Source: Sphingomonas rosea
GTDB taxonomy: Bacteria; Pseudomonadota; Alphaproteobacteria; Sphingomonadales; Sphingomonadaceae
Direction: 5' to 3'
Assembly (NCBI RefSeq): GCF_039538065.1
Contig: NZ_BAABBR010000001.1
Coordinates: forward strand, 1,154,501 to 1,218,500
DNA: 64,000 nucleotides
Shown here: piece after piece, positions 1 through 64,000 of the stretch
Position numbering within the stretch: position 1 is the first letter of the stretch
How the letters are laid out: every line of letters starts with the position of its first letter
The notes under the pieces: model-generated
The model's database searches: none
Seen by the model: the letters and a program-made list of their open reading frames with translations, nothing else
Told to the model about the DNA's origin: nothing
Made by a program: the position numbers and the translations under genes

Positions 1-2
1 TC

Positions 3-929
3 GTCGGCACCGTCGTCCTGGCCCTGCTGGTCGGCCTCCTGTTCTTCGCGGTGTGGATCGCGGGGCTGAAGACCGACAAGCGGCAATGCTACGACATCTA
101 TTTCAGCCAAGGTGTCGGCGGGCTCAATCGCGGCACCAACGTCAGTTTCTCGGGCGTGCCGGTGGGCCAGATCACCAAGATCTCGCTGCTGCCGGACCGG
201 CCGGAGTTCGTCTGGGTGCGGATCGAGGTCGACCAGACCACCCCCGTGCTCCAGGGCACCAATGCGCAGATCAAGGGCGTCGGCTTCACCGGCGTCAGCG
301 AGATCCAGCTCGACGGCGCGGTCAAGGGCGCCAAGCCGCTGACCCAGCTGGGGCCGCAGGGCTGCCCGGTGATCCCGAGCTCGGCGGGTGGCCTCGGTGC
401 GCTGCTCAATTCGGCGCCGGAACTGCTCGAGCGCATCCAGCGGCTGACCGAGCGGCTGACCGAGCTGCTCAGTGACCGTAACCAGAATGCGATCTCGGAC
501 ATTCTCGAGAATATCGACAAGACCAGCGCCGTGCTGGCCGAGCGGGCGCCCGAGATGGCGCAGACGCTGGCCGAGGCGCGGGTCGCCGCCCGCAATGCCG
601 GCCGTGCCGCCGACGAGGTCGCCAAGCTCGCCAACAGCAGCAACGTGGTGGTCCAGCGCGACGTCCAGCCGGCCGCGGCGGATCTCCGCAAGACGCTCCA
701 GGCGCTCCAGCAGACCTCGGCCCGGATTGATTCGCTGGTCGCCGACGCACAGCCCGGCGTGCAGAATTTCTCCAAGTCGACGCTGCCCGAGGTCAACCGC
801 CTCGTGCGCGACCTGCGCGACCTGACGACCAGCCTCGACGGCGTGTCGAGCAGGCTCGAACAGGGCGGCGTCACGGGCGTGCTCGGCGCGCCCAAGCTCC
901 CCGATCATAAACCCGGAAAGTCCCGCTGA
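3..929 (+). CDS. MlaD/Mce-family lipid-transport protein (5' partial)
   Basis: The reading frame is open from the first bases, so the start lies outside the window; at least 308 residues are present. The visible N-terminus is a hydrophobic segment (VVLALLVGLLFFAVWI) consistent with a single membrane anchor. An MlaD/Mce domain follows (CYDIYF, GLNRGTNVSFSGVPVGQI, GVGFTGVSEIQLDG), then a long helical, probably coiled-coil tail. Family members form periplasmic hexameric rings that carry phospholipids between the membranes with an ABC transporter. The stop overlaps the next start (TGATG), so it is translationally coupled to an auxiliary lipoprotein. The permease and ATPase genes are expected just upstream, unseen. 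Confidence 0.9.
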   Translation, partial: VGTVVLALLVGLLFFAVWIAGLKTDKRQCYDIYFSQGVGGLNRGTNVSFSGVPVGQITKISLLPDRPEFVWVRIEVDQTTPVLQGTNAQIKGVGFTGVSEIQLDGAVKGAKPLTQLGPQGCPVIPSSAGGLGALLNSAPELLERIQRLTERLTELLSDRNQNAISDILENIDKTSAVLAERAPEMAQTLAEARVAARNAGRAADEVAKLANSSNVVVQRDVQPAAADLRKTLQALQQTSARIDSLVADAQPGVQNFSKSTLPEVNRLVRDLRDLTTSLDGVSSRLEQGGVTGVLGAPKLPDHKPGKSR

Positions 930-1498
930 TGCGCTTGTCCCTCCTCGCTCCCGTGGCCGCCCTCGCGCTGTCTGGCTGCTTCGGCGGCGGCAAGGTCCCG
1001 ACCACGCTCCTGACCCTCACCCCCGCGGCGGCCGACACGGCGATCGCCCGGACCGGGGCGGCGAGCGATGCGGTCAGCATCGAGCTGCCGGTGGCGGCGA
1101 AGGAAATTCGGCAGGTGCGCGTCCCCGTGCTCGAGGCGCCGGGCCGGGTCACCTACGTCAAGGACCTCCAGTATCTCGAGACGCCCGACCGGCTGTTCCA
1201 GCAATTGCTGAGCGAAACGGTGAAGCGCACCACCAACCGCATCGTCATCGACCCGCGCCAGGCGGGGATCGATCCGGGGACCCGGGTCACCGGCGTGCTC
1301 GAGCGGTTCGGCTACGACATGGCGACCGGCCAGGTGATCGTGACCTATGACGCGACCGCGACGCGTGGCGCCACGGTGCAGGCCCAGCGCTTCACCGCGA
1401 GCGTGCCGGCGGACGGCACCGCGGCAAGTGTCGGCCCGGCGATGAACCAGGCGGCGAACAACGTCGCGGCCCAGGTCGCGCGCTGGATCGGCAACTAG
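929..1498 (+). CDS. ABC-type transport auxiliary lipoprotein (PqiC/DUF330-like)
   Basis: This 189-residue protein starts with a lipoprotein signal peptide (LSGC lipobox, cysteine near residue 17). The body resembles the auxiliary lipoproteins encoded beside Mce/MlaD transporters, which sit in the outer membrane and are thought to receive lipid from the MlaD tunnel. The ATG overlaps the preceding stop by one base, so the two genes form one translational unit. The assignment to the PqiC/DUF330 type rests on context and overall resemblance rather than a diagnostic catalytic motif. Confidence 0.82.
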   Translation: MRLSLLAPVAALALSGCFGGGKVPTTLLTLTPAAADTAIARTGAASDAVSIELPVAAKEIRQVRVPVLEAPGRVTYVKDLQYLETPDRLFQQLLSETVKRTTNRIVIDPRQAGIDPGTRVTGVLERFGYDMATGQVIVTYDATATRGATVQAQRFTASVPADGTAASVGPAMNQAANNVAAQVARWIGN

Positions 1499-1508
1499 AG
1501 CACGGCCT

Positions 1509-1534
1509 GTCGTCCCGGCGCGAACCGGGACGAC
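1509..1534. terminator. Hairpin between convergent genes
   Basis: A perfect 10-bp inverted repeat (GTCGTCCCGG / CCGGGACGAC) with a 6-base loop lies between the plus-strand lipoprotein gene and the minus-strand pepN. No long T run follows on either side. It may be a bidirectional terminator or one of the short GC-rich palindromes common between genes here. Confidence 0.5.
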
Positions 1535-1541
1535 GCAGAAC

Positions 1542-4139
1542 TCATCCCAGGCTCTTGCCCGCGAGCTCGAGCACGTCCTTGCTGAGCCCCGGCTCGCGCA
1601 GGATGCGCTCCAACGCGGCACGCATCATGGCGGCGCGAACCGGCTCGATCCGGCGCCAGCGGCCCAAGGGCGCGACGAAGCGGGCGGCGGTCTGCGGGTT
1701 GAGCTTGTCCGCGGCGACGATCACCTCGGCCAGCCAGTCATAGCCGCGCCCGTCGGGGCGGTGGAAGGCCGAGGGCGTGCCCGCAAAACTCCCCGCGACC
1801 GCGCGCAGGCGATTGGGGTTGGCGAGCGTGAAGGCGGGATGCGCCATCAGCCGTTCGACGGTGTCGAGGGTCGCGTCGCCCGGCACCGAGGCTTGCACCG
1901 CGAACCACTTGTCGATCACCAGCGGGTCGTTCTCGAACCGGCGGTAGAAGTCGTCCAGCGCCTTCTCGGCCTCTCCGCCGCCGAGCGTCGCCAGCACCAT
2001 CAGCGCCGACTGCCGCTCGGTCATGGTCTTCGCGGCATCGTACTGGCGCGACGCCAGGCTCCGGCCGAGCTCGGCATTGCCCGCGGCGAGGAGGGCGAGG
2101 GTGGCGCTGCGCAGGCGGCGCAGGCCCTTGTCGGCGCCTGCGAGGCTGGCGGGATCGGCGCGGCTCGCGGCCATGTGCGCGCGCGACAGATCGTCGGCGA
2201 GTTCGGTCCCGATCGCGCGGCGCATCGCTTCGCGCACGTCGTGGACCTTGCCGGGATCGGCGGCGTCGAGATGCTCGATCAGCAGGCTCTCGGCCGGGAG
2301 CGCGATGGCGTCGGCCTTGAAAGCAGGGTCGAGCGCCTGGCTGCGGAGCGTCGCACCGACGGCGGTGACGACCGCATCGGTGCGCAGCGGCTGGCCGAAT
2401 ATCGCGGCCATGAGGTCGCGCGTCATCAGTTCCTGCCCGGCCTCGTAGCGGGCGAAGGGATCGGTGTCGGTCTCGGCCAGCGCCTCGATCTCGCCGGGCT
2501 TGCGCTCGGCCGTGACCACGATGGGCGCGGAGAAGTGCCGGTTGATCGAAAGGAGCGCAGGCTCGGTGACGTCGGCGAAAGGCTCGACGTGGGTCGCCTC
2601 GCGCATCACGACGAGCCGCTCTTTCGCGATCTCGCGGCCGCTGTCGGCGCCGATCAGCGCGACCTTGAGAGGGATGACCATCGGCTGCTTGAGCGGCTGG
2701 CCGGAGGTGGCGGGGACGCTCTGGCGCAGATGGAGCGCGGCGCGGCCGTTTTCCTGGACGAGGCGCGCCTCGACCCGCGGGGTGCCGGCCTGGCTGTACC
2801 AGAAGCGGAACTGGCCAAGGTCGATGCCGCTCGCATCCTCCATCGCGCGGACGAAATCCTCGCAGGTCACCGCCTGACCGTCGTGGCGCTCGAAATAGAG
2901 GTCGGTGCCCTTGCGATAGCGCTCGGGCCCGAGGAGCGTCCGCATCATCCGGATCACCTCGGCGCCCTTGTTGTAGACGGTCGCGGTGTAGAAATTGGCG
3001 ATCTCGAGATAGCTGTCGGGCCGCACCGGATGGGCGAGCGGGCCGGCGTCCTCGGGGAATTGGGCGGCGCGGAGCATGCGGACCTGGTCGATCCGCTGAA
3101 CGGCTTCCGAGCCCATCGCCTCGCTGAAGCTCTGGTCGCGGAAGACGGTGAGGCCTTCCTTGAGGCTGAGCTGGAACCAGTCGCGGCAGGTGACCCGGTT
3201 GCCCGACCAGTTGTGGAAATATTCGTGCGCGACGACCGCGGCGACGGCGTCGATGTCCGCGTCGGTCGCCGTCTCGGCATCGGCCAGCACGTAGCGCGTG
3301 TTGAAGATGTTGAGGCCCTTGTTCTCCATCGCGCCGAAGTTGAAGTCGGAGACAGCGACGATGTTGAACCGGTCGAGGTCATATTCGCGGCCGTAGGCGC
3401 GCTCGTCCCAGGCCATCGAATCCTTGAGCGCCTGCATCGCATGCGCGGTCTTGGGGAGGTCGGGCTCGCGCACCCAGATGCCGAGGTCGACCTTGCGGCC
3501 CGACGCGGTGGTGAAGGTGTCGGCGTTGCAGGCAAGGTCGCCGGCGACGATCGCGAACAAATAGGAGGGCTTGGGGAAGGGGTCTTCCCACAATGCCCAG
3601 TGGGTTCCGCCCTCGCCCTCGCCGCGCTCGACCGGATTGCCGTTGGCGAGCAGGATCGGGAAGCGCGCCCGGTCGGCCGAAAGGCGGACGCGATAGGTGC
3701 TGAGCACGTCGGGCCGGTCGGCGAACCAGGTGATCCGGCGGAAGCCCTCGCTCTCGCACTGGGTGCAGAGGATCCCGCCCGAGGCGTAGAGGCCCATGAG
3801 CTGGCTGTTCTGGTCGGGGAGGATCGCGACCTCGGTCTCGAGCACGGCACTCGCGGCGGCGATCGGCACGACGAGCTGCTCGGCCTCGATGCGGACCTCG
3901 ATCGGCTGGCCGTCGAGGCTGGCCGAGAGGGTCTCGAGCGCCTCGCCGTCGAGGCGGAGCGGGCGGTCGTGCTCGCCATTGCGGACGACATGCAGGCGGG
4001 CGCGGACGATCGTCCGGGCGGGATCGAGGGCGAAGTCGAGCTCGACCTGCGGGATCAGCCAGTCGGGCGCCCGGTAATCCTCGCGGCGGACGGGAGCGGG
4101 GGCGGCGGGCGTCTCTAACGCATCACGGATATCGAGCAT
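1542..4139 (-). CDS. pepN: Aminopeptidase N (M1 family)
   Basis: 865 residues, close to the about 870 of E. coli PepN. It is a cytosolic zinc aminopeptidase that removes N-terminal residues from peptides. The substrate-binding GAMEN motif is present (FNFGAMENKG), followed by the zinc site HEYFH at residues 305-309 and the third ligand E328, giving the M1 spacing HExxH-x18-E. The C-terminal half is the helical domain typical of bacterial PepN. The frame is open 56 codons further upstream, but the ATG at 4139 (MLDIRDALETP) gives the family's normal length and avoids running into the divergent M48 gene. Divergently transcribed from that gene across about 115 bp. Confidence 0.96.
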   Translation of the reverse strand: MLDIRDALETPAAPAPVRREDYRAPDWLIPQVELDFALDPARTIVRARLHVVRNGEHDRPLRLDGEALETLSASLDGQPIEVRIEAEQLVVPIAAASAVLETEVAILPDQNSQLMGLYASGGILCTQCESEGFRRITWFADRPDVLSTYRVRLSADRARFPILLANGNPVERGEGEGGTHWALWEDPFPKPSYLFAIVAGDLACNADTFTTASGRKVDLGIWVREPDLPKTAHAMQALKDSMAWDERAYGREYDLDRFNIVAVSDFNFGAMENKGLNIFNTRYVLADAETATDADIDAVAAVVAHEYFHNWSGNRVTCRDWFQLSLKEGLTVFRDQSFSEAMGSEAVQRIDQVRMLRAAQFPEDAGPLAHPVRPDSYLEIANFYTATVYNKGAEVIRMMRTLLGPERYRKGTDLYFERHDGQAVTCEDFVRAMEDASGIDLGQFRFWYSQAGTPRVEARLVQENGRAALHLRQSVPATSGQPLKQPMVIPLKVALIGADSGREIAKERLVVMREATHVEPFADVTEPALLSINRHFSAPIVVTAERKPGEIEALAETDTDPFARYEAGQELMTRDLMAAIFGQPLRTDAVVTAVGATLRSQALDPAFKADAIALPAESLLIEHLDAADPGKVHDVREAMRRAIGTELADDLSRAHMAASRADPASLAGADKGLRRLRSATLALLAAGNAELGRSLASRQYDAAKTMTERQSALMVLATLGGGEAEKALDDFYRRFENDPLVIDKWFAVQASVPGDATLDTVERLMAHPAFTLANPNRLRAVAGSFAGTPSAFHRPDGRGYDWLAEVIVAADKLNPQTAARFVAPLGRWRRIEPVRAAMMRAALERILREPGLSKDVLELAGKSLG

Positions 4140-4254
4140 GGGGTGGGGCTTAGGCGCGGGAAATGGCCTCGACAACCTGCCGTCCGGCCATCCGTCGAAG
4201 GGGAGTGGCGCGGCGACGTCGAGGCAATTAGGAAACGCAGCCAGGGGGAATATC

Positions 4255-5517
4255 ATGACGCTCAACCTGCTGCTTGCCGCCACGGCCGGGGCCTTCGACG
4301 TCGACACGGCGACGCGCGCCTATCTCGACACCGTTTCCGGACCCGTCCGCGCGCGTTCGGACGCCTATTTCGAGGGCGGCTACTGGATGCTGATGTGGGG
4401 GACGCTGATCAGCGTCCTCATCAACGGGCTGGTGCTGCACCTCGGCTGGTCGTCGCGCTGGAGCCGGGCCGCGAGCCGCCGGACAAAGCGGCCGTGGCTG
4501 CGCACCATCCTCTATGCGCTGCCCTACATTCTGGTGACCGGGCTGATGGTCATGCCGTGGGTGATCTACGGCGATTACTTCCGCGAGCATCAATATGGGA
4601 TGTCGACACAGACGCTGGGCGGCTTCCTCGGCGACCAGGGCAAGTCGCTGCTGGTGTCGCTGATCATCGGCCCCTTGGTTGCGGCCGCCATCTATGGTGT
4701 CATCCGCCGCGCGCCGCGGACCTGGTGGCTGTGGGGGACGGGGGTCGTCGTCAGCTTCATGACCTTCGGTGCGCTGCTGGCGCCGGTGTTCATCGCGCCG
4801 ATGTTCAACAGCTACACGCCGATGGCCGAGGGGCCGGTGCGCCAGCAGATTCTCGCCATGGCCCGCGCCAACAAGGTGCCCGCGGACAATGTCTATGTGG
4901 TCGACGCCTCGCGCCAGACCAACCGCATCTCGGCCAACGTCAGTGGGCTCGGGCCGACGGTCCGGATCAGCCTCAACGACAATCTCCTCAACCGCACCAG
5001 CCCCGAGGAAGTGAAGGCGGTGATGGGCCACGAGCTTGGCCATTATGTGCTGAACCACGTGATCAAGATGCTGCTCGCATTCACCGTGGTGGTGCTGGCG
5101 GTGTTCCTGTTCCTCTGGTGGGCGACCCCGCGGCTGCTGCTTCGCTACGGCGGCCGGTGGGGCGTGCGCGATGTCGCCGATCCCGCCTCGATGCCGGCGC
5201 TGGTGCTGCTGACCGCGCTCGCGATGCTGGTCGCGACGCCATTCACCAATTCGATCATCCGCCACAACGAGAACGAGGCCGACGCATTCGGCCTCGACGC
5301 GGCGCGCGAGCCTGATGGCTTCGCCCATGTCGCGATGCGGCTCAGCGAATATCGCAAGCTCGAGCCGAGCGCGCTCGAGGAGATGATCTTCTTCGACCAT
5401 CCCTCGGGCTACAATCGCGCGCACCGGGCGATGGAGTGGAAGGCGCGGCACCTTGCCGAGCTGCCGCCGGCCAAACGGGCGATGGCGAAGCCCGAGCTCC
5501 TGACTGTGGCCAATTAG
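4255..5517 (+). CDS. M48 family membrane metallopeptidase (Ste24-like)
   Basis: A 420-residue integral membrane zinc protease of the Ste24/CAAX-protease type. Several hydrophobic segments precede the catalytic motif HELGH (H259, E260, H263); two more membrane segments follow, then the NENEADAFGLD stretch that supplies the third zinc ligand. Bacterial members take part in membrane-protein quality control. The ATG at 4255 is chosen because a strong ribosome site (AGGGGGA) lies just before it; an in-frame ATG at 4138 lacks one and would overlap the pepN start. The stop codon overlaps the stop of the convergent gene at 5514-5517. Confidence 0.9.
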   Translation: MTLNLLLAATAGAFDVDTATRAYLDTVSGPVRARSDAYFEGGYWMLMWGTLISVLINGLVLHLGWSSRWSRAASRRTKRPWLRTILYALPYILVTGLMVMPWVIYGDYFREHQYGMSTQTLGGFLGDQGKSLLVSLIIGPLVAAAIYGVIRRAPRTWWLWGTGVVVSFMTFGALLAPVFIAPMFNSYTPMAEGPVRQQILAMARANKVPADNVYVVDASRQTNRISANVSGLGPTVRISLNDNLLNRTSPEEVKAVMGHELGHYVLNHVIKMLLAFTVVVLAVFLFLWWATPRLLLRYGGRWGVRDVADPASMPALVLLTALAMLVATPFTNSIIRHNENEADAFGLDAAREPDGFAHVAMRLSEYRKLEPSALEEMIFFDHPSGYNRAHRAMEWKARHLAELPPAKRAMAKPELLTVAN

Positions 5518-6437
5518 TCGGCAAGCGGGACTGGCTCGGGGTCGCGCCGGCTGGTCAGCGCCCAGACCATGCCGGCCATCGCCAGCACCGCGCCGCCAGC
5601 CGCGAGCGCGGTCCAGCGATAGCCTTCGAAGATGGTCGAGAGCGCCATGGCGATGATCGGCACGATGACGCTCGAATAGGCCGCGCGGCCGGGGCCGATG
5701 GTGCGGATGATCGGCATGTAGAGGCTGAAGGCGAGCGCCGAGGCGAAGAGCGCCAGATAGGCGAGGCCGAGCCAGTAGCCGGGGCGCGGGTCGACGACCG
5801 GCGGGCCGCTGACGATAAGTGCGAACAGGCAGTCGAACAGCGCGCCGTAGAGCATTCCCCAGGTCAGCATCGTCGGCAGCGGCACTTCCTTGGCGCGCTC
5901 GGTGGTCTGGAGGACGTTCGAGACGCTGGCGCCCATCACGCCGAGCAGGGTGAGACCGATCCCGAGCGCGGCTTCATTCACGGGCGCGCGGGCGCTCTGC
6001 ACCTCGTTGAGGAACAGGAGGGCGATTCCGCCGACCGCCGGAATGGCCGAGAGGATGAAGCTGCGGCTCGGCTTGTGGCCCGTCCAGGCCCAGGCGAGCA
6101 GGCTGTTCGGGATCAGCAGCAGCGCGAAGACGCAGGCGACCAGGCCGCTCGTGATGTGGTGCTCGGCCAGATAGACCGCATTGAAGTTCACGCAGAACTG
6201 GCAGAAGCCGAACAGTGCCGCGACCTTCCAGGCGCCGGGCGGCAGGCGCAGGCCCGCGCCCTGCCAGCGGGTGTAGGCGGCCATGGCGGCGGTGGCGATG
6301 AGGAAGCGGTAGGCGACCGACCAGTGCGCCGGGACGACGCCCAGCTGGTCGCGGATGACGATCCAGGTCGATCCCCAGATCAATGTGATGATGCAGAAGA
6401 AGAGAAGGACCGTGCCGCGGCCGAGCGGCGCGCTCAC
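5514..6437 (-). CDS. DMT-superfamily transporter (EamA family)
   Basis: 307 residues with about ten hydrophobic segments arranged as two EamA repeats, typical of drug/metabolite exporters of the inner membrane. The motif IWGSTWIVIRDQLG near the N-terminus is the usual first-repeat signature. Substrate cannot be read from sequence; relatives export amino acids or metabolites. The GTG start overlaps the stop of the upstream threonine aldolase (GTGA), so they are co-transcribed and probably translationally coupled. That pairing suggests, but does not prove, an amino-acid-related substrate. Confidence 0.9.
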   Translation of the reverse strand: MSAPLGRGTVLLFFCIITLIWGSTWIVIRDQLGVVPAHWSVAYRFLIATAAMAAYTRWQGAGLRLPPGAWKVAALFGFCQFCVNFNAVYLAEHHITSGLVACVFALLLIPNSLLAWAWTGHKPSRSFILSAIPAVGGIALLFLNEVQSARAPVNEAALGIGLTLLGVMGASVSNVLQTTERAKEVPLPTMLTWGMLYGALFDCLFALIVSGPPVVDPRPGYWLGLAYLALFASALAFSLYMPIIRTIGPGRAAYSSVIVPIIAMALSTIFEGYRWTALAAGGAVLAMAGMVWALTSRRDPEPVPLAD

Positions 6438-7435
6438 AGCGCCGAAATCGCTTCCGCGAGGCGGTCGACCGCGGCGAGGTCTTGGTCCCAGCTCGTCACC
6501 AGCCGCGCTTCGCCGATCCCCCAGTCGTAGAAATCGAAGCCCGCGGCGCGGAGGTGCGCGGCCTCGTCCGCGGTGACCTTGAGGAACACCTCATTGGCCT
6601 CGACCGGGAAGACGAGGCGTGTCCCCGCCGCGGCCGCCAGCCGCCGCGCGGCCTCGTTGGCATTGCGGGCATTGGCGAGCCAGATGTCGTCCTCGAGCAT
6701 CGCGAGCAGCTGGGCGGCGAGATAGCGGCCCTTGCTCAGCAGATGGCCCGAGCGCTTGCGGCGGCGGCGGATCCCGTCGGCGAGGGACGAATCGAACAGG
6801 ATCAGCGCTTCGGCCGACAGCCCGCCATTCTTGACGAATCCGAAGGAGAGGGCGTCGACCCCGGCCTTCCAGGTCAGTTCGGCGGGCGAGGCGCCGGTCG
6901 AGGCGACGGCATTGGCGAAGCGGGCGCCGTCGAAGTGGAACCCCAGGCCGTGGCTCTTCGCCCACTCGCCGAGCGCCGCGGTTTCGGCGGCGGAATAGGT
7001 CAGGCCATATTCGGTGGCGTTGGTGATCGACAGCGCATTGGCCTGGACCTGGTGGACGTCGGCGCGAATCCGGCCGCGGACGTCCTCGAGGGCGGTTGGG
7101 GTCAGCTTGGCGCCTGGGCCATCGACCAGCAGCAGCTTCGCCCCGCCCGAGAAGAATTCGGGCGCGCCGGCCTCGTCGACCTGGATGTGCGCCTCGCGGT
7201 GGCAGAGGATTCCGCCGTAGGAAGGCACCATGCCGGCGAGCGCGAGGCAGTTGGCCGCGGTCCCGGTGGTGACCCACAGCGCGGTGACCTCGCGCTCGAA
7301 GACAGTCGAGAAGGCCGCGTCGAGCTTCTGGCTCCAGGCGTCGCCGTCATAGGCGGTGTCGAGCCGGTCGGCCCTGGCCATCGCCTCGAAGACCGCGGGG
7401 TGAACGGCGGCGGCATTGTCGGAAAAGAAGCGCAT
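6434..7435 (-). CDS. Low-specificity L-threonine aldolase-type PLP enzyme
   Basis: 333 residues of the beta-eliminating lyase / threonine aldolase fold, which splits L-threonine or allo-threonine to glycine and acetaldehyde. Seen in the sequence: the N-terminal MRFFSDNAAAVHP typical of the family, the VTTGTAAN phosphate-binding region, the aspartate loop HFDGARFANA and the presumed PLP lysine in FGFVKNGG. Low-specificity threonine aldolase is the best name; phenylserine aldolase is a possible alternative. It lies directly downstream of tRNA-Thr on the same strand and upstream of a DMT exporter whose start it overlaps. Confidence 0.88.
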   Translation of the reverse strand: MRFFSDNAAAVHPAVFEAMARADRLDTAYDGDAWSQKLDAAFSTVFEREVTALWVTTGTAANCLALAGMVPSYGGILCHREAHIQVDEAGAPEFFSGGAKLLLVDGPGAKLTPTALEDVRGRIRADVHQVQANALSITNATEYGLTYSAAETAALGEWAKSHGLGFHFDGARFANAVASTGASPAELTWKAGVDALSFGFVKNGGLSAEALILFDSSLADGIRRRRKRSGHLLSKGRYLAAQLLAMLEDDIWLANARNANEAARRLAAAAGTRLVFPVEANEVFLKVTADEAAHLRAAGFDFYDWGIGEARLVTSWDQDLAAVDRLAEAISAL

Positions 7436-7488
7436 CGCCGTCCTCTAGCCGCCGAGAGGCGGAGGTCCAGCGATTAGGTCGGGGAAAA

Positions 7489-7563
<75 letters not shown>

Positions 7564-7622
7564 ACTGTCCGGAGACGGGCGGGCCTATGGCGGTTGGCTG
7601 GCGTAAGTGTCAAGGGAAGAGA

Positions 7623-7745
7623 ATGAATAAGCTGGAAAAGGAAGCGAGGCTCGCCGCCGCGTTGCGCGAGAACCTCAGAAAACGGAAGGCGGGGGCGGTG
7701 CCGGCGAAGGGGGAATTGCCGAGGTCGGAAAAGCCCGAGGACTGA
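7623..7745 (+). CDS. Small charged protein, 40 aa
   Basis: The ATG at 7623 is preceded by a GGGAAG ribosome site and opens a 40-codon frame rich in Glu, Lys, Arg and Ala (MNKLEKEARLAAALRENLRK...), predicted as one basic amphipathic helix. Similar short proteins (EKEARLAAALRxNLRRRK) occur in sphingomonad genomes as conserved hypotheticals, from memory. It lies just beyond tRNA-Thr on the opposite strand. Function unknown. A longer in-frame extension runs back through the tRNA gene and is rejected. Confidence 0.6.
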   Translation: MNKLEKEARLAAALRENLRKRKAGAVPAKGELPRSEKPED

Positions 7746-7822
7746 GCCGCTGCCTCGTACGCGCGACGCAAGTTTGTCAACAAGGGGCGGCTGAAATGTC
7801 CGCTATGGATGGAAGGCGGACA

Positions 7823-8113
7823 TCATCTTCCCGTGGGAGAAGGCGCTGCAATCAGTCCAATTTTTTCGAACTGAAGGTGATTGGCGCTCATCTCTTTCAA
7901 GACGCATTCGACTTTTGCGAACGGGGTATCTGTAGCCGGATTGAAGAGAACCACCCCTCGGGCGGTATAAAGCTGTTTAGAGGGAAGGCCGCACTTACCG
8001 GCAATACTCTGTACAATCACCCGCACTGGATCAGGACAAGGTCTCGCTGCGGTCGGAGCAACCGCCAGACCGATGACGAGAGCGAAGCACGCCAGAGACG
8101 ATTTGTTACACAT
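7823..8113 (-). CDS. Small secreted hypothetical protein, 96 aa
   Basis: The ORF begins with a plausible signal peptide (FALVIGLAVAPTAA, cut before RPCPDP) and carries two cysteine pairs' worth of residues in the mature part, consistent with a small periplasmic protein. I do not recognise the family. The DNA is clearly more AT-rich than its neighbours (26 G/C in the 60 bases at 7861-7920), and there is no clear ribosome site before the ATG. It sits in the accessory-looking stretch between tRNA-Thr and the tamB junction, so it may be acquired or decaying. Confidence 0.5.
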   Translation of the reverse strand: MCNKSSLACFALVIGLAVAPTAARPCPDPVRVIVQSIAGKCGLPSKQLYTARGVVLFNPATDTPFAKVECVLKEMSANHLQFEKIGLIAAPSPTGR

Positions 8114-8234
8114 CAGACTATCTGAGGCGAAGTAACAATGTACGCAACGGGTCGGAAGCGGACATCGGCACGACCGATCTTCGTCACCCCCGAAATCGCG
8201 CTTGTTGCTTCTTTTTCTCAGCGGCTTTGAAGCG

Positions 8235-8275
8235 GGTGCAAGAGCGGGACCCCGGGTCAGGCCCGGGGTGACGCT
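8235..8275. repeat. GC-rich intergenic palindrome
   Basis: The sequence GACCCCGGGTCAGGCCCGGGGTGACG contains inverted CCCCGGG/CCCGGGG arms. It resembles the palindromes at 18496-18564. Such dispersed elements are common between genes in sphingomonads. Confidence 0.55.
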
Positions 8276-8297
8276 AGCGGGTAGGGCGCCCGAACGC

Positions 8298-8552
8298 CTA
8301 GAGCGGCGCGCAGGCCGCCTCGAGCCACGCCCGTTCCCCCGCGGCGAGGCCCGGCGCGATCCGCTTCACCACCTCGGCGTGATAATCGTCGACCCACTGC
8401 CGCTCGCGCGGGCTCAGCATCTCGGTGACGATCAGGCGGCGGTCGATCGGCGCGAAAGTCAGCGTCTCGAAGCCGAGCATCTCGCGGTCGGCGCCTTCGA
8501 TGGTCTTCGGTACGACGAGGATGAGGTTCTCGGTCCGGATCCCGTATTCGCC
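8298..8552 (-). pseudogene. 3' remnant of an aminopeptidase P (M24) gene
   Basis: The last 84 codons of this minus-strand frame read as the C-terminus of an M24 Xaa-Pro aminopeptidase: GEYGIRTENL, then GFETLTFAPIDRRLI, then a LSPRERQWVDDYHAEV helix and a normal stop. The rest of the enzyme (about 500 residues including the metal ligands) is missing: upstream of GEYG the similarity stops and the DNA becomes the start of tamB on the other strand. The remnant has no internal stop or frameshift, so loss looks recent or the junction is artefactual. It has no start of its own and is unlikely to be expressed. Confidence 0.75.
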
Positions 8553-8558
8553 GTTCTG

Positions 8559-11500
8559 ATGAGCGCGGTGACGGCCGACCCGGACGCCACCCCAGAGCGC
8601 GGGGACGACATCGTCGTCGTCCACCGCCGCACGAACTGGCCGGCGCGGATTGCCAAGTGGCTGGCCGGCTTGCTGGTGCTCGTCCTGCTGCTCGCCGCCG
8701 CCCTCTTCTTCGGAATCAACAGCGACCCCGGTCGCCGCTTCGTCGCAAACAAGATCGCGGGCCTCGAATTCGCCAATGGCATGAAGATCGGCGTCGGACG
8801 GATCGACGGGTCGCTCTACGGCGCGTTGACGCTCCACGATTTCACGCTCGCCGATCCCAAGGGCGTCTTCTTCCGCTCGCCCGAAGTGAAGCTCGACTGG
8901 CGCCCGTTCGATTACCTCGACAACCATGTCGACATCCGTAGCCTGACCGCGCGCACCGCGACCCTCGCGCGGCTGCCCGAATTTCGCGCCAGCCCGCCGA
9001 GCGACGCCCCGCTCCTTCCCGACCTCGACATCGATATCGGCCGGCTCAAGATCGACCAGCTCGTCGTCGAGGCCCCGGTCACGGGCGAACGGCGGGTCGG
9101 ATTCGTCGATGGCCGTGCCCGGATCGCCGACCGCCGCGCGCAGGTGGATCTCCAGGCCGCGATCATCGGCGGCGACGGGCGGGCGGGCGGCGACCGTCTG
9201 GCCCTCAAGCTCGATGCCGTACCCGAGGACAATCGCCTCGCCCTCGACGCGCGGGTCAGCGCCCCCTCGGGCGGCGTGTTCGGCAAGCTTGCCGGCCTCA
9301 CACAGCCCGCGCTCCTGCGGGTGCAGGGCAATGGTGACTGGAAGGCATGGAACGGGCGGCTGCTCGCCGACCTCGACAATATGCCGTTCGCGCGGCTCGA
9401 CCTCACTGCCCGCGACGGCACCTTCGGCGTGCGCGGGCCGACCCGGATCGCGCGGCTGTTCACCGGGCCGACCGCCGCCCTGCTCGGCCCGATCACCACC
9501 GTCGCGGTGCAGTCGACCTGGGCCAATCGCCGCGCCGACCTGTCGGGGACCGCAAAGAGCGACGCCTTCACCCTCGTCGCCAATGGCGTCGCCGATGTCG
9601 GTCGCAACCGTCTGGAAGGCATGAAGCTCGATTTCGGCCTGCTGAAGCCCGGCCTGCTCGCCCCCAACCTCGCGGGGCGCGACCTCCGGCTGGCCGCGAC
9701 CCTCGACGGCGAACTTACCCGCCCGACGGTCGACTACCGCGTGACCGCCACGACGCTCGCCTTCAACGACATGGGTCTGCAGGGACTCGAGGCGAGCGGC
9801 CGCGCGCGGTTCGACCGATCGCAGCTGATCGTCCCCGTCGCCGCCCGCGCCCGCGCGATCACCGGGCTCGACGTGGCGGCCGGCGGGACCATCACCAATG
9901 TCCGCCTCGACGGCGATCTCGCGGTCGACTGGCCCCGCATCGTGTCGGACAATCTCCGCCTCCGCGCCGACCGGATTGACGCCAAGGCCATCGTCCTCGC
10001 CGACGTCGCGAAGGGGCTCTACACCGGCGCGCTCGAAGGCACGGTCGACAATTACCGCATCGATAGCCTCGGCATCTTCAACATCACCACCAATGCCGAC
10101 GTGAAGACTCTGGCGAACGGCGGCTTCAGTCTCGTCGGTCGTGTCCGCGCCCAGTCGACCCGACTGTTCAACGAGGGCGTACGCAATTTCCTCGGCGGCA
10201 ACGTCGTCGCCTCGAGCGATGTCGCCTACGGCCCCGACGGGATCATCCGCTTCGCCCGCCTCCGCCTGACCGCACCCGAACTCCATGTCACCGACGGCCG
10301 CGGCAGCTATGCGCCGAACGGCCAGATCGCGCTCACCGCGACGGGCGTGTCGCGCGCCTACGGACCGGTCGGAGTCCAGGTCGCCGGCACCGCCAGCAAT
10401 CCGCGCGCCATCGTCACCGCCGCCCGCCCCGGCTTCGGCCTCGGGATCGCGGGCTTGCGCGCTGACATCCGCTCGGCCGGCAACGCCTATCTCGTTCTCG
10501 CGCGCGGGCGCAGCGACTATGGCGACTTCACCGCCGACGTCGCGGTGCAGACCGCCGCCGGACCGCTGACCATCGACATCCGCCGTGCGACGCTCGCCGA
10601 AATCACTGCGCAGGGCCGGATCCGGCAGACCGGCGCCGGTCCCTATGCGGGCGAGCTGACGGCGCGGGGCAATGGCATCGGCGGGCTCGTTCGCCTGTCC
10701 GCCGCCGGCCGTTATCAGCAGGCGCTCATCAACCTGCGCGCCCAGAACGCCATCCTCCCCGAGCCTGCGGGGATCGCCGTCGGCGCGGCCATCGTCGACG
10801 CGCGCGTCATTCTCTACGGCCAGCCCGAGATCGTCGCCGACGCGCAGCTTGCCCGCGCGCGCTTCGGCTCGACCGACCTCTCCGCCTTCCGCGCCATCAT
10901 CAACTATCGCGGCGGTCGCGGCTTCGCGCGCGGCCTCGCCGAGGGCAAGTCGGGGGTCCCCTTCCGTGTCGCCTTCAACAGCCAGCTCGAGCCGAACCTG
11001 TGGCGCGCCGCCTTGAAGGGCCGGGTCAACGGCATCGACGTCCGCACCGACAATCCCGCGCGGATCGTGCCCCAGAGCGGCGCCTACGAACTCCTCCCGA
11101 CCCGCCTCGTTCTCGACCAGGGCAGCGCGCGCCTGTCGGGCCTCTACAGCAGCCGCGAACTGCGCCTGCAAAGCCGGATCGACGGCGTCGACATGAGCCT
11201 CATCAACCTGTTCACCCCGGGCCTCGGGGTGGGTGGTCGCGCGACTGGCAGCATCGACTTCGTCCAGGCCGGCAGCGCCTTCCCCCAGCTCGACGCCAGC
11301 CTCGCCATCCGCGGCTTTACCCGGACCACCGCCGCCGCCGTCAGCCGCCCGCTCGACGTCAATGTGGTGGCGAAGCTCGCCCCCGGCACGGGCACCTTGA
11401 ACGCCGTCATGCGGACCCGCGGCACCGTCGTCGGGCGGGTCCAGGCCGCGATCCAGCCGACCGGCGCCGGAAGCTGGACCAGCCGGATCGCCGGCGCCCC

Positions 11501-12809
11501 CTTGCGCGGCGGGATCCGCTACATGGGTCCGGCCGACGCGCTCTTCTCGCTCGCAGGCCTGCCGGACCAGAGCCTCAGCGGCCCGCTCGGGGTCGCCGCC
11601 GATTTCTCGGGCCGGGTCGACCAGCCGCAAGTCACCGGCATCGTGCGCGGCAAGAGCCTGACCTACACCAACGCGACCTACGGGACCCGGCTGACCAACC
11701 TCGCGCTGCAGGGTCGCTTCACCGGCGAGCGGCTGCAGATCGATCAGCTCACTGCCAATGCCGGCAGCGGCAATCTTACCGGCAACGGCTACATCAGCCT
11801 CGCCGCCGCCAGCGGTTATCCGGCCAACTTCGACCTCAAGCTCAACAATGCCCGGCTTGCCGACAGCGACGATCTGAGGGTGGCTGCGACCGGCGACGTC
11901 CAGCTGGTCAAGGCCGCCGGCCAGTCGCCGATCCTTCGCGGGACCGTCCGCCTTCCCTCGACCCGCTATCAGATCGTCCGTCAGGGTTCGGCACAGGTGC
12001 CCGAGCTGACCGGGGTCCGCTTCAAGCCGCCAAGGGGCCGTCCCCAGGTCACCGGTGATGCCCCGCCGCAATCAGCGACGGCAAGCTTCGGCGACGTGCG
12101 CCTCGACCTCAACATCATCTCCCCCGGGCAGCTGTTCGTCTCGGGCATGGGCCTCGAATCGGAGTGGCGCGCCAATCTCAAGGTCACCGGCAGCAGCCAG
12201 AGCCCGCAGGTCTCGGGCACGATCAACCTCGTGCGCGGCACGCTCGGCTTCGCCGGTCGCTCCTTCGCGCTTCAGGAAGGGCAAGTCCGCTTCAACGGGG
12301 GCAGCGCCAGCGACGCCACGGTCCAGCTGAGCGCGACCGAGACGATCGAGGACGTCGAGGTGAGCGTCAACGTCACCGGCAATGCGCTCGACCCGAAGAT
12401 CACCTTCTCGAGTTCGCCCGGCCTGCCGCAGGACGAGATCGTGTCGCGCATCCTGTTCGGTAATTCGGTCGGGCAATTGTCCGCGATCCAGGCGGTCCAG
12501 CTCGCCGCCTCGCTCAACACCTTGCGCGGCTCGGGCGGCGGCGGGCTCAATCCGCTTGGCAAGCTGCGGCAGGTGGCGGGGATCGACCGACTTCGCATCC
12601 TTGGCGCCGACGACACGATCGGCCGGGGCACCGCGCTCGCGGCGGGCAAGTATATCGGCGACGACATCTACCTCGAGGTGGTCACCGACGCGCGCGGCTT
12701 CACCGCGACCCAGCTCGAGGTGACTCTCAGCCGTAGCCTGTCGATCCTCAGCCAGGCGGGCGGCAGCGGCAGCACCAACGTCAACGTCCGCTACCGGAAG
12801 AATTATTGA
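8559..12809 (+). CDS. tamB: Translocation/assembly module TamB-like protein
   Basis: 1416 residues. A short cytoplasmic N-terminus is followed by one membrane anchor (LAGLLVLVLLLAAALFFG) and then a very long beta-rich periplasmic domain ending in the conserved DUF490/TamB C-terminus (LPQDEIVSRILFG, then the terminal VNVRYRKNY). TamB-type proteins bridge the inner and outer membranes and take part in outer-membrane assembly and phospholipid transport. The ATG at 8559 starts only a few bases after the aminopeptidase P remnant ends, and no ribosome site is visible before it. The usual partner tamA is not upstream. A 51-aa lipoprotein is coupled at its 3' end. Confidence 0.92.
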   Translation: MSAVTADPDATPERGDDIVVVHRRTNWPARIAKWLAGLLVLVLLLAAALFFGINSDPGRRFVANKIAGLEFANGMKIGVGRIDGSLYGALTLHDFTLADPKGVFFRSPEVKLDWRPFDYLDNHVDIRSLTARTATLARLPEFRASPPSDAPLLPDLDIDIGRLKIDQLVVEAPVTGERRVGFVDGRARIADRRAQVDLQAAIIGGDGRAGGDRLALKLDAVPEDNRLALDARVSAPSGGVFGKLAGLTQPALLRVQGNGDWKAWNGRLLADLDNMPFARLDLTARDGTFGVRGPTRIARLFTGPTAALLGPITTVAVQSTWANRRADLSGTAKSDAFTLVANGVADVGRNRLEGMKLDFGLLKPGLLAPNLAGRDLRLAATLDGELTRPTVDYRVTATTLAFNDMGLQGLEASGRARFDRSQLIVPVAARARAITGLDVAAGGTITNVRLDGDLAVDWPRIVSDNLRLRADRIDAKAIVLADVAKGLYTGALEGTVDNYRIDSLGIFNITTNADVKTLANGGFSLVGRVRAQSTRLFNEGVRNFLGGNVVASSDVAYGPDGIIRFARLRLTAPELHVTDGRGSYAPNGQIALTATGVSRAYGPVGVQVAGTASNPRAIVTAARPGFGLGIAGLRADIRSAGNAYLVLARGRSDYGDFTADVAVQTAAGPLTIDIRRATLAEITAQGRIRQTGAGPYAGELTARGNGIGGLVRLSAAGRYQQALINLRAQNAILPEPAGIAVGAAIVDARVILYGQPEIVADAQLARARFGSTDLSAFRAIINYRGGRGFARGLAEGKSGVPFRVAFNSQLEPNLWRAALKGRVNGIDVRTDNPARIVPQSGAYELLPTRLVLDQGSARLSGLYSSRELRLQSRIDGVDMSLINLFTPGLGVGGRATGSIDFVQAGSAFPQLDASLAIRGFTRTTAAAVSRPLDVNVVAKLAPGTGTLNAVMRTRGTVVGRVQAAIQPTGAGSWTSRIAGAPLRGGIRYMGPADALFSLAGLPDQSLSGPLGVAADFSGRVDQPQVTGIVRGKSLTYTNATYGTRLTNLALQGRFTGERLQIDQLTANAGSGNLTGNGYISLAAASGYPANFDLKLNNARLADSDDLRVAATGDVQLVKAAGQSPILRGTVRLPSTRYQIVRQGSAQVPELTGVRFKPPRGRPQVTGDAPPQSATASFGDVRLDLNIISPGQLFVSGMGLESEWRANLKVTGSSQSPQVSGTINLVRGTLGFAGRSFALQEGQVRFNGGSASDATVQLSATETIEDVEVSVNVTGNALDPKITFSSSPGLPQDEIVSRILFGNSVGQLSAIQAVQLAASLNTLRGSGGGGLNPLGKLRQVAGIDRLRILGADDTIGRGTALAAGKYIGDDIYLEVVTDARGFTATQLEVTLSRSLSILSQAGGSGSTNVNVRYRKNY

Positions 12810-12964
12810 TGCGCGTCGCGCTGCTCGTCCTCGCGCTGACGCTCGCCGCCTGCGGCGACCGGCGGACGTTCGACGAGCGCTATGACGACACCGAGGCGAA
12901 GCTCAACCAGAAGGCGAAGCAGCTCGATGCCAACCTCGCTGCAAACGAGGTGGCGCCGCGCTGA
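12809..12964 (+). CDS. Very small lipoprotein, 51 aa
   Basis: The ATG overlaps the tamB stop (TGATG). The frame encodes a signal peptide with lipobox LAAC (Cys15) followed by a 36-residue mature part that is charged and helical (FDERYDDTEAKLNQKAKQLD). It is therefore a predicted lipid-anchored peptide in the periplasm. The overlap implies translational coupling with tamB and a related envelope role. I do not recognise a named family. The stop directly abuts that of the convergent L,D-transpeptidase gene (TGATCA). Confidence 0.75.
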   Translation: MRVALLVLALTLAACGDRRTFDERYDDTEAKLNQKAKQLDANLAANEVAPR

Positions 12965-14248
12965 TCAGCGCTGGAGCGTCGCCAGCTCGGTCGCGGGCTG
13001 GCCGTCGAGCCCGTAGACGTCGGGCGCCGAGGCGAGCGTGCCGTCGGCCTCGGGACGGACGGTCAAATAGGTCAGGAAGACCGGCACGCCCTTGCCGAGC
13101 GCGACATTGAGCTCGGGCTGGCTGCTCGCGGCGACCGGCTCTCGGCCGAGCAGCCAGCGCCCGAGCCGCGCCGCATCCTCGAGCCGGACGCAGCCCGAAC
13201 TGAAGGTCCGCGCGTCCTTGCCGAACAGCTCGCGCTGCGGCGTGTCGTGCAGGTAGATGCCGAGCTCGTTGGGAAACTCGAACTTCATCGCGCCCATCAT
13301 GTTGCCCTTGCCGGGCCGCTGGCGAACCCGCGCTTCGGCGCGGCCGTCGGCCACGGCCTGCCAATCGACCGTCGCGGGGTCGATGACCGTCGCGTCGGCG
13401 GTCCAGCCAGACAGCACCTCGTAATTGCGCTGCGCGAGATAGGAGAGGCCCGAGCGCAGGACGTTTGCCGCGATCGTCTTCTGGACGAGATCGACGGGCA
13501 CGTTCCAGTAGGGATTGAAGGTCACCTGCCTCAGTGTTCCGGCCATCAGCGGGGTCTTCATGTCGGGCTTGCCGACGACGACCTTCATCCGGTCCTCGAC
13601 GCGGCCATGATCGATCATCATCAGCTCCTGGCTGGCGATGTCGACGAGGACGAAGCGACCGTTCGACGGGAGCAGGCGCGCCCGCTCGAGGCTGCCCTTG
13701 AGCGCCGGGCTCGGCTGGCCAAGGAAATCGAGCTGGTCGGTCGCGGCGGCACGCAGCGCGGCGTGGATCGGGTTCACCTCGACCGTCTGGCGGACGAAGG
13801 CGGCGAGGTCGGACGCGGCGGCGGCCTGCGTCAGCACTTCGGTCGGCGTCGGTACCTTGGGGGCAAGGCTGGGATCGGCGTAGATGATGCGGCTCCGCCC
13901 CGGCCAGCGAAGCGCCTGCGTGTAGAGAACGAGGCCGCTGCTCAGCAGCCGCTCGGCTTCCTGCGAGGCGCCGGGAACGCCGGCCTTCGCATCGGCCAGC
14001 GCCGCGTCGATCGAGCGGCCGAGTTCGGGGCCGTCGTTGAAGCCGTCGATCGGCGCCGTTCGAAGCGCGGAAACGAGCGTTTGGATCGCGGCTGGCGAGC
14101 GGAGCCACAGGGGTTCGCTGCGAGCGGCGTAGAATTGCGACACCGCGAGCGCCGGCGCGAGGCGGTCGGAGCTGGTCGCGGCCACGGCGGGCACAGCGCC
14201 GCCGAGCACTGCCGCAAGGGCAGCGCCGAAGAGCAGTGGGTGGGGCAC
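12965..14248 (-). CDS. L,D-transpeptidase, YcbB/LdtD type
   Basis: 427 residues with an N-terminal signal peptide (LLFGAALAAVLGGAVPAVA). A helical scaffolding and peptidoglycan-binding-like region precedes the YkuD domain, whose catalytic motif reads IYLHDTP then SSGCVRLED with nucleophile C353. Such enzymes make 3-3 crosslinks in peptidoglycan or attach proteins to it. The size and insertion pattern match the large YcbB class rather than the small YkuD class. It is the first of three YkuD-domain genes in this window (others at 36.3 and 41.5 kb). It is transcribed away from the response regulator at 14.3 kb with a 59-bp gap. Confidence 0.9.
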   Translation of the reverse strand: MPHPLLFGAALAAVLGGAVPAVAATSSDRLAPALAVSQFYAARSEPLWLRSPAAIQTLVSALRTAPIDGFNDGPELGRSIDAALADAKAGVPGASQEAERLLSSGLVLYTQALRWPGRSRIIYADPSLAPKVPTPTEVLTQAAAASDLAAFVRQTVEVNPIHAALRAAATDQLDFLGQPSPALKGSLERARLLPSNGRFVLVDIASQELMMIDHGRVEDRMKVVVGKPDMKTPLMAGTLRQVTFNPYWNVPVDLVQKTIAANVLRSGLSYLAQRNYEVLSGWTADATVIDPATVDWQAVADGRAEARVRQRPGKGNMMGAMKFEFPNELGIYLHDTPQRELFGKDARTFSSGCVRLEDAARLGRWLLGREPVAASSQPELNVALGKGVPVFLTYLTVRPEADGTLASAPDVYGLDGQPATELATLQR

Positions 14249-14307
14249 GGCAAAAACTCGATCAAAAGGTTCTTGACCGATTTAACGCCTCGATAATCCC
14301 ATTAGTT

Positions 14308-14814
14308 TCAGTGGGTCGTGCCGCCGATCCAGCGTTCGAGCCTGGCCTTGAGCCCGCGCCGCGGCGCGACAAAGGCGGGTTCGGGCAATTCGACTTCCTC
14401 GGTCTCCCCGTCATAGAGCTCGAGATTGCGGGGAATGCGCGGGCGAAGCGTCTCGCGGCCGCGCATGACGTCCTCGGCGAGCGCGAGTGCCCGGTGGACG
14501 TCGTTGCCGGTGAACGGCTTGAGGAGAAGACCAAGCGCCAGGTCGGGCATCGCGAAGCCCGGCGCGCGGCCGGTCACGAACAGGCAGGGCACGCCGGCAT
14601 CGTTCAGTCGCACCGCGACCGAAAAGCCGGTCGAGCCGCGCGCGAGGTGGAGGTCGACCAGCGCGAGGTCGGGTTCGTCGCGTTCGAGCAGTTCCACCGC
14701 GCTCGCCAGATCTTCGGCGATCCCGACCACGCGGTAACGGGGATTGTCCTCGACCAGGTAACGCAGCGTCTCGGCCAGCGGCCGCTCATCCTCGACAATC
14801 AGGATCTTCAGCAC
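14308..14814 (-). CDS. Single-domain response regulator
   Basis: 168 residues consisting of one receiver domain and a short C-terminal tail without a recognisable output domain. The receiver is complete: acidic pair near residues 8-10 (IVEDE), phospho-acceptor D54 in ALVDLHL, conserved Thr in LFVTGR and Lys in LLLKPF. The GTG at 14814 is chosen because GGGAGG lies about eight bases upstream and the receiver then starts at residue 2; the frame is open further upstream without a ribosome site. Likely works by protein contact in a phosphorelay; the partner kinase is not in the window. Confidence 0.87.
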   Translation of the reverse strand: MLKILIVEDERPLAETLRYLVEDNPRYRVVGIAEDLASAVELLERDEPDLALVDLHLARGSTGFSVAVRLNDAGVPCLFVTGRAPGFAMPDLALGLLLKPFTGNDVHRALALAEDVMRGRETLRPRIPRNLELYDGETEEVELPEPAFVAPRRGLKARLERWIGGTTH

Positions 14815-14947
14815 CTTAGCACCCTCCCGGCGGCGGTGCCGCCCTGTGGATAAGGTTGCAAAGCGCAACGGCCGTGCGAATCCCGGACTCTCCCGATTAT
14901 CGGTGAGCCGAAAGCAACTGACGCCAAGACGTCAGTGGAAACGCCTG

Positions 14948-15727
14948 TTAACTGCGGGCGAAGGCCCGGTAGAAGAGATGCGCGCCGATCTTCTCGACCA
15001 TCGCGAGACGGCGGCCCCAGCTCGGCGCGACATAATCGGCATGGTACCAAAGGACGTCGGCGGGGATCGCGTCGGCGGCATTGGTCGTCGCGATGCGGGC
15101 GATCGCCTTGGCGTAGGACCAGGACGCGCTCTCGCGATTGACCCGCGGGATGCTGCCGGTGCGCGGATTGACGAAGCTGAACTGCCACGGCTGCTTGACG
15201 ACTTCGCACCAGCTGCCGGGATAACGACCCGAGGCCGCGCGGTTCATGATGACTTCGGCGACCGCGAGCTGGCCGTCGAACGGCTCGCCCCTGGCTTCGT
15301 GGTAGACCGCGACCGCGATGCACTCTTCCTGCTCGGTGAGCTCGGCGGTGTTGCTCATCTTGGCGTAGATCAGCGGCCACAGGCTCGCATGAGTAACGGC
15401 CGGGCGCACCTCGGCGGCACCGGCCGGCGGTGTCAGGCCGCTGACGGGACGGGCCGTGGAGGAAAGGATCGCGGCGCGGCCGGGTGCCGCGGCAAGGGTG
15501 CCGGGGCCGGCAGTGACCGTCGGGATGACCGGCGAAGGAAGGATGCTCGCGCTCGCGGCCGTGGTGGCCGTCGTGGCGCTGGCGACCGGCGCGGCGAGCG
15601 CGACCGGCGCCTTGATCGGCGTGTAGGTGACCTTGGCCGTCTGGGCCGACACCGGGCTCGCCACGCCGGCGAGGAACAACAGGGAAGCCATCGCGGGCAC
15701 GCGGCCCAACGGCAGTCGCTTGATCAA
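14948..15727 (-). CDS. SleB-type cell wall hydrolase
   Basis: 259 residues: signal peptide (MASLLFLAGVASPVSA), an Ala/Thr/Pro-rich linker to about residue 130, then a Hydrolase_2 (SleB) domain with AVYHEARGEPFDGQLAVAEV, VMNR-like VIMNRAASG and the ADVLWYHADYV region. SleB-like enzymes are lytic peptidoglycan hydrolases acting in the periplasm. In non-spore-formers the role is wall remodelling. Upstream lies a hairpin-rich gap of about 0.6 kb that may hold its leader. Confidence 0.88.
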   Translation of the reverse strand: MIKRLPLGRVPAMASLLFLAGVASPVSAQTAKVTYTPIKAPVALAAPVASATTATTAASASILPSPVIPTVTAGPGTLAAAPGRAAILSSTARPVSGLTPPAGAAEVRPAVTHASLWPLIYAKMSNTAELTEQEECIAVAVYHEARGEPFDGQLAVAEVIMNRAASGRYPGSWCEVVKQPWQFSFVNPRTGSIPRVNRESASWSYAKAIARIATTNAADAIPADVLWYHADYVAPSWGRRLAMVEKIGAHLFYRAFARS

Positions 15728-16293
15728 TCTGTTCTCTATCTCGTGCGGTCGAAGGGGCCAGCCGCCGCAATGTCACTCGCGCTTGCGCGCCGCGGCTGGA
15801 GCCTTCGTCCGACTTGCCTCGGAGCCCTGATGCCGGCTCCTTCGCTTCTCGTCTGTGGGAACGCAGATACGAGGCATTCACCGTGAGGGAACCCCCGCAC
15901 GGGTGAACGGAGCGAGTCCTGCGGTGAACGGCAGGAACATTTCCCGTGTCGGGACAAGGAGTTGGACGAACCGAAGGCAATGAGCGCCGAAGCGAGTTTG
16001 CGGACTTCGGGTCGTCAGAGAATCAGCCGAGCGGCCGAAGTTGTCGTAGTTGACATAGTCCGGGGGTGTCGCACCGATCCGGAACTTCACGATCATCACG
16101 CACAGACGGGATGGTGGCGGCGCTTGGCTCGCGTGAAAATTTTCCCCCGGGATGAGGGGCTTGCGGGCAGATTGACCGACTCGGAAGGGTGCGAGGCCCA
16201 TCGACGAGCTTAAGCCATGAAATGGGGGCTGTAGGACAGGCTTTTCGGATGCAGGGGCGCCTGCCCGATTCTGGACCCAAATAGGCGGAAGGC
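15728..16293. other. Non-coding stretch with clustered hairpins
   Basis: No convincing gene is present on either strand; the short frames here have no family resemblance or ribosome sites. Between 15848 and 15954 four hairpins follow one another: CTCGTCTG/CAG-ACGAG (15848-15873), CCGTG/CACGG (15881-15902), TCCTGC/GCAGGA (15917-15936) and TCCCG/CGGGA (15942-15954). They lie 120-230 bases upstream of the minus-strand sleB gene and could be its 5' leader or an independent small RNA. I checked for tmRNA, RNase P and SRP RNA signatures and saw none. Confidence 0.5.
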
Positions 16294-16330
16294 AAAAAAA
16301 AACCTCCCCGTCGCGCGTCCGACGGGGAGG
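16294..16330 (-). terminator. Rho-independent terminator of typA
   Basis: On the minus strand, 10 bases after the typA stop, a perfect 10-bp stem (CCTCCCCGTC / GACGGGGAGG, 8-base loop) is followed by nine T residues. This is the clearest intrinsic terminator in the window. Confidence 0.95.
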
Positions 16331-16340
16331 TCCTGATGGC

Positions 16341-18173
16341 TTAGGCCGCTTCGCTCTTGCGGCTCTGGCGCTTGCGCTCGTGCGGATCGAGGTGGCGCTT
16401 GCGCAGGCGGATGACCTTGGGGGTCACCTCGACCAGTTCGTCGTCCTGGATGTAGGCGATCGCCTGCTCGAGCGTCATCTTGCGCGGCGGGGTCAGGCGG
16501 ATGCCTTCGTCCTTGCCGCTGGCGCGGAAGTTGGTGAGCTGCTTGGCCTTCAAGGGATTAACCTCGAGGTCCTGCGGCTTGGCATTCTCGCCGATGATCA
16601 TGCCTTCGTAGAGATCATCGTTGGGCGAGATGAACATGATGCCGCGGTCTTCGAGCGCGTTCAGGGCGTAGGCCTGCGCCTTGCCCTTCTCCATCGAGAT
16701 CAGGACGCCGTTCTGGCGACCGGTGATGACGCCCTTGTGGGGGCCATATTTCTCGAACAGGCGGTTCATGATGCCGGTGCCGCGCGTGTCCGACAGGAAC
16801 TCGCCGTGGTAGCCGATCAGGCCGCGCGAGGGCGCGCTGAAGGTCAGGCGGGTCTTGCCGGCGCCCGAGGGACGCATGTCGGTCATCTCGGCCTTGCGCT
16901 GGCTCATCTTCTCGACGACCGTGCCGCTATATTCGTCGTCGACGTCGATCACGACGGTCTCATACGGCTCCTCGCGGCCGCTGGGGCCGTCCTGGAACAG
17001 CACGCGCGGACGGCTGATCGACAGCTCGAAGCCCTCACGGCGCAGGGTCTCGATCAGCACGCCGAGCTGGAGCTCGCCGCGACCGGCGACTTCATAGCTG
17101 TCGTTGTCGTGCGCGACCGTGACGCGGATCGCGACATTGGTCTCGGCCTCGCGCTCGAGGCGCTCGCGGATGACGCGGCTCTGGACCTTGTCGCCATCGC
17201 GGCCGGCATAGGGGCTGTCGTTGACCGCGAAGCTCATGGCGAGCGTCGGCGGATCGATCGGGCGGGCCTTGATTGGCGTGGTCACCGACGGCGTCGCGAT
17301 GGTGTTCGAGACGGTCGCGTTCATCAGGCCGGCGATGGCGATGATGTCACCCGCCTGCGCCTGCTCGACCGGCACGCGCTCGAGGCCGTGGAAGGCGAAG
17401 ATCTTGGTCGCGCGACCTTCCTCGACCTTGTGGCCGTCGACGTCGAGCGCCCGGATCGGCTGGTTGATGTGGAGCGTGCCCGATTCGACTCGGCCGGTGA
17501 GGATCCGCCCGAGGAACGGATCGCGGTCGAGCAGGGTGGCGAGCATCTTGAACTCGCCGTGGATCGGCAGGCCGGGCGCGGGCACGTGGCTGACGATGGT
17601 CTCGAACAGGGGCGTCAGGTCGCCGTCGCGAACCGTGTCCTCGCGGCCGGCATAGCCGTTGCGGCCCGACGCATAGAGCACCGGGAAATCGAGCTGCTCG
17701 TCATTGGCGTCGAGGCTGAGGAACAGGTCGAAGCATTCGTCGAGCACTTCGGCCGGACGCGCGTCGGGGCGGTCGATCTTGTTGACCACGACGATCGGCT
17801 TGAGGCCGAGACCGAGCGCCTTGCCGGTGACGAACTTGGTCTGTGGCATCGGGCCTTCGGCGGCGTCGACCAGCAGGATCACGCCGTCGACCATCGAGAG
17901 GATGCGCTCGACCTCAGCGCCGAAGTCGGCGTGGCCCGGCGTGTCGACGATATTGATTCGGGTCGCCTCGCCTTCGGCATCGGCCCATTCGACCGAGGTG
18001 CACTTGGCGAGAATCGTGATCCCGCGCTCTTTTTCGAGGTCGTTCGAATCCATCGCGCGCTCTTCGACGCGCTGGTTGTCACGAAAGGTGCCGGACTGGC
18101 GGAAGAGCTGGTCGACGAGGGTCGTCTTGCCATGATCGACGTGGGCGATGATCGCCACGTTGCGGAGTTCCAT
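16341..18173 (-). CDS. typA: GTP-binding protein TypA/BipA
   Basis: 610 residues, the normal length. A translation-factor GTPase domain leads (G1 [10 protein letters not shown]3 [10 protein letters not shown]4 NKIDRPDA), followed by EF-G-like domains and the TypA-specific C-terminus. It is a ribosome-associated GTPase needed for ribosome assembly at low temperature and for stress adaptation. The ATG at 18173 (MELRNVAII) is preceded by AAGGAAAA and matches family starts. A longer frame would run into the divergent gene. It ends in a strong terminator. Confidence 0.97.
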
Positions 18174-18252
18174 CGGTTTTCCTTGGGAGAGGTTCGCCCG
18201 CGCCCTTAGTCGAATTGGTGCGTTGCAGCAATGGCAGCCGAGGAGAAATGCC

Positions 18253-18486
18253 ATGCCGCAGGGTGACAAGGGGGCCTACACCGACAAGCAGCGCCGCAAG
18301 GCCGAGCATATCGAGGAAGGCTATGAGAAGCGCGGACTGAGCGCGAAGGAGGCCGAGCGTCGGGCGTGGGCGACGGTCAACAAGCAGGACGGCGGGGGCA
18401 AGGAATCGGGCTCGGGCCGTTCGCGCGACCGATCGGCGGCCGCGAAGAAGGGCTGGGAGACGCGGCGGAAGAAAGCCAAAGGGTAG
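18253..18486 (+). CDS. Plasmid-stabilisation-like small basic protein
   Basis: 77 residues, very rich in Lys, Arg, Gly and Glu: MPQGDKGAYTDKQRRKAEHI, then GYEKRGLSAKEAERRAWATVN, then a Gly/Ser/Lys tail. It belongs to a widespread proteobacterial family often labelled 'plasmid stabilization protein', though members are mostly chromosomal and their function is unproven. A ribosome site (AGGAGA) precedes the ATG at 18253. It is divergent from typA with only about 80 bp between them, so the promoters share this gap. Nothing else around it suggests a plasmid origin. Confidence 0.78.
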   Translation: MPQGDKGAYTDKQRRKAEHIEEGYEKRGLSAKEAERRAWATVNKQDGGGKESGSGRSRDRSAAAKKGWETRRKKAKG

Positions 18487-18495
18487 TTTCTCGCC

Positions 18496-18564
18496 ATGCC
18501 GGGCTTGACCCGGCATCCCCCTTCTTCTCCAGAACGGCAGGTGGACCCCGGAGCAAATCCGGGG
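18496..18564. repeat. Double GC-rich intergenic palindrome
   Basis: Two hairpins lie in tandem: ATGCCGGG-CTTGA-CCCGGCAT (18496-18516) and CCCCGGA-GCAAA-TCCGGGG (18546-18564). The arms are perfect. This is a typical dispersed sphingomonad intergenic element. It ends only 17 bases before the MFS start. Confidence 0.7.
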
Positions 18565-18581
18565 TGACGGAGAGAGCGACC

Positions 18582-19778
18582 TTGCCATTATCCCCTACCC
18601 GCCGCGCCCTGCCCCGCTCGGTCTGGGTGCTCGGCTTCGTCAGCCTGTTCATGGACCTGTCGAGCGAGATCATTCACGCGCTGCTGCCGCTGTTCGTGAC
18701 GGTGACGCTGGGGGCGAGCGTGGCGATGCTTGGCGCCATCGACGGGGTGGCCGAGGCGACCGCTAGCTTTGCCAAGCTGATCGGCGGGCGGCTTTCCGAC
18801 AAGCAGCAGAAAAGAAAGCCGTGGATCCTCGCGGGCTACGGCATGGCGGCGGTGACCAAGCCGCTGTTCGCGCTCGCGGGCACGCCGCTGACGGTGCTCG
18901 GCGCGCGGCTCGTCGACCGCACTGCCAAGGGGCTTCGCGGGGCACCGCGCGACGCGCTCATCGCCGACGAGACCCCGTCCGAGCAGCGCGGCGCCGCTTA
19001 TGGGCTGCGGCAGGCGCTCGATACGGTGGGGGCGCTGCTGGCGCCGCTGGCCGCCGCCGGGCTGATGATCGCCCTGGCGGGCGACATCCGAAGCATCTTC
19101 TGGATCGCGGTCATCCCGGCCTTCGTGTCGGTGGCCATCATCCTGATCTTCCTGCGCGAGCCCGAGCGGGCGGTGCGCGAGGCCAAGGCCCCGGCGCTGT
19201 GGCGGAGCTTTCGCGAGGTCGACAAGGATTGCCGGCGGGTCATCCTCGTCGCCTTTCTCTTCACCCTGGCGCGCTTCTCCGAGAGCTTCTTCGTGCTGAA
19301 AGGGGCCGAGGCGGGGCTGAGCCTCGCAACCGCGCCGCTGGTGCTGGTGGTGTTCAACCTGTCCTACGTGCTGCTGTCCTATCCGGCGGGCGCGCTCGGG
19401 GACCGCAAGGACCCACGGCTGATCCTGACGGCGGGCATCGGGCTGCTGATCGTCGGCAATGCGGTGCTGGCCACGACCACGAGCCTTGCGGGGCTGGTCG
19501 TGGGCGTCGCGCTGTGGGGCGCGCACATGGCGCTGACGCAGGGGCTGTTCGCCAAGCTGCTGGCCGACGTCGCGCCGGCGAACTTGCGGGCGACGGCGTT
19601 CGGTCTGTTCAACGTCGCGACTGGGATCGGGCTGCTGCTGGCGAGCCTCGGCGGGGGCATGTTGTGGGACCGCGACGGGCCGGGCGCGACCTTCCTCGCG
19701 AGCGCGGCCATCGCGGCGGCGGCGGGGGTATTCCTGTGGCTTCTGCCGAAGGCGCCGGCACCGGCCGAAGCAGCCTGA
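18582..19778 (+). CDS. MFS transporter
   Basis: 398 residues with about twelve membrane segments and major-facilitator features (GGRLSDKQQKR loop between helices 2 and 3; YPAGALGDRKDPR in the second half). Substrate is unknown. The frame stays open upstream, but the TTG at 18582 (LPLSPTRRALPRSVW) has a GGAGAG ribosome site seven bases before it and lies just past a repeat; a GTG at 18564 would start inside the repeat. The following gene begins about 65 bp downstream. Confidence 0.87.
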   Translation: MPLSPTRRALPRSVWVLGFVSLFMDLSSEIIHALLPLFVTVTLGASVAMLGAIDGVAEATASFAKLIGGRLSDKQQKRKPWILAGYGMAAVTKPLFALAGTPLTVLGARLVDRTAKGLRGAPRDALIADETPSEQRGAAYGLRQALDTVGALLAPLAAAGLMIALAGDIRSIFWIAVIPAFVSVAIILIFLREPERAVREAKAPALWRSFREVDKDCRRVILVAFLFTLARFSESFFVLKGAEAGLSLATAPLVLVVFNLSYVLLSYPAGALGDRKDPRLILTAGIGLLIVGNAVLATTTSLAGLVVGVALWGAHMALTQGLFAKLLADVAPANLRATAFGLFNVATGIGLLLASLGGGMLWDRDGPGATFLASAAIAAAAGVFLWLLPKAPAPAEAA

Positions 19779-19844
19779 GCGCGCGCGTTCACAGGGGCAG
19801 GCGGGGGCGCTATGCTGGCCGCCTTCTCTAGGGGGAGAATGACG

Positions 19845-20282
19845 ATGACCGACACCACTGCCTTCCGCCCGCAGCCCTTCCGGGGCTGGTATTGGGCGGC
19901 CGCGATCGGCGTGCTGCTGTTCATGCTGGCGGGCGTCGCGGGCTATCTGATGACGGTGACCGCCGATCCGGCGAGCGTGCCGGCCGACCAGCGCGCGCTG
20001 ATGGAGGTGATGCCCAAGTGGCAGACGGCGGTCTATGCGATCGCGGTCTGGTCGGGGCTGGCGGGCGCGGTCGGGCTGCTGCTGCGCAAGCGCTGGGCGG
20101 TGCCGTTGCTGTTCGTCTCCTTGCTCGGCGCGATCGGCACCTTCCTGCCCTTTGCGGTCGTGCCGGCGGTGCGCGAGCTTGCGACCGAGGGCAATGGCGT
20201 GGCGGCGGTGATCGTGATCGCTTTGTGCTGGACGAGCTTCTGGTTCGGGCGGCATTCGGCGCAGCGGGGGTGGCTCGCTTGA
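19845..20282 (+). CDS. Four-helix membrane protein of unknown function
   Basis: 145 residues with four hydrophobic segments ([72 protein letters not shown]). Homologous small membrane proteins are common in sphingomonads, sometimes labelled 'sugar transporter' without evidence. The second ATG at 19845 is chosen because GGGGGAG lies about eight bases upstream; the ATG at 19839 is too close to it. The stop overlaps the TTG start of panB (TTGA), so it is coupled with pantothenate synthesis, with no obvious functional reason. Confidence 0.75.
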
Positions 20283-21148
20283 GCACCTTCACCCTCGACA
20301 CCGCGACCAGCCGCGCGACTCCCTCGCCGGTGCCGGGCAAGCGCATGACCGTGCCCGGGCTCAAGGGCCGCAAGGTCGACGGCAGGACCGAGCAGCCGAT
20401 CGTGATGCTGACCGCCTACACGATGCGGATGGCGCAGTTGCTCGACCCGCATTGCGAGATGCTGCTGGTCGGGGACAGCCTCGGACAGGTGATCTACGGG
20501 CTGCCGAGCACGGTGCCGGTGACGCTCGACATGATGTGCAATCACGGCGCGGCGGTGGTCCGGGGAAGCTGGCACGCGCTGGTCGCGGTCGACATGCCGT
20601 TCGGAAGCTATGAGGCGAGCCCGGAGCAGGCCTTCGCCAGCGCGGCACGCGTGATGAAGGAAACGGGCTGCGCGGCGGTGAAGCTCGAGGGCGGCGAGGC
20701 GATGGCGCCGACCGTGCGCTTCCTCACCGAACGCGGAATCCCGGTGATCGGCCATGTCGGGCTCACCCCGCAGGCGGTCAATTCGCTTGGCGGCTATGGC
20801 GCGCGCGGGCGGAGCGAGGCGGAAGCGGCCAAGATCAAGGCCGACGCGATCGCGGTCGCCCAAGCGGGCGCCTTCTCGGTGGTCCTCGAGGGCGTGATGG
20901 AGGAACTGGCGACCGAGATCACGCGGGCGATCCCCGTGCCCTCGATCGGCATCGGCGCGTCGGCCGAGTGCGACGGACAGGTGCTGGTGACCGAGGACAT
21001 GCTCGGCCTGTTCGAGCGCACGCCGCGGTTCGTGAAGCGTTACGACGACCTCGCCAGCCGGATCGGCGCGGCGGTCGAGACCTATGCGCAGGAGGTCAAG
21101 GCACGGTCCTTCCCGACCGCCGACCAGACCTACCGACCCAAGAACTAG
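20279..21148 (+). CDS. panB: 3-methyl-2-oxobutanoate hydroxymethyltransferase
   Basis: 289 residues. PanB adds a hydroxymethyl group from methylene-tetrahydrofolate to 2-oxoisovalerate, giving ketopantoate for pantothenate and CoA. Diagnostic stretches are [19 protein letters not shown] with the metal-binding Asp, [17 protein letters not shown] and GHVGLTPQ. The TTG at 20279 gives the N-terminus usual for sphingomonad PanB ([16 protein letters not shown]); an ATG at 20345 would remove it. The TTG overlaps the upstream stop by four bases. No panC or panD gene is visible in the window. Confidence 0.95.
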
Positions 21149-21250
21149 CCGCTGGCCGCAAAAGCGGTTAGACGCGCTCGCTGATCTAATCCTGCGTTCA
21201 TCACGGGTCGGCGAAACGCTCGGCCACGTTCTTTCAAGAGGTATGAGTTC

Positions 21251-21940
21251 TTGGCTCTGGCGCCCGGCGAAACCAGCGAAACCTTCATCCGCGAAGTCGA
21301 CGAAAACCTGCGCCGCGACCAGGCGGAGGCCGTGGTCAAGCGCTACGGCAAGGTCTTCATCGGTGCCGCGATCGTGCTGCTGCTGGCGGTGGCCGGCTGG
21401 CTGTTCTGGAAGGATCGGCAGGCCACCCAGGCGGCCGAGAACAGCGAGGCCTTTGCCGCGATCCTGCAGGACATCGGCGGGCCCAAGTCGTCGGGCTCGG
21501 CCGGACGGCTCGACGCGCTGGCCGAGAACACCAACGGCAGCATGGAAGGCGCGGTCCGCCTGACCCGCGCCGCGCTGGCGCTCCAGGACAGCGACCGCAA
21601 GACCGCGATCGCGCAGTACAAGGCGGTGGCCGAGGACAAGAGCGTCCCGCAGGCCTATCGCGACGCCGCGACCGTGCGCCAGACGCAGCTCGAATATGAC
21701 AGCCTCAAGCCCGACGAGGTCATCGCCCGGCTCCAGCCGCTGGCGGTAAAGGACAATGCCTGGTTCGGCTCGGCCGGCGAGATGACCGCGCTGGCGATGC
21801 TCAAGGCCAACCGCCGCCCGGAGGCTGTCGCCCTCCTCAATGCCATCGCGGCCGAGCAGACCGTGCCCCCGACGCTGCGCGCGCGGGCCGAACAGCTCGC
21901 CGCGGGGCTCAACATTCCGGCGGCGCCCGCCGCTCGCTGA
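21251..21940 (+). CDS. YfgM-like TPR protein
   Basis: 229 residues starting at a TTG with AGAGG upstream. A short cytoplasmic segment (EVDENLRRDQAEAVVKRYG) leads into one membrane helix (IGAAIVLLLAVAGWLFW), and the periplasmic remainder is helical with TPR_21-type repeats. The family is the ancillary SecYEG/chaperone protein YfgM. The order yfgM-bamB-der seen here is the same as in E. coli, which strongly supports the call. It lies 16 bases upstream of bamB. Confidence 0.88.
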   Translation: MALAPGETSETFIREVDENLRRDQAEAVVKRYGKVFIGAAIVLLLAVAGWLFWKDRQATQAAENSEAFAAILQDIGGPKSSGSAGRLDALAENTNGSMEGAVRLTRAALALQDSDRKTAIAQYKAVAEDKSVPQAYRDAATVRQTQLEYDSLKPDEVIARLQPLAVKDNAWFGSAGEMTALAMLKANRRPEAVALLNAIAAEQTVPPTLRARAEQLAAGLNIPAAPAAR

Positions 21941-21956
21941 AGGCAGACATTCCATC

Positions 21957-23276
21957 ATGATCCGTAAAGTCGTCATCCTGTCGCTGACCGCCTCGCTGCT
22001 CGCGAGCTGCGGCGTGGTCGGCAAGTCGCGCCCCAAGACGCCGGTGATCGGCAACCGCGTGTCGGTCCTGTCGACCGATCCCGACGTCCAGGTCGATCCC
22101 TCCACCGCCGCCCTCCCCTTCTCGATCCCCTCCCCGGCGGTGAACGATGCGTGGACCCAGCCGGGCAACACCCCGTCGAAGTCGGGCGGCCATCCGGCGC
22201 TCGGCGCCACGGTCGCGCAGGCCTGGGTCAATTCGATCGGCCAGGGCAGCAGCCTCGACGCGCGGCTCAACGCCGCCCCGGTGGTGTCGGGTGGCACGGT
22301 CTATACGATCGACACGCTTTCCACCGTCCGGGCGTTCGACGCGGCGACCGGCGGCCAGCGCTGGGCGGTCCAGTTCGGCACCGATAAGGGCAAGAACAAC
22401 TCGCTGTTCGGCGGCGGCGTCTCGGTCGAGGGCAACCGCCTCTACGCGACCAATGGCCTCGGCTATGTCGTCGCGCTCGACACCAGCAATGGCGCCGAAG
22501 TGTGGAAGAAGCGCCCGGGCGGCCCGCTGCGCGGCGCTCCGACGGTGGCCGGCGACACGCTCTACGTGATCAGCCAGGACAACCAGCTCTACAGCCTCAA
22601 GACCGCCACGGGCGAGCAGAACTGGTCGGCCACCGCCGCGGTGGAAATCGCCGGCGTGTTCGGCAGCGCCGCCCCGGCCTTCGCGCAGGGCACCGTCGTC
22701 GCGGGCTTCTCGTCGGGTGAGCTGAACGCCTATCGCTACGAGAACGGCCGCGCGGTCTGGCAGGATGCGCTGTCGCGCACTTCCATCTCGACCAGCGTCG
22801 CGACCCTGTCCGACATCGACGCCTCGCCGGTGATCGACAACGGGCAGGTGTTTGCGCTCGGCCAGGGCGGCCGGATGGTCGCGCTCGACCTCATTAGCGG
22901 CCAGCGCATCTGGGAACTCAACCTTGCCGGCATCGCCACGCCGTGGGTCGCGGGCGACTGGGTGTTCGTGGTGACCGACGACGCCAAGGTGATGGCGATC
23001 GCCCGCAACACCGGCAAGATCCGCTGGATCAACCAGCTCGCCCAGTTCGAGCGGCCCAAGGTCAAGCGCAACCCGATCTCCTACGCGGGTCCGGTGCTGG
23101 CCGGCGGGCGGCTGATCGTGGCGGGCGACAATGGCGCGCTCATCAACCTCGATCCGGCGACGGGCGCCTTCCAGAGCCAGACCAGCGTCGGCGCCCCGGT
23201 GACGCAGTCGCCGGTCGTGGCGAACAACACGCTCTACATCCTCGACGACCGCGCGCGCCTGCACGCTTATCGTTGA
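21957..23276 (+). CDS. bamB: Outer membrane protein assembly factor BamB
   Basis: 439 residues with a lipoprotein signal (LLASC lipobox) and a PQQ-type beta-propeller made of repeated blades (VRAFDAATGGQRWAVQFG; VVALDTSNGAEVWKKRPGG; LYSLKTATGEQNW; MVALDLISGQRIWELNL). BamB is a lipoprotein of the BAM complex that assists beta-barrel insertion in the outer membrane. The ATG at 21957 directly precedes the signal peptide. It sits between yfgM and der in the conserved order. Confidence 0.95.
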   Translation: MIRKVVILSLTASLLASCGVVGKSRPKTPVIGNRVSVLSTDPDVQVDPSTAALPFSIPSPAVNDAWTQPGNTPSKSGGHPALGATVAQAWVNSIGQGSSLDARLNAAPVVSGGTVYTIDTLSTVRAFDAATGGQRWAVQFGTDKGKNNSLFGGGVSVEGNRLYATNGLGYVVALDTSNGAEVWKKRPGGPLRGAPTVAGDTLYVISQDNQLYSLKTATGEQNWSATAAVEIAGVFGSAAPAFAQGTVVAGFSSGELNAYRYENGRAVWQDALSRTSISTSVATLSDIDASPVIDNGQVFALGQGGRMVALDLISGQRIWELNLAGIATPWVAGDWVFVVTDDAKVMAIARNTGKIRWINQLAQFERPKVKRNPISYAGPVLAGGRLIVAGDNGALINLDPATGAFQSQTSVGAPVTQSPVVANNTLYILDDRARLHAYR

Positions 23277-23279
23277 TTT

Positions 23280-23398
23280 CTTCCCTCCCTTGTTCGGGGA
23301 GGTGGCAGCCGCCTGTGGCGGACGGAGGGGTTCTCGTCTCGTGGCGAGGACCCCTCACTCGCATCGTGACCGTTCTCCCTTTGGGGAGCGGTGACGTG
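23280..23398. repeat. Dispersed intergenic repeat (GGGAGGTGGCAGCC type)
   Basis: The bamB-der gap holds CCCTCCCTTGTTCGGGGAGG, then GTGGCAGCCGCCTGTGGCGG, then GGGTTCTCGTCTCGTGGCGAGGACCCC, each with internal inverted arms. I recognise this as a common multi-copy intergenic element of sphingomonads; only one copy is in the window. It probably forms an extended RNA hairpin between bamB and der. Confidence 0.6.
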
Positions 23399-23432
23399 GT
23401 TTCCTTCCCAATCTTTCGCTAAGAGCCCCACC

Positions 23433-24785
23433 ATGCCCCAACCCATCGTCGCCATTGTCGGGCGCCCGAACGTGGGCAAGTCGACCCTCTTCAACCGCCT
23501 CGTCGGCAAGCGCGTCGCGCTGGTCGACGACCGGCCGGGCGTCACGCGTGACCGGCGGGTGGGCGATGCGCAGCTCCTCGGGCTCGAATTCCAGATCATG
23601 GATACGGCGGGCTTCGAGGACGAGGATCCGGCGAGCCTGCCGGGCCGCATGCGGCGCCAGACCGAGGCGGCGGTGCGCGAGGCCGACGTCGCCCTGTTCC
23701 TGATCGATGCGCGCGAGGGCGTGACTCCGCTCGACGAGGAGATCGGGCGCTGGCTCCGGGCCGAGGACACGCCGGTAATCGTCGCCGCCAACAAGGCCGA
23801 GGGGCGGCAGGGCGAGAGCGGCCGGCTGGAAGCCTTCTCGCTCGGGCTCGGCGAGCCCATCGCGCTGTCGGCCGAGCATGGCGAGGGGCTGGTCGACCTG
23901 TTCGAGAGCCTCCGCCCCTTCGTCGAGCGCGAGGAGGAGGAACCGGCGGAAGAGCTCGATTCCGACGATCCCATGCGCCCCATGCACCTTGCGATCGTCG
24001 GCCGGCCCAACGCGGGCAAGTCGACGCTCGTCAACCGGATGCTCGGCGAGGACCGGATGATCACCGGCCCCGAGGCGGGGATCACGCGCGATTCGATCAG
24101 CCTCGACTGGGAGTGGCAGGGCCGCAAGGTGAAGCTGGTCGACACGGCGGGCCTGCGGAAGCGCGCCAAGGTCGAGGACAAGCTCGAGAAACTGTCGGTG
24201 ATGGACACGCGCCGGGCGATCGACATGGCCGAGGTGGTCGTGCTGCTGCTCGACGCGACCCGCGGGCTCGAGGTGCAGGACCTCAAGATCGCCAGCCAGG
24301 TGATCGAGGAAGGCCGCGCGCTGGTGATCGCGCTCAACAAGTGGGACGTCGCCGAACATGCCTCGTCGCTGTTCAACGGGGTCAAGGCCGCGCTCGAGGA
24401 AGGGCTGAGCCAGCTCAAGGACGTGCCGCTGCTGACCGTCTCGGCCGCGACCGGCAAGGGGATCGACCAGTTGCTCGGCGCGGCGTTCGTGCTGCGCGAG
24501 GGCTGGAACCGGCGCGTCTCGACCGGCGAACTCAACCGCTGGTTCGAGGCCGCGGTCGAGCAGAACCCGCCGCCCGCGCCGAGCGGCAAGCGGATCAAGC
24601 TGCGCTACATCACGCAGGTGAAGGCGCGCCCGCCGAGCTTCGTGGTGTTCGGGACTCGGGTCGACAAGCTTCCCGAAAGCTACCGGCGCTATCTCCTCAA
24701 CAGCCTGCGCAAGGCGTTCGACCTCGGCGCCGTGCCGCTGCGCATGACCTTGCGGGCGCCCAAGAACCCGTTCGACGAAAAATAA
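23433..24785 (+). CDS. der: Ribosome biogenesis GTPase Der (EngA)
   Basis: 450 residues with the tandem GTPase domains unique to Der: first P-loop GRPNVGKS, second GRPNAGKS about 180 residues later, each with DTAG and NKxD-type motifs, then a KH-like C-terminal domain (KLRYITQVKARPP). It is an essential GTPase for 50S maturation. The ATG at 23433 (MPQPIVAIVG) matches family starts. Third gene of the yfgM-bamB-der cluster, though a 157-bp repeat-bearing gap separates it from bamB. Confidence 0.97.
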   Translation: MPQPIVAIVGRPNVGKSTLFNRLVGKRVALVDDRPGVTRDRRVGDAQLLGLEFQIMDTAGFEDEDPASLPGRMRRQTEAAVREADVALFLIDAREGVTPLDEEIGRWLRAEDTPVIVAANKAEGRQGESGRLEAFSLGLGEPIALSAEHGEGLVDLFESLRPFVEREEEEPAEELDSDDPMRPMHLAIVGRPNAGKSTLVNRMLGEDRMITGPEAGITRDSISLDWEWQGRKVKLVDTAGLRKRAKVEDKLEKLSVMDTRRAIDMAEVVVLLLDATRGLEVQDLKIASQVIEEGRALVIALNKWDVAEHASSLFNGVKAALEEGLSQLKDVPLLTVSAATGKGIDQLLGAAFVLREGWNRRVSTGELNRWFEAAVEQNPPPAPSGKRIKLRYITQVKARPPSFVVFGTRVDKLPESYRRYLLNSLRKAFDLGAVPLRMTLRAPKNPFDEK

Positions 24786-24842
24786 CCCCGTCTTTACCTC
24801 TCGGCCCTATTTTCCGCTGGTGGCGTGCCAGAGGGGACCAGA

Positions 24843-25280
24843 GTGAACGTGAGTGACGGCGACGTCGTCGATTGGGCGCATTTCGAGAAAGCACGGGCCG
24901 AACTCGGGCCGGGCTTTATCCGGATCCTGTCCTATTTCCGCGAGGACGGGCAGAAGTCGGTCGCCGCGATCGAGCAGGCGATGCGCGAGCAGAACACGGT
25001 CGCGCTGGTGATCCCCGCGCACACGATCAAGGGCGAGGCGCGCCAGTTCGGCGCCGATCCGCTGGCGACCGTGGCCGAGCTGATCGAGAACACCGCGCGC
25101 CTGTGCATCGAGACCCGGCGCTTCCCCGACGAACTCGTCGCGGACGTGGTCAAGCTGCGCCAGCTGTGGGAAGCGACCATCGGCATGTTCGACGAGGCGA
25201 CCAACCCGCTGAAGAGCCGACCGGGCCAGTCGGGCGGCTTCGGACGCCGCGCCAACAACCAGAATTTCGGCCGCCTCTGA
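24843..25280 (+). CDS. Stand-alone Hpt (histidine phosphotransfer) protein
   Basis: 145 residues, mostly helical, with the phosphotransfer motif AHTIKGEARQFGA; the phospho-accepting histidine is H60. Such proteins relay phosphate between hybrid kinases and response regulators. The GTG at 24843 is preceded by AGAGGGGA. No kinase or full regulator lies beside it, so the partner is unknown; the nearest receiver protein is the single-domain regulator at 14.3 kb. The C-terminal 30 residues are low-complexity (Gly, Arg, Asn). Confidence 0.82.
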   Translation: MNVSDGDVVDWAHFEKARAELGPGFIRILSYFREDGQKSVAAIEQAMREQNTVALVIPAHTIKGEARQFGADPLATVAELIENTARLCIETRRFPDELVADVVKLRQLWEATIGMFDEATNPLKSRPGQSGGFGRRANNQNFGRL

Positions 25281-25283
25281 GCC

Positions 25284-26549
25284 CTATCCGGCCGGGGCTG
25301 CCGCAACTGCCGGTCCCCGCCGCATCGGCTGCAGCTTGCCGCGCGAGAGCGAGCGCCAGGCCCATTCGAGCGGACCATAGTTGAAGCGTTCGAGCCAGGG
25401 CTTGGACCAGGTCAGCATAACCGCCCAGACGAGCGGCGCGAGGAGCCACGCCTGCCAGCGCGACAGGTCGCCGTAGAGGCCGAGCCCCCAGCCGTAGAAG
25501 ACGAAGGTCGCGACGAGGCTGGTGCCGAGATAGTTGGAGAAAGCGGTCTGCCCCACCGCCTGCAGGCGCGGGAGGAGCCTGCTTCGGCCGCGGCGGACGA
25601 CGAGCGCGAGAAGCGCGGCATAGCCCAGCGCCTGGACGATCCGGAACGGCGACATGGCCGCGAGGAAGCCGCCCATGATGAGCGGCGAATAGAAGCGCGA
25701 GGCGATGTCGCCATAGACCAGCAGCGCGTGGCCGAGGAGGCCGACGCCGATGCCCCAGAGGGCAAGCCGGCGGTAGGCCGGGTCGCTCCACTTGCCGGTC
25801 AGAAGGCCAGACTTGTAGGCCGCCATGCCGATCAGCATCAGGCCGATCGTCTCGATCGAGCCGCCGATGAGATTGCCGACGAGCGATCCCCACCCACGCA
25901 GATTGTCGACGACGAGCGACCACCAGTCGCCGCTGTAAAGCAGGCGGTCGCGTTCGATCCGCGCGGCCGAGGGATACCAGAATCCGCCGCTCTCGTTCCA
26001 TTGCTTGATCTGGGCGGCGGTGGCGCCGGGGGCGTGCGCGGCGAGATCGCTCTGCCAGACGCTGACGGCGAAGGCGCCGAGCAGCGCCATGCTGAGGATG
26101 ACGAAGATACCGCCTGCGACCACGAGCTTGCGGGGCTCCTTGCGGCGGAACAGGAATACGACCAGCCCCGAGACGGCGTAGAGCGTCAGGATGTCGCCCT
26201 TCCAGACGAAGAAATAGTGGAGGAGGCCGAAGCCCAGCAGCACGAGCATCCGGCGCCAGTGGGTCGCCCACCCGCCGCGGCCGCTGGCCTCTGCCCGTTC
26301 GATCACCAGCAGCATCGAGGCGCCGAACAGCATCGAGAAGAGCGCGCGCATCTTGCCGTCGATGAACAGCATGTTGAGCGCCCAGACGAGCAGGCTCGCG
26401 CCCGTGTGCCCGCCATAAGCCGCGGGGTTGAAATAGGCCGGCTGGATCATCGCGAAATCGATCACGTTGACCGAGAAAATGCCCATCACCGCGACACCGC
26501 GAATGACGTCCAGCGTGGCGATCCGCTCGCCTGACGTGATACTGTTCAT
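25284..26549 (-). CDS. DUF418 (YeiB-type) membrane protein
   Basis: 421 residues with about ten membrane segments. The N-terminus (RIATLDVIRGVAVMGIFSVN) and the C-terminal AVGQTAFSNYLGTSLVATFVFYGWGLGLYG region are hallmarks of the DUF418/YeiB family, which is remotely related to acyltransferase-3 membrane proteins. The biochemical role is unknown; transfer of an acyl group or transport has been proposed for the family. It is convergent with the Hpt gene, three bases apart. Confidence 0.87.
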   Translation of the reverse strand: MNSITSGERIATLDVIRGVAVMGIFSVNVIDFAMIQPAYFNPAAYGGHTGASLLVWALNMLFIDGKMRALFSMLFGASMLLVIERAEASGRGGWATHWRRMLVLLGFGLLHYFFVWKGDILTLYAVSGLVVFLFRRKEPRKLVVAGGIFVILSMALLGAFAVSVWQSDLAAHAPGATAAQIKQWNESGGFWYPSAARIERDRLLYSGDWWSLVVDNLRGWGSLVGNLIGGSIETIGLMLIGMAAYKSGLLTGKWSDPAYRRLALWGIGVGLLGHALLVYGDIASRFYSPLIMGGFLAAMSPFRIVQALGYAALLALVVRRGRSRLLPRLQAVGQTAFSNYLGTSLVATFVFYGWGLGLYGDLSRWQAWLLAPLVWAVMLTWSKPWLERFNYGPLEWAWRSLSRGKLQPMRRGPAVAAAPAG

Positions 26550-26620
26550 GCCCCCTGGCTCCCCCCGGCCCGGGCTTGCCTTACCCGATCGGGCCGAGGT
26601 GCGCTAGGTGAGTAATACGC

Positions 26621-27748
26621 CTAGGCGGCGAGCATGCGGACCATTCGGGCGTGATAGTTGCTGTCGCCGAACAGGGCGTCGAGCACCTTCTCGCGCTTCA
26701 TGTAGAGGCCGATGTCATGCTCGTCGGTCATGCCGATGCCGCCGTGCATCTGGACCGCTTCCTGGACCGCGAGTGCCGAGACGCGGCCGGCCTTGGCCTT
26801 GGCGACATGGGTCATGAGCCCGGCCCGATCGTCGCCCTTGTCGACGAGCTCAGCCGCCTTCCAGGTCGCGGCGCGGGCGATCTCGATCTCTCCGAACAGG
26901 TGCGCAGCGCGGTGCTGGAGGACCTGGAATTCGCCGATCAGTTTCCCGAACTGCTTGCGCTGCTTGAGGTAATCGAGGGTCATGGTCGAGGCGCCCGAAG
27001 CGAGCCCGACCATCTCGGCGGCGGCGCCGGTGCGGCCGACGCGCATCGCGCGGCGAAGCGGCTCGAAGCCATGGTCGACCTCGCCCACCACGGCGTCGGC
27101 ATCGACCGCGACGTTACTGAGCGTCAGGCGCGCGGCCTTGCTCGAATCGGCCAGCGTGACGTTCTCGATTTCGAGGCCGGCGGCGTCGCGCGGCACGGCG
27201 AAGAGGGTCAGTCCCTCGGCCTCGCCCGCCGAGCCGGCGGTGCGGGCAGCGACGAGGATCACGTCGGCCGAGGCGCCGTGGACGACGAATTGCTTGGTCC
27301 CCGAGAGCGCGAAGCCATTGCCCGAGCGTCTGGCTTCGAGGGCGATCTGGCGGGGGCGATGGTGCGGGCCCTCGTCGACCGCGAAGGCGGCGACGGTCTC
27401 GCCGGCGATGATGCCCGGGAACCAGCGCTTGCCCTGTTCGGTGCCCTTGAGCGCCTCGACCGCGACCAGCGCGGTGGTAAGGAAGGGCGAGGGCGTGAGG
27501 TTCCGGCCGACTTCCTCCATGACGAGCGCCGCTTCGGTCGCGCCGAGGCCGAGGCCGCCGTCTTCCTCGGGAATGGCGAGGCCGGTGAGGCCGAGCTCGG
27601 CCATCTGCTTCCACAGTCCGTGGCCGAAGCCATCCTTGCAGCCGATATCGCGCCAGTGGCGGAGCTGCTTCTTGATGGTCCCTTCCTCGGCGAGGAAGGA
27701 GCGGGTCATGTCGGCGAGTTGGCGCTGGTCGTCGGTAAGGAGGGTCAT
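26621..27748 (-). CDS. Acyl-CoA dehydrogenase (probable non-catalytic partner subunit)
   Basis: 375 residues of the acyl-CoA dehydrogenase fold. FAD and substrate-binding landmarks are present, but the C-terminal segment that normally carries the catalytic glutamate in an EGTSE-like motif reads ALFGDSNYH. It therefore resembles the subunit type that pairs with a catalytic partner in heteromeric dehydrogenases. The start at 27748 (MTLLTDDQRQ) is chosen over an upstream frame that enters a repeat. The catalytic-type partner is encoded next upstream on the same strand, separated by a palindromic repeat. Confidence 0.88.
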   Translation of the reverse strand: MTLLTDDQRQLADMTRSFLAEEGTIKKQLRHWRDIGCKDGFGHGLWKQMAELGLTGLAIPEEDGGLGLGATEAALVMEEVGRNLTPSPFLTTALVAVEALKGTEQGKRWFPGIIAGETVAAFAVDEGPHHRPRQIALEARRSGNGFALSGTKQFVVHGASADVILVAARTAGSAGEAEGLTLFAVPRDAAGLEIENVTLADSSKAARLTLSNVAVDADAVVGEVDHGFEPLRRAMRVGRTGAAAEMVGLASGASTMTLDYLKQRKQFGKLIGEFQVLQHRAAHLFGEIEIARAATWKAAELVDKGDDRAGLMTHVAKAKAGRVSALAVQEAVQMHGGIGMTDEHDIGLYMKREKVLDALFGDSNYHARMVRMLAA

Positions 27749-27761
27749 TCCCAAACTTTCG

Positions 27762-27833
27762 TTCGTCCTGAGCAAAGTCGAAGGACGGGTTGATCGAGGT
27801 GCACGGGCGCCCTTCGACTTCGCTCAGGGCGAA
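27762..27833. repeat. Sphingomonad-type intergenic palindrome, copy 1
   Basis: Two 23-base arms, TTCGTCCTGAGCAAAGTCGA (27762 on) and its near-complement ending GCTCAGGGCGAA (27811-27833), flank a 26-base loop. The same element recurs at 31020-31081. It is one of the commonest dispersed repeats in sphingomonad genomes and would form a stable hairpin in RNA. Confidence 0.85.
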
Positions 27834-27849
27834 TGAGGGCAGGCAAGGC

Positions 27850-29007
27850 TTACGCCCCCGGCAGCTGCAGGATGTGCTTGGCGACGATTCCGAGCTGGAC
27901 TTCGCTGGTTCCGCCCTCGATCGAATTGGCCTTGGTGCGGAGCCATTCGCGCGGGGCCTTGCCGCCGCGCGAGCGCTCGCTCTCCCATTCGAGCGCGTCC
28001 GAACCGCCCGCGGCCATGATCAGCTCGTGGCGCTTCTTGTTCAGTTCGGTGCCGGCATATTTCATCATGCTCGGCATGGCGGGATGGGCTTCGCCGGCCT
28101 TCAACTGGTCGATGAAATGCTCGCTCATCGCGGCGAAGGCGAGCGCGTCGACGTCGAACAGGGCGACTTCGGCGGCGAGGATGGCGTCGTCGATCTCGCC
28201 GAGGCTCTGAGCCAGGGTCTTCGAGGTGCCGGAGCCCAGCCCCATGCCGCTGATCATCTCGCGCTCGTGGCCGAGGAGATATTTGGCAACGTTCCAGCCG
28301 CGGTTCACCTCGCCGACGAGCTGGTCCTTGGGAACGCGCACATTGTCGAAGAAGGTTTCGCAGAAGGGCGAGTAGCCGCTGATGAGGAGGATCGGCTTGG
28401 TGCTGACCCCTTCCGATTCCATGTCGAACAGCAGGAAGCTGATCCCGCCGTGCTTGGATTCGGTGGAGGTGCGAACGAGACAGAAGATCCAGTCAGCCTT
28501 GTCGGCATAGCTGGTCCAGACCTTCTGGCCATTGACGAGATAATGGTCGCCCATGTCCTCGGCCTTGGTCTGGAGACCGGCGAGGTCGGAGCCGGCGCCC
28601 GGTTCGCTATAGCCCTGGCACCAGCGGATCTCGCCGCGGGCGATTTCGGGGAGGAAGCGCTTCTTCTGCTCCTCGGTGCCATATTTGAGCAGCGCCGGCC
28701 CGAGCATCGAGATGCCGAAGCTCGACAGCGGGTTGCGGGCGCCGATCGCCTTCATCTCCTCCTTGAGGATTTTGGTTTCGGCGGGCGAGAGGCCGCCGCC
28801 GCCATAGGCCGCGGGCCAGTCGGGAACGGTCCAACCCTTCTCGCCCATGACCCGGAGCCATTGCTCCTGCGCTTCGCTCTGGAACTTGAAGTGACGGCCG
28901 CCCCAGCAGGCGTCGTCTTCGGATCGCATGGGGGTGCGCATCTCGGGCGGGCAATTCGCCTCGAGCCAGGCACGGGTCTGCTCGCGGAACGTCTCCAGGT
29001 CGGCCAT
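27850..29007 (-). CDS. Acyl-CoA dehydrogenase (catalytic type)
   Basis: 385 residues. It oxidises acyl-CoA to enoyl-CoA with FAD. The C-terminus carries NSIEGGTSEVQ, matching the catalytic-glutamate region of the family, and the middle has the CQGYSEPGAGSDLAG FAD/substrate loop. GAGGAGA lies before the ATG at 29007. With the downstream 375-aa dehydrogenase that lacks this motif, it may form a heteromeric enzyme such as those acting on branched, steroid or terpenoid side chains in other bacteria (inference). Confidence 0.9.
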   Translation of the reverse strand: MADLETFREQTRAWLEANCPPEMRTPMRSEDDACWGGRHFKFQSEAQEQWLRVMGEKGWTVPDWPAAYGGGGLSPAETKILKEEMKAIGARNPLSSFGISMLGPALLKYGTEEQKKRFLPEIARGEIRWCQGYSEPGAGSDLAGLQTKAEDMGDHYLVNGQKVWTSYADKADWIFCLVRTSTESKHGGISFLLFDMESEGVSTKPILLISGYSPFCETFFDNVRVPKDQLVGEVNRGWNVAKYLLGHEREMISGMGLGSGTSKTLAQSLGEIDDAILAAEVALFDVDALAFAAMSEHFIDQLKAGEAHPAMPSMMKYAGTELNKKRHELIMAAGGSDALEWESERSRGGKAPREWLRTKANSIEGGTSEVQLGIVAKHILQLPGA

Positions 29008-29051
29008 CGGATTCTCCTCGGCGCCGTCGATGCGACAAGCGCCGGGAGGCG

Positions 29052-29657
29052 TCAATGCGGGCTTGGAGGCGTGTCGATCCTCGTGATGTGCCAGCGGCGC
29101 TGCTCGGCGGTCGAGCCGTCAACGTCGTTGACCCGGCGGAGGGTGACGACCTGCGGCTCCTCGAACTTCTCGCCCTTGCCCGTGACGCCATAGGCCTTGA
29201 CCGGCACGGTGACGTAGATCGACCCCGCCGCGCCCTCGGTGTCGCCGGGCTTGTACACCTCGGCATGATATTCACGGTAGGAAGCGAGGTTTGGTGCGAG
29301 GGACGCGCTCGACCCCCACAGTGCCTTGGCCTGCGCGAACTTCTTCGCTTCGACCAGTGCGAAATAGGTCTGCACGACCTGCGCCGCCCCCTGTGCGCTC
29401 TTGGAATCGATCGGACCTTCGCTGACGACCTCGCGGTCGGGCTTCGCCGCGGGGGGCGTGGGCGCCGGGGCCGGTGCCGGTGCCGGCATGGTCACGTTCG
29501 CGACCGGTGCGGGGGCCGGGATCGGGACCGGCGCGGCAGGGTCGGCGACATTGGCCGGGGCCGCCTGGTCGGTTGTCGCATTGGCCTGGTTGGTGGCGGC
29601 GGGCTGGTTGCTGCAGGCGCCGAGCGCGGCAGTCGCGAGGAGCAGGATCCGTTTCAT
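29052..29657 (-). CDS. Hypothetical lipoprotein with Pro/Ala linker
   Basis: 201 residues. A lipoprotein signal ([11 protein letters not shown]) leads to a long Ala/Pro/Asn-rich linker, then a folded C-terminal half of about 110 residues ([42 protein letters not shown]). The pattern resembles small NTF2-like or steroid-isomerase-fold domains, but I cannot name the family. The ATG at 29657 begins the signal peptide. It lies in the fatty-acid catabolism block but nothing ties it functionally. Confidence 0.72.
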
Positions 29658-29746
29658 CGCCGAAGCGAACGGCCCTGACGCGGCGGGGGTTCCGCGAGCG
29701 CTTCCTTTCTGCAACAGCGGAGGCCAAGCCAATCAGAAGAGGTGTC

Positions 29747-31003
29747 ATGGATTTCGCCCTCACCGACCGTCAGGCCCACTTTCGCGACCGCGTCCGCGCC
29801 TTCATCGAGCGCCACGTCCGCCCGGCCGTCCCCGAACTCGCCGCCGAGCTGAATACGGGCGACCGCTGGCACCATCTCGAGCGACTCGAACCGCTGAAGG
29901 CAAGGGCCAAGGCCGACGGGCTGTGGAACCTGTTCATGCCGCCGGGCGGAGCCTTGAAGCATGTCGACGAGAGCTTCCCGTTCGAGGGCGAGCAGCTCAC
30001 CAACCTCGAATATGCGCTGTGCGCCGAGGAGATGGGCCGGGTCGGCTTCGCGAGCGAAGTGTTCAACTGCTCTGCGCCCGACACGGGCAACATGGAAGTG
30101 CTCCATCGCTACGGCACGCGCGAACAGAAGGACCAGTGGCTCGCGCCCCTGATGCGCGGCGAGATCCGCTCGGCCTTCCTGATGACCGAGCCGGCGGTGG
30201 CGAGCTCGGACGCGACCAACATCCAGTGCGAAATCCGGCGCGAGGGCGACGAATACGTCATCAACGGCCGCAAATGGTGGTCGAGCGGTGCGGGCGATCC
30301 GCGCTGCAAGGTCGCGATCCTGATGGGCAAAACCGATCCCGAGGAGCGCCGCCACGCCCAGCAGTCGATGATCCTGGTGCCGATGGACGCGCCCGGAATC
30401 ACGATCGAGCGGGCGCTCACCGTCTATGGCTATGACGATGCCCCGCACGGGCACATGGAGATCGAGCTCAAGGACGTGCGGGTGCCGGCCGAGAATCTGC
30501 TGCTGGGCGAGGGCCGCGGGTTCGAGATTGCGCAAGGCCGTCTCGGGCCGGGCCGGATCCATCATTGCATGCGCACCATCGGCGCGGCCGAAGAAGCGCT
30601 CGAGCTGATGGTCCGCCGGCTCCAGAGCCGCACCGCCTTCGGCAAGAAGATCAGCGAGCAGAGCGTCTGGGAACAGCGCGTCGCCGAGGCGCGGATCGAG
30701 ATCGAATGCACCCGCCTCCTCTGCCTCAAGGCGGCGGACATGATGGACCGGGCGGGCAACAAGGCCGCCAAGGCCGAGATCGCGATGATCAAGGTCAAGG
30801 CGCCGCGCATGGCGCTGCAGATCATCGACGACGCGATCCAGGCGCATGGCGGGATGGGCGTCAGCCAGGACACCAGCCTCGCGCACAGCTGGGCGGGGAT
30901 CCGCACGCTGCGGCTCGCCGACGGGCCGGACGAGGTTCACAACCGCAGCATCGCGATGATCGAATATGGCAAGTTCCCGCCGATCGACCCGATGGTCCCG
31001 TGA
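29747..31003 (+). CDS. Acyl-CoA dehydrogenase (ACAD10/11-like)
   Basis: 418 residues, longer than the two dehydrogenases on the opposite strand. Landmarks: [17 protein letters not shown] in the FAD/substrate region, [18 protein letters not shown], and a C-terminal LADGPDEVH typical of ACAD10/11-type enzymes. An AGAGG ribosome site precedes the ATG at 29747. It starts a plus-strand series followed, after a repeat, by two SDRs and a FadB/FadJ-type fusion, so a role in beta-oxidation of an unidentified acyl-CoA is likely. Confidence 0.9.
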
Positions 31004-31019
31004 ATCCGATCCCATCTCG

Positions 31020-31081
31020 TTCGTGCTGAGCGAAGTCGACGCACGTTCACGCCACGGCCCTTCGACGTCGCTCAGGGCGAA
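31020..31081. repeat. Sphingomonad-type intergenic palindrome, copy 2
   Basis: Arms TTCGTGCTGAGCGAAGTCGAC (31020-31040) and TTCGACGTCGCTCAGGGCGAA (31061-31081) match the copy at 27762-27833. It lies between the dehydrogenase and the first SDR gene. Confidence 0.82.
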
Positions 31082-31093
31082 CGGAGTTCAAGA

Positions 31094-31870
31094 ATGAGCA
31101 ATCTTTTCGACCTCACCGGCAAGACCGCCATCGTCACCGGCTCCTCGCGCGGGATCGGGCGGGCGATCGCCGAGGAGATGGCGGCGCATGGCGCCAATGT
31201 CGTCATCTCGAGCCGCAAGCAGGACGCCTGCGAGGAGGTCGCCGCGGCGATCAATGCGCGTGGCCAGGGCAAGGCGATCGCGATCGCGGCGTCCATCTCG
31301 GACAAGGAAGCGCTGCGCGAGCTGGTCGAGCGGACCAAGGCCGAGTTCGGGCAGATCGACGTGCTCGTCTGCAATGCCGCGTCGAACCCTTATTACGGGC
31401 CGATGGGCGGGATCACCGACGAGCAGTTCCGCAAGATCATGGACAATAATGTCCTCTCGAACCACTGGCTGACGAGCTTCGTCGCGCCCGACATGGTCGA
31501 GCGCAAGGCGGGTTCGATCATCATCGTGTCGAGCGTCGGCGGGATCACCTCTTCCACCGTGATCGGGGCCTACAACATCTCGAAGGCCGCCGACCTCCAG
31601 CTCGTCCGCAACCTCGCCGCCGAGTTCGGGCCGGCCGGGGTCAGGGTGAATGCGATCGCGCCAGGGCTGGTGCGGACCGACTTCGCCAAGGCGCTGTGGG
31701 AGAATCCCGAGATCCTCAAGTCCGTGACCAAGGTCTCGGCCCTGAAGCGCATCGGCGAGCCGCGCGAGATCGCGGGCGCTGCGCTGTTCCTGGCGAGCGA
31801 GGCGGGCAGCTTCGTCACCGGCCAGACTTTGGTGGTCGACGGCGGCTCGACCTTCGGCGCGGGGTTCTGA
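31094..31870 (+). CDS. SDR family oxidoreductase
   Basis: 258 residues of the classical short-chain dehydrogenase type: cofactor motif TGSSRGIG near residue 16, NAAS, catalytic Ser in VSSVGG, and catalytic pair in AYNISKA, ending with the usual [14 protein letters not shown](P)-dependent alcohol or ketone oxidoreduction is certain; the substrate is not. GGAG lies seven bases before the ATG. It is followed four bases later by a second SDR, and the pair precedes a multifunctional beta-oxidation protein, so it may act on a 3-hydroxyacyl or secondary alcohol intermediate. Confidence 0.92.
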
Positions 31871-31874
31871 GACA

Positions 31875-32648
31875 ATGAGCAGCACCCCCGACAGCAGCGG
31901 CCGGCTCGGCGGCAAGGTCATCATCGTCACCGGCGCGGGCTCGGGGATCGGCAAGGCGACCACCGAGCTGTTCCGCGCCGAGGGAGCGACGGTCATCGCC
32001 GCCGACTTGAAGGGCGCCGACCACCAGGCCGATGCGGGCCGCGAGGAGGATGTGGTCCGGCTGGTCGAGATGGCGAGCCAGGAGCATGGCGCACTGCACG
32101 GCTTCTTCGCCAATGCCGGAATTTCGGGCGGGCTCGCCTCGATCTTCGAGCAGAGCGTCGAGGACTGGACCGAGATCCTGCGCGTGAACCTCATCGGGCC
32201 GGCGCTCGCGATCAAGCATGCCGCGCCGGTGATCAAGGCGCAGGGCGGCGGGTCGATCATCTGCACCGCGAGCGTCGCGGGCTTGCGCTCGGGCGCGGGC
32301 GGGCCGGCCTACAGCGCGTCCAAGGCGGGGGTGATCAGCCTCGTCAAATCGGCCGCGCAGCAGCTTGCGACCTCGAACGTCCGGGTGAACGCCATCTGCC
32401 CGGGCCTGATCGAAACCGGCATGACCGAGTTCGTCTACGAGCGCGCGCGGGCCAAGGGGCAGGAGGCGCGCCTCGGCCACCTGAACCCGCTTCGCCGCGG
32501 CGGCGTGCCGAGCGAAATCGCCAATGCCGCCTTGTTTCTCGCCTCCGACGAATCGAGCTACGTCAACGGCCATGCGCTGGTCGTCGACGGCGGGCTTTCC
32601 TCGTCGCATCCCTTTAACCGCCAGGACTACGGCCGCACGGCCATCTGA
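31875..32648 (+). CDS. SDR family oxidoreductase
   Basis: 257 residues, classical [11 protein letters not shown] cofactor motif, NAGISGG, and catalytic Tyr/Lys in AYSASKA, with the C-terminal [14 protein letters not shown] short insertion around [15 protein letters not shown] near the substrate loop distinguishes it from its neighbour. Starts four bases after the preceding SDR's stop, so they form one operon with the downstream fusion enzyme. Substrate unknown. Confidence 0.92.
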
Positions 32649-32651
32649 CCC

Positions 32652-34727
<2,076 letters not shown>

Positions 34728-34754
34728 CCGCCGTTTCGGCGTTGGGGACCGACT

Positions 34755-35681
34755 GTGCTTCACGACCAGAGTCTGACGCAAGCCGAACAGGCATTTCTGA
34801 ACGCGCCATTCGCCCCGGGCGGATGGCAGGTGGCCGTGGACGCGCTGGCGGCGGCGACCCGCTCGCGGCACGCACAACTGGTGGGGATCGGCGGTCCGCT
34901 GACGATCCCCTTCCACATCCTGAGCGACTGGCCTGACGACCCCAACGGCCACATGAACAATGTCTCGCTGGTCGGTCACGGCAACTGGCGGATCGGCACC
35001 AGCGACAAGGCGATGGCGATCCGCCACGAGGCGCATTACGCCGCCTACAAGGCGGATCATTTTTCGGCCGATTACGAGGACGCGATGAGCGACCTCGACT
35101 TCCAATTTGGCTGCCACACCGCGTTGACGCTCGAGACGTCGGGGTCGACCCGGCTGGCGCTGCTCCGGACCCGGCGCGAAGGGGCGTGCGACAGCGACAC
35201 CCTCGAGCGCTTTGCCCTCCTCGCCCGGCAGGCCGAACGGGCCTTCCGCGTCCAGCTCGCGCTTGGCGAGCAGGCCGCGGAGCTGATGCTGGCCGGGGTC
35301 GAGGGCCGCGGGGAAGCCACCATGCTGCTCGACCGGACGGGGCAGATCTGCGGGATGAGCGCGGCCGCCGAGGCGCTGCTCGACGAACAGCAAGGGCTCC
35401 ACGAGGAAGGCTTTGCGGTTCGCCTGTCCGACAACAACGAGAACCAGGCTTTCGGCGCGGCGATGGGCCGGCTGCTCCACGGCGACGGGGTCAACGGTCC
35501 GGTGCTCCACGAGATGGTCGTCGGGCGGTCGAGCGACAATCCGGGCGGGCGCTGGCGGCTGATCATCGCCCGTCTCCCCGAGATCGAGCCCGGCCTCAAT
35601 TTCGCGCCGACTCTGGCCGTCACGCTCCGGTCGAAAGGCCACCAGAACCAAATGGTGATGCCGGTCGTTGCAGCAGCGTAA
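34755..35681 (+). CDS. LuxR-type sensor-like protein lacking the HTH domain
   Basis: 308 residues from a GTG with GGGGA upstream. The body resembles the N-terminal sensor part of a sphingomonad LuxR-type regulator family (LTQAEQAFLNAPFAPGGWQ; FGCHTALTLE; a second PAS-like part with LLDRTGQICGMSAAAEALL). In those relatives a LuxR helix-turn-helix of about 60 residues closes the protein; here it ends at VTLRSKGHQNQMVMPVV and the cytochrome gene starts 13 bases later, so no room remains. No frameshift to an HTH is seen. It may act as a sensor without DNA binding or be a fixed truncation. Confidence 0.65.
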   Translation: MLHDQSLTQAEQAFLNAPFAPGGWQVAVDALAAATRSRHAQLVGIGGPLTIPFHILSDWPDDPNGHMNNVSLVGHGNWRIGTSDKAMAIRHEAHYAAYKADHFSADYEDAMSDLDFQFGCHTALTLETSGSTRLALLRTRREGACDSDTLERFALLARQAERAFRVQLALGEQAAELMLAGVEGRGEATMLLDRTGQICGMSAAAEALLDEQQGLHEEGFAVRLSDNNENQAFGAAMGRLLHGDGVNGPVLHEMVVGRSSDNPGGRWRLIIARLPEIEPGLNFAPTLAVTLRSKGHQNQMVMPVVAAA

Positions 35682-35694
35682 AGGAGAGCCAAGC

Positions 35695-36291
35695 ATGGCC
35701 ACTGTCGCTGCCGCCGTCCCGCAGAATCCCGTCCAGCGTTATTCGGGCGTTGCCGTCGCCTTCCACTGGATCACCGCCGCGGCCGTGATCTTCCAGCTGT
35801 GGCTGGGCTTCAGCATGGGCGACGAGGGACCGCCGGCCGAGCCGACCTTCACCTGGCACAAGACCGTGGGCGCGCTGATCCTATTTCTGACGCTCGCCAG
35901 GCTCACCTACCGGCTGAGCAACCCCCCGCCCCCCTTCCCGGATGACATCAGCAAGTGGGAGCGCGTCGCGGCAGTGTGGAACCACCGCTTGTTCTATCTC
36001 CTGCTGCTCGGGCTTCCGATCGGCGGCTATCTCGCGGTATCGGCCTTCCAGCAGGGCAAGCCGATCATGCTGCTCGGCGGGATCCCGCTGCCGACTGTTC
36101 CCGGCATTCCCAAGAGCATGGGCGAAGTCTTCGGCGGAATGCACGAGGTCGCCGCCTTCGCGCTGATCGCCCTGATGGCGGTCCACGTCGCCGCGGCGCT
36201 CAAGCATCGCTTCATCGACAAGGCGCCGTCGAGCGGGCGGATGCCGCCGCTGACGCTGCCGCACGAAGAGACGGTGGTCGGCCAGGGCTGA
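35695..36291 (+). CDS. Cytochrome b561-family membrane protein
   Basis: 198 residues with four membrane helices and the histidines expected to bind two b hemes (FHW in helix 1, TWHKTVG before helix 2, WNHRLFY before helix 3, HVAAALKHR in helix 4). Bacterial members of this family pass electrons across the inner membrane from quinones or to superoxide. A ribosome site (AGGAGAG) precedes the ATG at 35695. Lies 13 bases after the HTH-less sensor gene, suggesting co-transcription. Confidence 0.9.
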   Translation: MATVAAAVPQNPVQRYSGVAVAFHWITAAAVIFQLWLGFSMGDEGPPAEPTFTWHKTVGALILFLTLARLTYRLSNPPPPFPDDISKWERVAAVWNHRLFYLLLLGLPIGGYLAVSAFQQGKPIMLLGGIPLPTVPGIPKSMGEVFGGMHEVAAFALIALMAVHVAAALKHRFIDKAPSSGRMPPLTLPHEETVVGQG

Positions 36292-36301
36292 CGGGGGAGG
36301 G

Positions 36302-36880
36302 TTAGCCCTCGATCACTACCTCGGTGCCGGTGGTGGTCAGGCCATAGAGCTTCTTGGCGAATTCGACCGGGATCCGGACGCAGCCGTGGCTCGCCGGATA
36401 GCCGGGGAGCTTGCCGCCGTGGAAGGCGATGCCCTTTTCATCGTACATCTGCATGTAGGGCATGGGGGCGTTGTCGTACTTGCGGCTGAAGCCCTTCACC
36501 TGCTTGCGGAACACCTTCCAGTAGCCGAGCGGCGTCTCGCGCCCCTTCTTGCCGCTCGAGATGGTGGTCAGGCCGACCAGCTGATCGCCCTTGTAGACGA
36601 ACATCAGCTGCTGGAGGCGGTCGATCACCACGCGGGCGGGCGCGTCGGGAATGGTCGGCGCCCAGCGATAGTCCCCGGCCTTGAGCGCGACGGTACCGAA
36701 CAGGGCACGGGCGTCCTTGGTCGCCTTGGGCGCATGGCCGTGAGTCCATTCGTAGGGGAGTTGCGCCTCGGTGACCGGCGCGGGTGCCTGCACGACCTTG
36801 GGCGGGGTGGTGGCGCAGGAGGCGAGCAAGGCGGCGCCGAGTGCGACGGGCAGCAGGCGGGAAGCGGTGAGTCGAACCAT
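36302..36880 (-). CDS. L,D-transpeptidase (YkuD family), lipoprotein
   Basis: 192 residues with a lipoprotein signal (LLASC) and a compact YkuD domain. The catalytic motif reads SHGCVRIP with nucleophile C167, preceded by IAFHGG; LQQLMFVYKGDQLVG marks the first strands. Predicted to be anchored in the periplasm and to make 3-3 peptidoglycan crosslinks. The ATG at 36880 starts directly at the signal peptide; two in-frame ATGs lie a few codons upstream with no better ribosome site. Convergent with the cytochrome gene. Confidence 0.87.
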   Translation of the reverse strand: MVRLTASRLLPVALGAALLASCATTPPKVVQAPAPVTEAQLPYEWTHGHAPKATKDARALFGTVALKAGDYRWAPTIPDAPARVVIDRLQQLMFVYKGDQLVGLTTISSGKKGRETPLGYWKVFRKQVKGFSRKYDNAPMPYMQMYDEKGIAFHGGKLPGYPASHGCVRIPVEFAKKLYGLTTTGTEVVIEG

Positions 36881-36934
36881 GGAATACGGCATGACGCCTG
36901 ACGCCATGGCGTCAAGCCACTGGTAAACGATGGA

Positions 36935-38530
36935 TTAGCCCCCGATCCCGGTCTCGGCCGCCGGCGGCGCGTTGACGTGGCCCCACACCGCGCTGATCAC
37001 GACCGAACCTTCGCCGACCGACGAGGCCACGCGCTTGACCGATCCCGCGCGCACGTCGCCGACCGCGAAGATGCCCGGGGCCGAGGTCTCGAAGGTGCTC
37101 CGTCCGCCGACCTCGCGCCCGGTGATGACGAAGCCCTTTGGATCGAGTTCGACGAGGCCCGACAGCCAGCCGGTGTTGGGCGCGGCGCCGATCATTATGA
37201 AGAGGGCGGATGCCGGCAGCGTCTGCTCGCCTTGCGGTCCCGTCACTTTCACGCCCGCGAGGCGCCCCTCCCCTTCGAGGCCGGATAGCTCGGTCCGGTA
37301 ATGGATGGTGATTCGCGGATCGGCCTCGAGGCGCTGGCGGAGATAGGCGCTCATCGTGTCGGCGAGGCTGTCGCGGCGGACCAGCAGATGGACGTGGCGG
37401 GCCGTGCGCGACAGGTACATGGCCGCCTGGCCGGCGCTGTTGCCGCCGCCGATCACCACCGCCTCGGTCTCGCGGCAGAAGCGCGCCTCCATCTCGGTCG
37501 CGGCATAATAAACGCCGGCGCCTTCGAATTCCTCGAGCCGCGGCACGGGCAAGCGCTGGTACTGGACCCCGGTCGCGACGAGGACCGCCCTGGCGCAAAG
37601 CTGTTCGCCCTCGTCTAGCGTCACGCAGAATCCGTCATCGGTGCGGGCGAGCCGCTCGACCCGGCGCGGCATGGCGAAGCGGGTACCGAACTTCATCGCC
37701 TGCACTTCGCCGCGGAAAACGAGGTCGCCGCCCGAAATGCCGGTCGGGAACCCCATGTAGTTCTCGATCCGGCTGCTGGTCCCGGCCTGTCCGCCGATCG
37801 CGGTGTCCTCGACGACGAGCGCTCGCAGACCCTCGGAGCCGGCATAGACGGCGGCGGCGACCCCGGCCGGGCCGGCGCCGACGATGATAAGGTCGAGCGC
37901 GTCTTTGTCGGCGCTGTCGATATCGAGCCCGAGGGTGCGGGCGAGTGCGCGCGGCGAGGCTTCGGAAAGAAGGCGGTCACCGACATAGACGCAAGGGCTT
38001 TCGCCGGGCTCGGTCGGGCGGTTGCGGAAGGCGATGCGGTTGCGGGCGAGGAAGCTCGCGACCCGGCCGATCGCGGGATCCTCGTCGAGGCCGACCAGCC
38101 GGATGTTGCTGCGGCCCTCTTCATAGATGCGGCGGCGGCGCGCGGCGAAGACGGTCAGGATGTGGTCGCTGACCTCAGGAATCCGGCTCATCAGGTCGAG
38201 CATCGCGGGGCGTGGCGCCTCGAGCGTGACCGTCGGCTGCGAGGCGCGCATCGCAAAGGTCAGGGGCGTGCCGCTGAGGAAGTTGAGTTCGCCGAGGAAT
38301 TGGCCGGGGCCGATCACGGCCTCGAGGAGGCGGCCGCCGGTGTCGGGATCGACCACCTCGACCTCGCCCTCCTCGACCAGGATGAAGCGGTCCTGCGGGT
38401 CCTGCGCTTCGAAGATGATGTCGCCCGCCGCATAACGGCGGGTGGTGGCGATGGCGCGGATCGCGTCGAGCTGCTCCCCCGCGAAGGGGCGGGGCGTCAT
38501 GAAGGTGAGGTCGCCGCCGATACTGTCCAT
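36935..38530 (-). CDS. Cyclic-nucleotide-domain / thioredoxin-reductase-like flavoprotein
   Basis: 531 residues in three parts: a cNMP-binding-type domain (about 20-130; GDIIFEAQDPQDRFILVEEGEVEV), a short thioredoxin-like link (about 150-205), and a FAD/NAD(P)H thioredoxin-reductase-fold domain (IIVGAGPAGVAAAVYAG; VVIGGGNSAGQAAMYLS; FAVGDVRAGSVKRVAS). The redox-active CxxC of true thioredoxin reductases is absent; where it is expected there is none in this chain. So electrons probably go to another acceptor. The ATG at 38530 is taken by fit to the cNMP domain. Function otherwise unknown. Confidence 0.85.
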   Translation of the reverse strand: MDSIGGDLTFMTPRPFAGEQLDAIRAIATTRRYAAGDIIFEAQDPQDRFILVEEGEVEVVDPDTGGRLLEAVIGPGQFLGELNFLSGTPLTFAMRASQPTVTLEAPRPAMLDLMSRIPEVSDHILTVFAARRRRIYEEGRSNIRLVGLDEDPAIGRVASFLARNRIAFRNRPTEPGESPCVYVGDRLLSEASPRALARTLGLDIDSADKDALDLIIVGAGPAGVAAAVYAGSEGLRALVVEDTAIGGQAGTSSRIENYMGFPTGISGGDLVFRGEVQAMKFGTRFAMPRRVERLARTDDGFCVTLDEGEQLCARAVLVATGVQYQRLPVPRLEEFEGAGVYYAATEMEARFCRETEAVVIGGGNSAGQAAMYLSRTARHVHLLVRRDSLADTMSAYLRQRLEADPRITIHYRTELSGLEGEGRLAGVKVTGPQGEQTLPASALFIMIGAAPNTGWLSGLVELDPKGFVITGREVGGRSTFETSAPGIFAVGDVRAGSVKRVASSVGEGSVVISAVWGHVNAPPAAETGIGG

Positions 38531-38579
38531 GTGGCCGACGATAGGGGCGCGGGCGGCGCGGGAAAAGGGAGCGGAAGGG

Positions 38580-38616
38580 GGCCCGTCCGGCAAAGGGGGG
38601 CGAAACCGGACGGGCC
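38580..38616 (-). terminator. Hairpin terminator after the 77-aa secreted gene
   Basis: A perfect 11-bp stem, GGCCCGTCCGG / CCGGACGGGCC (38580-38590 and 38606-38616), lies 18 bases beyond the stop of the minus-strand small gene. The T content after it is modest, so termination may be partial. Confidence 0.7.
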
Positions 38617-38634
38617 AGGGAGCGGGCGGAAGGA

Positions 38635-38868
38635 TTACGACTTGCGGGCGGCGTGCCGTTCGATCCGATGCTCCTTGCGCGCGGCCTTCATGGCGACGCG
38701 ATGGCGCTGGCGCGACGAGCGGACCGCGATCTTGCGCTCCTTCTTCTCGGCCTTGGCCTGGGTCTGCTGGACCTTGACCGCGGCATGCTGCTGCGGAGTG
38801 GTCGCGGCGGCGGCCGGGGTGATGGCGAGACCGAGCGCGGCGAGCGGGGCGAGGAAGATGGCCTTCAT
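38635..38868 (-). CDS. Small secreted basic protein, 77 aa
   Basis: A signal peptide (AIFLAPLAALGLAITPAAA) is followed by a very basic mature segment dominated by Lys, Arg, His and Gln (KAEKKERKIAVRSSRQRHR...). The ATG at 38868 has AGAGGT upstream. The composition suggests a periplasmic nucleic-acid- or polyanion-binding peptide, or simply low-complexity filler; I recognise no family. It is followed by a strong hairpin. Confidence 0.65.
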   Translation of the reverse strand: MKAIFLAPLAALGLAITPAAAATTPQQHAAVKVQQTQAKAEKKERKIAVRSSRQRHRVAMKAARKEHRIERHAARKS

Positions 38869-39003
38869 TGCGGTGACCTCTGGCAAAAGCGGCGGGACCA
38901 TTCCCGTCGTTGGCCTCGGTCTAGGCCAGCGCGGATGGTGTCCGGCTGGCGGGCGCGTGAACTTTCGGTAAACCGGGGCGAGACCCTTTCGCGGTCCTGC
39001 CGC

Positions 39004-40575
39004 TCACTCCCACTCGATCGTGCCGGGCGGCTTCGACGTGAAGTCGTAGGTCACGCGGTTGATGCCCTGGACCTCGTTCACGATCCGGGTCGCGACCCGG
39101 CTCAGGAATTCGGGCGCGAAGGGATAGACGTCGGCGGTCATGCCATCGACGCTGGTGACCGCGCGCAAGGCGCAGACGCTGTCGTAGGTCCGCGCGTCGC
39201 CCATGACGCCCACGGTGCGGACCGGAAGCAGCACCGCGAACGCCTGCCAGATGGCGTCGTAGAGCCCGGCGTTGCGAATTTCCTCGAGGTAGATGGCGTC
39301 TGCCTTGCGCAGGATGTCGCAGCGCTCCTTGGTGACCTCGCCCGGGATACGGATCGCGAGGCCCGGCCCCGGGAAGGGGTGGCGGCCGACGAAGGCGGGC
39401 GGGAGACCGAGCTCGACGCCGAGCGCGCGGACCTCGTCCTTGAACAATTCGCGCAAGGGCTCGACGAGCTTCATGTTCATGCGCTCGGGCAGGCCGCCGA
39501 CATTGTGGTGGCTCTTGATCGTGACCGAAGGCCCGCCGGTGAAGCTGACGCTCTCGATGACGTCGGGGTAGAGCGTGCCCTGCGCAAGGAAATCGGCGCC
39601 GCCGATCTTCTTCGCCTCGGCCTCGAACACCTCGATGAAAGTCTTGCCGATGAACTTGCGCTTGGCCTCGGGGTCGCTGACCCCGGCGAGGCCCGAGAGG
39701 AACAGCTCCTCCGCTTCGACGTGCACGAGCGGGATATGATAATGCTCGCGGAACAGGGTGACGACCTGCTCGGCCTCGGCGGCGCGCATCAGCCCGTGGT
39801 CGACGAAGACGCAGGTCAGCTGTTCGCCGATCGCCTCGTGGATGAGGACCGCGGCGACCGCGCTGTCGACCCCGCCCGAGAGGCCGCAAATGACCCGGCC
39901 GCTGCCGACCTGGGCGCGGATGTCGGCGATCTTCTGCTCGCGGTACGCGGCCATGCTCCATTCGCCCGAGCAGCCGCAGATGACCTTCGCGAAGTTGGCG
40001 AGGAGCTTGCCGCCGTCGGGGGTGTGGACCACCTCGGGGTGGAACATCAGGCTGTAGCGCTTGTCCGCCTCGTTGGTGGCGATGGCATAAGGCGCGCCTT
40101 CGGAGCGGGCGACGATCGAGAAGCCGGGCGCGAGGCTTTCGACCCGGTCGCCGTGGCTCATCCAGACCTGATGGGTTTCGCCGACCTCCCACAGGCCATC
40201 GAACAGGGCCGAGGGGGCGACGACCTCGATGAAGGCACGGCCGAATTCCTTCTGGTCGGAGGTGACGACCTTGCCGCCGAGCTGCTGGTGAAGCGTCTGC
40301 TGGCCATAGCAGATGCCGAGCAATGGCAGGCCGCTGTCGAACAGGACCTGGGGCGCGCGCGGGCTGTCTTCCCAAGTGACCGAAGACGGCCCGCCCGAAA
40401 AGATGATGCCCTTGGGATTGAGCCGATGGAAGGCGTCCTCGGCGGCGTTGAACGGCGCGATCTCGCAATAGACGCCGGCCTCGCGGATGCGGCGGGCGAT
40501 CAGCTGCGTGACCTGACTTCCGAAGTCGACGATGAGCAGGGTGTCGCCGAATTGCTCAGGCGTCTGGACGGTCAA
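39004..40575 (-). CDS. guaA: GMP synthase (glutamine-hydrolysing)
   Basis: 523 residues, standard length. Converts XMP to GMP using glutamine and ATP. The N-terminal class-I glutaminase has catalytic C89 in LLGICYGQQ and the HPEV histidine; the ATP pyrophosphatase P-loop SGGVDSAV follows, then the dimerisation domain ending KPPGTIEWE. The frame is open far upstream, but the TTG at 40575 ([19 protein letters not shown]) gives the family length and has CGGAG upstream. Confidence 0.96.
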
Positions 40576-40603
40576 GGCGGGCGGCTCCGTGGCGCAAGGG
40601 AAA

Positions 40604-40633
40604 GGGCGCCGAAGCCCTATGACTCCGGCGCCC
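40604..40633 (-). terminator. Hairpin after the Gly/Tyr-rich protein gene
   Basis: Perfect 8-bp stem GGGCGCCG/CGGCGCCC with a 14-base loop, 25 bases beyond the minus-strand stop and just before guaA. Followed by only three T residues, so a weak or attenuating terminator. Confidence 0.55.
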
Positions 40634-40657
40634 TCCTGTCCACTAGAGCCCTGAGGC

Positions 40658-41236
40658 TTAGTAGCGGTAGCCGCTCTGACCAACCCGAAGATCGGTGATC
40701 CGGCCGCTGCGGTCGTACTTGCAGTTGAACGAGTACTGGTTGACGCCGGCCTGCTGGTAACCGCCGTACGGCTGGTTGTAGCCGTACTGGCCGTAACCGC
40801 CGTAATTGCCATAGGCCCCGGTGCCGGCCTGACCGTAGACGCGCATGTTGCCCTTGCGGGTGCGCTCGACGCGGTCGATCTGGGTCACGCGGATGCCGGC
40901 CTGCTGATAGCCGCCGTAACCGCCATAACCACCGCCGTAGCCGTTGTTATAGCCGTACTGGCCGCCATTCAGGCGCTGCTCGGCGGCACGGGCACACTGG
41001 TTCACGGCCGCACGCTCGAGGTTGTAGTCGCTCCGGCCGTAATAATTGTTGTAGCCGTACGGGTTCTGGCCGCGGAGGATCGAGTTGAGGATCGACCCTG
41101 TGATGATGTCACCGAGGCCGCCACCACCGTAGCCGCCGTAACCCGGATAATATTGCGCCGCGGCCGGGGCCGCCGCACCGATCGACACGGCTGCAACGGC
41201 AGCCGCACCGGCGAGGATCTTTGCAATAGCCTTCAT
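40658..41236 (-). CDS. Secreted Gly/Tyr-rich protein
   Basis: 192 residues. After a signal peptide ([21 protein letters not shown]) the protein is built of Tyr-Gly-Gly and Tyr-Asn repeats ([34 protein letters not shown]) around a small conserved core with paired cysteines ([26 protein letters not shown]). Similar Gly/Tyr-rich envelope proteins are frequent in sphingomonads. Likely periplasmic or outer-surface; function unknown. Divergent from the L,D-transpeptidase at 41497, sharing a 260-bp control region. Confidence 0.85.
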
Positions 41237-41371
41237 GGCCACGTCTCCTGGTCTAAGCGAAGCGGCACTGACCGCTCGTGATGCCCTCTTTGGGCGATTC
41301 GCGCTGCATCGCATCTGAATGTCCGGTTTGCTGACGTTCAGGGTCCGCAACGACTTTCCTGTGTTACTCCC

Positions 41372-41471
41372 AACGCAGCAGCGAGAATTATTTTCCGTCT
41401 GCCGTTGACAATTGCCAAAAGTCGCGAATCGAATTGGCAAAGTCGGGAACCCGTCGCAGCCCGTGCGTGTT
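41372..41471. promoter_or_regulatory. Divergent control region: operator-like palindrome and candidate promoters
   Basis: A TTGACA box (41405-41410) directs towards the L,D-transpeptidase. Overlapping its spacer is the perfect inverted repeat TTGCCAA-N15-TTGGCAA (41412-41440), a likely repressor or activator site. GGAAC-N17-TGTT (41446-41471, plus strand) and GGAAA-N16-CGTT (41396 to 41372, minus strand) resemble the alphaproteobacterial general-stress EcfG promoter (GGAAC-N16/17-CGTT), one facing each gene, both imperfect. Confidence 0.4.
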
Positions 41472-41496
41472 TATGGGGCAAACGGAGACCTTTGAA

Positions 41497-42042
41497 ATGA
41501 AGCGCTTAGCTTTGCTCGCCGCGGCTTTTGCCGCGTTTGCGGCGACCCCCAGTCTTGCCGCCGATCTCGTCGCCGACGAGAGCCCCGACGCCGTCATGGC
41601 CGCCTCGACCGCGGTGATGAGTGCCCGTGACGATGCCGCGGATCTTCTGAGCCGCGACCTCAAGCCCGGTGGCTATTGGTGGAACGCCAATCGTCCCGAT
41701 GGCGGTCCGGTCGAAGTGCGGGTCAGCCTCGAAGACCAGCGCGCCTATGTCTATCAGGCGGGCGAACTGATCGGCGTTTCGACCATTTCGTCGGGCAAGC
41801 CGGGCAAGGACACGCCCCCGGGCATCTTCCCGATCCTCGAGAAGAAGACGATGCATCGGAGCCGCAAGTACGACAATGCGCCCATGCCCTTCATGCAGCG
41901 GATCGACAATTACGGGATCGCGCTCCACGCCGGACACATCCCGGGCCGTCCCGCCAGCCACGGCTGCGTGCGCCTGCCCTCGGCCTTTGCGGCCAAGCTC
42001 TTTTCGATGACCAAGGTCGGCGACCGCGTGGTGATCGGCTGA
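41497..42042 (+). CDS. L,D-transpeptidase (YkuD family), secreted
   Basis: 181 residues with a cleavable signal peptide (ALLAAAFAAFAATPSLAA) and a YkuD domain: QRAYVYQAGELIGVSTISSG at the start, then IALHAGH and SHGCVRLP with nucleophile C157. Third YkuD gene of the window and close in layout to the 36.3-kb lipoprotein version (shared PMPxMQ...YGIALHAG pattern), suggesting duplication. The ATG at 41497 has CGGAGA upstream and lies downstream of a candidate stress promoter. A very strong hairpin follows. Confidence 0.9.
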   Translation: MKRLALLAAAFAAFAATPSLAADLVADESPDAVMAASTAVMSARDDAADLLSRDLKPGGYWWNANRPDGGPVEVRVSLEDQRAYVYQAGELIGVSTISSGKPGKDTPPGIFPILEKKTMHRSRKYDNAPMPFMQRIDNYGIALHAGHIPGRPASHGCVRLPSAFAAKLFSMTKVGDRVVIG

Positions 42043-42046
42043 GTTT

Positions 42047-42084
42047 CAGGCCGGCGCGGGGTTTCCCCTGCCCGCGCCGGCCTG
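42047..42084. terminator. Bidirectional hairpin terminator
   Basis: A perfect 14-bp stem (CAGGCCGGCGCGGG / CCCGCGCCGGCCTG) with a 10-base loop sits exactly between two convergent stops. It serves both the plus-strand transpeptidase and the minus-strand S9 peptidase. Confidence 0.85.
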
Positions 42085-42088
42085 ACCC

Positions 42089-44263
42089 TTACTTGATGGC
42101 GAGCCCGGTATACTTCGCCATGAACGCGGCGACGTCGCTCGCTTCCTCGATGATCTTGTCGGTCGGCTTGCCCGAGCCGTGACCCGCGCGGGTTTCGATC
42201 CGGATGAGGTGCGGCTGGCCGTCGGGATCGGCGTGTTGCAACGCGGCGATATACTTGAAGCTGTGCCCCGGAACGACGCGATCGTCGGTGTCGGCCGTGG
42301 TGACCAGGACCGCCGGATAGCGCACGCCCGTCTTGATGTTGTGATAAGGCGAATAGCTCAGCAGGGTGCGGAAATCGGCCTCCTTGTTGGGATAGCCATA
42401 ATCGTCGACCCAGTAGCGCCCCGCGGTGAAGCGGTCGAAGCGCAGCATGTCCATCACGCCCACCGCCGGGTTGGCGGCGGCGAAGAGATCGGGGCGTTGG
42501 TTGACGACCGCGCCGATCAGCAGGCCGCCGTTCGAGCCGCCCTGCACCGCGAGCCCGCCCTTGGGCGTCACGCCCGTCGCGATCAGCGCTTCGCCCGCGC
42601 CGATGAAATCGTCGAACACGTTCTGCTTGTTCTGGAGGCGACCGGCGTCGTGCCACGCCTTGCCATATTCACCGCCGCCACGGATGTTCGCCTGAACCCA
42701 GGCGCCGCCCTGCTCGAGCCAGGCGAGGCGGGTCGCGGAGAAGCTCGGAGTCAGCGAGACGTTGAACCCGCCATAGCCGTAGAGCAACGTCGGGACGGGC
42801 CCGGTCACCCCCTTCTTGCGGACGATGAACATCGGCACACGGGTCCCGTCCTTCGACGCGAAGAATCGCTGCTCGACGGTGAAGTCGTCGGGGTTGAAGA
42901 GGAGCTTCGGCTCGAACCAGGCGGTGCTGGCGTTCGACCGGACGTCATAGCGGTAGATGGTCGTCGGACGGTTGAAGCTGGTGAAGGCGAAGAAGGTCTC
43001 GGAGTCGTCGAGATCGCCCGAGAAACCCGCCGCCGTGCCGATCCCCGGAAGCTCGATCGAGCGCTCGAGTGCGCCGGCGAGGCTGTGGACGCGCACCGCG
43101 GTCGCGGCATCCTTGAGGTAGGACAGGATGAGCTTGCCGCCGACGAGGCTCGAGCCGCTCAGTGTTTCGGGCTGCTCGGCGACGATGGTCGTCTTGTTCG
43201 GACGCGCGGCGTTGACGTCGATCGCCACGACCTTGAGGCGCGGGGCGCCGTCGTTGGTCTGGAAATAATAGGTCGAGCCGCGGTTGCCGATGTAGCTATA
43301 GTCGTGGGTGAAGCCCGGGATCAGGGTGCGCGGCCTGGCGCCCTTCTTCTGCCAGTCGAGCAGGGTGACTTCATAGCGCTCGTCGGTGCCGCTCGAGGAG
43401 GTGACGACGAGGGTCGAGCCGTCGTCGCTGATCACCGCGCCATGGTTGAGGTCGGGCCGGTCGGGCGTCGCGTAAAGCAGTCGGTCGGCGTCCTGGCCGG
43501 TGCCGACGCGGTGGTAATAGACCATCTGGTTCTTGTTGAGGCTGGTGAAGTCCTGCCCGCCCGCGGCCTCGGGATAGCGCGAGTAGACGAAGCCCTTGCC
43601 GTCCTTGGACCAGGAAAGGCCCGAGAACTTCACCCACTTGATCTCGTCACCGAGCAGCTTGCCGGTGGCGACGTCGATGACCTTCAGGGTGCGCCAGTCC
43701 GAGCCACCGTCCTGGATCGCATAGAGGAGATATTTGCCGTCCTCGCTCGGCACCCATTCGGCGAGCGCGGTGGCGCCGTCCTTGGCGAAGCTATTGGGGT
43801 CGACGAGCAGGCGCTCGGTCCCGTTCAGGCCGTCGCGGACATAGAGCGGCGACTGGTTCTGGAGGCCCGAGTTGCGGGCGTAGAAGTAGCGGTTGCCCTT
43901 CTTCACCGGCACGCCGACACGCTCGTAATTGTAGAGCTCGGTCATCCGCTTCTTGAGGATGTCGCGGCCGGGGATGCTGGCGAGGAATCCGTTGGTGACG
44001 GCATTTTCCTGCGCGACCCAGGCGGCGACCTCGGGATCTTTGCGCACGTCGTTCTCGAGCCAGCGATAGGGGTCGGCGACGGGCGTTCCGAACTGGGTCT
44101 CGACGAGATCGACCCGGCGGGTCTGCGGATAGGCGAGCGCGGGCGCAGCCGGTTCGGCGGCGGGAGTTTCGACCGGCGGCGGGGTCATCGCCGCTTCGGG
44201 CGGCGGGGTGGTCGAGCAGGCGGACACGATCGGAAGGGTCATCAGGAACAGGCTCTTGCGCAT
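42089..44263 (-). CDS. Prolyl oligopeptidase family protein (S9A), lipoprotein
   Basis: 724 residues. An N-terminal lipobox-like signal (LPIVSAC) leads into a beta-propeller gate and a C-terminal alpha/beta-hydrolase peptidase domain. The catalytic serine is S577 in GGSNGGLL, the aspartate lies in DTDDRVVPGH and the histidine in RAGHGSGKP. Such enzymes cut short peptides after proline, here probably in the periplasm. Next to it, divergently, lie an M20 peptidase and an OPT peptide transporter, which fits a peptide-scavenging locus. Confidence 0.93.
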   Translation of the reverse strand: MRKSLFLMTLPIVSACSTTPPPEAAMTPPPVETPAAEPAAPALAYPQTRRVDLVETQFGTPVADPYRWLENDVRKDPEVAAWVAQENAVTNGFLASIPGRDILKKRMTELYNYERVGVPVKKGNRYFYARNSGLQNQSPLYVRDGLNGTERLLVDPNSFAKDGATALAEWVPSEDGKYLLYAIQDGGSDWRTLKVIDVATGKLLGDEIKWVKFSGLSWSKDGKGFVYSRYPEAAGGQDFTSLNKNQMVYYHRVGTGQDADRLLYATPDRPDLNHGAVISDDGSTLVVTSSSGTDERYEVTLLDWQKKGARPRTLIPGFTHDYSYIGNRGSTYYFQTNDGAPRLKVVAIDVNAARPNKTTIVAEQPETLSGSSLVGGKLILSYLKDAATAVRVHSLAGALERSIELPGIGTAAGFSGDLDDSETFFAFTSFNRPTTIYRYDVRSNASTAWFEPKLLFNPDDFTVEQRFFASKDGTRVPMFIVRKKGVTGPVPTLLYGYGGFNVSLTPSFSATRLAWLEQGGAWVQANIRGGGEYGKAWHDAGRLQNKQNVFDDFIGAGEALIATGVTPKGGLAVQGGSNGGLLIGAVVNQRPDLFAAANPAVGVMDMLRFDRFTAGRYWVDDYGYPNKEADFRTLLSYSPYHNIKTGVRYPAVLVTTADTDDRVVPGHSFKYIAALQHADPDGQPHLIRIETRAGHGSGKPTDKIIEEASDVAAFMAKYTGLAIK

Positions 44264-44373
44264 GGAAAGTCCCTATGTGGGGGCCGAGGGAGATGCGAAA
44301 AGGCTAGCAGCCGCACGGCCCCGTGCAAGGGCGGCGGCTTGCGTCGGGCCATGAACCGGCGCAATCCGCCGCC

Positions 44374-45582
44374 ATGACCCTCGTCAACACCGATTTCCAC
44401 GCCGCCGCCGAGGCCGAGTATGACGCGATGATCGCGCTCCGCCGGGCAATTCATGCCGATCCCGAGCTCGGGCTGCACTGCACCCGGACGAGCGCCAAGC
44501 TGAAGGCCTCGCTCGAGGGCCTCCCGCTCGAGATCCGCGACAGCACGAGCACCAGCGGGTTCGTCGCGATCCTGCGCGGCGCCCGGCCGGGCCGGACCGT
44601 GCTCCTGCGCGGCGACATGGACGCGCTTCCGATCCACGAGGAGACGGGGCTCGATTTCGCCAGCCAGACCGATGGCAAGATGCATGCCTGCGGACACGAC
44701 ACGCATTCGGCGATGCTCTCGGCAGCGGCGCGGATCCTCTGCGCCCAGCAGGCGAGCCTCGAAGGCACAATCGTCTTCATGTTCCAGCCGGGCGAGGAAG
44801 GCCATCACGGCGCGCGCTTCATGATCGAGGACGGGTTGCTCGACGATCCCAAGCCCGACGCCGCCTTCGCACTCCACATCTGGCCGACCATGCCGGGCGG
44901 CGTGGTGACGAGCCGGACCGGCGCGCTGCTCGCGTCGACCGATGCGCTCAACGCCACCATTCGCGGCAAGGGCGGGCATGCGGCCATGCCTTATGACGCG
45001 ATCGATCCCATCCCCGTCGCCTGCGAGGCGGTCGGTGCGTTGCAGGCGCATCTCGCGCGGCGCGTCCCCTTCTTCGACGCGGCGGTCATCTCGATCACGC
45101 AGATCCACGCCGGCACCGCCTACAATGTCATCCCCGAAACGGTGGAACTGAAGGGCACGCTCCGCACCCTGTCGGACGAGCGCCGCACCGCCGAGAAAGC
45201 GGCGATCGAGCGGATCGTGACCGCGGTCGCGTCGGCGCACGACTGCACCGCCGAGGTCCGGATCGACCAGGGCTACCCCGCCTGCCGCAACGATGCGCGC
45301 GCGGTGGCGCTGGTCGAGGGCCTGGCCAAGGATCTGTTCGGCGAAGACCAATATGTCGAAATGCCCACCCCCATCATGGGCGGCGAGGATTTCGCCTACG
45401 TGCTCCAGAAGGTGCCGGGCTGCATGGCCTTCGTCGGGGTCGCCCCGCCGGATGAGGCCGCGCCGGGCGGCCGGGCGGGACTGCACCATGCCAAGATGAC
45501 GGTCCACGAAGAGTGGCTGACCCGCGGCGTCGCGCTTCACTGCGGCTTTGCCACCCGCTTCCTCGCGCGCGGCTGGGAGTAA
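44374..45582 (+). CDS. M20 family amidohydrolase/peptidase
   Basis: 402 residues of the hippurate-hydrolase/IAA-amino-acid-hydrolase class of M20 metalloenzymes: RRAIHADPELG, LLRGDMDALPIHEE, CGHDTHSAML (metal ligands), QPGEEGHHGARFMIEDG, and GGEDFAYVLQ near the end. Removes acyl groups from amino acids or cuts dipeptides. The ATG at 44374 starts the conserved part; a GTG 17 codons upstream is possible, and neither has a clear ribosome site. Followed seven bases later by an OPT transporter, so uptake and hydrolysis are likely linked. Confidence 0.88.
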   Translation: MTLVNTDFHAAAEAEYDAMIALRRAIHADPELGLHCTRTSAKLKASLEGLPLEIRDSTSTSGFVAILRGARPGRTVLLRGDMDALPIHEETGLDFASQTDGKMHACGHDTHSAMLSAAARILCAQQASLEGTIVFMFQPGEEGHHGARFMIEDGLLDDPKPDAAFALHIWPTMPGGVVTSRTGALLASTDALNATIRGKGGHAAMPYDAIDPIPVACEAVGALQAHLARRVPFFDAAVISITQIHAGTAYNVIPETVELKGTLRTLSDERRTAEKAAIERIVTAVASAHDCTAEVRIDQGYPACRNDARAVALVEGLAKDLFGEDQYVEMPTPIMGGEDFAYVLQKVPGCMAFVGVAPPDEAAPGGRAGLHHAKMTVHEEWLTRGVALHCGFATRFLARGWE

Positions 45583-45588
45583 ACCCCC

Positions 45589-47583
45589 ATGAAGGAACTC
45601 ACCCTCCGCGGGATCATCCTCGGCGCGCTGCTGACGATCCTCTTCACCGCCGCCAACGTCTATCTCGGTTTGAAGATCGGGATCACCTTCGCGACCTCGA
45701 TTCCCGCCGCGGTCATCTCGATGGCGGTGCTCAAGCTGGTCCGCGATTCGACCATCCAGGAAAACAACATCGTCCAGACGATCGCCTCCTCGGCGGGCAC
45801 GCTCAGCGCGATCATCTTCGTCCTTCCGGGCCTGATCATGGTCGGCTGGTGGACGGGCTTCCCCTACTGGCTGAGCGTCGCGGTGATCGGCATCGGCGGC
45901 ATCCTCGGGGTCATGTATTCGGTGCCGCTCCGGCGCGCGCTCGTGACCGGAAGCGACCTCCCCTATCCCGAAGGCGTTGCGGCGGCCGAAGTGCTCAAGG
46001 TCGGCGCAGGCGTCGGCGGGGCGGAAGAGAACAAGCGCGGGCTCACCGCCATCGTCATTTCTTCGGTCGTCTCGGCCTTCTACTTCATGTTCGCCAAGAC
46101 CCGGATCGTCGCCGAATCGGCCGAGAAGAGCTTCCGTCTCGGTGCGGGCGCGACCAGCGCCTCGGCCAGCCTGTCGATGGCGCTGATCGGGGTCGGCCAC
46201 CTCGTCGGCATGGCCGTCGGCATCGCGATGATCGTCGGGCTGCTTATCGCGAGGCTCGGGCTGCTGCCGTGGCTCACCGCCGATCAGGTCTCGGCCGGCG
46301 GCGCGCTCGACGAGATCGTCTCGACCACCTTCCGCGAGAAGGTCCGCTTCATCGGCGCTGGCACCATCGGCGTCGCCGCCATCTGGACGCTGCTCAAGAT
46401 CATTGGCCCCATCGCCAGGGGAATCCGCGAGGCGATGGCCGCCAATCGCAAGCGGCAGGGCGGCGAAGCGCTCGAGCTCACCGAGCGCGACCTTCCGATC
46501 ACCATCGTCGGTGGCACGATCGTCGCCGCGATGATCCCGATCGCGCTGCTTCTTGCGGCGTTCGCCAAATCGGGGCCGATCGCGACGATGGAGGGCACGA
46601 CGCTGACGCTGTCGATCCTCTACATCCTCGGCGCAGGCATCGTGATCGCCTCGGTCTGCGGTTACATGGCGGGCCTGATCGGCGCCTCGAACAGCCCGAT
46701 CTCGGGCGTCGGCATCCTCTCGGTGCTCGGCATCTCGCTGATCCTCGCCGCGCTGTTCGGGCAGGGAGCAGGCGATGGCGCGGATACCAAGGCGCTCGTC
46801 GCCTTCGCCCTGTTCGTCACCGCCATCATCTTCGGCATTGCGACCATCTCGAACGACAACCTCCAGGACCTGAAGACCGGGCAGCTGGTCGGGGCCACCC
46901 CGTGGCGCCAGCAGGTCGCGCTGGTTCTCGGCGTCGTCTTCGGTGCCTTGGTGATCCCGCCGATCCTCGAGCTCCTCAACAGCGCCTTCGGCTTCCAGGG
47001 CGCGCCCGGTGCGGGCCCGAACGCCCTCGCCGCCCCGCAGGCCGCGCTCATCTCCGCAATCGCGCAGGGCGTGCTCGGCGGTAACCTCGACTGGGGCCTG
47101 ATCGGCACCGGCGCAATCATCGGCGTGGTCGTGATCGTCATCGACGAGGTGCTTCGCGGCACGACGAAGAAGTACAGCCTGCCCGCGCTGGCGGTCGGCA
47201 TGGGCATCTATCTGCCGATGGACCTGACCCTGCTGATCCCGATCGGCGCGCTGCTGGGCTGGCTCTACAATCGCTGGGCCGAGAAGCAGCAGAACCCCGG
47301 CTTCGCCGAGCGGATCGGGACGCTGATGGCGACCGGCCTCATCGTCGGCGAGAGCCTGATGGGCGTCGCTTATGCCGCGATCGTCGCCGGCGCCGAGCGC
47401 GCTGGCAGCGAGAATGCCGGCGAGGTGCTGGCGCTGGTCGAGGACTTCCCGTGGGCGGTCCCGCTCGGCATCCTGCTCTTCACCGGGCTGATCGTCTTCC
47501 TCTATGCCTGGACCAGCAAGGCCGCGCGCACCGCGCCGCTTGCCGCCGACCCCCTCCAGCCCAGCGAAGCGACCTATCGATGA
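45589..47583 (+). CDS. OPT family oligopeptide transporter
   Basis: 664 residues with about 14-16 membrane segments. The N-terminus ([28 protein letters not shown]), the [12 protein letters not shown] stretch and the [15 protein letters not shown] motif are typical of bacterial OPT (YSL-like) transporters, which import oligopeptides or metal-peptide conjugates by proton symport. Starts seven bases after the M20 peptidase and overlaps queF by four bases (ATGA). Confidence 0.93.
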
Positions 47584-48032
47584 GCCTCACCCCCAAGTTC
47601 CTCGGCCAGAACAGCGCGCTCCCAGCCTCGCCCGAGGAAGCCACGCTCGACTATGTCCCCAACCCGCGGGTCGGCAGCCTCTACCTCGTCCGCTTCGCCG
47701 CGCCCGAGTTCACCTCGCTCTGCCCGGTGACCGGCCAGCCCGACTTCGCGCATCTCGTGCTCGACTATGCGCCGGGCGAAACCATTGTCGAATCGAAGAG
47801 CCTCAAGCTGTTTCTCGGCTCGTTCCGCAACCATTGCGGCTTCCACGAGGACGTGACGGTGGGCATCGGCCAGCGCCTGTTCGACGAGATGAAGCCGCGC
47901 TGGCTGCGGATCGGCGGCTACTGGTATCCGCGCGGCGGGATCCCGATCGACGTCTTCTGGCAGTCCTCGGCAACGCCCGAGGGGCTGTGGGTCCCCGACC
48001 AGGGCGTGGCGGGCTATCGCGGGAGAGGGTGA
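47580..48032 (+). CDS. queF: NADPH-dependent 7-cyano-7-deazaguanine reductase
   Basis: 150 residues, the short (YkvM-type) QueF. Reduces preQ0 to preQ1 for the tRNA modification queuosine. The catalytic cysteine is C48 in [14 protein letters not shown] with the general acid D55; the QueF signature [15 protein letters not shown] and the HEDVT stretch follow. The ATG overlaps the OPT stop, and the stop overlaps the next start, so it is read in one transcript with unrelated neighbours. No other queuosine gene is in the window. Confidence 0.96.
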
Positions 48033-48859
48033 TGGACGATCTGGTTTCGATCTCGTGGCTGGCGGCGAACCTCAAGGCCGCCGACCTCGTCGTGCTCGAC
48101 GCGAGCTGGCACCTCCCCACCGCCAATCGCGACCCGCGGCAGGAATATGCGGCGCACCACATTCCGGGCGCGCGCTTCTTCGACATCGAGGCGCTGGCGG
48201 ATCACGATGCCGCGACCAGCCACATGCTGCCGAGCGCGGCGGCGTTTGCGGCGGGGATGGAAGCGCTTGGGGTCGGTTCGGACGACCGGATCGTCATCTA
48301 CGACCAGAGCGACCTTCATACCTCGGCGCGGGCCTGGTTCATGCTTCGCCACTATGGCGCCCGTAACGTCGCAATCCTCGACGGCGGATTGAAGCAGTGG
48401 CTCGCCGAGGGCCAGCCGACCGACAGCAAGCCGCCGACCGAGCGGCCGGCCCGCTTCGCCGCCATCGAGGCCAAGGGCGAGGTCGTGACCAAGGACGACA
48501 TCCTGCGCGGCGTCGGGGTGCCGTTGCTCGACGCGCGCGGCGCGGCGCGCTTCGCCGGGACCGAGCCCGAGCCGCGCCCGGGCATGGCCGCCGGACATAT
48601 CCCGGGCGCAAAGAATTTGCCGTTCGGCGCGCTCTACGCCGAGGACGGGCGCTTTCGCTCTCCTGACGAACTGCGCCGGGCCTTCGCGAATGCCGGGCTC
48701 GATCCGGCGCGGCCGTTCGTCGCGACCTGCGGGTCGGGGGTCACCGCCAACAGCCTGATCTTCGCCGCGCGACTGCTCGGCAACCGCGACACCCGGCTCT
48801 ACGACGGCAGCTGGAGCGAATGGGGCGCGGACCCGCACACGCCCAAGGAACAGGGTTAG
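48032..48859 (+). CDS. sseA: Sulfurtransferase (3-mercaptopyruvate sulfurtransferase type)
   Basis: 275 residues made of two rhodanese domains. The active loop in the second domain is CGSGVTA with catalytic C233, the sequence characteristic of 3-mercaptopyruvate sulfurtransferase rather than thiosulfate-specific rhodanese (CRKGVT). Moves sulfur from mercaptopyruvate to thiophilic acceptors. Overlaps queF by one base. Its stop overlaps that of the convergent gene (TTAG). Confidence 0.92.
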   Translation: MDDLVSISWLAANLKAADLVVLDASWHLPTANRDPRQEYAAHHIPGARFFDIEALADHDAATSHMLPSAAAFAAGMEALGVGSDDRIVIYDQSDLHTSARAWFMLRHYGARNVAILDGGLKQWLAEGQPTDSKPPTERPARFAAIEAKGEVVTKDDILRGVGVPLLDARGAARFAGTEPEPRPGMAAGHIPGAKNLPFGALYAEDGRFRSPDELRRAFANAGLDPARPFVATCGSGVTANSLIFAARLLGNRDTRLYDGSWSEWGADPHTPKEQG

Positions 48860-49212
48860 GCGCGGCCCGCGAACAGGGCCTGGATGCCCGCGAGATCGCG
48901 GCGGAGCGTGTCGCCGAGCACGTCGATCGCTGCCGGGTGCGGCGTCTCGCCGGCGGTTTCCGCCCCGATCAGCGCCTCGATCCCCGCCGCCGCGGTACCC
49001 GCCACCCGGATCGAGCGATGGTCGGCGCAGCGCTGAACCGCTTGCGGCGCGAGCGGGAGCAGTTCCTCGAACGCGATCTCCGCCGGGTCACGGCGCGGGC
49101 GGCCTTCGAACATCTCCACCAGCGCGAGTGCCTGGCGCACGCTGCGCAGGCGCGCGACGGCTTCACTGTAGGGCGCCGATTCGACCGGTTGCTCGGGCTG
49201 GAAGTGGATCAT
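48856..49212 (-). CDS. Hypothetical helical protein, 118 aa
   Basis: 118 residues, largely helical (VARLRSVRQALALVEMFEG; AEIAFEELLPLAPQAVQ; IDVLGDTLRRDLAGIQALF), with no signal peptide, membrane helix or motif I can name. The ATG at 49212 lies inside the 3' arm of a perfect inverted repeat and has no ribosome site. The gene follows the CtrA-like regulator on the same strand by 62 bp and could be part of its unit. The sequence is not obviously DNA-binding. Confidence 0.65.
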   Translation of the reverse strand: MIHFQPEQPVESAPYSEAVARLRSVRQALALVEMFEGRPRRDPAEIAFEELLPLAPQAVQRCADHRSIRVAGTAAAGIEALIGAETAGETPHPAAIDVLGDTLRRDLAGIQALFAGRA

Positions 49213-49236
49213 GCGACTCGCAAATAAAGTCGCATG
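49210..49236 (-). promoter_or_regulatory. Inverted repeat over a start codon
   Basis: CATGCGACT-N9-AGTCGCATG is a perfect 9-bp inverted repeat whose proximal arm contains the start codon of the 118-aa gene. It could be a protein operator or an mRNA hairpin that masks initiation. On the minus strand it also encodes an 8-codon frame (MRLYLRVA, stop) whose TGA overlaps the main ATG. Confidence 0.5.
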
Positions 49237-49274
49237 GTTGCGGAGAGGTAAACCTCCCCGCCACGAGGGGCCGA

Positions 49275-49826
49275 TCAGGCAGCCGCATTCTCCAGGTCGC
49301 GGAGGATCCAGCCGCGCTGCGGAATGGTCTCGATGAACTCCGCCCCGTTGCTCGCCATCCGCAGCTTCTTGCGAAGCTTGGAGATGAACACGTCGATGAT
49401 CTTGGGCTGCGGCTGGTCGTCGGACCGACGGTAGAGGTGCTTCAGGAGCATCGTGCGCGTGACGACGTTGTTGCGCGCGAAGGCGAGCAGCTCGAGCACG
49501 CGATACTCCATCTCGGTGATGGCGATCGGGTGGCCGTCGATGCGGATCAGGCGCTGGACCTGATCGACCGCCATGCGCCCCCCGCACAACGTCGGCGGAA
49601 GCTCCGAGCCCGCGGCCTTGAGGCTGGCGAGCAGCTTCGAGGCGACGTCGTCGGCATCGTCACGGGCACCGAGATTCACCGGCGCGCCGATCAGCTGCTG
49701 CTGCAGCTCGGACACGAGGGCATGCGCCTCCTCGGCCATCTTCTGCCCTTCCTCGAAGCGCTTGCGCGAGCGCTCGAGCAGGGCTTCCACCTCGACGAGG
49801 CGGGCGGAAATCGTATCGTCGGCCAT
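49275..49826 (-). CDS. CtrA-like winged-helix protein without receiver domain
   Basis: 183 residues. The C-terminal 95 are an OmpR-class winged helix very like that of the cell-cycle regulator CtrA: ITEMEYRVLELLAFARNNVV, MLLKHLYRRSDDQPQPKIID, VFISKLRKKL, ETIPQRGWILRD. The N-terminal 85 residues are not a receiver; they are a predicted coiled coil (VEALLERSRKRFEEGQKMAE) and a linker, with no phospho-acceptor aspartate pocket. So it should bind DNA without phosphorylation control, possibly as a dimer. Sits between the DUF3035 gene and a 118-aa hypothetical on the same strand. Confidence 0.85.
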   Translation of the reverse strand: MADDTISARLVEVEALLERSRKRFEEGQKMAEEAHALVSELQQQLIGAPVNLGARDDADDVASKLLASLKAAGSELPPTLCGGRMAVDQVQRLIRIDGHPIAITEMEYRVLELLAFARNNVVTRTMLLKHLYRRSDDQPQPKIIDVFISKLRKKLRMASNGAEFIETIPQRGWILRDLENAAA

Positions 49827-49855
49827 AATCTCCCTCCCCTTCTCTGTCGCTGTTC

Positions 49856-50275
49856 TTACGGCGTCTGAACCGAAGCCTGCTGCCCGTCAGCCGCCTGCGC
49901 CGTGAGGATGGTCTGCGTGAACGGGCCCTTGTCGACCACTGCGGTGTCGGGGCTTCCGGCGACCGAGCGGGCGCCCAGCGCGACACGGTCGGCACCGGCC
50001 TTCTCGAGGATGTTGTTCTCGCTCATCGGGCGCGGCGCGGGGCCGCCGAACAGCGCCTGCACGGCCTGCTGCTGCGCGCCCTCGGCGGTCAGCGAGGCGG
50101 TACCGGGCTTGGGCGGGGTCAGGCTGTAGTCGGGCGGGATCACCAGCGGCGCGTTGCGCGCCACGCGGAACTCGTCGAGCTTGGTCCCGCCGCTGCCGCC
50201 GCCGCCGAACAGCGCACAACCCGAGGTCGCCAGCGCCGCCGTCGAAAGGGCAAGGAGGGTCAGGAACTTACGCAT
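49856..50275 (-). CDS. DUF3035 (BamF-type) lipoprotein
   Basis: 139 residues with lipobox TSGC and the alphaproteobacterial DUF3035 core: LDEFRVARNAPLVIPPDYSL followed by Pro-rich sequence. DUF3035 proteins have been linked to the beta-barrel assembly machine of alphaproteobacteria (BamF). The ATG at 50275 is preferred over a TTG two codons earlier. It overlaps the end of lspA by eight bases, the usual lspA-DUF3035 order in alphaproteobacteria. Confidence 0.88.
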   Translation of the reverse strand: MRKFLTLLALSTAALATSGCALFGGGGSGGTKLDEFRVARNAPLVIPPDYSLTPPKPGTASLTAEGAQQQAVQALFGGPAPRPMSENNILEKAGADRVALGARSVAGSPDTAVVDKGPFTQTILTAQAADGQQASVQTP

Positions 50276-50768
50276 CGTCAAGCTTCTCCGTGGGGTTCGG
50301 TTCGCGAACCAGGAAGGCCCGCAATATCAGGATCGCGACGCCGATGCTAATGCTCGCATCGGCGACATTGAAGACCAGAAACGGGCGGAAATCGCCGAAA
50401 TGCAGGTCGAGGAAGTCGAACACATAGCCGAGCCGCGCGCGATCGACGATATTGCCGAGCGCGCCGCCGAGCACGAGGCCGAGCGCGATCCGGTCGCCGC
50501 GCTTCTCCTCGCGCGTCAGCCACCAGGCGACAACGCCGGCGATGACGGCGGTGCCCGCGACCAGCAGCCAGCGGCCATGATCCGAGCCCGCGGTCAGCAG
50601 ACCGAGCGAGATGCCGTAATTGTGGACCCGGGTCAGTGCGAAGATCGGCAGCAACTCGACGCTCTGCCCCTGCTCGACAAGGCCGAGCGGGCCGGCGGCG
50701 AGCCACTTGGTCAGCTGGTCGACGACGAACAGGACGCCCGCCAGCAGGAAACCGTCGCGGCCCTTCAT
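50268..50768 (-). CDS. lspA: Lipoprotein signal peptidase
   Basis: 166 residues, four membrane helices. Signal peptidase II cuts prolipoproteins before the lipidated cysteine. The catalytic aspartates are D109 in GNIVDRA and D137 in FNVADASI. The ATG at 50768 is preferred over an upstream in-frame extension that overlaps ileS. Coupled to ileS (4-bp overlap) and DUF3035 (8-bp overlap). Many substrates of this enzyme are encoded nearby (lipoproteins at 0.9, 12.8, 22, 36 and 50 kb). Confidence 0.95.
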   Translation of the reverse strand: MKGRDGFLLAGVLFVVDQLTKWLAAGPLGLVEQGQSVELLPIFALTRVHNYGISLGLLTAGSDHGRWLLVAGTAVIAGVVAWWLTREEKRGDRIALGLVLGGALGNIVDRARLGYVFDFLDLHFGDFRPFLVFNVADASISIGVAILILRAFLVREPNPTEKLDDA

Positions 50769-53611
50769 TGCACCACCTCCGTGCAGCGATCGCACAGGTC
50801 GCCGTCTTCCTTCACTTCGGGCAGGTGCCGCCAGCAACGGCCGCACTTCTGATAGTCGACGCGGTGGGCGACGACGGCGGGTCCTTCGACCACGGTACCG
50901 GTGTCGACCATGACCTCGGAGACGATGAACAATTCGGCGAGGTCGTCCGAGGAGAGCATCGGGCGGTCGGCGGCGTCGGGCAGGCCGATCGCGACGCGCG
51001 CCTCGAGGCTCGAGCCGATCACCTTCTCGCGCCGCATCGGCTCGATCTCGGCCGTCACCTGCTCACGCAAGGCGCGATAGCTCGCCCAGATCTCGAGCAT
51101 CCGCGGGTCGGCGGCGTCGGGGAGCTCGGGCCATAACTCAAGGTGCACCGACGGCGCATCGGGATAGCGGGTGGCCCACACTTCCTCGGCGGTGAAGACG
51201 AGGATCGGGGCGAACCAGCGGACGAGCGCGTGGAACAGGGTGTCGAGGACGCTGCGATAGGCCATGCGCTTCGGATCGGTGGCCGCATCGCAGTAGAGGC
51301 AGTCCTTGCGGATATCGAAGTAGAAGGCGCTGAGGTCGTTGTTGCAGAAGTCGCCGAGCGCCCGGGCGTAACCGTTGAAGTCGTAGTTCGCGACCGCCTC
51401 GCGCAGGTCGGCGTCGAGCTTGGCGAGGAGCGCGAGCATGTAGCGCTCGAGCTCGGGCATCGCCGCGACGTCGGTGACCCGCTCGTCCTCGCCGAAGCCC
51501 TCGAGCGCGCCGAGGAGATAGCGGAAGGTGTTGCGGATCTTGCGGTAGCTGTCCGAAACGCCGGCGAGAATTTCCTTGCCGATGCGATGATCCTCGGTGA
51601 AGTCGACGCTCGCCACCCACAGGCGAAGGATGTCGGCCCCGGTTTCCTTCATGAGGTCCAAGGGATTGACCGTGTTCCCAAGGCTCTTGGACATCTTCAT
51701 GCCCTTGGAATCCATGGTGAAGCCGTGGGTCAGCACCGTGTCGTAGGGCGCCCGGCCGCGGGTCCCGCAACTTTCGAGGAGCGACGACTGGAACCATCCG
51801 CGATGCTGGTCCGAGCCCTCGAGATAGAGGTCGGCGGGCCAGCTTTCCTCGGGCCAGTGACCGCTTTCGAGCGTGAATACGTGGGTACAGCCGCTGTCGA
51901 ACCAGACGTCGAGGATGTCGGTGACCTGCTCGTAATCGTCGGGGTTGCGGCCTTCGCCGAGGAAATGCTGGGCAGCGCCGTCGGCGGTCCAGGCGTCGAC
52001 GCCCTTTTCACGCACGGCGGCGACGATGCGGGCGTTCACTTCGGCATCGACCAGATACTTGCCGGTCTTGCGATCGACGAAGAGCGTGATCGGCACGCCC
52101 CACGCGCGCTGGCGGCTGAGCACCCAGTCGGGGCGGCCCTCGACCATCGACCCGATCCGGTTGCGACCCTTGTCGGGGACGAAGCGGACGCGATCGATTT
52201 CGGACAGGGCGCGCTGGCGAAGCGTCGTGCCGCCCTCGATCGGCTGGTCCATGCCGACGAACCATTGCGGGGTGCAGCGGTAGATGACGCGCGCCTTGGA
52301 GCGCCACGAGTGCGGGTAGCTGTGCCTGAAGTCGCCCGCGCTCAGCAGCGCGCCGGCTTCGCGCAGGTCGGTGAGGATGGGGCCGTCGGGGCCGTTGAAC
52401 TTGGTGTTGATGACCGAGCCCTGCCCGCCCAGCCACGGCCAGTCCTCGCGATACTTGCCATCGCCCTCGACCGCGAAGACGGGGTCGATCCCGACCGCCT
52501 TGCACGCCTCGAAATCCTCCTCGCCATGGTCGGGCGCCATGTGGACGAGGCCGGTGCCGGCGTCGGTGGTGACGTGCGGCGCGGGGATCAGCGGGCGCGG
52601 CTTGGCGAAGAAGCCGCCAAGGTGGTGCATCGGGTGGCGGGCGATGGTGCCGGCCAATTCTGAACCGTGATGGAAATCTTTAATCGCCCAAATGAAAGGC
52701 GAGAGCGCATCCGTTCCAAACTCCGGAGCGACACGCTTTAGAAAGGCATCCTTCAGCTCGGTCGCTACGAGATATCGCGCGAGCACCTTATCTTCAAAGT
52801 CCGCCTTCTCGACGAGAACGTAATCAATGTCCTCGCCGTAAGCGATCGCCTGGTTGACCGGGATCGTCCACGGCGTCGTCGTCCACACTACCGCATGGGC
52901 ACCGACCAGCTCGGGGATCGGGCTCTCGACGATCTCGAAGGCGACGTCGATCTGGGTCGAGACGACGTCCTCATATTCGATCTCGGCTTCGGCCAGCGCG
53001 GTCTTCTCGACCGGGCTCCACATCACCGGCTTCGCGCCGCGGTAGAGCTGGCCCGATTCCGCGAATTTGGTCAGCTCGGAGACGATCGTCGCCTCGGCCT
53101 CGAAGCTCATCGTCAGATAGGGCTTCTTCCAGTCGGCGAGGATGCCGAGGCGCTGAAACTGGCCGCTCTGCACGTCGACCCAATGCTGGGCATAGGCGCG
53201 GCATTCGGCGCGGAATTCGGCCGGGGGGACCTCGTCCTTGTTGCGCTTCTTCTTGCGATATTGCTCCTCGACCTTCCACTCGATCGGGAGGCCGTGGCAG
53301 TCCCAGCCGGGGACGAACGGTGCGTCCTTGCCGAGCAGCGACTGGGTGCGGACGGCGAGGTCCTTCAGCGTCTTGTTGAGGACGTGGCCGATGTGGATGT
53401 CGCCGTTGGCGTAGGGCGGGCCATCATGGAAGATGAACTTCTCGCGGCCGGCGCGGGCCTCGCGCAGCCTGGCGTAGAGGTCATCGCTCTGCCACTTGGC
53501 GAGGATCGCCGGTTCCTTCTGCGGCAGGCCGGCCTTCATCGGGAAGGCGGTCTTGGGCAGAAAGACGGTGTCGCGCCAATCGCGCCTTGCTGGGGTTTGT
53601 TCGTCCGACAT
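50765..53611 (-). CDS. ileS: Isoleucyl-tRNA synthetase
   Basis: 948 residues, class I. HIGH is at 73-76 (GDIHIGHVLNK), KMSKS at 639-643, and a zinc ribbon closes the protein (CGRCWRHLPE; LCDRC). The CP1 editing insertion lies between about residues 190 and 400. Inside it, roughly residues 260-317 (52661-52835) are encoded by markedly AT-richer DNA than the rest. Charges tRNA-Ile. First gene of ileS-lspA-DUF3035. Confidence 0.97.
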   Translation of the reverse strand: MSDEQTPARRDWRDTVFLPKTAFPMKAGLPQKEPAILAKWQSDDLYARLREARAGREKFIFHDGPPYANGDIHIGHVLNKTLKDLAVRTQSLLGKDAPFVPGWDCHGLPIEWKVEEQYRKKKRNKDEVPPAEFRAECRAYAQHWVDVQSGQFQRLGILADWKKPYLTMSFEAEATIVSELTKFAESGQLYRGAKPVMWSPVEKTALAEAEIEYEDVVSTQIDVAFEIVESPIPELVGAHAVVWTTTPWTIPVNQAIAYGEDIDYVLVEKADFEDKVLARYLVATELKDAFLKRVAPEFGTDALSPFIWAIKDFHHGSELAGTIARHPMHHLGGFFAKPRPLIPAPHVTTDAGTGLVHMAPDHGEEDFEACKAVGIDPVFAVEGDGKYREDWPWLGGQGSVINTKFNGPDGPILTDLREAGALLSAGDFRHSYPHSWRSKARVIYRCTPQWFVGMDQPIEGGTTLRQRALSEIDRVRFVPDKGRNRIGSMVEGRPDWVLSRQRAWGVPITLFVDRKTGKYLVDAEVNARIVAAVREKGVDAWTADGAAQHFLGEGRNPDDYEQVTDILDVWFDSGCTHVFTLESGHWPEESWPADLYLEGSDQHRGWFQSSLLESCGTRGRAPYDTVLTHGFTMDSKGMKMSKSLGNTVNPLDLMKETGADILRLWVASVDFTEDHRIGKEILAGVSDSYRKIRNTFRYLLGALEGFGEDERVTDVAAMPELERYMLALLAKLDADLREAVANYDFNGYARALGDFCNNDLSAFYFDIRKDCLYCDAATDPKRMAYRSVLDTLFHALVRWFAPILVFTAEEVWATRYPDAPSVHLELWPELPDAADPRMLEIWASYRALREQVTAEIEPMRREKVIGSSLEARVAIGLPDAADRPMLSSDDLAELFIVSEVMVDTGTVVEGPAVVAHRVDYQKCGRCWRHLPEVKEDGDLCDRCTEVVQ

Positions 53612-53637
53612 TTGGCGGCGGCTCTAGCGGGCGAGGC

Positions 53638-54558
53638 CTAGAGCAGCAACCGCCGCGCCTCGGCTTCGTCGCGCTGCATCTGGACGGTGAGCGCATCCAT
53701 GCTCTCGAAGCGGCGCTCGGGGCGGAGGAAGTGGTGGAGCGCGACCTCGATCTCCTGGCCGTAGAGGTCACCCGACCAGTCGAACAGGAAGGTCTCGAGA
53801 AGCTCGACCGGCGGTTCGAAGGTCGGGCGGACGCCGGCATTGGCGACTCCCGCGACCTCGGTGCCGTCGGGGAGCCGCGCGGTCACCGCATAGATGCCAT
53901 AAGCCGGGCGCTGATAGTCGCCGAGCACCATGTTGGCGGTCGGATAACCCATGGTGCGGCCGCGCTTGTCCCCGTGCTGGACGACGCCCTGGATCGCGAA
54001 CGGACGGGTGAGGAGGCGGGTCGCGGTCGCGGTGTCGCCCTCGGCGATGGCGCGGCGGATCCGGCTTGAGCTGACCGGCTGGCCGTCGATCGTCACCGGG
54101 CCCACCGTCTCGGCGGAGAGGCCCATCCCCTCGCCCACCGCGCGCAGCACCTCGACATTGCCGCCGCGCCGCGCGCCGAAGGTGAAGTCCTCGCCCGTCA
54201 CCACCGCCGAGGCGCCGACGTCCTCACGCAGCAGGCGGACGAAATCCTCGGCGCTGGTCGTGGCGAGCCGGTCGTCGAAGCCGAACACCAGCATGGCGTC
54301 GGCCCCCGCACCGGCGAACAGCGCTTCCCGCTGGTCGAGGCTGGTCAGCCGGAATGGCGCGGCGTCGGGCTGGAAGAAGCGAACCGGATGGGGATCAAAG
54401 GTGGCGACGATCGCCGGCCGCCCCGCGTGGGCCGCCCGCGCCACGGCGCGCCCGACCACGGCCTGATGGCCGAGGTGGAAGCCGTCGAAATTGCCAAGGG
54501 CGACGACGGCATCGCGGAACGCTTCCGTCATGCCGGTGCCGGGGGTAAGGCGCTGCAT
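53638..54558 (-). CDS. ribF: Bifunctional riboflavin kinase / FAD synthetase
   Basis: 306 residues. The N-terminal FAD synthetase part has VALGNFDGFHLGHQAVV, and the C-terminal riboflavin kinase part has GDKRGRTMGYPTANM and the ELLETFLFDWSGDLYG region. Makes FMN and then FAD from riboflavin. Lies 26 bp upstream of ileS on the same strand, as in many Proteobacteria (ribF-ileS-lspA order). Supplies FAD to the many flavoenzymes in this window. Confidence 0.96.
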   Translation of the reverse strand: MQRLTPGTGMTEAFRDAVVALGNFDGFHLGHQAVVGRAVARAAHAGRPAIVATFDPHPVRFFQPDAAPFRLTSLDQREALFAGAGADAMLVFGFDDRLATTSAEDFVRLLREDVGASAVVTGEDFTFGARRGGNVEVLRAVGEGMGLSAETVGPVTIDGQPVSSSRIRRAIAEGDTATATRLLTRPFAIQGVVQHGDKRGRTMGYPTANMVLGDYQRPAYGIYAVTARLPDGTEVAGVANAGVRPTFEPPVELLETFLFDWSGDLYGQEIEVALHHFLRPERRFESMDALTVQMQRDEAEARRLLL

Positions 54559-54605
54559 CTCGGGCTCGGCTGTAGATGCAAGCGCAAGCCTCCGCTAGTG
54601 AGCCG

Positions 54606-54761
54606 TTGACTCTCTCGCACCCGCAGCATATTTGCGCCTCATCCCGTTCCTCCGGTCCCGGCGGCGCTTTCTTGCGTCCGCCGTTTTGGCGTTAGCTTCG
54701 GACCGGAATGCGGGAGTCAGCGACGAGATGGGTGGGCGTCGTGCCTGCCCGTGGAGCTAAC
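54606..54761 (+). promoter_or_regulatory. Promoter and structured leader of the rpsM operon
   Basis: TTGACT at 54606-54611 with an AT-rich CATATTTG about 15-17 bases later is a plausible sigma-70 promoter. The leader that follows has a long-range stem GTTAGCT (54691-54697) / AGCTAAC (54755-54761) just before the ribosome site AAGGAA of rpsM. A ribosomal-protein-binding autoregulatory leader is possible. Confidence 0.4.
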
Positions 54762-54781
54762 ACGAAGGAAAACGACACCAC

Positions 54782-55150
54782 ATGGCTCGTATTGCCGGGG
54801 TCAACATCCCCACCAACAAGCGCGTCGAGATCGCGCTCACCTACATCCACGGCATTGGTCGCACCAAGGCCAAGGAAATCGCCGCCAAGCTGAACATCGC
54901 TTCGGACCGCCGCGTCCAGGACCTGTCGGACCAGGAAGTCCTCCAGATCCGCGAGACGATCGACGCCGATCACACGGTCGAGGGTGACCTCCGCCGCGAG
55001 ACCGCGATGAACATCAAGCGGCTGATGGACCTGGCCTGCTATCGTGGCCTGCGCCACCGCAAGGGCCTTCCGGTCCGCGGCCAGCGCACGCACACCAACG
55101 CGCGCACCCGCAAGGGCAAGGCCAAGCCGATCGCTGGCAAGAAGAAGTAA
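54782..55150 (+). CDS. rpsM: 30S ribosomal protein S13
   Basis: 122 residues, full length: [21 protein letters not shown] at the start, [22 protein letters not shown] near the end with the basic KKK tail. S13 sits in the head of the 30S subunit and contacts the 50S and tRNAs. AAGGAA precedes the ATG. First gene of a four-gene operon rpsM-rpsK-rpoA-rplQ (the alpha operon without rpsD). Confidence 0.98.
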
Positions 55151-55221
55151 TCTTCTTCGTCATCGCAGCTTCACGTCCTTCGAGCATCGCGCTCGGGACG
55201 AACGGATAAGGATAGTAGGAT

Positions 55222-55611
55222 ATGGCACGCGAACCCCAGCGCCTTCGGCGCCGCGAGCGCAAGAACATCTCGGCTGGCGTGGCTCACGTCAACGCGAGCT
55301 TCAACAACACCATGATCACCATCACCGACGCGCAGGGCAATGCGATTGCCTGGTCGAGCGCCGGCATGATGGGCTTCAAGGGTAGCCGCAAGTCGACTCC
55401 CTACGCCGCGCAGGTCGCGGCCGAGGACGCCGGCAAGAAGGCCGCCGACCACGGCGTCCGCACCCTCGAGGTCGAGGTCAAGGGTCCCGGTTCGGGCCGC
55501 GAGAGCGCGCTTCGCGCCCTCCAGGCCGTCGGCTTCCAGATCACCTCGATCCGCGACGTGACCCCGATCCCGCACAATGGTGTCCGTCCGAGCAAGCGTC
55601 GCCGCGTCTAA
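55222..55611 (+). CDS. rpsK: 30S ribosomal protein S11
   Basis: 129 residues with the S11 signatures [30 protein letters not shown] and the C-terminal [16 protein letters not shown]. Part of the 30S platform. The 71-bp gap from rpsM carries GTCC-CGAGC...GCTCG-GGAC inverted arms (about 55173-55200) that may form a hairpin in the mRNA. Confidence 0.98.
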
Positions 55612-55689
55612 GCGCCGGCGACCTCGCTCTCGTACCCAATTGAACCTCCCGGGGATCGGACGCGATCCCCGCTCTGCCAAGGAAGCAAA

Positions 55690-56775
55690 ATGGCCGTCAA
55701 CGCAAAGAACTGGCAGGAACTGAAGAAGCCCAACGCGCTGGAGCGCAAGGTCGCCGGCGACGCCCGCCGCAAGGCCGTGTTCGTCGCCGAGCCGCTCGAG
55801 CGCGGGTTCGGCATGACGCTCGGCAACTCGCTGCGCCGCGTGCTGCTCTCCAGCCTCCAGGGCGCCGCGATCACCTCGATCAAGATCGAAGGCGTGCTGC
55901 ACGAGTTCTCGAGCCTCGCGGGTGTCCGCGAGGACGTCACCGACATCGTCCTCAACGTGAAGCAGATCGCGCTCAAGTTCGAGGGCGAGGGTCCGAAGCG
56001 CCTTCACCTGACCGCGACCGGTCCGGGCGAAGTGACCGCGGGCCAGATCCAGACCTCGGGCGACATCGAGATCACCAACCCCGATCTCGTCATCTGCCAC
56101 CTCGACCAGGGTGCGACGCTCAACATGGAGCTGACCGCCGACGTCGGTAAGGGTTATGTCGCCGCAGCCGCCAACCGTCCGCTCGACGCGCCGATCGGCC
56201 TCATTCCGATCGACGCCCTCTACAGCCCGGTCCGCCAGGTCGCCTACAAGGTGGAAAACACCCGCGTCGGCCAGGAGCTCGACTACGACAAGCTGACGCT
56301 GACGGTCGAGACCGACGGCACCGTCTCGCCGGAAGAGGCGATCGGCTATGCCGCGCGCATCCTGCAGGACCAGCTCGCGCTGTTCGTCGGTTTCGACGAC
56401 CAGAGCTACCGCGCGGCCTCGCCGATGATCGGCCAGGCGATCCCGTCGGCGGCCCCGATGGGCGGCGGCGCGGTGCCGGAGACCACCGACACCAACCAGC
56501 TCAACCGCTACCTTCTCAAGAAGGTCGACGAGCTCGAGCTGTCGGTCCGTTCGGCCAACTGCCTCAAGAACGACAACATCATCTACATCGGTGACCTCGT
56601 CCAGAAGACCGAGGCCGAGATGCTCCGCACGCCGAACTTCGGCCGCAAGAGCCTCAACGAGATCAAGGAAGTCCTTGCCTCGATGGGCCTGCGCCTCGGC
56701 ATGGACATCCCCGGCTGGCCGCCGGAGAACATCGAAGAGATGGCCAAGAAGCTCGAGCAGGAAATGCTCGGCTAA
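55690..56775 (+). CDS. rpoA: DNA-directed RNA polymerase subunit alpha
   Basis: 361 residues. N-terminal assembly domain ([21 protein letters not shown]) and C-terminal DNA/activator-binding domain ([31 protein letters not shown]), joined by a flexible linker with Ala/Pro/Gly. Required for polymerase assembly and for contacting UP elements and regulators. Lies 78 bp after rpsK and 116 bp before rplQ. Confidence 0.98.
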
Positions 56776-56783
56776 GGCTCACG

Positions 56784-56839
56784 GGTCCCGGCTTCGGCCG
56801 GGACCGCCAAGGGTAAGGGCGGTGCCCTCGATCACCGCC
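56784..56839 (+). other. Two perfect RNA stems between rpoA and rplQ
   Basis: Immediately after the rpoA stop a 9-bp stem GGTCCCGGC/GCCGGGACC is closed by a TTCG tetraloop (56784-56805). A 7-bp stem GGCGGTG/CACCGCC follows (56818-56839). No T run follows the first stem, so it is more likely an RNA stability or processing element, or leader control of rplQ, than a terminator. Confidence 0.6.
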
Positions 56840-56891
56840 TGGCTGGACCTACCTCGAACGGGGTCCTGACGAACGAAGAAGGAAGAACATC

Positions 56892-57317
56892 ATGCGTCAC
56901 CGCGTCGGCCATCGTAAGCTGCAGCGCACCTCGGCCCACCGCGCGGCCATGTTCCGCAACATGGCGGCCGCCCTCATCAAGCACGAGCAGATCACCACCA
57001 CCCTCGCCAAGGCGAAGGAGCTTCGCCCGTACACCGAGAAGCTGGTCACGCTCGCCAAGAAGGGTGGCCTGTCGAACCGTCGCCTCGCGCACGCCCGTCT
57101 CCTCGACGACGTGCAGCTGGTGAAGCTGTTCGACGTGCTGGCCGAGCGTTACGCCGGCCGCAGCGGCGGTTACTGCCGCGTCGTCAAGGCCGGCATCCGC
57201 CAGTCGGATGCCGCCCCGATGGCGATCATCGAATTCGTCGACCGCGACGTCTCGGCCAAGGGCCAGGATTCGGGTCCGGTGATGATCGACGACGAGGACG
57301 ATCAGCAGGCCGCCTGA
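56892..57317 (+). CDS. rplQ: 50S ribosomal protein L17
   Basis: 141 residues: [20 protein letters not shown] at the start, [18 protein letters not shown] in the middle, with an acidic tail of about 20 residues ([11 protein letters not shown]) beyond the bacterial core. L17 is a large-subunit protein near the exit tunnel. GAAGGAAG precedes the ATG. A good intrinsic terminator follows. Confidence 0.98.
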
Positions 57318-57341
57318 GCCGCTGAGCGCCAGAAACAGGAA

Positions 57342-57375
57342 GGGCCGCTCCGGAAGATCCCGGGGCGGCCCTTTT
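57342..57375 (+). terminator. Intrinsic terminator of the rpsM-rplQ operon
   Basis: Stem GGGCCGCTCC / GGGGCGGCCC (one G-T wobble) with a 10-base loop, followed by TTTTC. Lies 25 bases after the rplQ stop. Confidence 0.85.
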
Positions 57376-57400
57376 CGTTTGTGCGATGCCCGGAGGCCCG

Positions 57401-57850
57401 TCAGCGGCGCGGGTAGCCCGGCTGCGGCACGTTCGCGGTTGCCCGCGCGATCTCGTCACCGGCGCGGTTGAGGGCGTCGCGGATCACCGGCAGCGTGCGG
57501 ACCATCGCCGCCCCGCCCTGCTTCACCGCGCCCTTGCCCGCCTCGATCTCCTGGTCGAGCTCGCGCTCACTTGCGCCGGTCACCGAGCGGACGGTGCGCG
57601 CGCGGTCGGCGCGGGTCGCCGGACGGCCTTCCACCGCGGCTTCGACCTCGCCCACCGGCAGGTTCATGAACGCCCGCGTGACGGCGCCGACCATGTTGCC
57701 GAGCTGGTCGAGCGTGCGCGGATCGCCGAGCTCGGGCGGCAGGCCGGCCGCCGGCGGCGCGGGCAGCGGATAGGGTTGCGGATAGCTCTGGGCGGCGGCA
57801 GGCGCGGCGACCGCACCGAGCAGCGCCAGGCACATCAGGCGATGCATCAT
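57401..57850 (-). CDS. Secreted hypothetical protein, 149 aa
   Basis: A signal peptide (LALLGAVAAPAAAQ) precedes a Pro/Tyr-rich spacer (SYPQPYPLPAPPAAG) and a helical domain of about 95 residues (LDQLGNMVGAVTRAFMNLPV; SERELDQEIEAGKGAVKQ). Soluble periplasmic protein of unknown function; similar proteins are found in sphingomonads as hypotheticals. Two adjacent ATGs (57850, 57847) could start it. Convergent with rplQ across its terminator. Confidence 0.75.
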   Translation of the reverse strand: MMHRLMCLALLGAVAAPAAAQSYPQPYPLPAPPAAGLPPELGDPRTLDQLGNMVGAVTRAFMNLPVGEVEAAVEGRPATRADRARTVRSVTGASERELDQEIEAGKGAVKQGGAAMVRTLPVIRDALNRAGDEIARATANVPQPGYPRR

Positions 57851-57926
57851 GGTTCTGTCCTTCGAATCAGCCAGTTATGACCGAAGGCGATAGCAGACGG
57901 ACCTTGGCCCTGCCTGAACGAGAAGT

Positions 57927-58727
57927 TCAGCGCATCCCCAGCCAGACGAGCGCCGCGGCGCCCGCGACGATCCGGTACCAGGCAAAGGGCGCGAAGCCGT
58001 AGCGGGTGACGACCGCGATGAAACCCTTCACCACCGCGACCGCGACGACGAAGGAAATGACCGCGCCGAGCCCGATCCACTGCAACATGTCGCTGTTGAG
58101 CTGGTCGTGATGCTTGGCGAGCTGGAGCACGGTCGCGCCCGTCAGTGTCGGCACCGCGAGGAAGAAGCTGAATTCGGCGGCGGTGCGGCGGTCGACCCCG
58201 AAGCTCATCGCGCCGAGGATGGTCGCGCCCGAGCGGCTGACGCCCGGCACCATCGCGAGGCACTGGACGAGGCCCACCGCGATCGACTGTTTGAGGCTGA
58301 CACCGCTGATGCCGCCCGTGGGCTCGGTCTTGGCGAAGCGCTCGACCGCGAGGATCGCCACCCCGCCGATGATCAGCGACCAGGCGACCACTGCGGCGTT
58401 GCCGAGGAGCGCATCGACGAAATCGTTGAGTGCCAAGCCGACCACCACCGCCGGCAGGAAGGCGACGAGGAGGTTGCGGGTAAAGATGACCGCGCCATGC
58501 TCCCAGCCGAGGAGCCCGCGCGCCACCGTCCAGAAGGTGCGCCAGTAGAGCACCACGATGGCGAGGATCGCGCCCGGCTGGATCGCGACGTTGAACAGGG
58601 CCCAGCGGTCAGCGTCGAACCCCATGAGTTCGGTCGCGAGGATGAGGTGCCCGGTCGAGGAGACGGGCAGATATTCGGTCAGGCCCTCGACGATGCCGAG
58701 GATGACCACCAGCCAGAGGATCGGCAT
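57927..58727 (-). CDS. uppP: Undecaprenyl-diphosphatase
   Basis: 266 residues, eight membrane segments. UppP (BacA) dephosphorylates undecaprenyl pyrophosphate to recycle the lipid carrier of peptidoglycan synthesis. Catalytic motifs are EGLTEYLPVSSTGHL near the N-terminus and PGVSRSGATI in the middle. The gene immediately upstream (NDUFA9-like) ends three bases before its start. Confidence 0.97.
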   Translation of the reverse strand: MPILWLVVILGIVEGLTEYLPVSSTGHLILATELMGFDADRWALFNVAIQPGAILAIVVLYWRTFWTVARGLLGWEHGAVIFTRNLLVAFLPAVVVGLALNDFVDALLGNAAVVAWSLIIGGVAILAVERFAKTEPTGGISGVSLKQSIAVGLVQCLAMVPGVSRSGATILGAMSFGVDRRTAAEFSFFLAVPTLTGATVLQLAKHHDQLNSDMLQWIGLGAVISFVVAVAVVKGFIAVVTRYGFAPFAWYRIVAGAAALVWLGMR

Positions 58728-58730
58728 GGC

Positions 58731-59684
58731 CTAGCCCGCGCTCGCCTGCGAGCGACGGCTGGCGAAGCGGCCACCTTCGTGGAAGCGGTCGAGCCATTCG
58801 GGCGCCACCGCCGAGAGCGGCGTGGGCTCGATCCTGAAGGCCTCGAGGCCCGGGCCGGTCGCGACATTGTCGCGCTGTAGCATGATCCACTGGTCGCGGC
58901 TGATCGGCGCCCCGGGCAGGAAGCTGAGCTTGCTCATCAGCGCGCCGACCGCGTTGGGCAGGTCGATGATCGTGGGCTTCTGTCCCGCCGCCTCGGCGAT
59001 CCGGGCGTTCAGCTCGTGCATGCTGAACACGTCGGGTCCGCCGAGCTCGAAGGTCTGACCGGCGAACTTCTCGGGCGCCTGCGCCGCGGCGGCGATCGCC
59101 TGGCCGAGGTCGCGGGCGTAGATCGGCTGGAACTTGGTCCTGGCGCCAAGCACGGGGAGCACCGGCAGGCGGCTCATCGCGGCGAAGCGGTTGGTGAATT
59201 CGTCTTCGGGCCCGAACACGACGCTCGGGCGGACGATTGTCGCCTGCGGGAAGGCCGCCTTCACCGCCGCCTCGCCCGCCGCCTTGGTGCGGGCATAGCG
59301 GGACTCGCTGTCGGCCGAGACGCCGATCGCGGAGACATGAACGAGGCTCCGTGCGCCGCCCGCGGCCGCGAGTTCGGCGATTCGGCCGGGCGCCTGCCCG
59401 TGGACCTGGTCGAGCTTGCCGGCGAACGCGCCGACGAGGTTGATCACCCCCCAGGCCCCCTCGACCGCCGCTTCGAGCGTCTGCGGCCGGGTGAAATCGG
59501 CGCGGACGAGGTCGAGCTGTCCGACGGCGGCCAGCGGCTGGAGGAAGAAGGCATTGCGGGGGGTTCGCTGGGCGACGCGCACCCGCACGCCCGATTTGAA
59601 CAGGGCCTCGCAGACGTAGCGGCCGATGAAGCCGCCGCCGCCGAATACCGTGATGATGCGCTCTCGCCAGTCTGACGCCGTCAT
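58731..59684 (-). CDS. Complex I NDUFA9 / NAD(P)H-binding family protein
   Basis: 317 residues of the extended/atypical SDR class: GGGGFIGRYVCEALF nucleotide-binding motif close to the N-terminus, LVHVSAIGVSADSESRYARTK, and YARDLGQAI. In alphaproteobacteria the family includes the NDUFA9-like accessory subunit of respiratory complex I and related putative epimerases; without a complex I gene nearby I cannot choose. The ATG at 59684 opens the Rossmann domain after 15 residues. Co-oriented with uppP. Confidence 0.85.
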   Translation of the reverse strand: MTASDWRERIITVFGGGGFIGRYVCEALFKSGVRVRVAQRTPRNAFFLQPLAAVGQLDLVRADFTRPQTLEAAVEGAWGVINLVGAFAGKLDQVHGQAPGRIAELAAAGGARSLVHVSAIGVSADSESRYARTKAAGEAAVKAAFPQATIVRPSVVFGPEDEFTNRFAAMSRLPVLPVLGARTKFQPIYARDLGQAIAAAAQAPEKFAGQTFELGGPDVFSMHELNARIAEAAGQKPTIIDLPNAVGALMSKLSFLPGAPISRDQWIMLQRDNVATGPGLEAFRIEPTPLSAVAPEWLDRFHEGGRFASRRSQASAG

Positions 59685-59805
59685 GATGCTCGCCCTAGCC
59701 GCGACGACGCGGAGCGACAAGGCGCGTCGCGGCACGGTTGACAGCCCTGCCTGCTCCCCCCTAGGGGCATCCGCCTACCGGCGAGAAATCGCGAACAGCT
59801 CCTGT

Positions 59806-59892
59806 GCCCAGGTGGCGGAATTGGTAGACGCACCAGCTTCAGGTGCTGGCGCTCGCAAGGGCGTGGAGGTTCGAGTCCTCTCCTGGGCACCA
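59806..59892 (+). tRNA. tRNA-Leu (anticodon CAG)
   Basis: 87 nt including an encoded CCA. Acceptor GCCCAGG pairs with CCTGGGC; anticodon stem-loop CCAGC-TTCAGGT-GCTGG gives anticodon CAG; a long variable arm (GCTCGCAAGGGC) confirms class II; T loop TTCGAGT. Confidence 0.98.
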
Positions 59893-59991
59893 TGGCACCA
59901 GCCGAGCGCGGCGGGCTTCGAGCAAAACCTTCTTTGTCGAGATACTCCGAGCCACCCAGGCCCTGAAGATTGGCTTGCGTGGCGCTCGTTC

Positions 59992-60354
59992 CTAGGCCGA
60001 TCGAATGCCGCGGCGGACGCGTTGGCTGTGGCCGACTTGGGCCTGCAGTCCTTCGGCGATGACCGCGAGCGCGGCCTCGGGTTTGCAGGTCGCGCCGCAG
60101 ACGAAGATGTCGATGGCGGCAAACGCGTCCTCGGGCCAGCTGTGGATCGAGATGTGCGATTCCGCGAGCAGCGCGATTCCGGTCACGCCCTGCCCTTCGC
60201 CGAAGCTGTGCAGTCGGACCTCGAGCACCTTGGCGCCCGCCGCCGCCGCCGCGCGGCGCAGGATCCGCTCAATGAGGTCGGCGTCGTCGAGACCCTTGCC
60301 GCCGTTGAGGTCGGCGATGAGGTGCACGCTGTTCCAAGGCTGGTGGCCACTCAT
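59992..60354 (-). CDS. speD: S-adenosylmethionine decarboxylase proenzyme
   Basis: 120 residues, the short bacterial pyruvoyl class (SpeH/SpeD-like). Self-cleavage before S66 in the motif LLAESHISIHSWPEDAF creates the pyruvoyl cofactor; C86 in FVCGATC is the proton-donor cysteine. Makes decarboxylated S-adenosylmethionine, the aminopropyl donor. Last gene of the operon: its start overlaps the FAD lipoprotein gene by four bases. The donor it makes fits the spermidine synthase-like gene two positions upstream. Confidence 0.93.
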   Translation of the reverse strand: MSGHQPWNSVHLIADLNGGKGLDDADLIERILRRAAAAAGAKVLEVRLHSFGEGQGVTGIALLAESHISIHSWPEDAFAAIDIFVCGATCKPEAALAVIAEGLQAQVGHSQRVRRGIRSA

Positions 60355-61970
60355 GCCAGCGTCTCGAACGGGTGGCCGAGATGGCGCATCGCCGCTTCGG
60401 CCGCGCTGACCCCCGCGTGATGCGCTTCCTCGAACAGCGACAGACCGCCGACGTCCGAATGGGCGAGCATCAAGGGTGGCCGTACCGCCTCGTCCATCCG
60501 CGCGGGCGCACCGGCCATGAAGCCGGGCACCGGGCGGATCATCGCATGGCCCCAGCGCCAGACGTCGATCCGTTGAATCGCGCCGGCGAGCTCGGGATGC
60601 AACTGGAGGAGGTCGTCACGCACCAGCGCCTGCCAGCTTCCGAGCGTTCGTTCCAGCAGCAAGCGGCGGGCGTCCCGCGGTGCCATGGTCGACAGCGGCA
60701 AGTACCAAGTGAGGACAGTCGGCCCCGCGGCGGCGCTCGAACTCTGGTGGGTCGCGACGACGTAGCCGAGCGATTCGCTGGCGGTCGAGACATTGTCCCA
60801 GGCGAGCGGCGCCCCCTTCCCCCCCGGCGGGCGCGAGACCGTGACGTTGGCGACCACCCATGGGGCGTAGCTCTCCCCTCCGCGCGCGACACGCTCCGGG
60901 GCGACCCGGGCCGCAACGAAATGCGGCATGGCGAGGACGGCGGTGCCGGCGCGGATCCGGCGGCTCAGGCCCGCGCGATGATCGAAGACGTCGATGAGCA
61001 CTTTCGCCCCCTCGACCTTCGCCCGGAAGACGCTCTGGCCGGTCGCAAGGTGCGGCGCGACGCGCTCCGCCATCAGCCGCACCAGCCGCTGATTGCCTTC
61101 GGGCCACGTCAGTTCGCGGTCACCGTCGCCATTGGCGGCCCAGCCGCGGCGCGCGGCGAAATAGTGGATGCCGGCCCATGCCGAGACCTGATCGGGCTCG
61201 GTCCCGTAATCGTCCCGGCAGCAATAGCGGACGTAGGCGCGCAGCAAGGGCGAATGCCAGCCTTTCGCGTCGAGCCAGGCGGCAAAGCTCATGCGGTCGA
61301 GGGCGCGAAAGGAGGGATCGCGCGATGAATAAGCGCTCGGGACCGCGAAGGCGGGCTTGCCGTCGGCACCCACCGCCTTGCCGAAATTTGCCATCGCTGC
61401 ACCGAATGCCTCGCGCTCGGCCCGATCGGCGGCGCTCAGCCCGATGGCCGGATACAGCCCCTCCTGCCACTCGCCACGCCAGAACAGGCGCTCCTCGAGG
61501 TCGGCGCAGAGCTGATAGGGGTCGTAGACCGGCGCGCCATCGCGATCGCCGACGATCATGCCGAACTGGCGCAGCATGTGCTGGAGCGCTCTGGCCTCGC
61601 GGTTCGGGATGGGCAGATAATGCGCCCCGAGCGGATAAGCGGAGACGGCGTTGCGCCCGCCTCGGGCATTGCCGCCGGCTTGGTCCTCGAGCTCGATGAG
61701 GCGGAAATCGCGGAAGCCGGCGTCGGCCAGTCGCCATGCGGTCGCAAGGCCAGCCACCCCGCCACCGGCGATGAGCAGCGGCACATCCTCGACCGGACCG
61801 GTGGGTTCAGGGAAGCGACCGTCGCGAAGCTGATGCCCGCGCCGCAGGTCGGCCCCGCCAAGCTCCCCCGGCATGGGCGCGGCGTCGGCGGTGCAGCCGG
61901 AGACGGCGAGCATGCCCGCCCCCGCCCCGGCGGCCGCGAGCAGGCCCCGCCGGCTGATCTCAGCCTTCAT
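60351..61970 (-). CDS. Tat-exported FAD-dependent oxidoreductase lipoprotein
   Basis: 539 residues. The N-terminus combines a twin-arginine signal (ISRRGLLAAAGAGAG) with a lipobox VSGC (C26), so a folded flavoprotein is exported and anchored. The FAD-binding Rossmann motif GGGVAGLATAWRLADAGF begins at about residue 69, followed by LEDQAGGNARGG, as in amine-oxidase/NAD(P)-binding_8 flavoproteins. The substrate is unknown; a polyamine or related amine is suggested by the operon. Overlaps speD by 4 bp and the synthase gene by 11 bp. Confidence 0.88.
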   Translation of the reverse strand: MKAEISRRGLLAAAGAGAGMLAVSGCTADAAPMPGELGGADLRRGHQLRDGRFPEPTGPVEDVPLLIAGGGVAGLATAWRLADAGFRDFRLIELEDQAGGNARGGRNAVSAYPLGAHYLPIPNREARALQHMLRQFGMIVGDRDGAPVYDPYQLCADLEERLFWRGEWQEGLYPAIGLSAADRAEREAFGAAMANFGKAVGADGKPAFAVPSAYSSRDPSFRALDRMSFAAWLDAKGWHSPLLRAYVRYCCRDDYGTEPDQVSAWAGIHYFAARRGWAANGDGDRELTWPEGNQRLVRLMAERVAPHLATGQSVFRAKVEGAKVLIDVFDHRAGLSRRIRAGTAVLAMPHFVAARVAPERVARGGESYAPWVVANVTVSRPPGGKGAPLAWDNVSTASESLGYVVATHQSSSAAAGPTVLTWYLPLSTMAPRDARRLLLERTLGSWQALVRDDLLQLHPELAGAIQRIDVWRWGHAMIRPVPGFMAGAPARMDEAVRPPLMLAHSDVGGLSLFEEAHHAGVSAAEAAMRHLGHPFETLA

Positions 61971-63498
61971 AATGCGACCATTCCTGCGAGAAGGACCGCA
62001 CCAGCGCCTGGTTGTCGAGCCGGTTCACGGGCGTCGGCACCCGCGCCATGTCGGGCGCGAAGTCGAACATCATCCGCTCGCTCGCCGGGGTCAGGAAGCG
62101 GAGGTTGGGCGGAAGCCGGACGGCATCGCCGATCGGCCGGCGCGCGGCCATGGTGAACCCCCATTCGCCGAAACTCGGCACGTAGGCGTGGTAGCCGCGC
62201 GCCTGGAACCCCGCCGCCTCGAGCGTGCTCGCCACGGTCCAGTAGCTCCGCGGCGCGACCAGCGGCGAGGTGCTCTGGACGCTCATCATGCCCTCGGGCT
62301 TCAGGAGCCGCGCGACCTCGCGGTAGAAGCTTTCGGTATAAAGCTTCCCGAGCGAGAATTCGGTGGGATCGGGAAAGTCGATCAGAATGGCATCGAAGGC
62401 CGCATGTGGCTGGCGCACCCAGCGGAAGGCATCGGCATTGACGACCTGAAGCCTTGGCGAGGTCAGCGAGCGTTCGTTGAGCGCGCTCAGTTGCGGCGTG
62501 TTGCGGAACAGCGCGGTCATGGCGGGATCGAGATCGACGAGGGTCACGCTCCGCACGCGTTGGTCGCGCAACACCTCGCGCGCGGCGAGCCCGTCGCCGC
62601 CGCCCAGGATCAGCACACGGGCGGGGTTCGCGACGCGCCCGAGCACGGGCCAGACCAGCGCCTCGTGATAGCGATATTCGTCACGCGAGGAGAATTGGAG
62701 GTTGCCATTGAGGTACAGCCGCAGGTCGTTGTCGCGGCGGGTGAGGACGATCCGCTGATAGGGGGTCGAGCTCGCGTAGATGACGGGCTCGTTGTAGAAG
62801 GCGACCTCGGACCAGCGCTGGATCTTCTCGGCCCAGGCCATGCCCGCGACCAGGCTCGCCGCGCTGAGCAGGGCGGCGACCAGCTCGAGCCGCATCCGCC
62901 GCTCGCGCCGAAGGACGACCAGCAGCGCGATCGCCACGGCGACGTTGAGCAGCCCGAACAGAAAGCCGGTTCGGATGAGGCCGAGCTTGGGGACCAGCAG
63001 CAGGGGGAACAGCAAGGACGCCACCAGCGCACCGACATAATCGTAGGTCAGCACGGTCGAGACCAGCTCGCGCAGCGCGAAGCGGTGGCGCAGGATGCGG
63101 ATCAGCAGCGGGATCTCGAGCCCGACCAGGATTCCGATCAGCAGCACCAGCCCGTAGAGCGCGACGCGAAAATCGCTGGCGTAAGGGAACAGCAGGAACA
63201 ATGCGGCCGCAAGCCAGCCGCCGACCAGCGCCAGCAGCACCTCGACCCGGACGAACGCGAGCAGTTCGTCCTCGCGGATGTAGCGCGACAGCCAGCTGCC
63301 GATCCCCATGGCGAAGAGATAGGTGCCGATGACGGTCGAGAATTGGGTGACGCTGTCGCCGAGCAGGTAGCTGGCGAGCGTTCCGGCGAGCAGCTCGTAG
63401 ATGAGGCCGCAGGTCGCGACCACGAACACGGAGAAGAGGAGGATGAGGGCAAGGCGGGGCTGTCCGTCGTCGACCCTTTCCTCGGCGAGGTCAGCCAT
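61960..63498 (-). CDS. Membrane-anchored spermidine synthase-like protein
   Basis: 512 residues. The N-terminal about 215 residues hold some seven membrane helices (ILLFSVFVVATCGLIYELLAG; LYGLVLLIGILVGLEIPLLI). The C-terminal half is a spermidine/spermine synthase domain: FSSRDEYRYHEALVWP, VLILGGGDGLAAREVL, VTLVDLDP, and FDAILIDFPDPTEF where the aspartates bind the donor and amine. Predicted aminopropyltransferase held at the inner membrane, catalytic part on the cytoplasmic side. Overlaps the DUF350 gene by 8 bp and the FAD gene by 11 bp. Confidence 0.92.
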   Translation of the reverse strand: MADLAEERVDDGQPRLALILLFSVFVVATCGLIYELLAGTLASYLLGDSVTQFSTVIGTYLFAMGIGSWLSRYIREDELLAFVRVEVLLALVGGWLAAALFLLFPYASDFRVALYGLVLLIGILVGLEIPLLIRILRHRFALRELVSTVLTYDYVGALVASLLFPLLLVPKLGLIRTGFLFGLLNVAVAIALLVVLRRERRMRLELVAALLSAASLVAGMAWAEKIQRWSEVAFYNEPVIYASSTPYQRIVLTRRDNDLRLYLNGNLQFSSRDEYRYHEALVWPVLGRVANPARVLILGGGDGLAAREVLRDQRVRSVTLVDLDPAMTALFRNTPQLSALNERSLTSPRLQVVNADAFRWVRQPHAAFDAILIDFPDPTEFSLGKLYTESFYREVARLLKPEGMMSVQSTSPLVAPRSYWTVASTLEAAGFQARGYHAYVPSFGEWGFTMAARRPIGDAVRLPPNLRFLTPASERMMFDFAPDMARVPTPVNRLDNQALVRSFSQEWSHYEG

Positions 63499-63700
63499 GA
63501 ACCGCCGCGGCGATGATCGTCGAGATGCCGATGGCGACCGAGCCGGCGAGCAGGGCCACCGCGAGGTTCTTCCGCTCGATGATCTCGCGCCACAGGTCGC
63601 CCGGGGTCAGCTTGTCGACGAGGACGAAACTGAACACGAAGATGACGATCCCCATGAAGGCGTAGAGCAGGGTCGCGAGGAAGGTGTTGATGGAAAGCAT
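63491..63700 (-). CDS. DUF350 (YjfL-like) membrane protein
   Basis: 69 residues with two membrane helices (FLATLLYAFMGIVIFVFSFVLV and AVALLAGSVAIGISTIIAAAV) separated by the conserved DKLTPGDLWREIIERKN loop, the DUF350 signature. YjfL of E. coli, of the same family, lies beside a PspA paralogue. The stop overlaps the synthase gene start. Half the length of two-repeat DUF350 proteins. Confidence 0.92.
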   Translation of the reverse strand: MLSINTFLATLLYAFMGIVIFVFSFVLVDKLTPGDLWREIIERKNLAVALLAGSVAIGISTIIAAAVHG

Positions 63701-63715
63701 GGCCGCATGTCCTCC

Positions 63716-63859
63716 TTATTTGTGGGTTGGGCCGTAGAAGCCGGACGAGCTGCGCCGGCTTCCGTCGGCGAACGGAGACCAGGCGTAATAGCTCGCGGCG
63801 ACCGAGGCGGTGAGCATGGCGAGGCACCAGAGCGCGAAGAGGAAGACCCGGTTGCTCAC
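63716..63859 (-). CDS. Small single-pass membrane protein, 47 aa
   Basis: GTG start overlapping the upstream stop (GTGA). One hydrophobic helix (FLFALWCLAMLTASVAASYY) is followed by a short Ser/Arg-rich tail (FADGSRRSSSGFYGPTHK). No family recognised. Location between DUF4178 and DUF350 genes with overlapping or near-touching ends marks it as part of the same membrane system. Confidence 0.75.
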   Translation of the reverse strand: MSNRVFLFALWCLAMLTASVAASYYAWSPFADGSRRSSSGFYGPTHK

Positions 63860-64000
63860 CGCCGGTACCCGCTCTTCGATGCCTGCGCCTTGCGCCACAT
63901 CCAGACGGCGATCGGCGCGAAGATCAGCAGCATGAACATGGCCATGTTGCCGAAGAAGACCCCGCCCGGGGTGATGGTGAAGCGAAGATTGATCGATTCG
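63856..64000 (-). CDS. DUF4178-type protein, C-terminal end only
   Basis: The first 47 codons at the window edge read, in frame, a beta-strand stretch (INLRFTITPGGVFFGN) and a terminal membrane helix (MAMFMLLIFAPIAVWMW) ending KSGYRR. This matches the end of DUF4178 proteins, which combine beta domains with a C-terminal membrane anchor and co-occur with DUF350 and spermidine synthase-like genes. The rest lies outside the window. Confidence 0.62.
   Translation of the reverse strand, partial: ESINLRFTITPGGVFFGNMAMFMLLIFAPIAVWMWRKAQASKSGYRR

What the first reader, a model, noticed from the sequence alone, without database searches (positions are those of the whole stretch)
59992..64000. Membrane-linked aminopropyl-transfer operon (DUF4178, small TM, DUF350, membrane spermidine synthase, Tat flavoprotein, SpeD)
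Seen: six consecutive minus-strand genes, most overlapping by 4-11 bases. A soluble SpeD and a seven-helix spermidine synthase-like enzyme are joined to DUF350, DUF4178 and a single-pass protein plus an exported FAD lipoprotein. Known: DUF350 (YjfL) sits beside a PspA paralogue in E. coli. Inference: decarboxylated AdoMet made by SpeD donates an aminopropyl group to a membrane-associated acceptor (not free putrescine), and the periplasmic flavoprotein processes the product, in a PspA-like envelope stress pathway. I know of no described function for this set.
Basis: partly seen in the sequence, partly recalled or inferred. Interest (0 to 1): 0.75.

Follow-up and report, generated by a model that had tools for sequence, protein, structure and literature searches.

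The report
Membrane aminopropyltransferase operon with lysine-tailed partner
The gene set is a known but unexplained polyamine-related membrane operon, and its overlooked smallest gene encodes a membrane-anchored tail that keeps a lysine as its very last residue across distant bacteria, making that lysine a testable candidate for the missing target of the enzyme.

Summary
In detail: six minus-strand genes at 59992-64000, mostly overlapping, continuing upstream into a second DUF4178 gene and an SPFH/SHOCT gene. The operon class is in print (PMC11237479), including the idea that something other than putrescine is aminopropylated, so that inference is not new.

What I did not find in print is the role of the 'small TM' gene. 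Between phyla it barely aligns, yet its last residue is Lys (mostly His-Lys or Gly-Lys). All 71 DUF4178-bearing loci, and all 31 membrane-SpeE genomes in a 299-genome sample of the phylum, carry such a tail. The carrier varies: a small single-pass protein, the C-terminus of DUF4178, or a longer exported or anchored protein, often a lipoprotein. Beside the related peptide-spermidine ligase genes, the tail protein ended in Gly-Gly in 14 of 20 loci and in Lys in none.

Loop charges and cysteine content suggest that the SpeE domain faces the periplasm, like the tail and the Tat-type flavoprotein. This genome also has an apparent SpeD-independent route to long polyamines.

Best explanation: decarboxylated AdoMet made by SpeD is used to aminopropylate the C-terminal lysine. 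The tail's conservation is shown; the chemistry is inferred (confidence 0.5).

The parts
59992..60354 (-). SpeD, class 1b AdoMet decarboxylase, 120 aa; pyruvoyl Ser66, His71, Cys86, Pro74 kept
   Evidence: residue roles from a passage of PMC10407285
60351..61970 (-). exported FAD amine-oxidase-fold protein with Tat-like SRRGLL and lipobox, 539 aa
61960..63498 (-). 7-TM spermidine-synthase-like protein, 512 aa: TM part aa 13-221, aminopropyltransferase fold aa 228-512
63491..63700 (-). DUF350 (YjfL-like) small membrane protein, 69 aa
63716..63859 (-). small single-pass tail protein, 47 aa, ending ...GFYGPTHK; GTG start overlaps the DUF4178 stop by 4 bases (frame also open to 63898)
63719..63721 (-). 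codon of the conserved C-terminal lysine (proposed acceptor)
63856..64000 (-). 3' part of the long DUF4178 gene (456 aa, zinc-ribbon-like N-terminus, continues to window position 65226); then short DUF4178 (65223-65879) and SPFH+SHOCT (65881-66882)

Best explanation
SpeD makes decarboxylated AdoMet. The 7-TM SpeE protein is a true aminopropyltransferase whose acceptor is the C-terminal lysine of a membrane-anchored, flexible tail: here the 47-aa protein, in other lineages the end of DUF4178 or of a longer exported protein. The lysine side chain is a butylamine like putrescine, so the product would be an N-(3-aminopropyl)lysine end, a polyamine grafted onto a membrane protein. The tail, and more likely than not the SpeE domain, lies on the periplasmic side, where the Tat-type amine-oxidase-like flavoprotein could oxidise or trim the group. 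DUF350 would help pass the donor or the tail across or along the membrane. DUF4178 and SPFH would be the cytoplasmic face that couples this to membrane maintenance. Shown: gene set, co-occurrence, conserved terminal Lys, retained catalytic residues, loop-charge and cysteine patterns. Inferred: use of the donor, Lys as acceptor, the compartment, the roles of the flavoprotein and of DUF350.
Against: No modification has been seen. A periplasmic reaction needs export of decarboxylated AdoMet, for which I recall no precedent. Loop 4-5 has nearly as many acidic residues (3.1) as basic ones (3.7). Cys depletion is weaker in the wider set (0.34% in 54 sequences, 18 with none), and the cytoplasmic-looking SPFH proteins are as low (0.35%), so it does not prove the compartment; the FAD domain is not depleted (1.05%). 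The peptide-spermidine ligases are ATP-grasp enzymes, so in that class the tail would be modified before export. The search for separate tails required a final K, and the tails of the survey were picked by eye or pattern. Related genomes are not independent. Not all tails are HK or GK (two RIK). A C-terminal Lys also fits peptidoglycan anchoring.
Confidence: 0.5

Rival explanations
1. The acceptor is a small molecule or lipid; the Lys tail is only a partner, activator or docking element of the SpeE protein.
For: The tail gene goes with the enzyme genes but nothing shows that it is modified; a 7-TM domain could present a lipid.
Against: A docking element would be expected to keep more than one or two terminal residues; the last residue differs with the enzyme type, Lys here and mostly Gly-Gly beside ligases.
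Confidence: 0.2
2. The C-terminal Lys is an anchor joined to peptidoglycan, as the C-terminal Lys of Braun's lipoprotein is (recalled), tying membrane, DUF4178 and cell wall together; aminopropylation concerns something else.
For: Terminal Lys, membrane or lipoprotein carrier, flexible Ser/Gly linker, predicted periplasmic side.
Against: The tail gene lies among SpeE, DUF350 and DUF4178 genes; the ends beside ligases are mostly Gly-Gly. Transpeptidase genes were not searched for, and no test of cell-wall linkage was possible.
Confidence: 0.17
3. It is an ordinary spermidine synthesis operon with a membrane-bound spermidine synthase.
For: Only SpeD and only SpeE domain found in the genome; an ODC-fold decarboxylase is present; catalytic residues kept.
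Against: Fails the spermidine synthase model TIGR00417 (114.9 bits, cut-off 249.55); the genome has a DHS-like polyamine synthase over its cut-off near the decarboxylase gene; Li et al. 2019 (recalled abstract, not held) reports that the fused enzymes do not replace spermidine synthase.
Confidence: 0.07
4. The exported flavoprotein acts directly on the unmodified tail lysine (oxidation to an aldehyde for cross-linking), and SpeD/SpeE only tune polyamine levels.
For: Amine-oxidase fold with MAO, putrescine oxidase and SpdH among the best matches, predicted on the tail's side.
Against: The lipoprotein-type operons keep the tail and SpeE, but my FAD profile found no match in the stretches fetched around eight of them (L118-L122, L124, L125, L137).
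Confidence: 0.06

Closest known systems
PSP-associated polyamine operons (Ravi et al., PMC11237479, section 19; passages read)
   Same: 7TM-spermidine-synthase, DUF350, DUF4178, band-7 with SHOCT, AdoMet decarboxylase, polyamine oxidase; aminopropylation of other substrates proposed
   Different: The held main text does not contain the words lysine or periplasm, and the passages read do not describe a small tail protein; supplements not seen
MFS/SpdSyn fusion with AdoMet decarboxylase and DUF350 (Li et al. 2019, Biochem J 476:2579; seen only as a reference, abstract recalled)
   Same: The same enzyme pair and DUF350; non-putrescine acceptor proposed
   Different: No acceptor named, as far as I recall
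E. coli YgiC/YjfC peptide-spermidine ligases with YgiB/YjfM (Pederick et al. 2023; seen only as a reference title, abstract recalled)
   Same: yjfC and yjfM stand beside the DUF350 gene yjfL; exported-looking Ser/Gly/Arg-rich tail protein; a polyamine joined to a peptide
   Different: ATP-grasp ligation to a carboxyl end; tails end Gly-Gly, not Lys; no DUF350 gene beside ygiBC
Hypusine / deoxyhypusine on eIF5A (recalled)
   Same: A polyamine part grafted onto a lysine of one protein
   Different: Aminobutyl from spermidine by a soluble enzyme at an internal Lys
T. thermophilus aminopropyltransferase (1uir, 3anx)
   Same: Closest solved fold of the catalytic domain
   Different: Solved as a soluble enzyme without a TM domain; 3anx is titled triamine/agmatine aminopropyltransferase, that is, free acceptors
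SpdH spermidine dehydrogenase (7d9j)
   Same: Best sequence match in the PDB for the FAD profile, third best by fold
   Different: 16% identity in the fold match; the sequence match covers positions 8-116 of the profile

Membership tests
NF002956 membrane polyamine aminopropyltransferase (PRK03612) | score over curated cut-off 472 along the whole protein | tested here: met
   667.8 bits, residues 14-510
TIGR00417 spermidine synthase SpeE | score over curated cut-off 249.55 | tested here: not met
   114.9 bits
Aminopropyltransferase chemistry | two active-site Asp, Tyr/His and GGGDG donor motif kept (roles recalled) | tested here: met
   D374, D377, Y277, H278, GGGDG invariant in 20 and in 54 sequences; aligned with soluble forms
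Aminopropyltransferase chemistry | activity with decarboxylated AdoMet | not testable with these tools
   needs assay
AdoMet decarboxylase class 1b | TIGR03330 over cut-off; processing Ser, His, Cys and the Pro not conserved in the arginine decarboxylases | tested here: met
   113 bits (75.65); window protein has all four; S, H, P in 45 of 45 operon SpeD, Cys in 32 (Ser in 13); that this Pro is the one marked in the paper's Figure 8 is my reading, figure not seen
PSP-linked polyamine operon of PMC11237479 | 7TM-SpeE with DUF350 and DUF4178 | tested here: met
PSP-linked polyamine operon of PMC11237479 | PspA-CesT/Tir dyad or band-7/SHOCT protein in its place | tested here: met
   Band_7_1 221.7 bits + SHOCT 29.4
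PSP-linked polyamine operon of PMC11237479 | 2TM segment before SHOCT in the band-7 protein | not tested
   -
FAD amine/polyamine oxidase | PF01593 over cut-off and amine-oxidase fold | tested here: met
   33.5 bits (19.8); Foldseek matches to protoporphyrinogen oxidase, SpdH, MAO, putrescine oxidase; of three relatives scanned, one (L116) had no PF01593 match
FAD amine/polyamine oxidase | polyamine substrate | not testable with these tools
   needs assay
Braun-lipoprotein-like wall anchor | C-terminal Lys on an exported or membrane-anchored protein | tested here: met
Braun-lipoprotein-like wall anchor | covalent link to peptidoglycan by an L,D-transpeptidase | not testable with these tools

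The most novel reading that the evidence does not exclude
A new protein modification made outside the cytoplasm: decarboxylated AdoMet is passed across the inner membrane (DUF350 and/or the 7-TM domain), and a periplasm-facing SpeE domain puts an aminopropyl group on the C-terminal lysine of a dedicated tail. DUF350 systems would then form a family that decorates exported C-termini with polyamine groups by two chemistries: Lys ends by aminopropyl transfer, Gly-Gly ends by spermidine ligation.
Probability: 0.35. Interest if true: 0.93.

Novelty: new variant of a known kind. Interest (0 to 1): 0.8.

Why it matters
The acceptor of the membrane spermidine-synthase fusions has been open since a non-putrescine role was proposed for them. 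An end residue that is kept across phyla while its carrier changes, and that differs beside enzymes of another polyamine chemistry, gives that question a single residue to test. If true it would be a new lysine modification, possibly the first aminopropyl transfer in the periplasm, and it would also suggest natural substrates (YjfM, YgiB) for the E. coli peptide-spermidine ligases.

Tried and rejected
A DUF350-SpeE gene fusion suspected in L063/L077 was rejected: the long N-termini read as another frame of the DUF350 gene. SpeD as an ornithine or arginine decarboxylase (PMC10407285) was judged unlikely from TIGR03330 and the conserved Pro. Homospermidine synthase / carboxyspermidine dehydrogenase (PF16653) has no match in the genome (0 of 1), but a DHS-like synthase has. 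The membrane protein common in Bacteroidota loci (cluster c6, 17 of 81 by HMM) has no Pfam match in two copies and no NCBIfam match in one. Paper searches for C-terminal lysine/aminopropyl, periplasmic aminopropyltransferase and DUF4178/YjfL gave no description of the tail in their listings; only held open-licence papers are covered. The fold matches concern the catalytic domain; the 7-TM part was not folded alone, so its fold relatives are untested. Rows left out: A1 used 20 of the 31 over-cut-off genomes, A2 54 and A3 42 of 81 loci; the soluble control used 20 of more hits. In one search, 4 of 25 rows had wrong-frame picks; one search gives GS for L230, GG for L232, SS for L242 and leaves L234 unresolved; 5 of the 25 loci (L232, L243, L244, L246, L247) have no ligase match alongside. 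In one search the tail rule gave 27 of 30; L267 was added by eye; L252 is a contig end (the contig of L068), L263 a copy without DUF350 or DUF4178 beside it. G302 was first scored as lacking the tail and corrected.

Full report
What is there. The window ends inside an operon on the minus strand. From its 5' end it reads SPFH+SHOCT (window 65881-66882, outside the window), short DUF4178 (65223-65879), long DUF4178 (63856-65226), a 47-aa single-pass protein (63716-63859), DUF350 (63491-63700), 7-TM SpeE (61960-63498), Tat-type FAD protein (60351-61970) and SpeD (59992-60354). Within the window, four of the five junctions overlap. The window lies in a 2.68 Mb one-contig genome of 99.96% completeness. 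The best named relatives of its SpeE are Novosphingobium proteins, 77-78% identical, from which I take the phylum to be Pseudomonadota.

Is it an ordinary spermidine pathway? The genome has one AdoMet decarboxylase and one spermidine-synthase domain match, both here. It also has an ODC-fold decarboxylase match 670 bases from a deoxyhypusine-synthase-like match on the same strand; the latter passes NCBIfam NF002699, 1,9-bis(guanidino)-5-aza-nonane synthase, 513.6 bits against a cut-off of 500. PMC10407285 states that a deoxyhypusine synthase homologue (SpeY) can make homospermidine (passage). I therefore infer that the cell's long polyamine need not come from SpeD/SpeE. Assigning the decarboxylase to ornithine is my reading; its NCBIfam matches were all below cut-off.

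Conservation of the set. With the window's own locus, of 81: DUF4178 in 71, FAD in 74, DUF350 in 67, SpeD in 50, SPFH in 39. Some absences lie at contig ends. In a 299-genome sample of the window's phylum, 31 genomes exceed the membrane-SpeE cut-off and 20 have DUF4178, all 20 among those 31.

The tail. Reading the interval between DUF4178 and DUF350 showed a small ORF in many loci. It has one hydrophobic stretch near its N-terminus, then a polar run often rich in Ser, Gly, Arg or His, and it stops just after a lysine: GPTHK in the window, and for example GRFYHK, SSYHK, RWFGGK, QRYYHK elsewhere. Between phyla I see little else that aligns. Where the ORF is missing, mostly in Burkholderiales, the DUF4178 protein itself ends in a TM segment plus runs such as ...SSGGSYGGYSSGGSHK. 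In Zoogloea and Duganella the small ORF sits before a divergent speD. In all, 70 of 70 loci of the cluster-based set carry the tail: 47 separate (37 HK, 10 GK) and 23 fused (23 HK); L093 makes 71 of the 71 HMM-positive loci. Of 633 background gene picks longer than 150 aa from the same loci, 43 end in K, 0 in HK and 4 in GK. The separate-ORF search required a final K, so the weight lies on the HK/GK share, on the fused cases, and, where candidates were not chosen by their end: 28 of 34 hydrophobic ORFs there ended in K.

Follow-up tests. The 10 loci without DUF4178 beside SpeE all lie in genomes with DUF4178 elsewhere (10 of 10). Beside it the HK tail was found in 7, and in G302 a longer protein ending RFGGK follows DUF4178; in the other 2 the contig ends inside the DUF4178 gene. 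In the 299-genome sample all 31 membrane-SpeE genomes proved to have a Lys-ended tail: small THK, HK, RIK, GGK or GSGK-type proteins, fused HK, or longer proteins ending RGK, RRGK, SGK, FGGK, FGGGK or IRGGK. Of the longer ones, six show a lipobox (G216, G162, G290, G168, G052, G057), two start elsewhere than in the stretch read (G040, G140), and two are anchored without a clear lipobox in the part printed (G007, G037). PMC11237479 describes a lipoprotein in its Shewanella-type operon; I take this carrier to be that one. In the phylum of G302, 28 of 30 loci fetched (of 52 genomes over cut-off) have the tail; some of these genomes may be the same as named loci.

A contrast. RefSeq calls E. coli YjfC and YgiC 'peptide--spermidine ligase', after Pederick et al. 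2023 (seen only in reference lists; I recall that triglycine served as the model peptide and the natural substrate was unknown). Their neighbours YjfM and YgiB (DUF1190) also end in Ser/Gly/Arg-rich tails; the last residues are HWGG and SMGG. Of 25 DUF1190 loci from 22 genomes, 20 have a YjfC/YgiC relative alongside and 14 a YjfL-like DUF350 gene. Of those 20, 14 end GG, 3 GS, 2 SS, 1 is unresolved, none ends in K. The end residue thus goes with the enzyme: a carboxyl end for a ligase, an amine end for an aminopropyltransferase. This is the strongest argument that the tail is the substrate, but it is an inference from correlation.

The flavoprotein. 42 of 68 proteins matched a strict RR + hydrophobic-run pattern, a few of them within the FAD-binding motif rather than the signal; the first Arg of the motif is invariant in 42 aligned sequences. 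Best PDB sequence match is SpdH; best folds are protoporphyrinogen oxidase, SpdH and monoamine or putrescine oxidases. Its substrate is open.

SpeD. Ser, His and Pro of the processing region are kept in 45 of 45 operon SpeDs, Cys in 32 of 45 with Ser in 13.

What is known and what is new. The operon and the idea of a non-putrescine acceptor are known (Li et al. 2019 recalled). The conserved terminal lysine, its several carriers, the Gly-Gly contrast and the outward topology are not described in the listings and passages I saw; subscription papers were not searchable.

Noticed in passing
L221:6388-7026 (yjfM) and L222:2745-3416 (ygiB), E. coli K-12: Both DUF1190 proteins encoded just upstream of the peptide-spermidine ligase genes end in Gly-Gly after a Ser/Arg-rich run; they look like natural substrates of YjfC and YgiC.
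   Followed up: partly
G000:C1:2026912-2029161 (L248, L005): ODC-fold decarboxylase gene near a DHS-like 1,9-bis(guanidino)-5-aza-nonane synthase gene: an apparent SpeD-independent long-polyamine route in the window's genome.
   Followed up: partly
L053:13156-14202 and 16 further loci: A conserved membrane protein (340-456 aa in the 16 copies of the cluster) follows the FAD gene in Bacteroidota and some other loci; the two copies scanned have no Pfam match, and the one scanned against NCBIfam none there.
   Followed up: no
operon SpeD proteins, residue equal to window SpeD Cys86: The catalytic Cys is Ser in 13 of 45 operon SpeD proteins, while Ser, His and Pro are invariant.
   Followed up: no
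L064, L080, L085, L109 DUF4178 C-termini: Fused Burkholderiales tails often carry three Cys just after the TM segment (such as CSSCDPQKENC), which would fit a periplasmic disulphide.
   Followed up: no
L064, L079, L084, L085, L090, L095, L103, L109, L113, L115, L116: speD lies on the strand opposite to speE in 11 of 45 loci by the gene picks, so it is a separable unit there.
   Followed up: no
L158:5799-6512: Beside the DUF4178 gene of G302 (Vicinamibacteria) lies an ORF that by eye looks like a PspA-family protein; not scanned.
   Followed up: no
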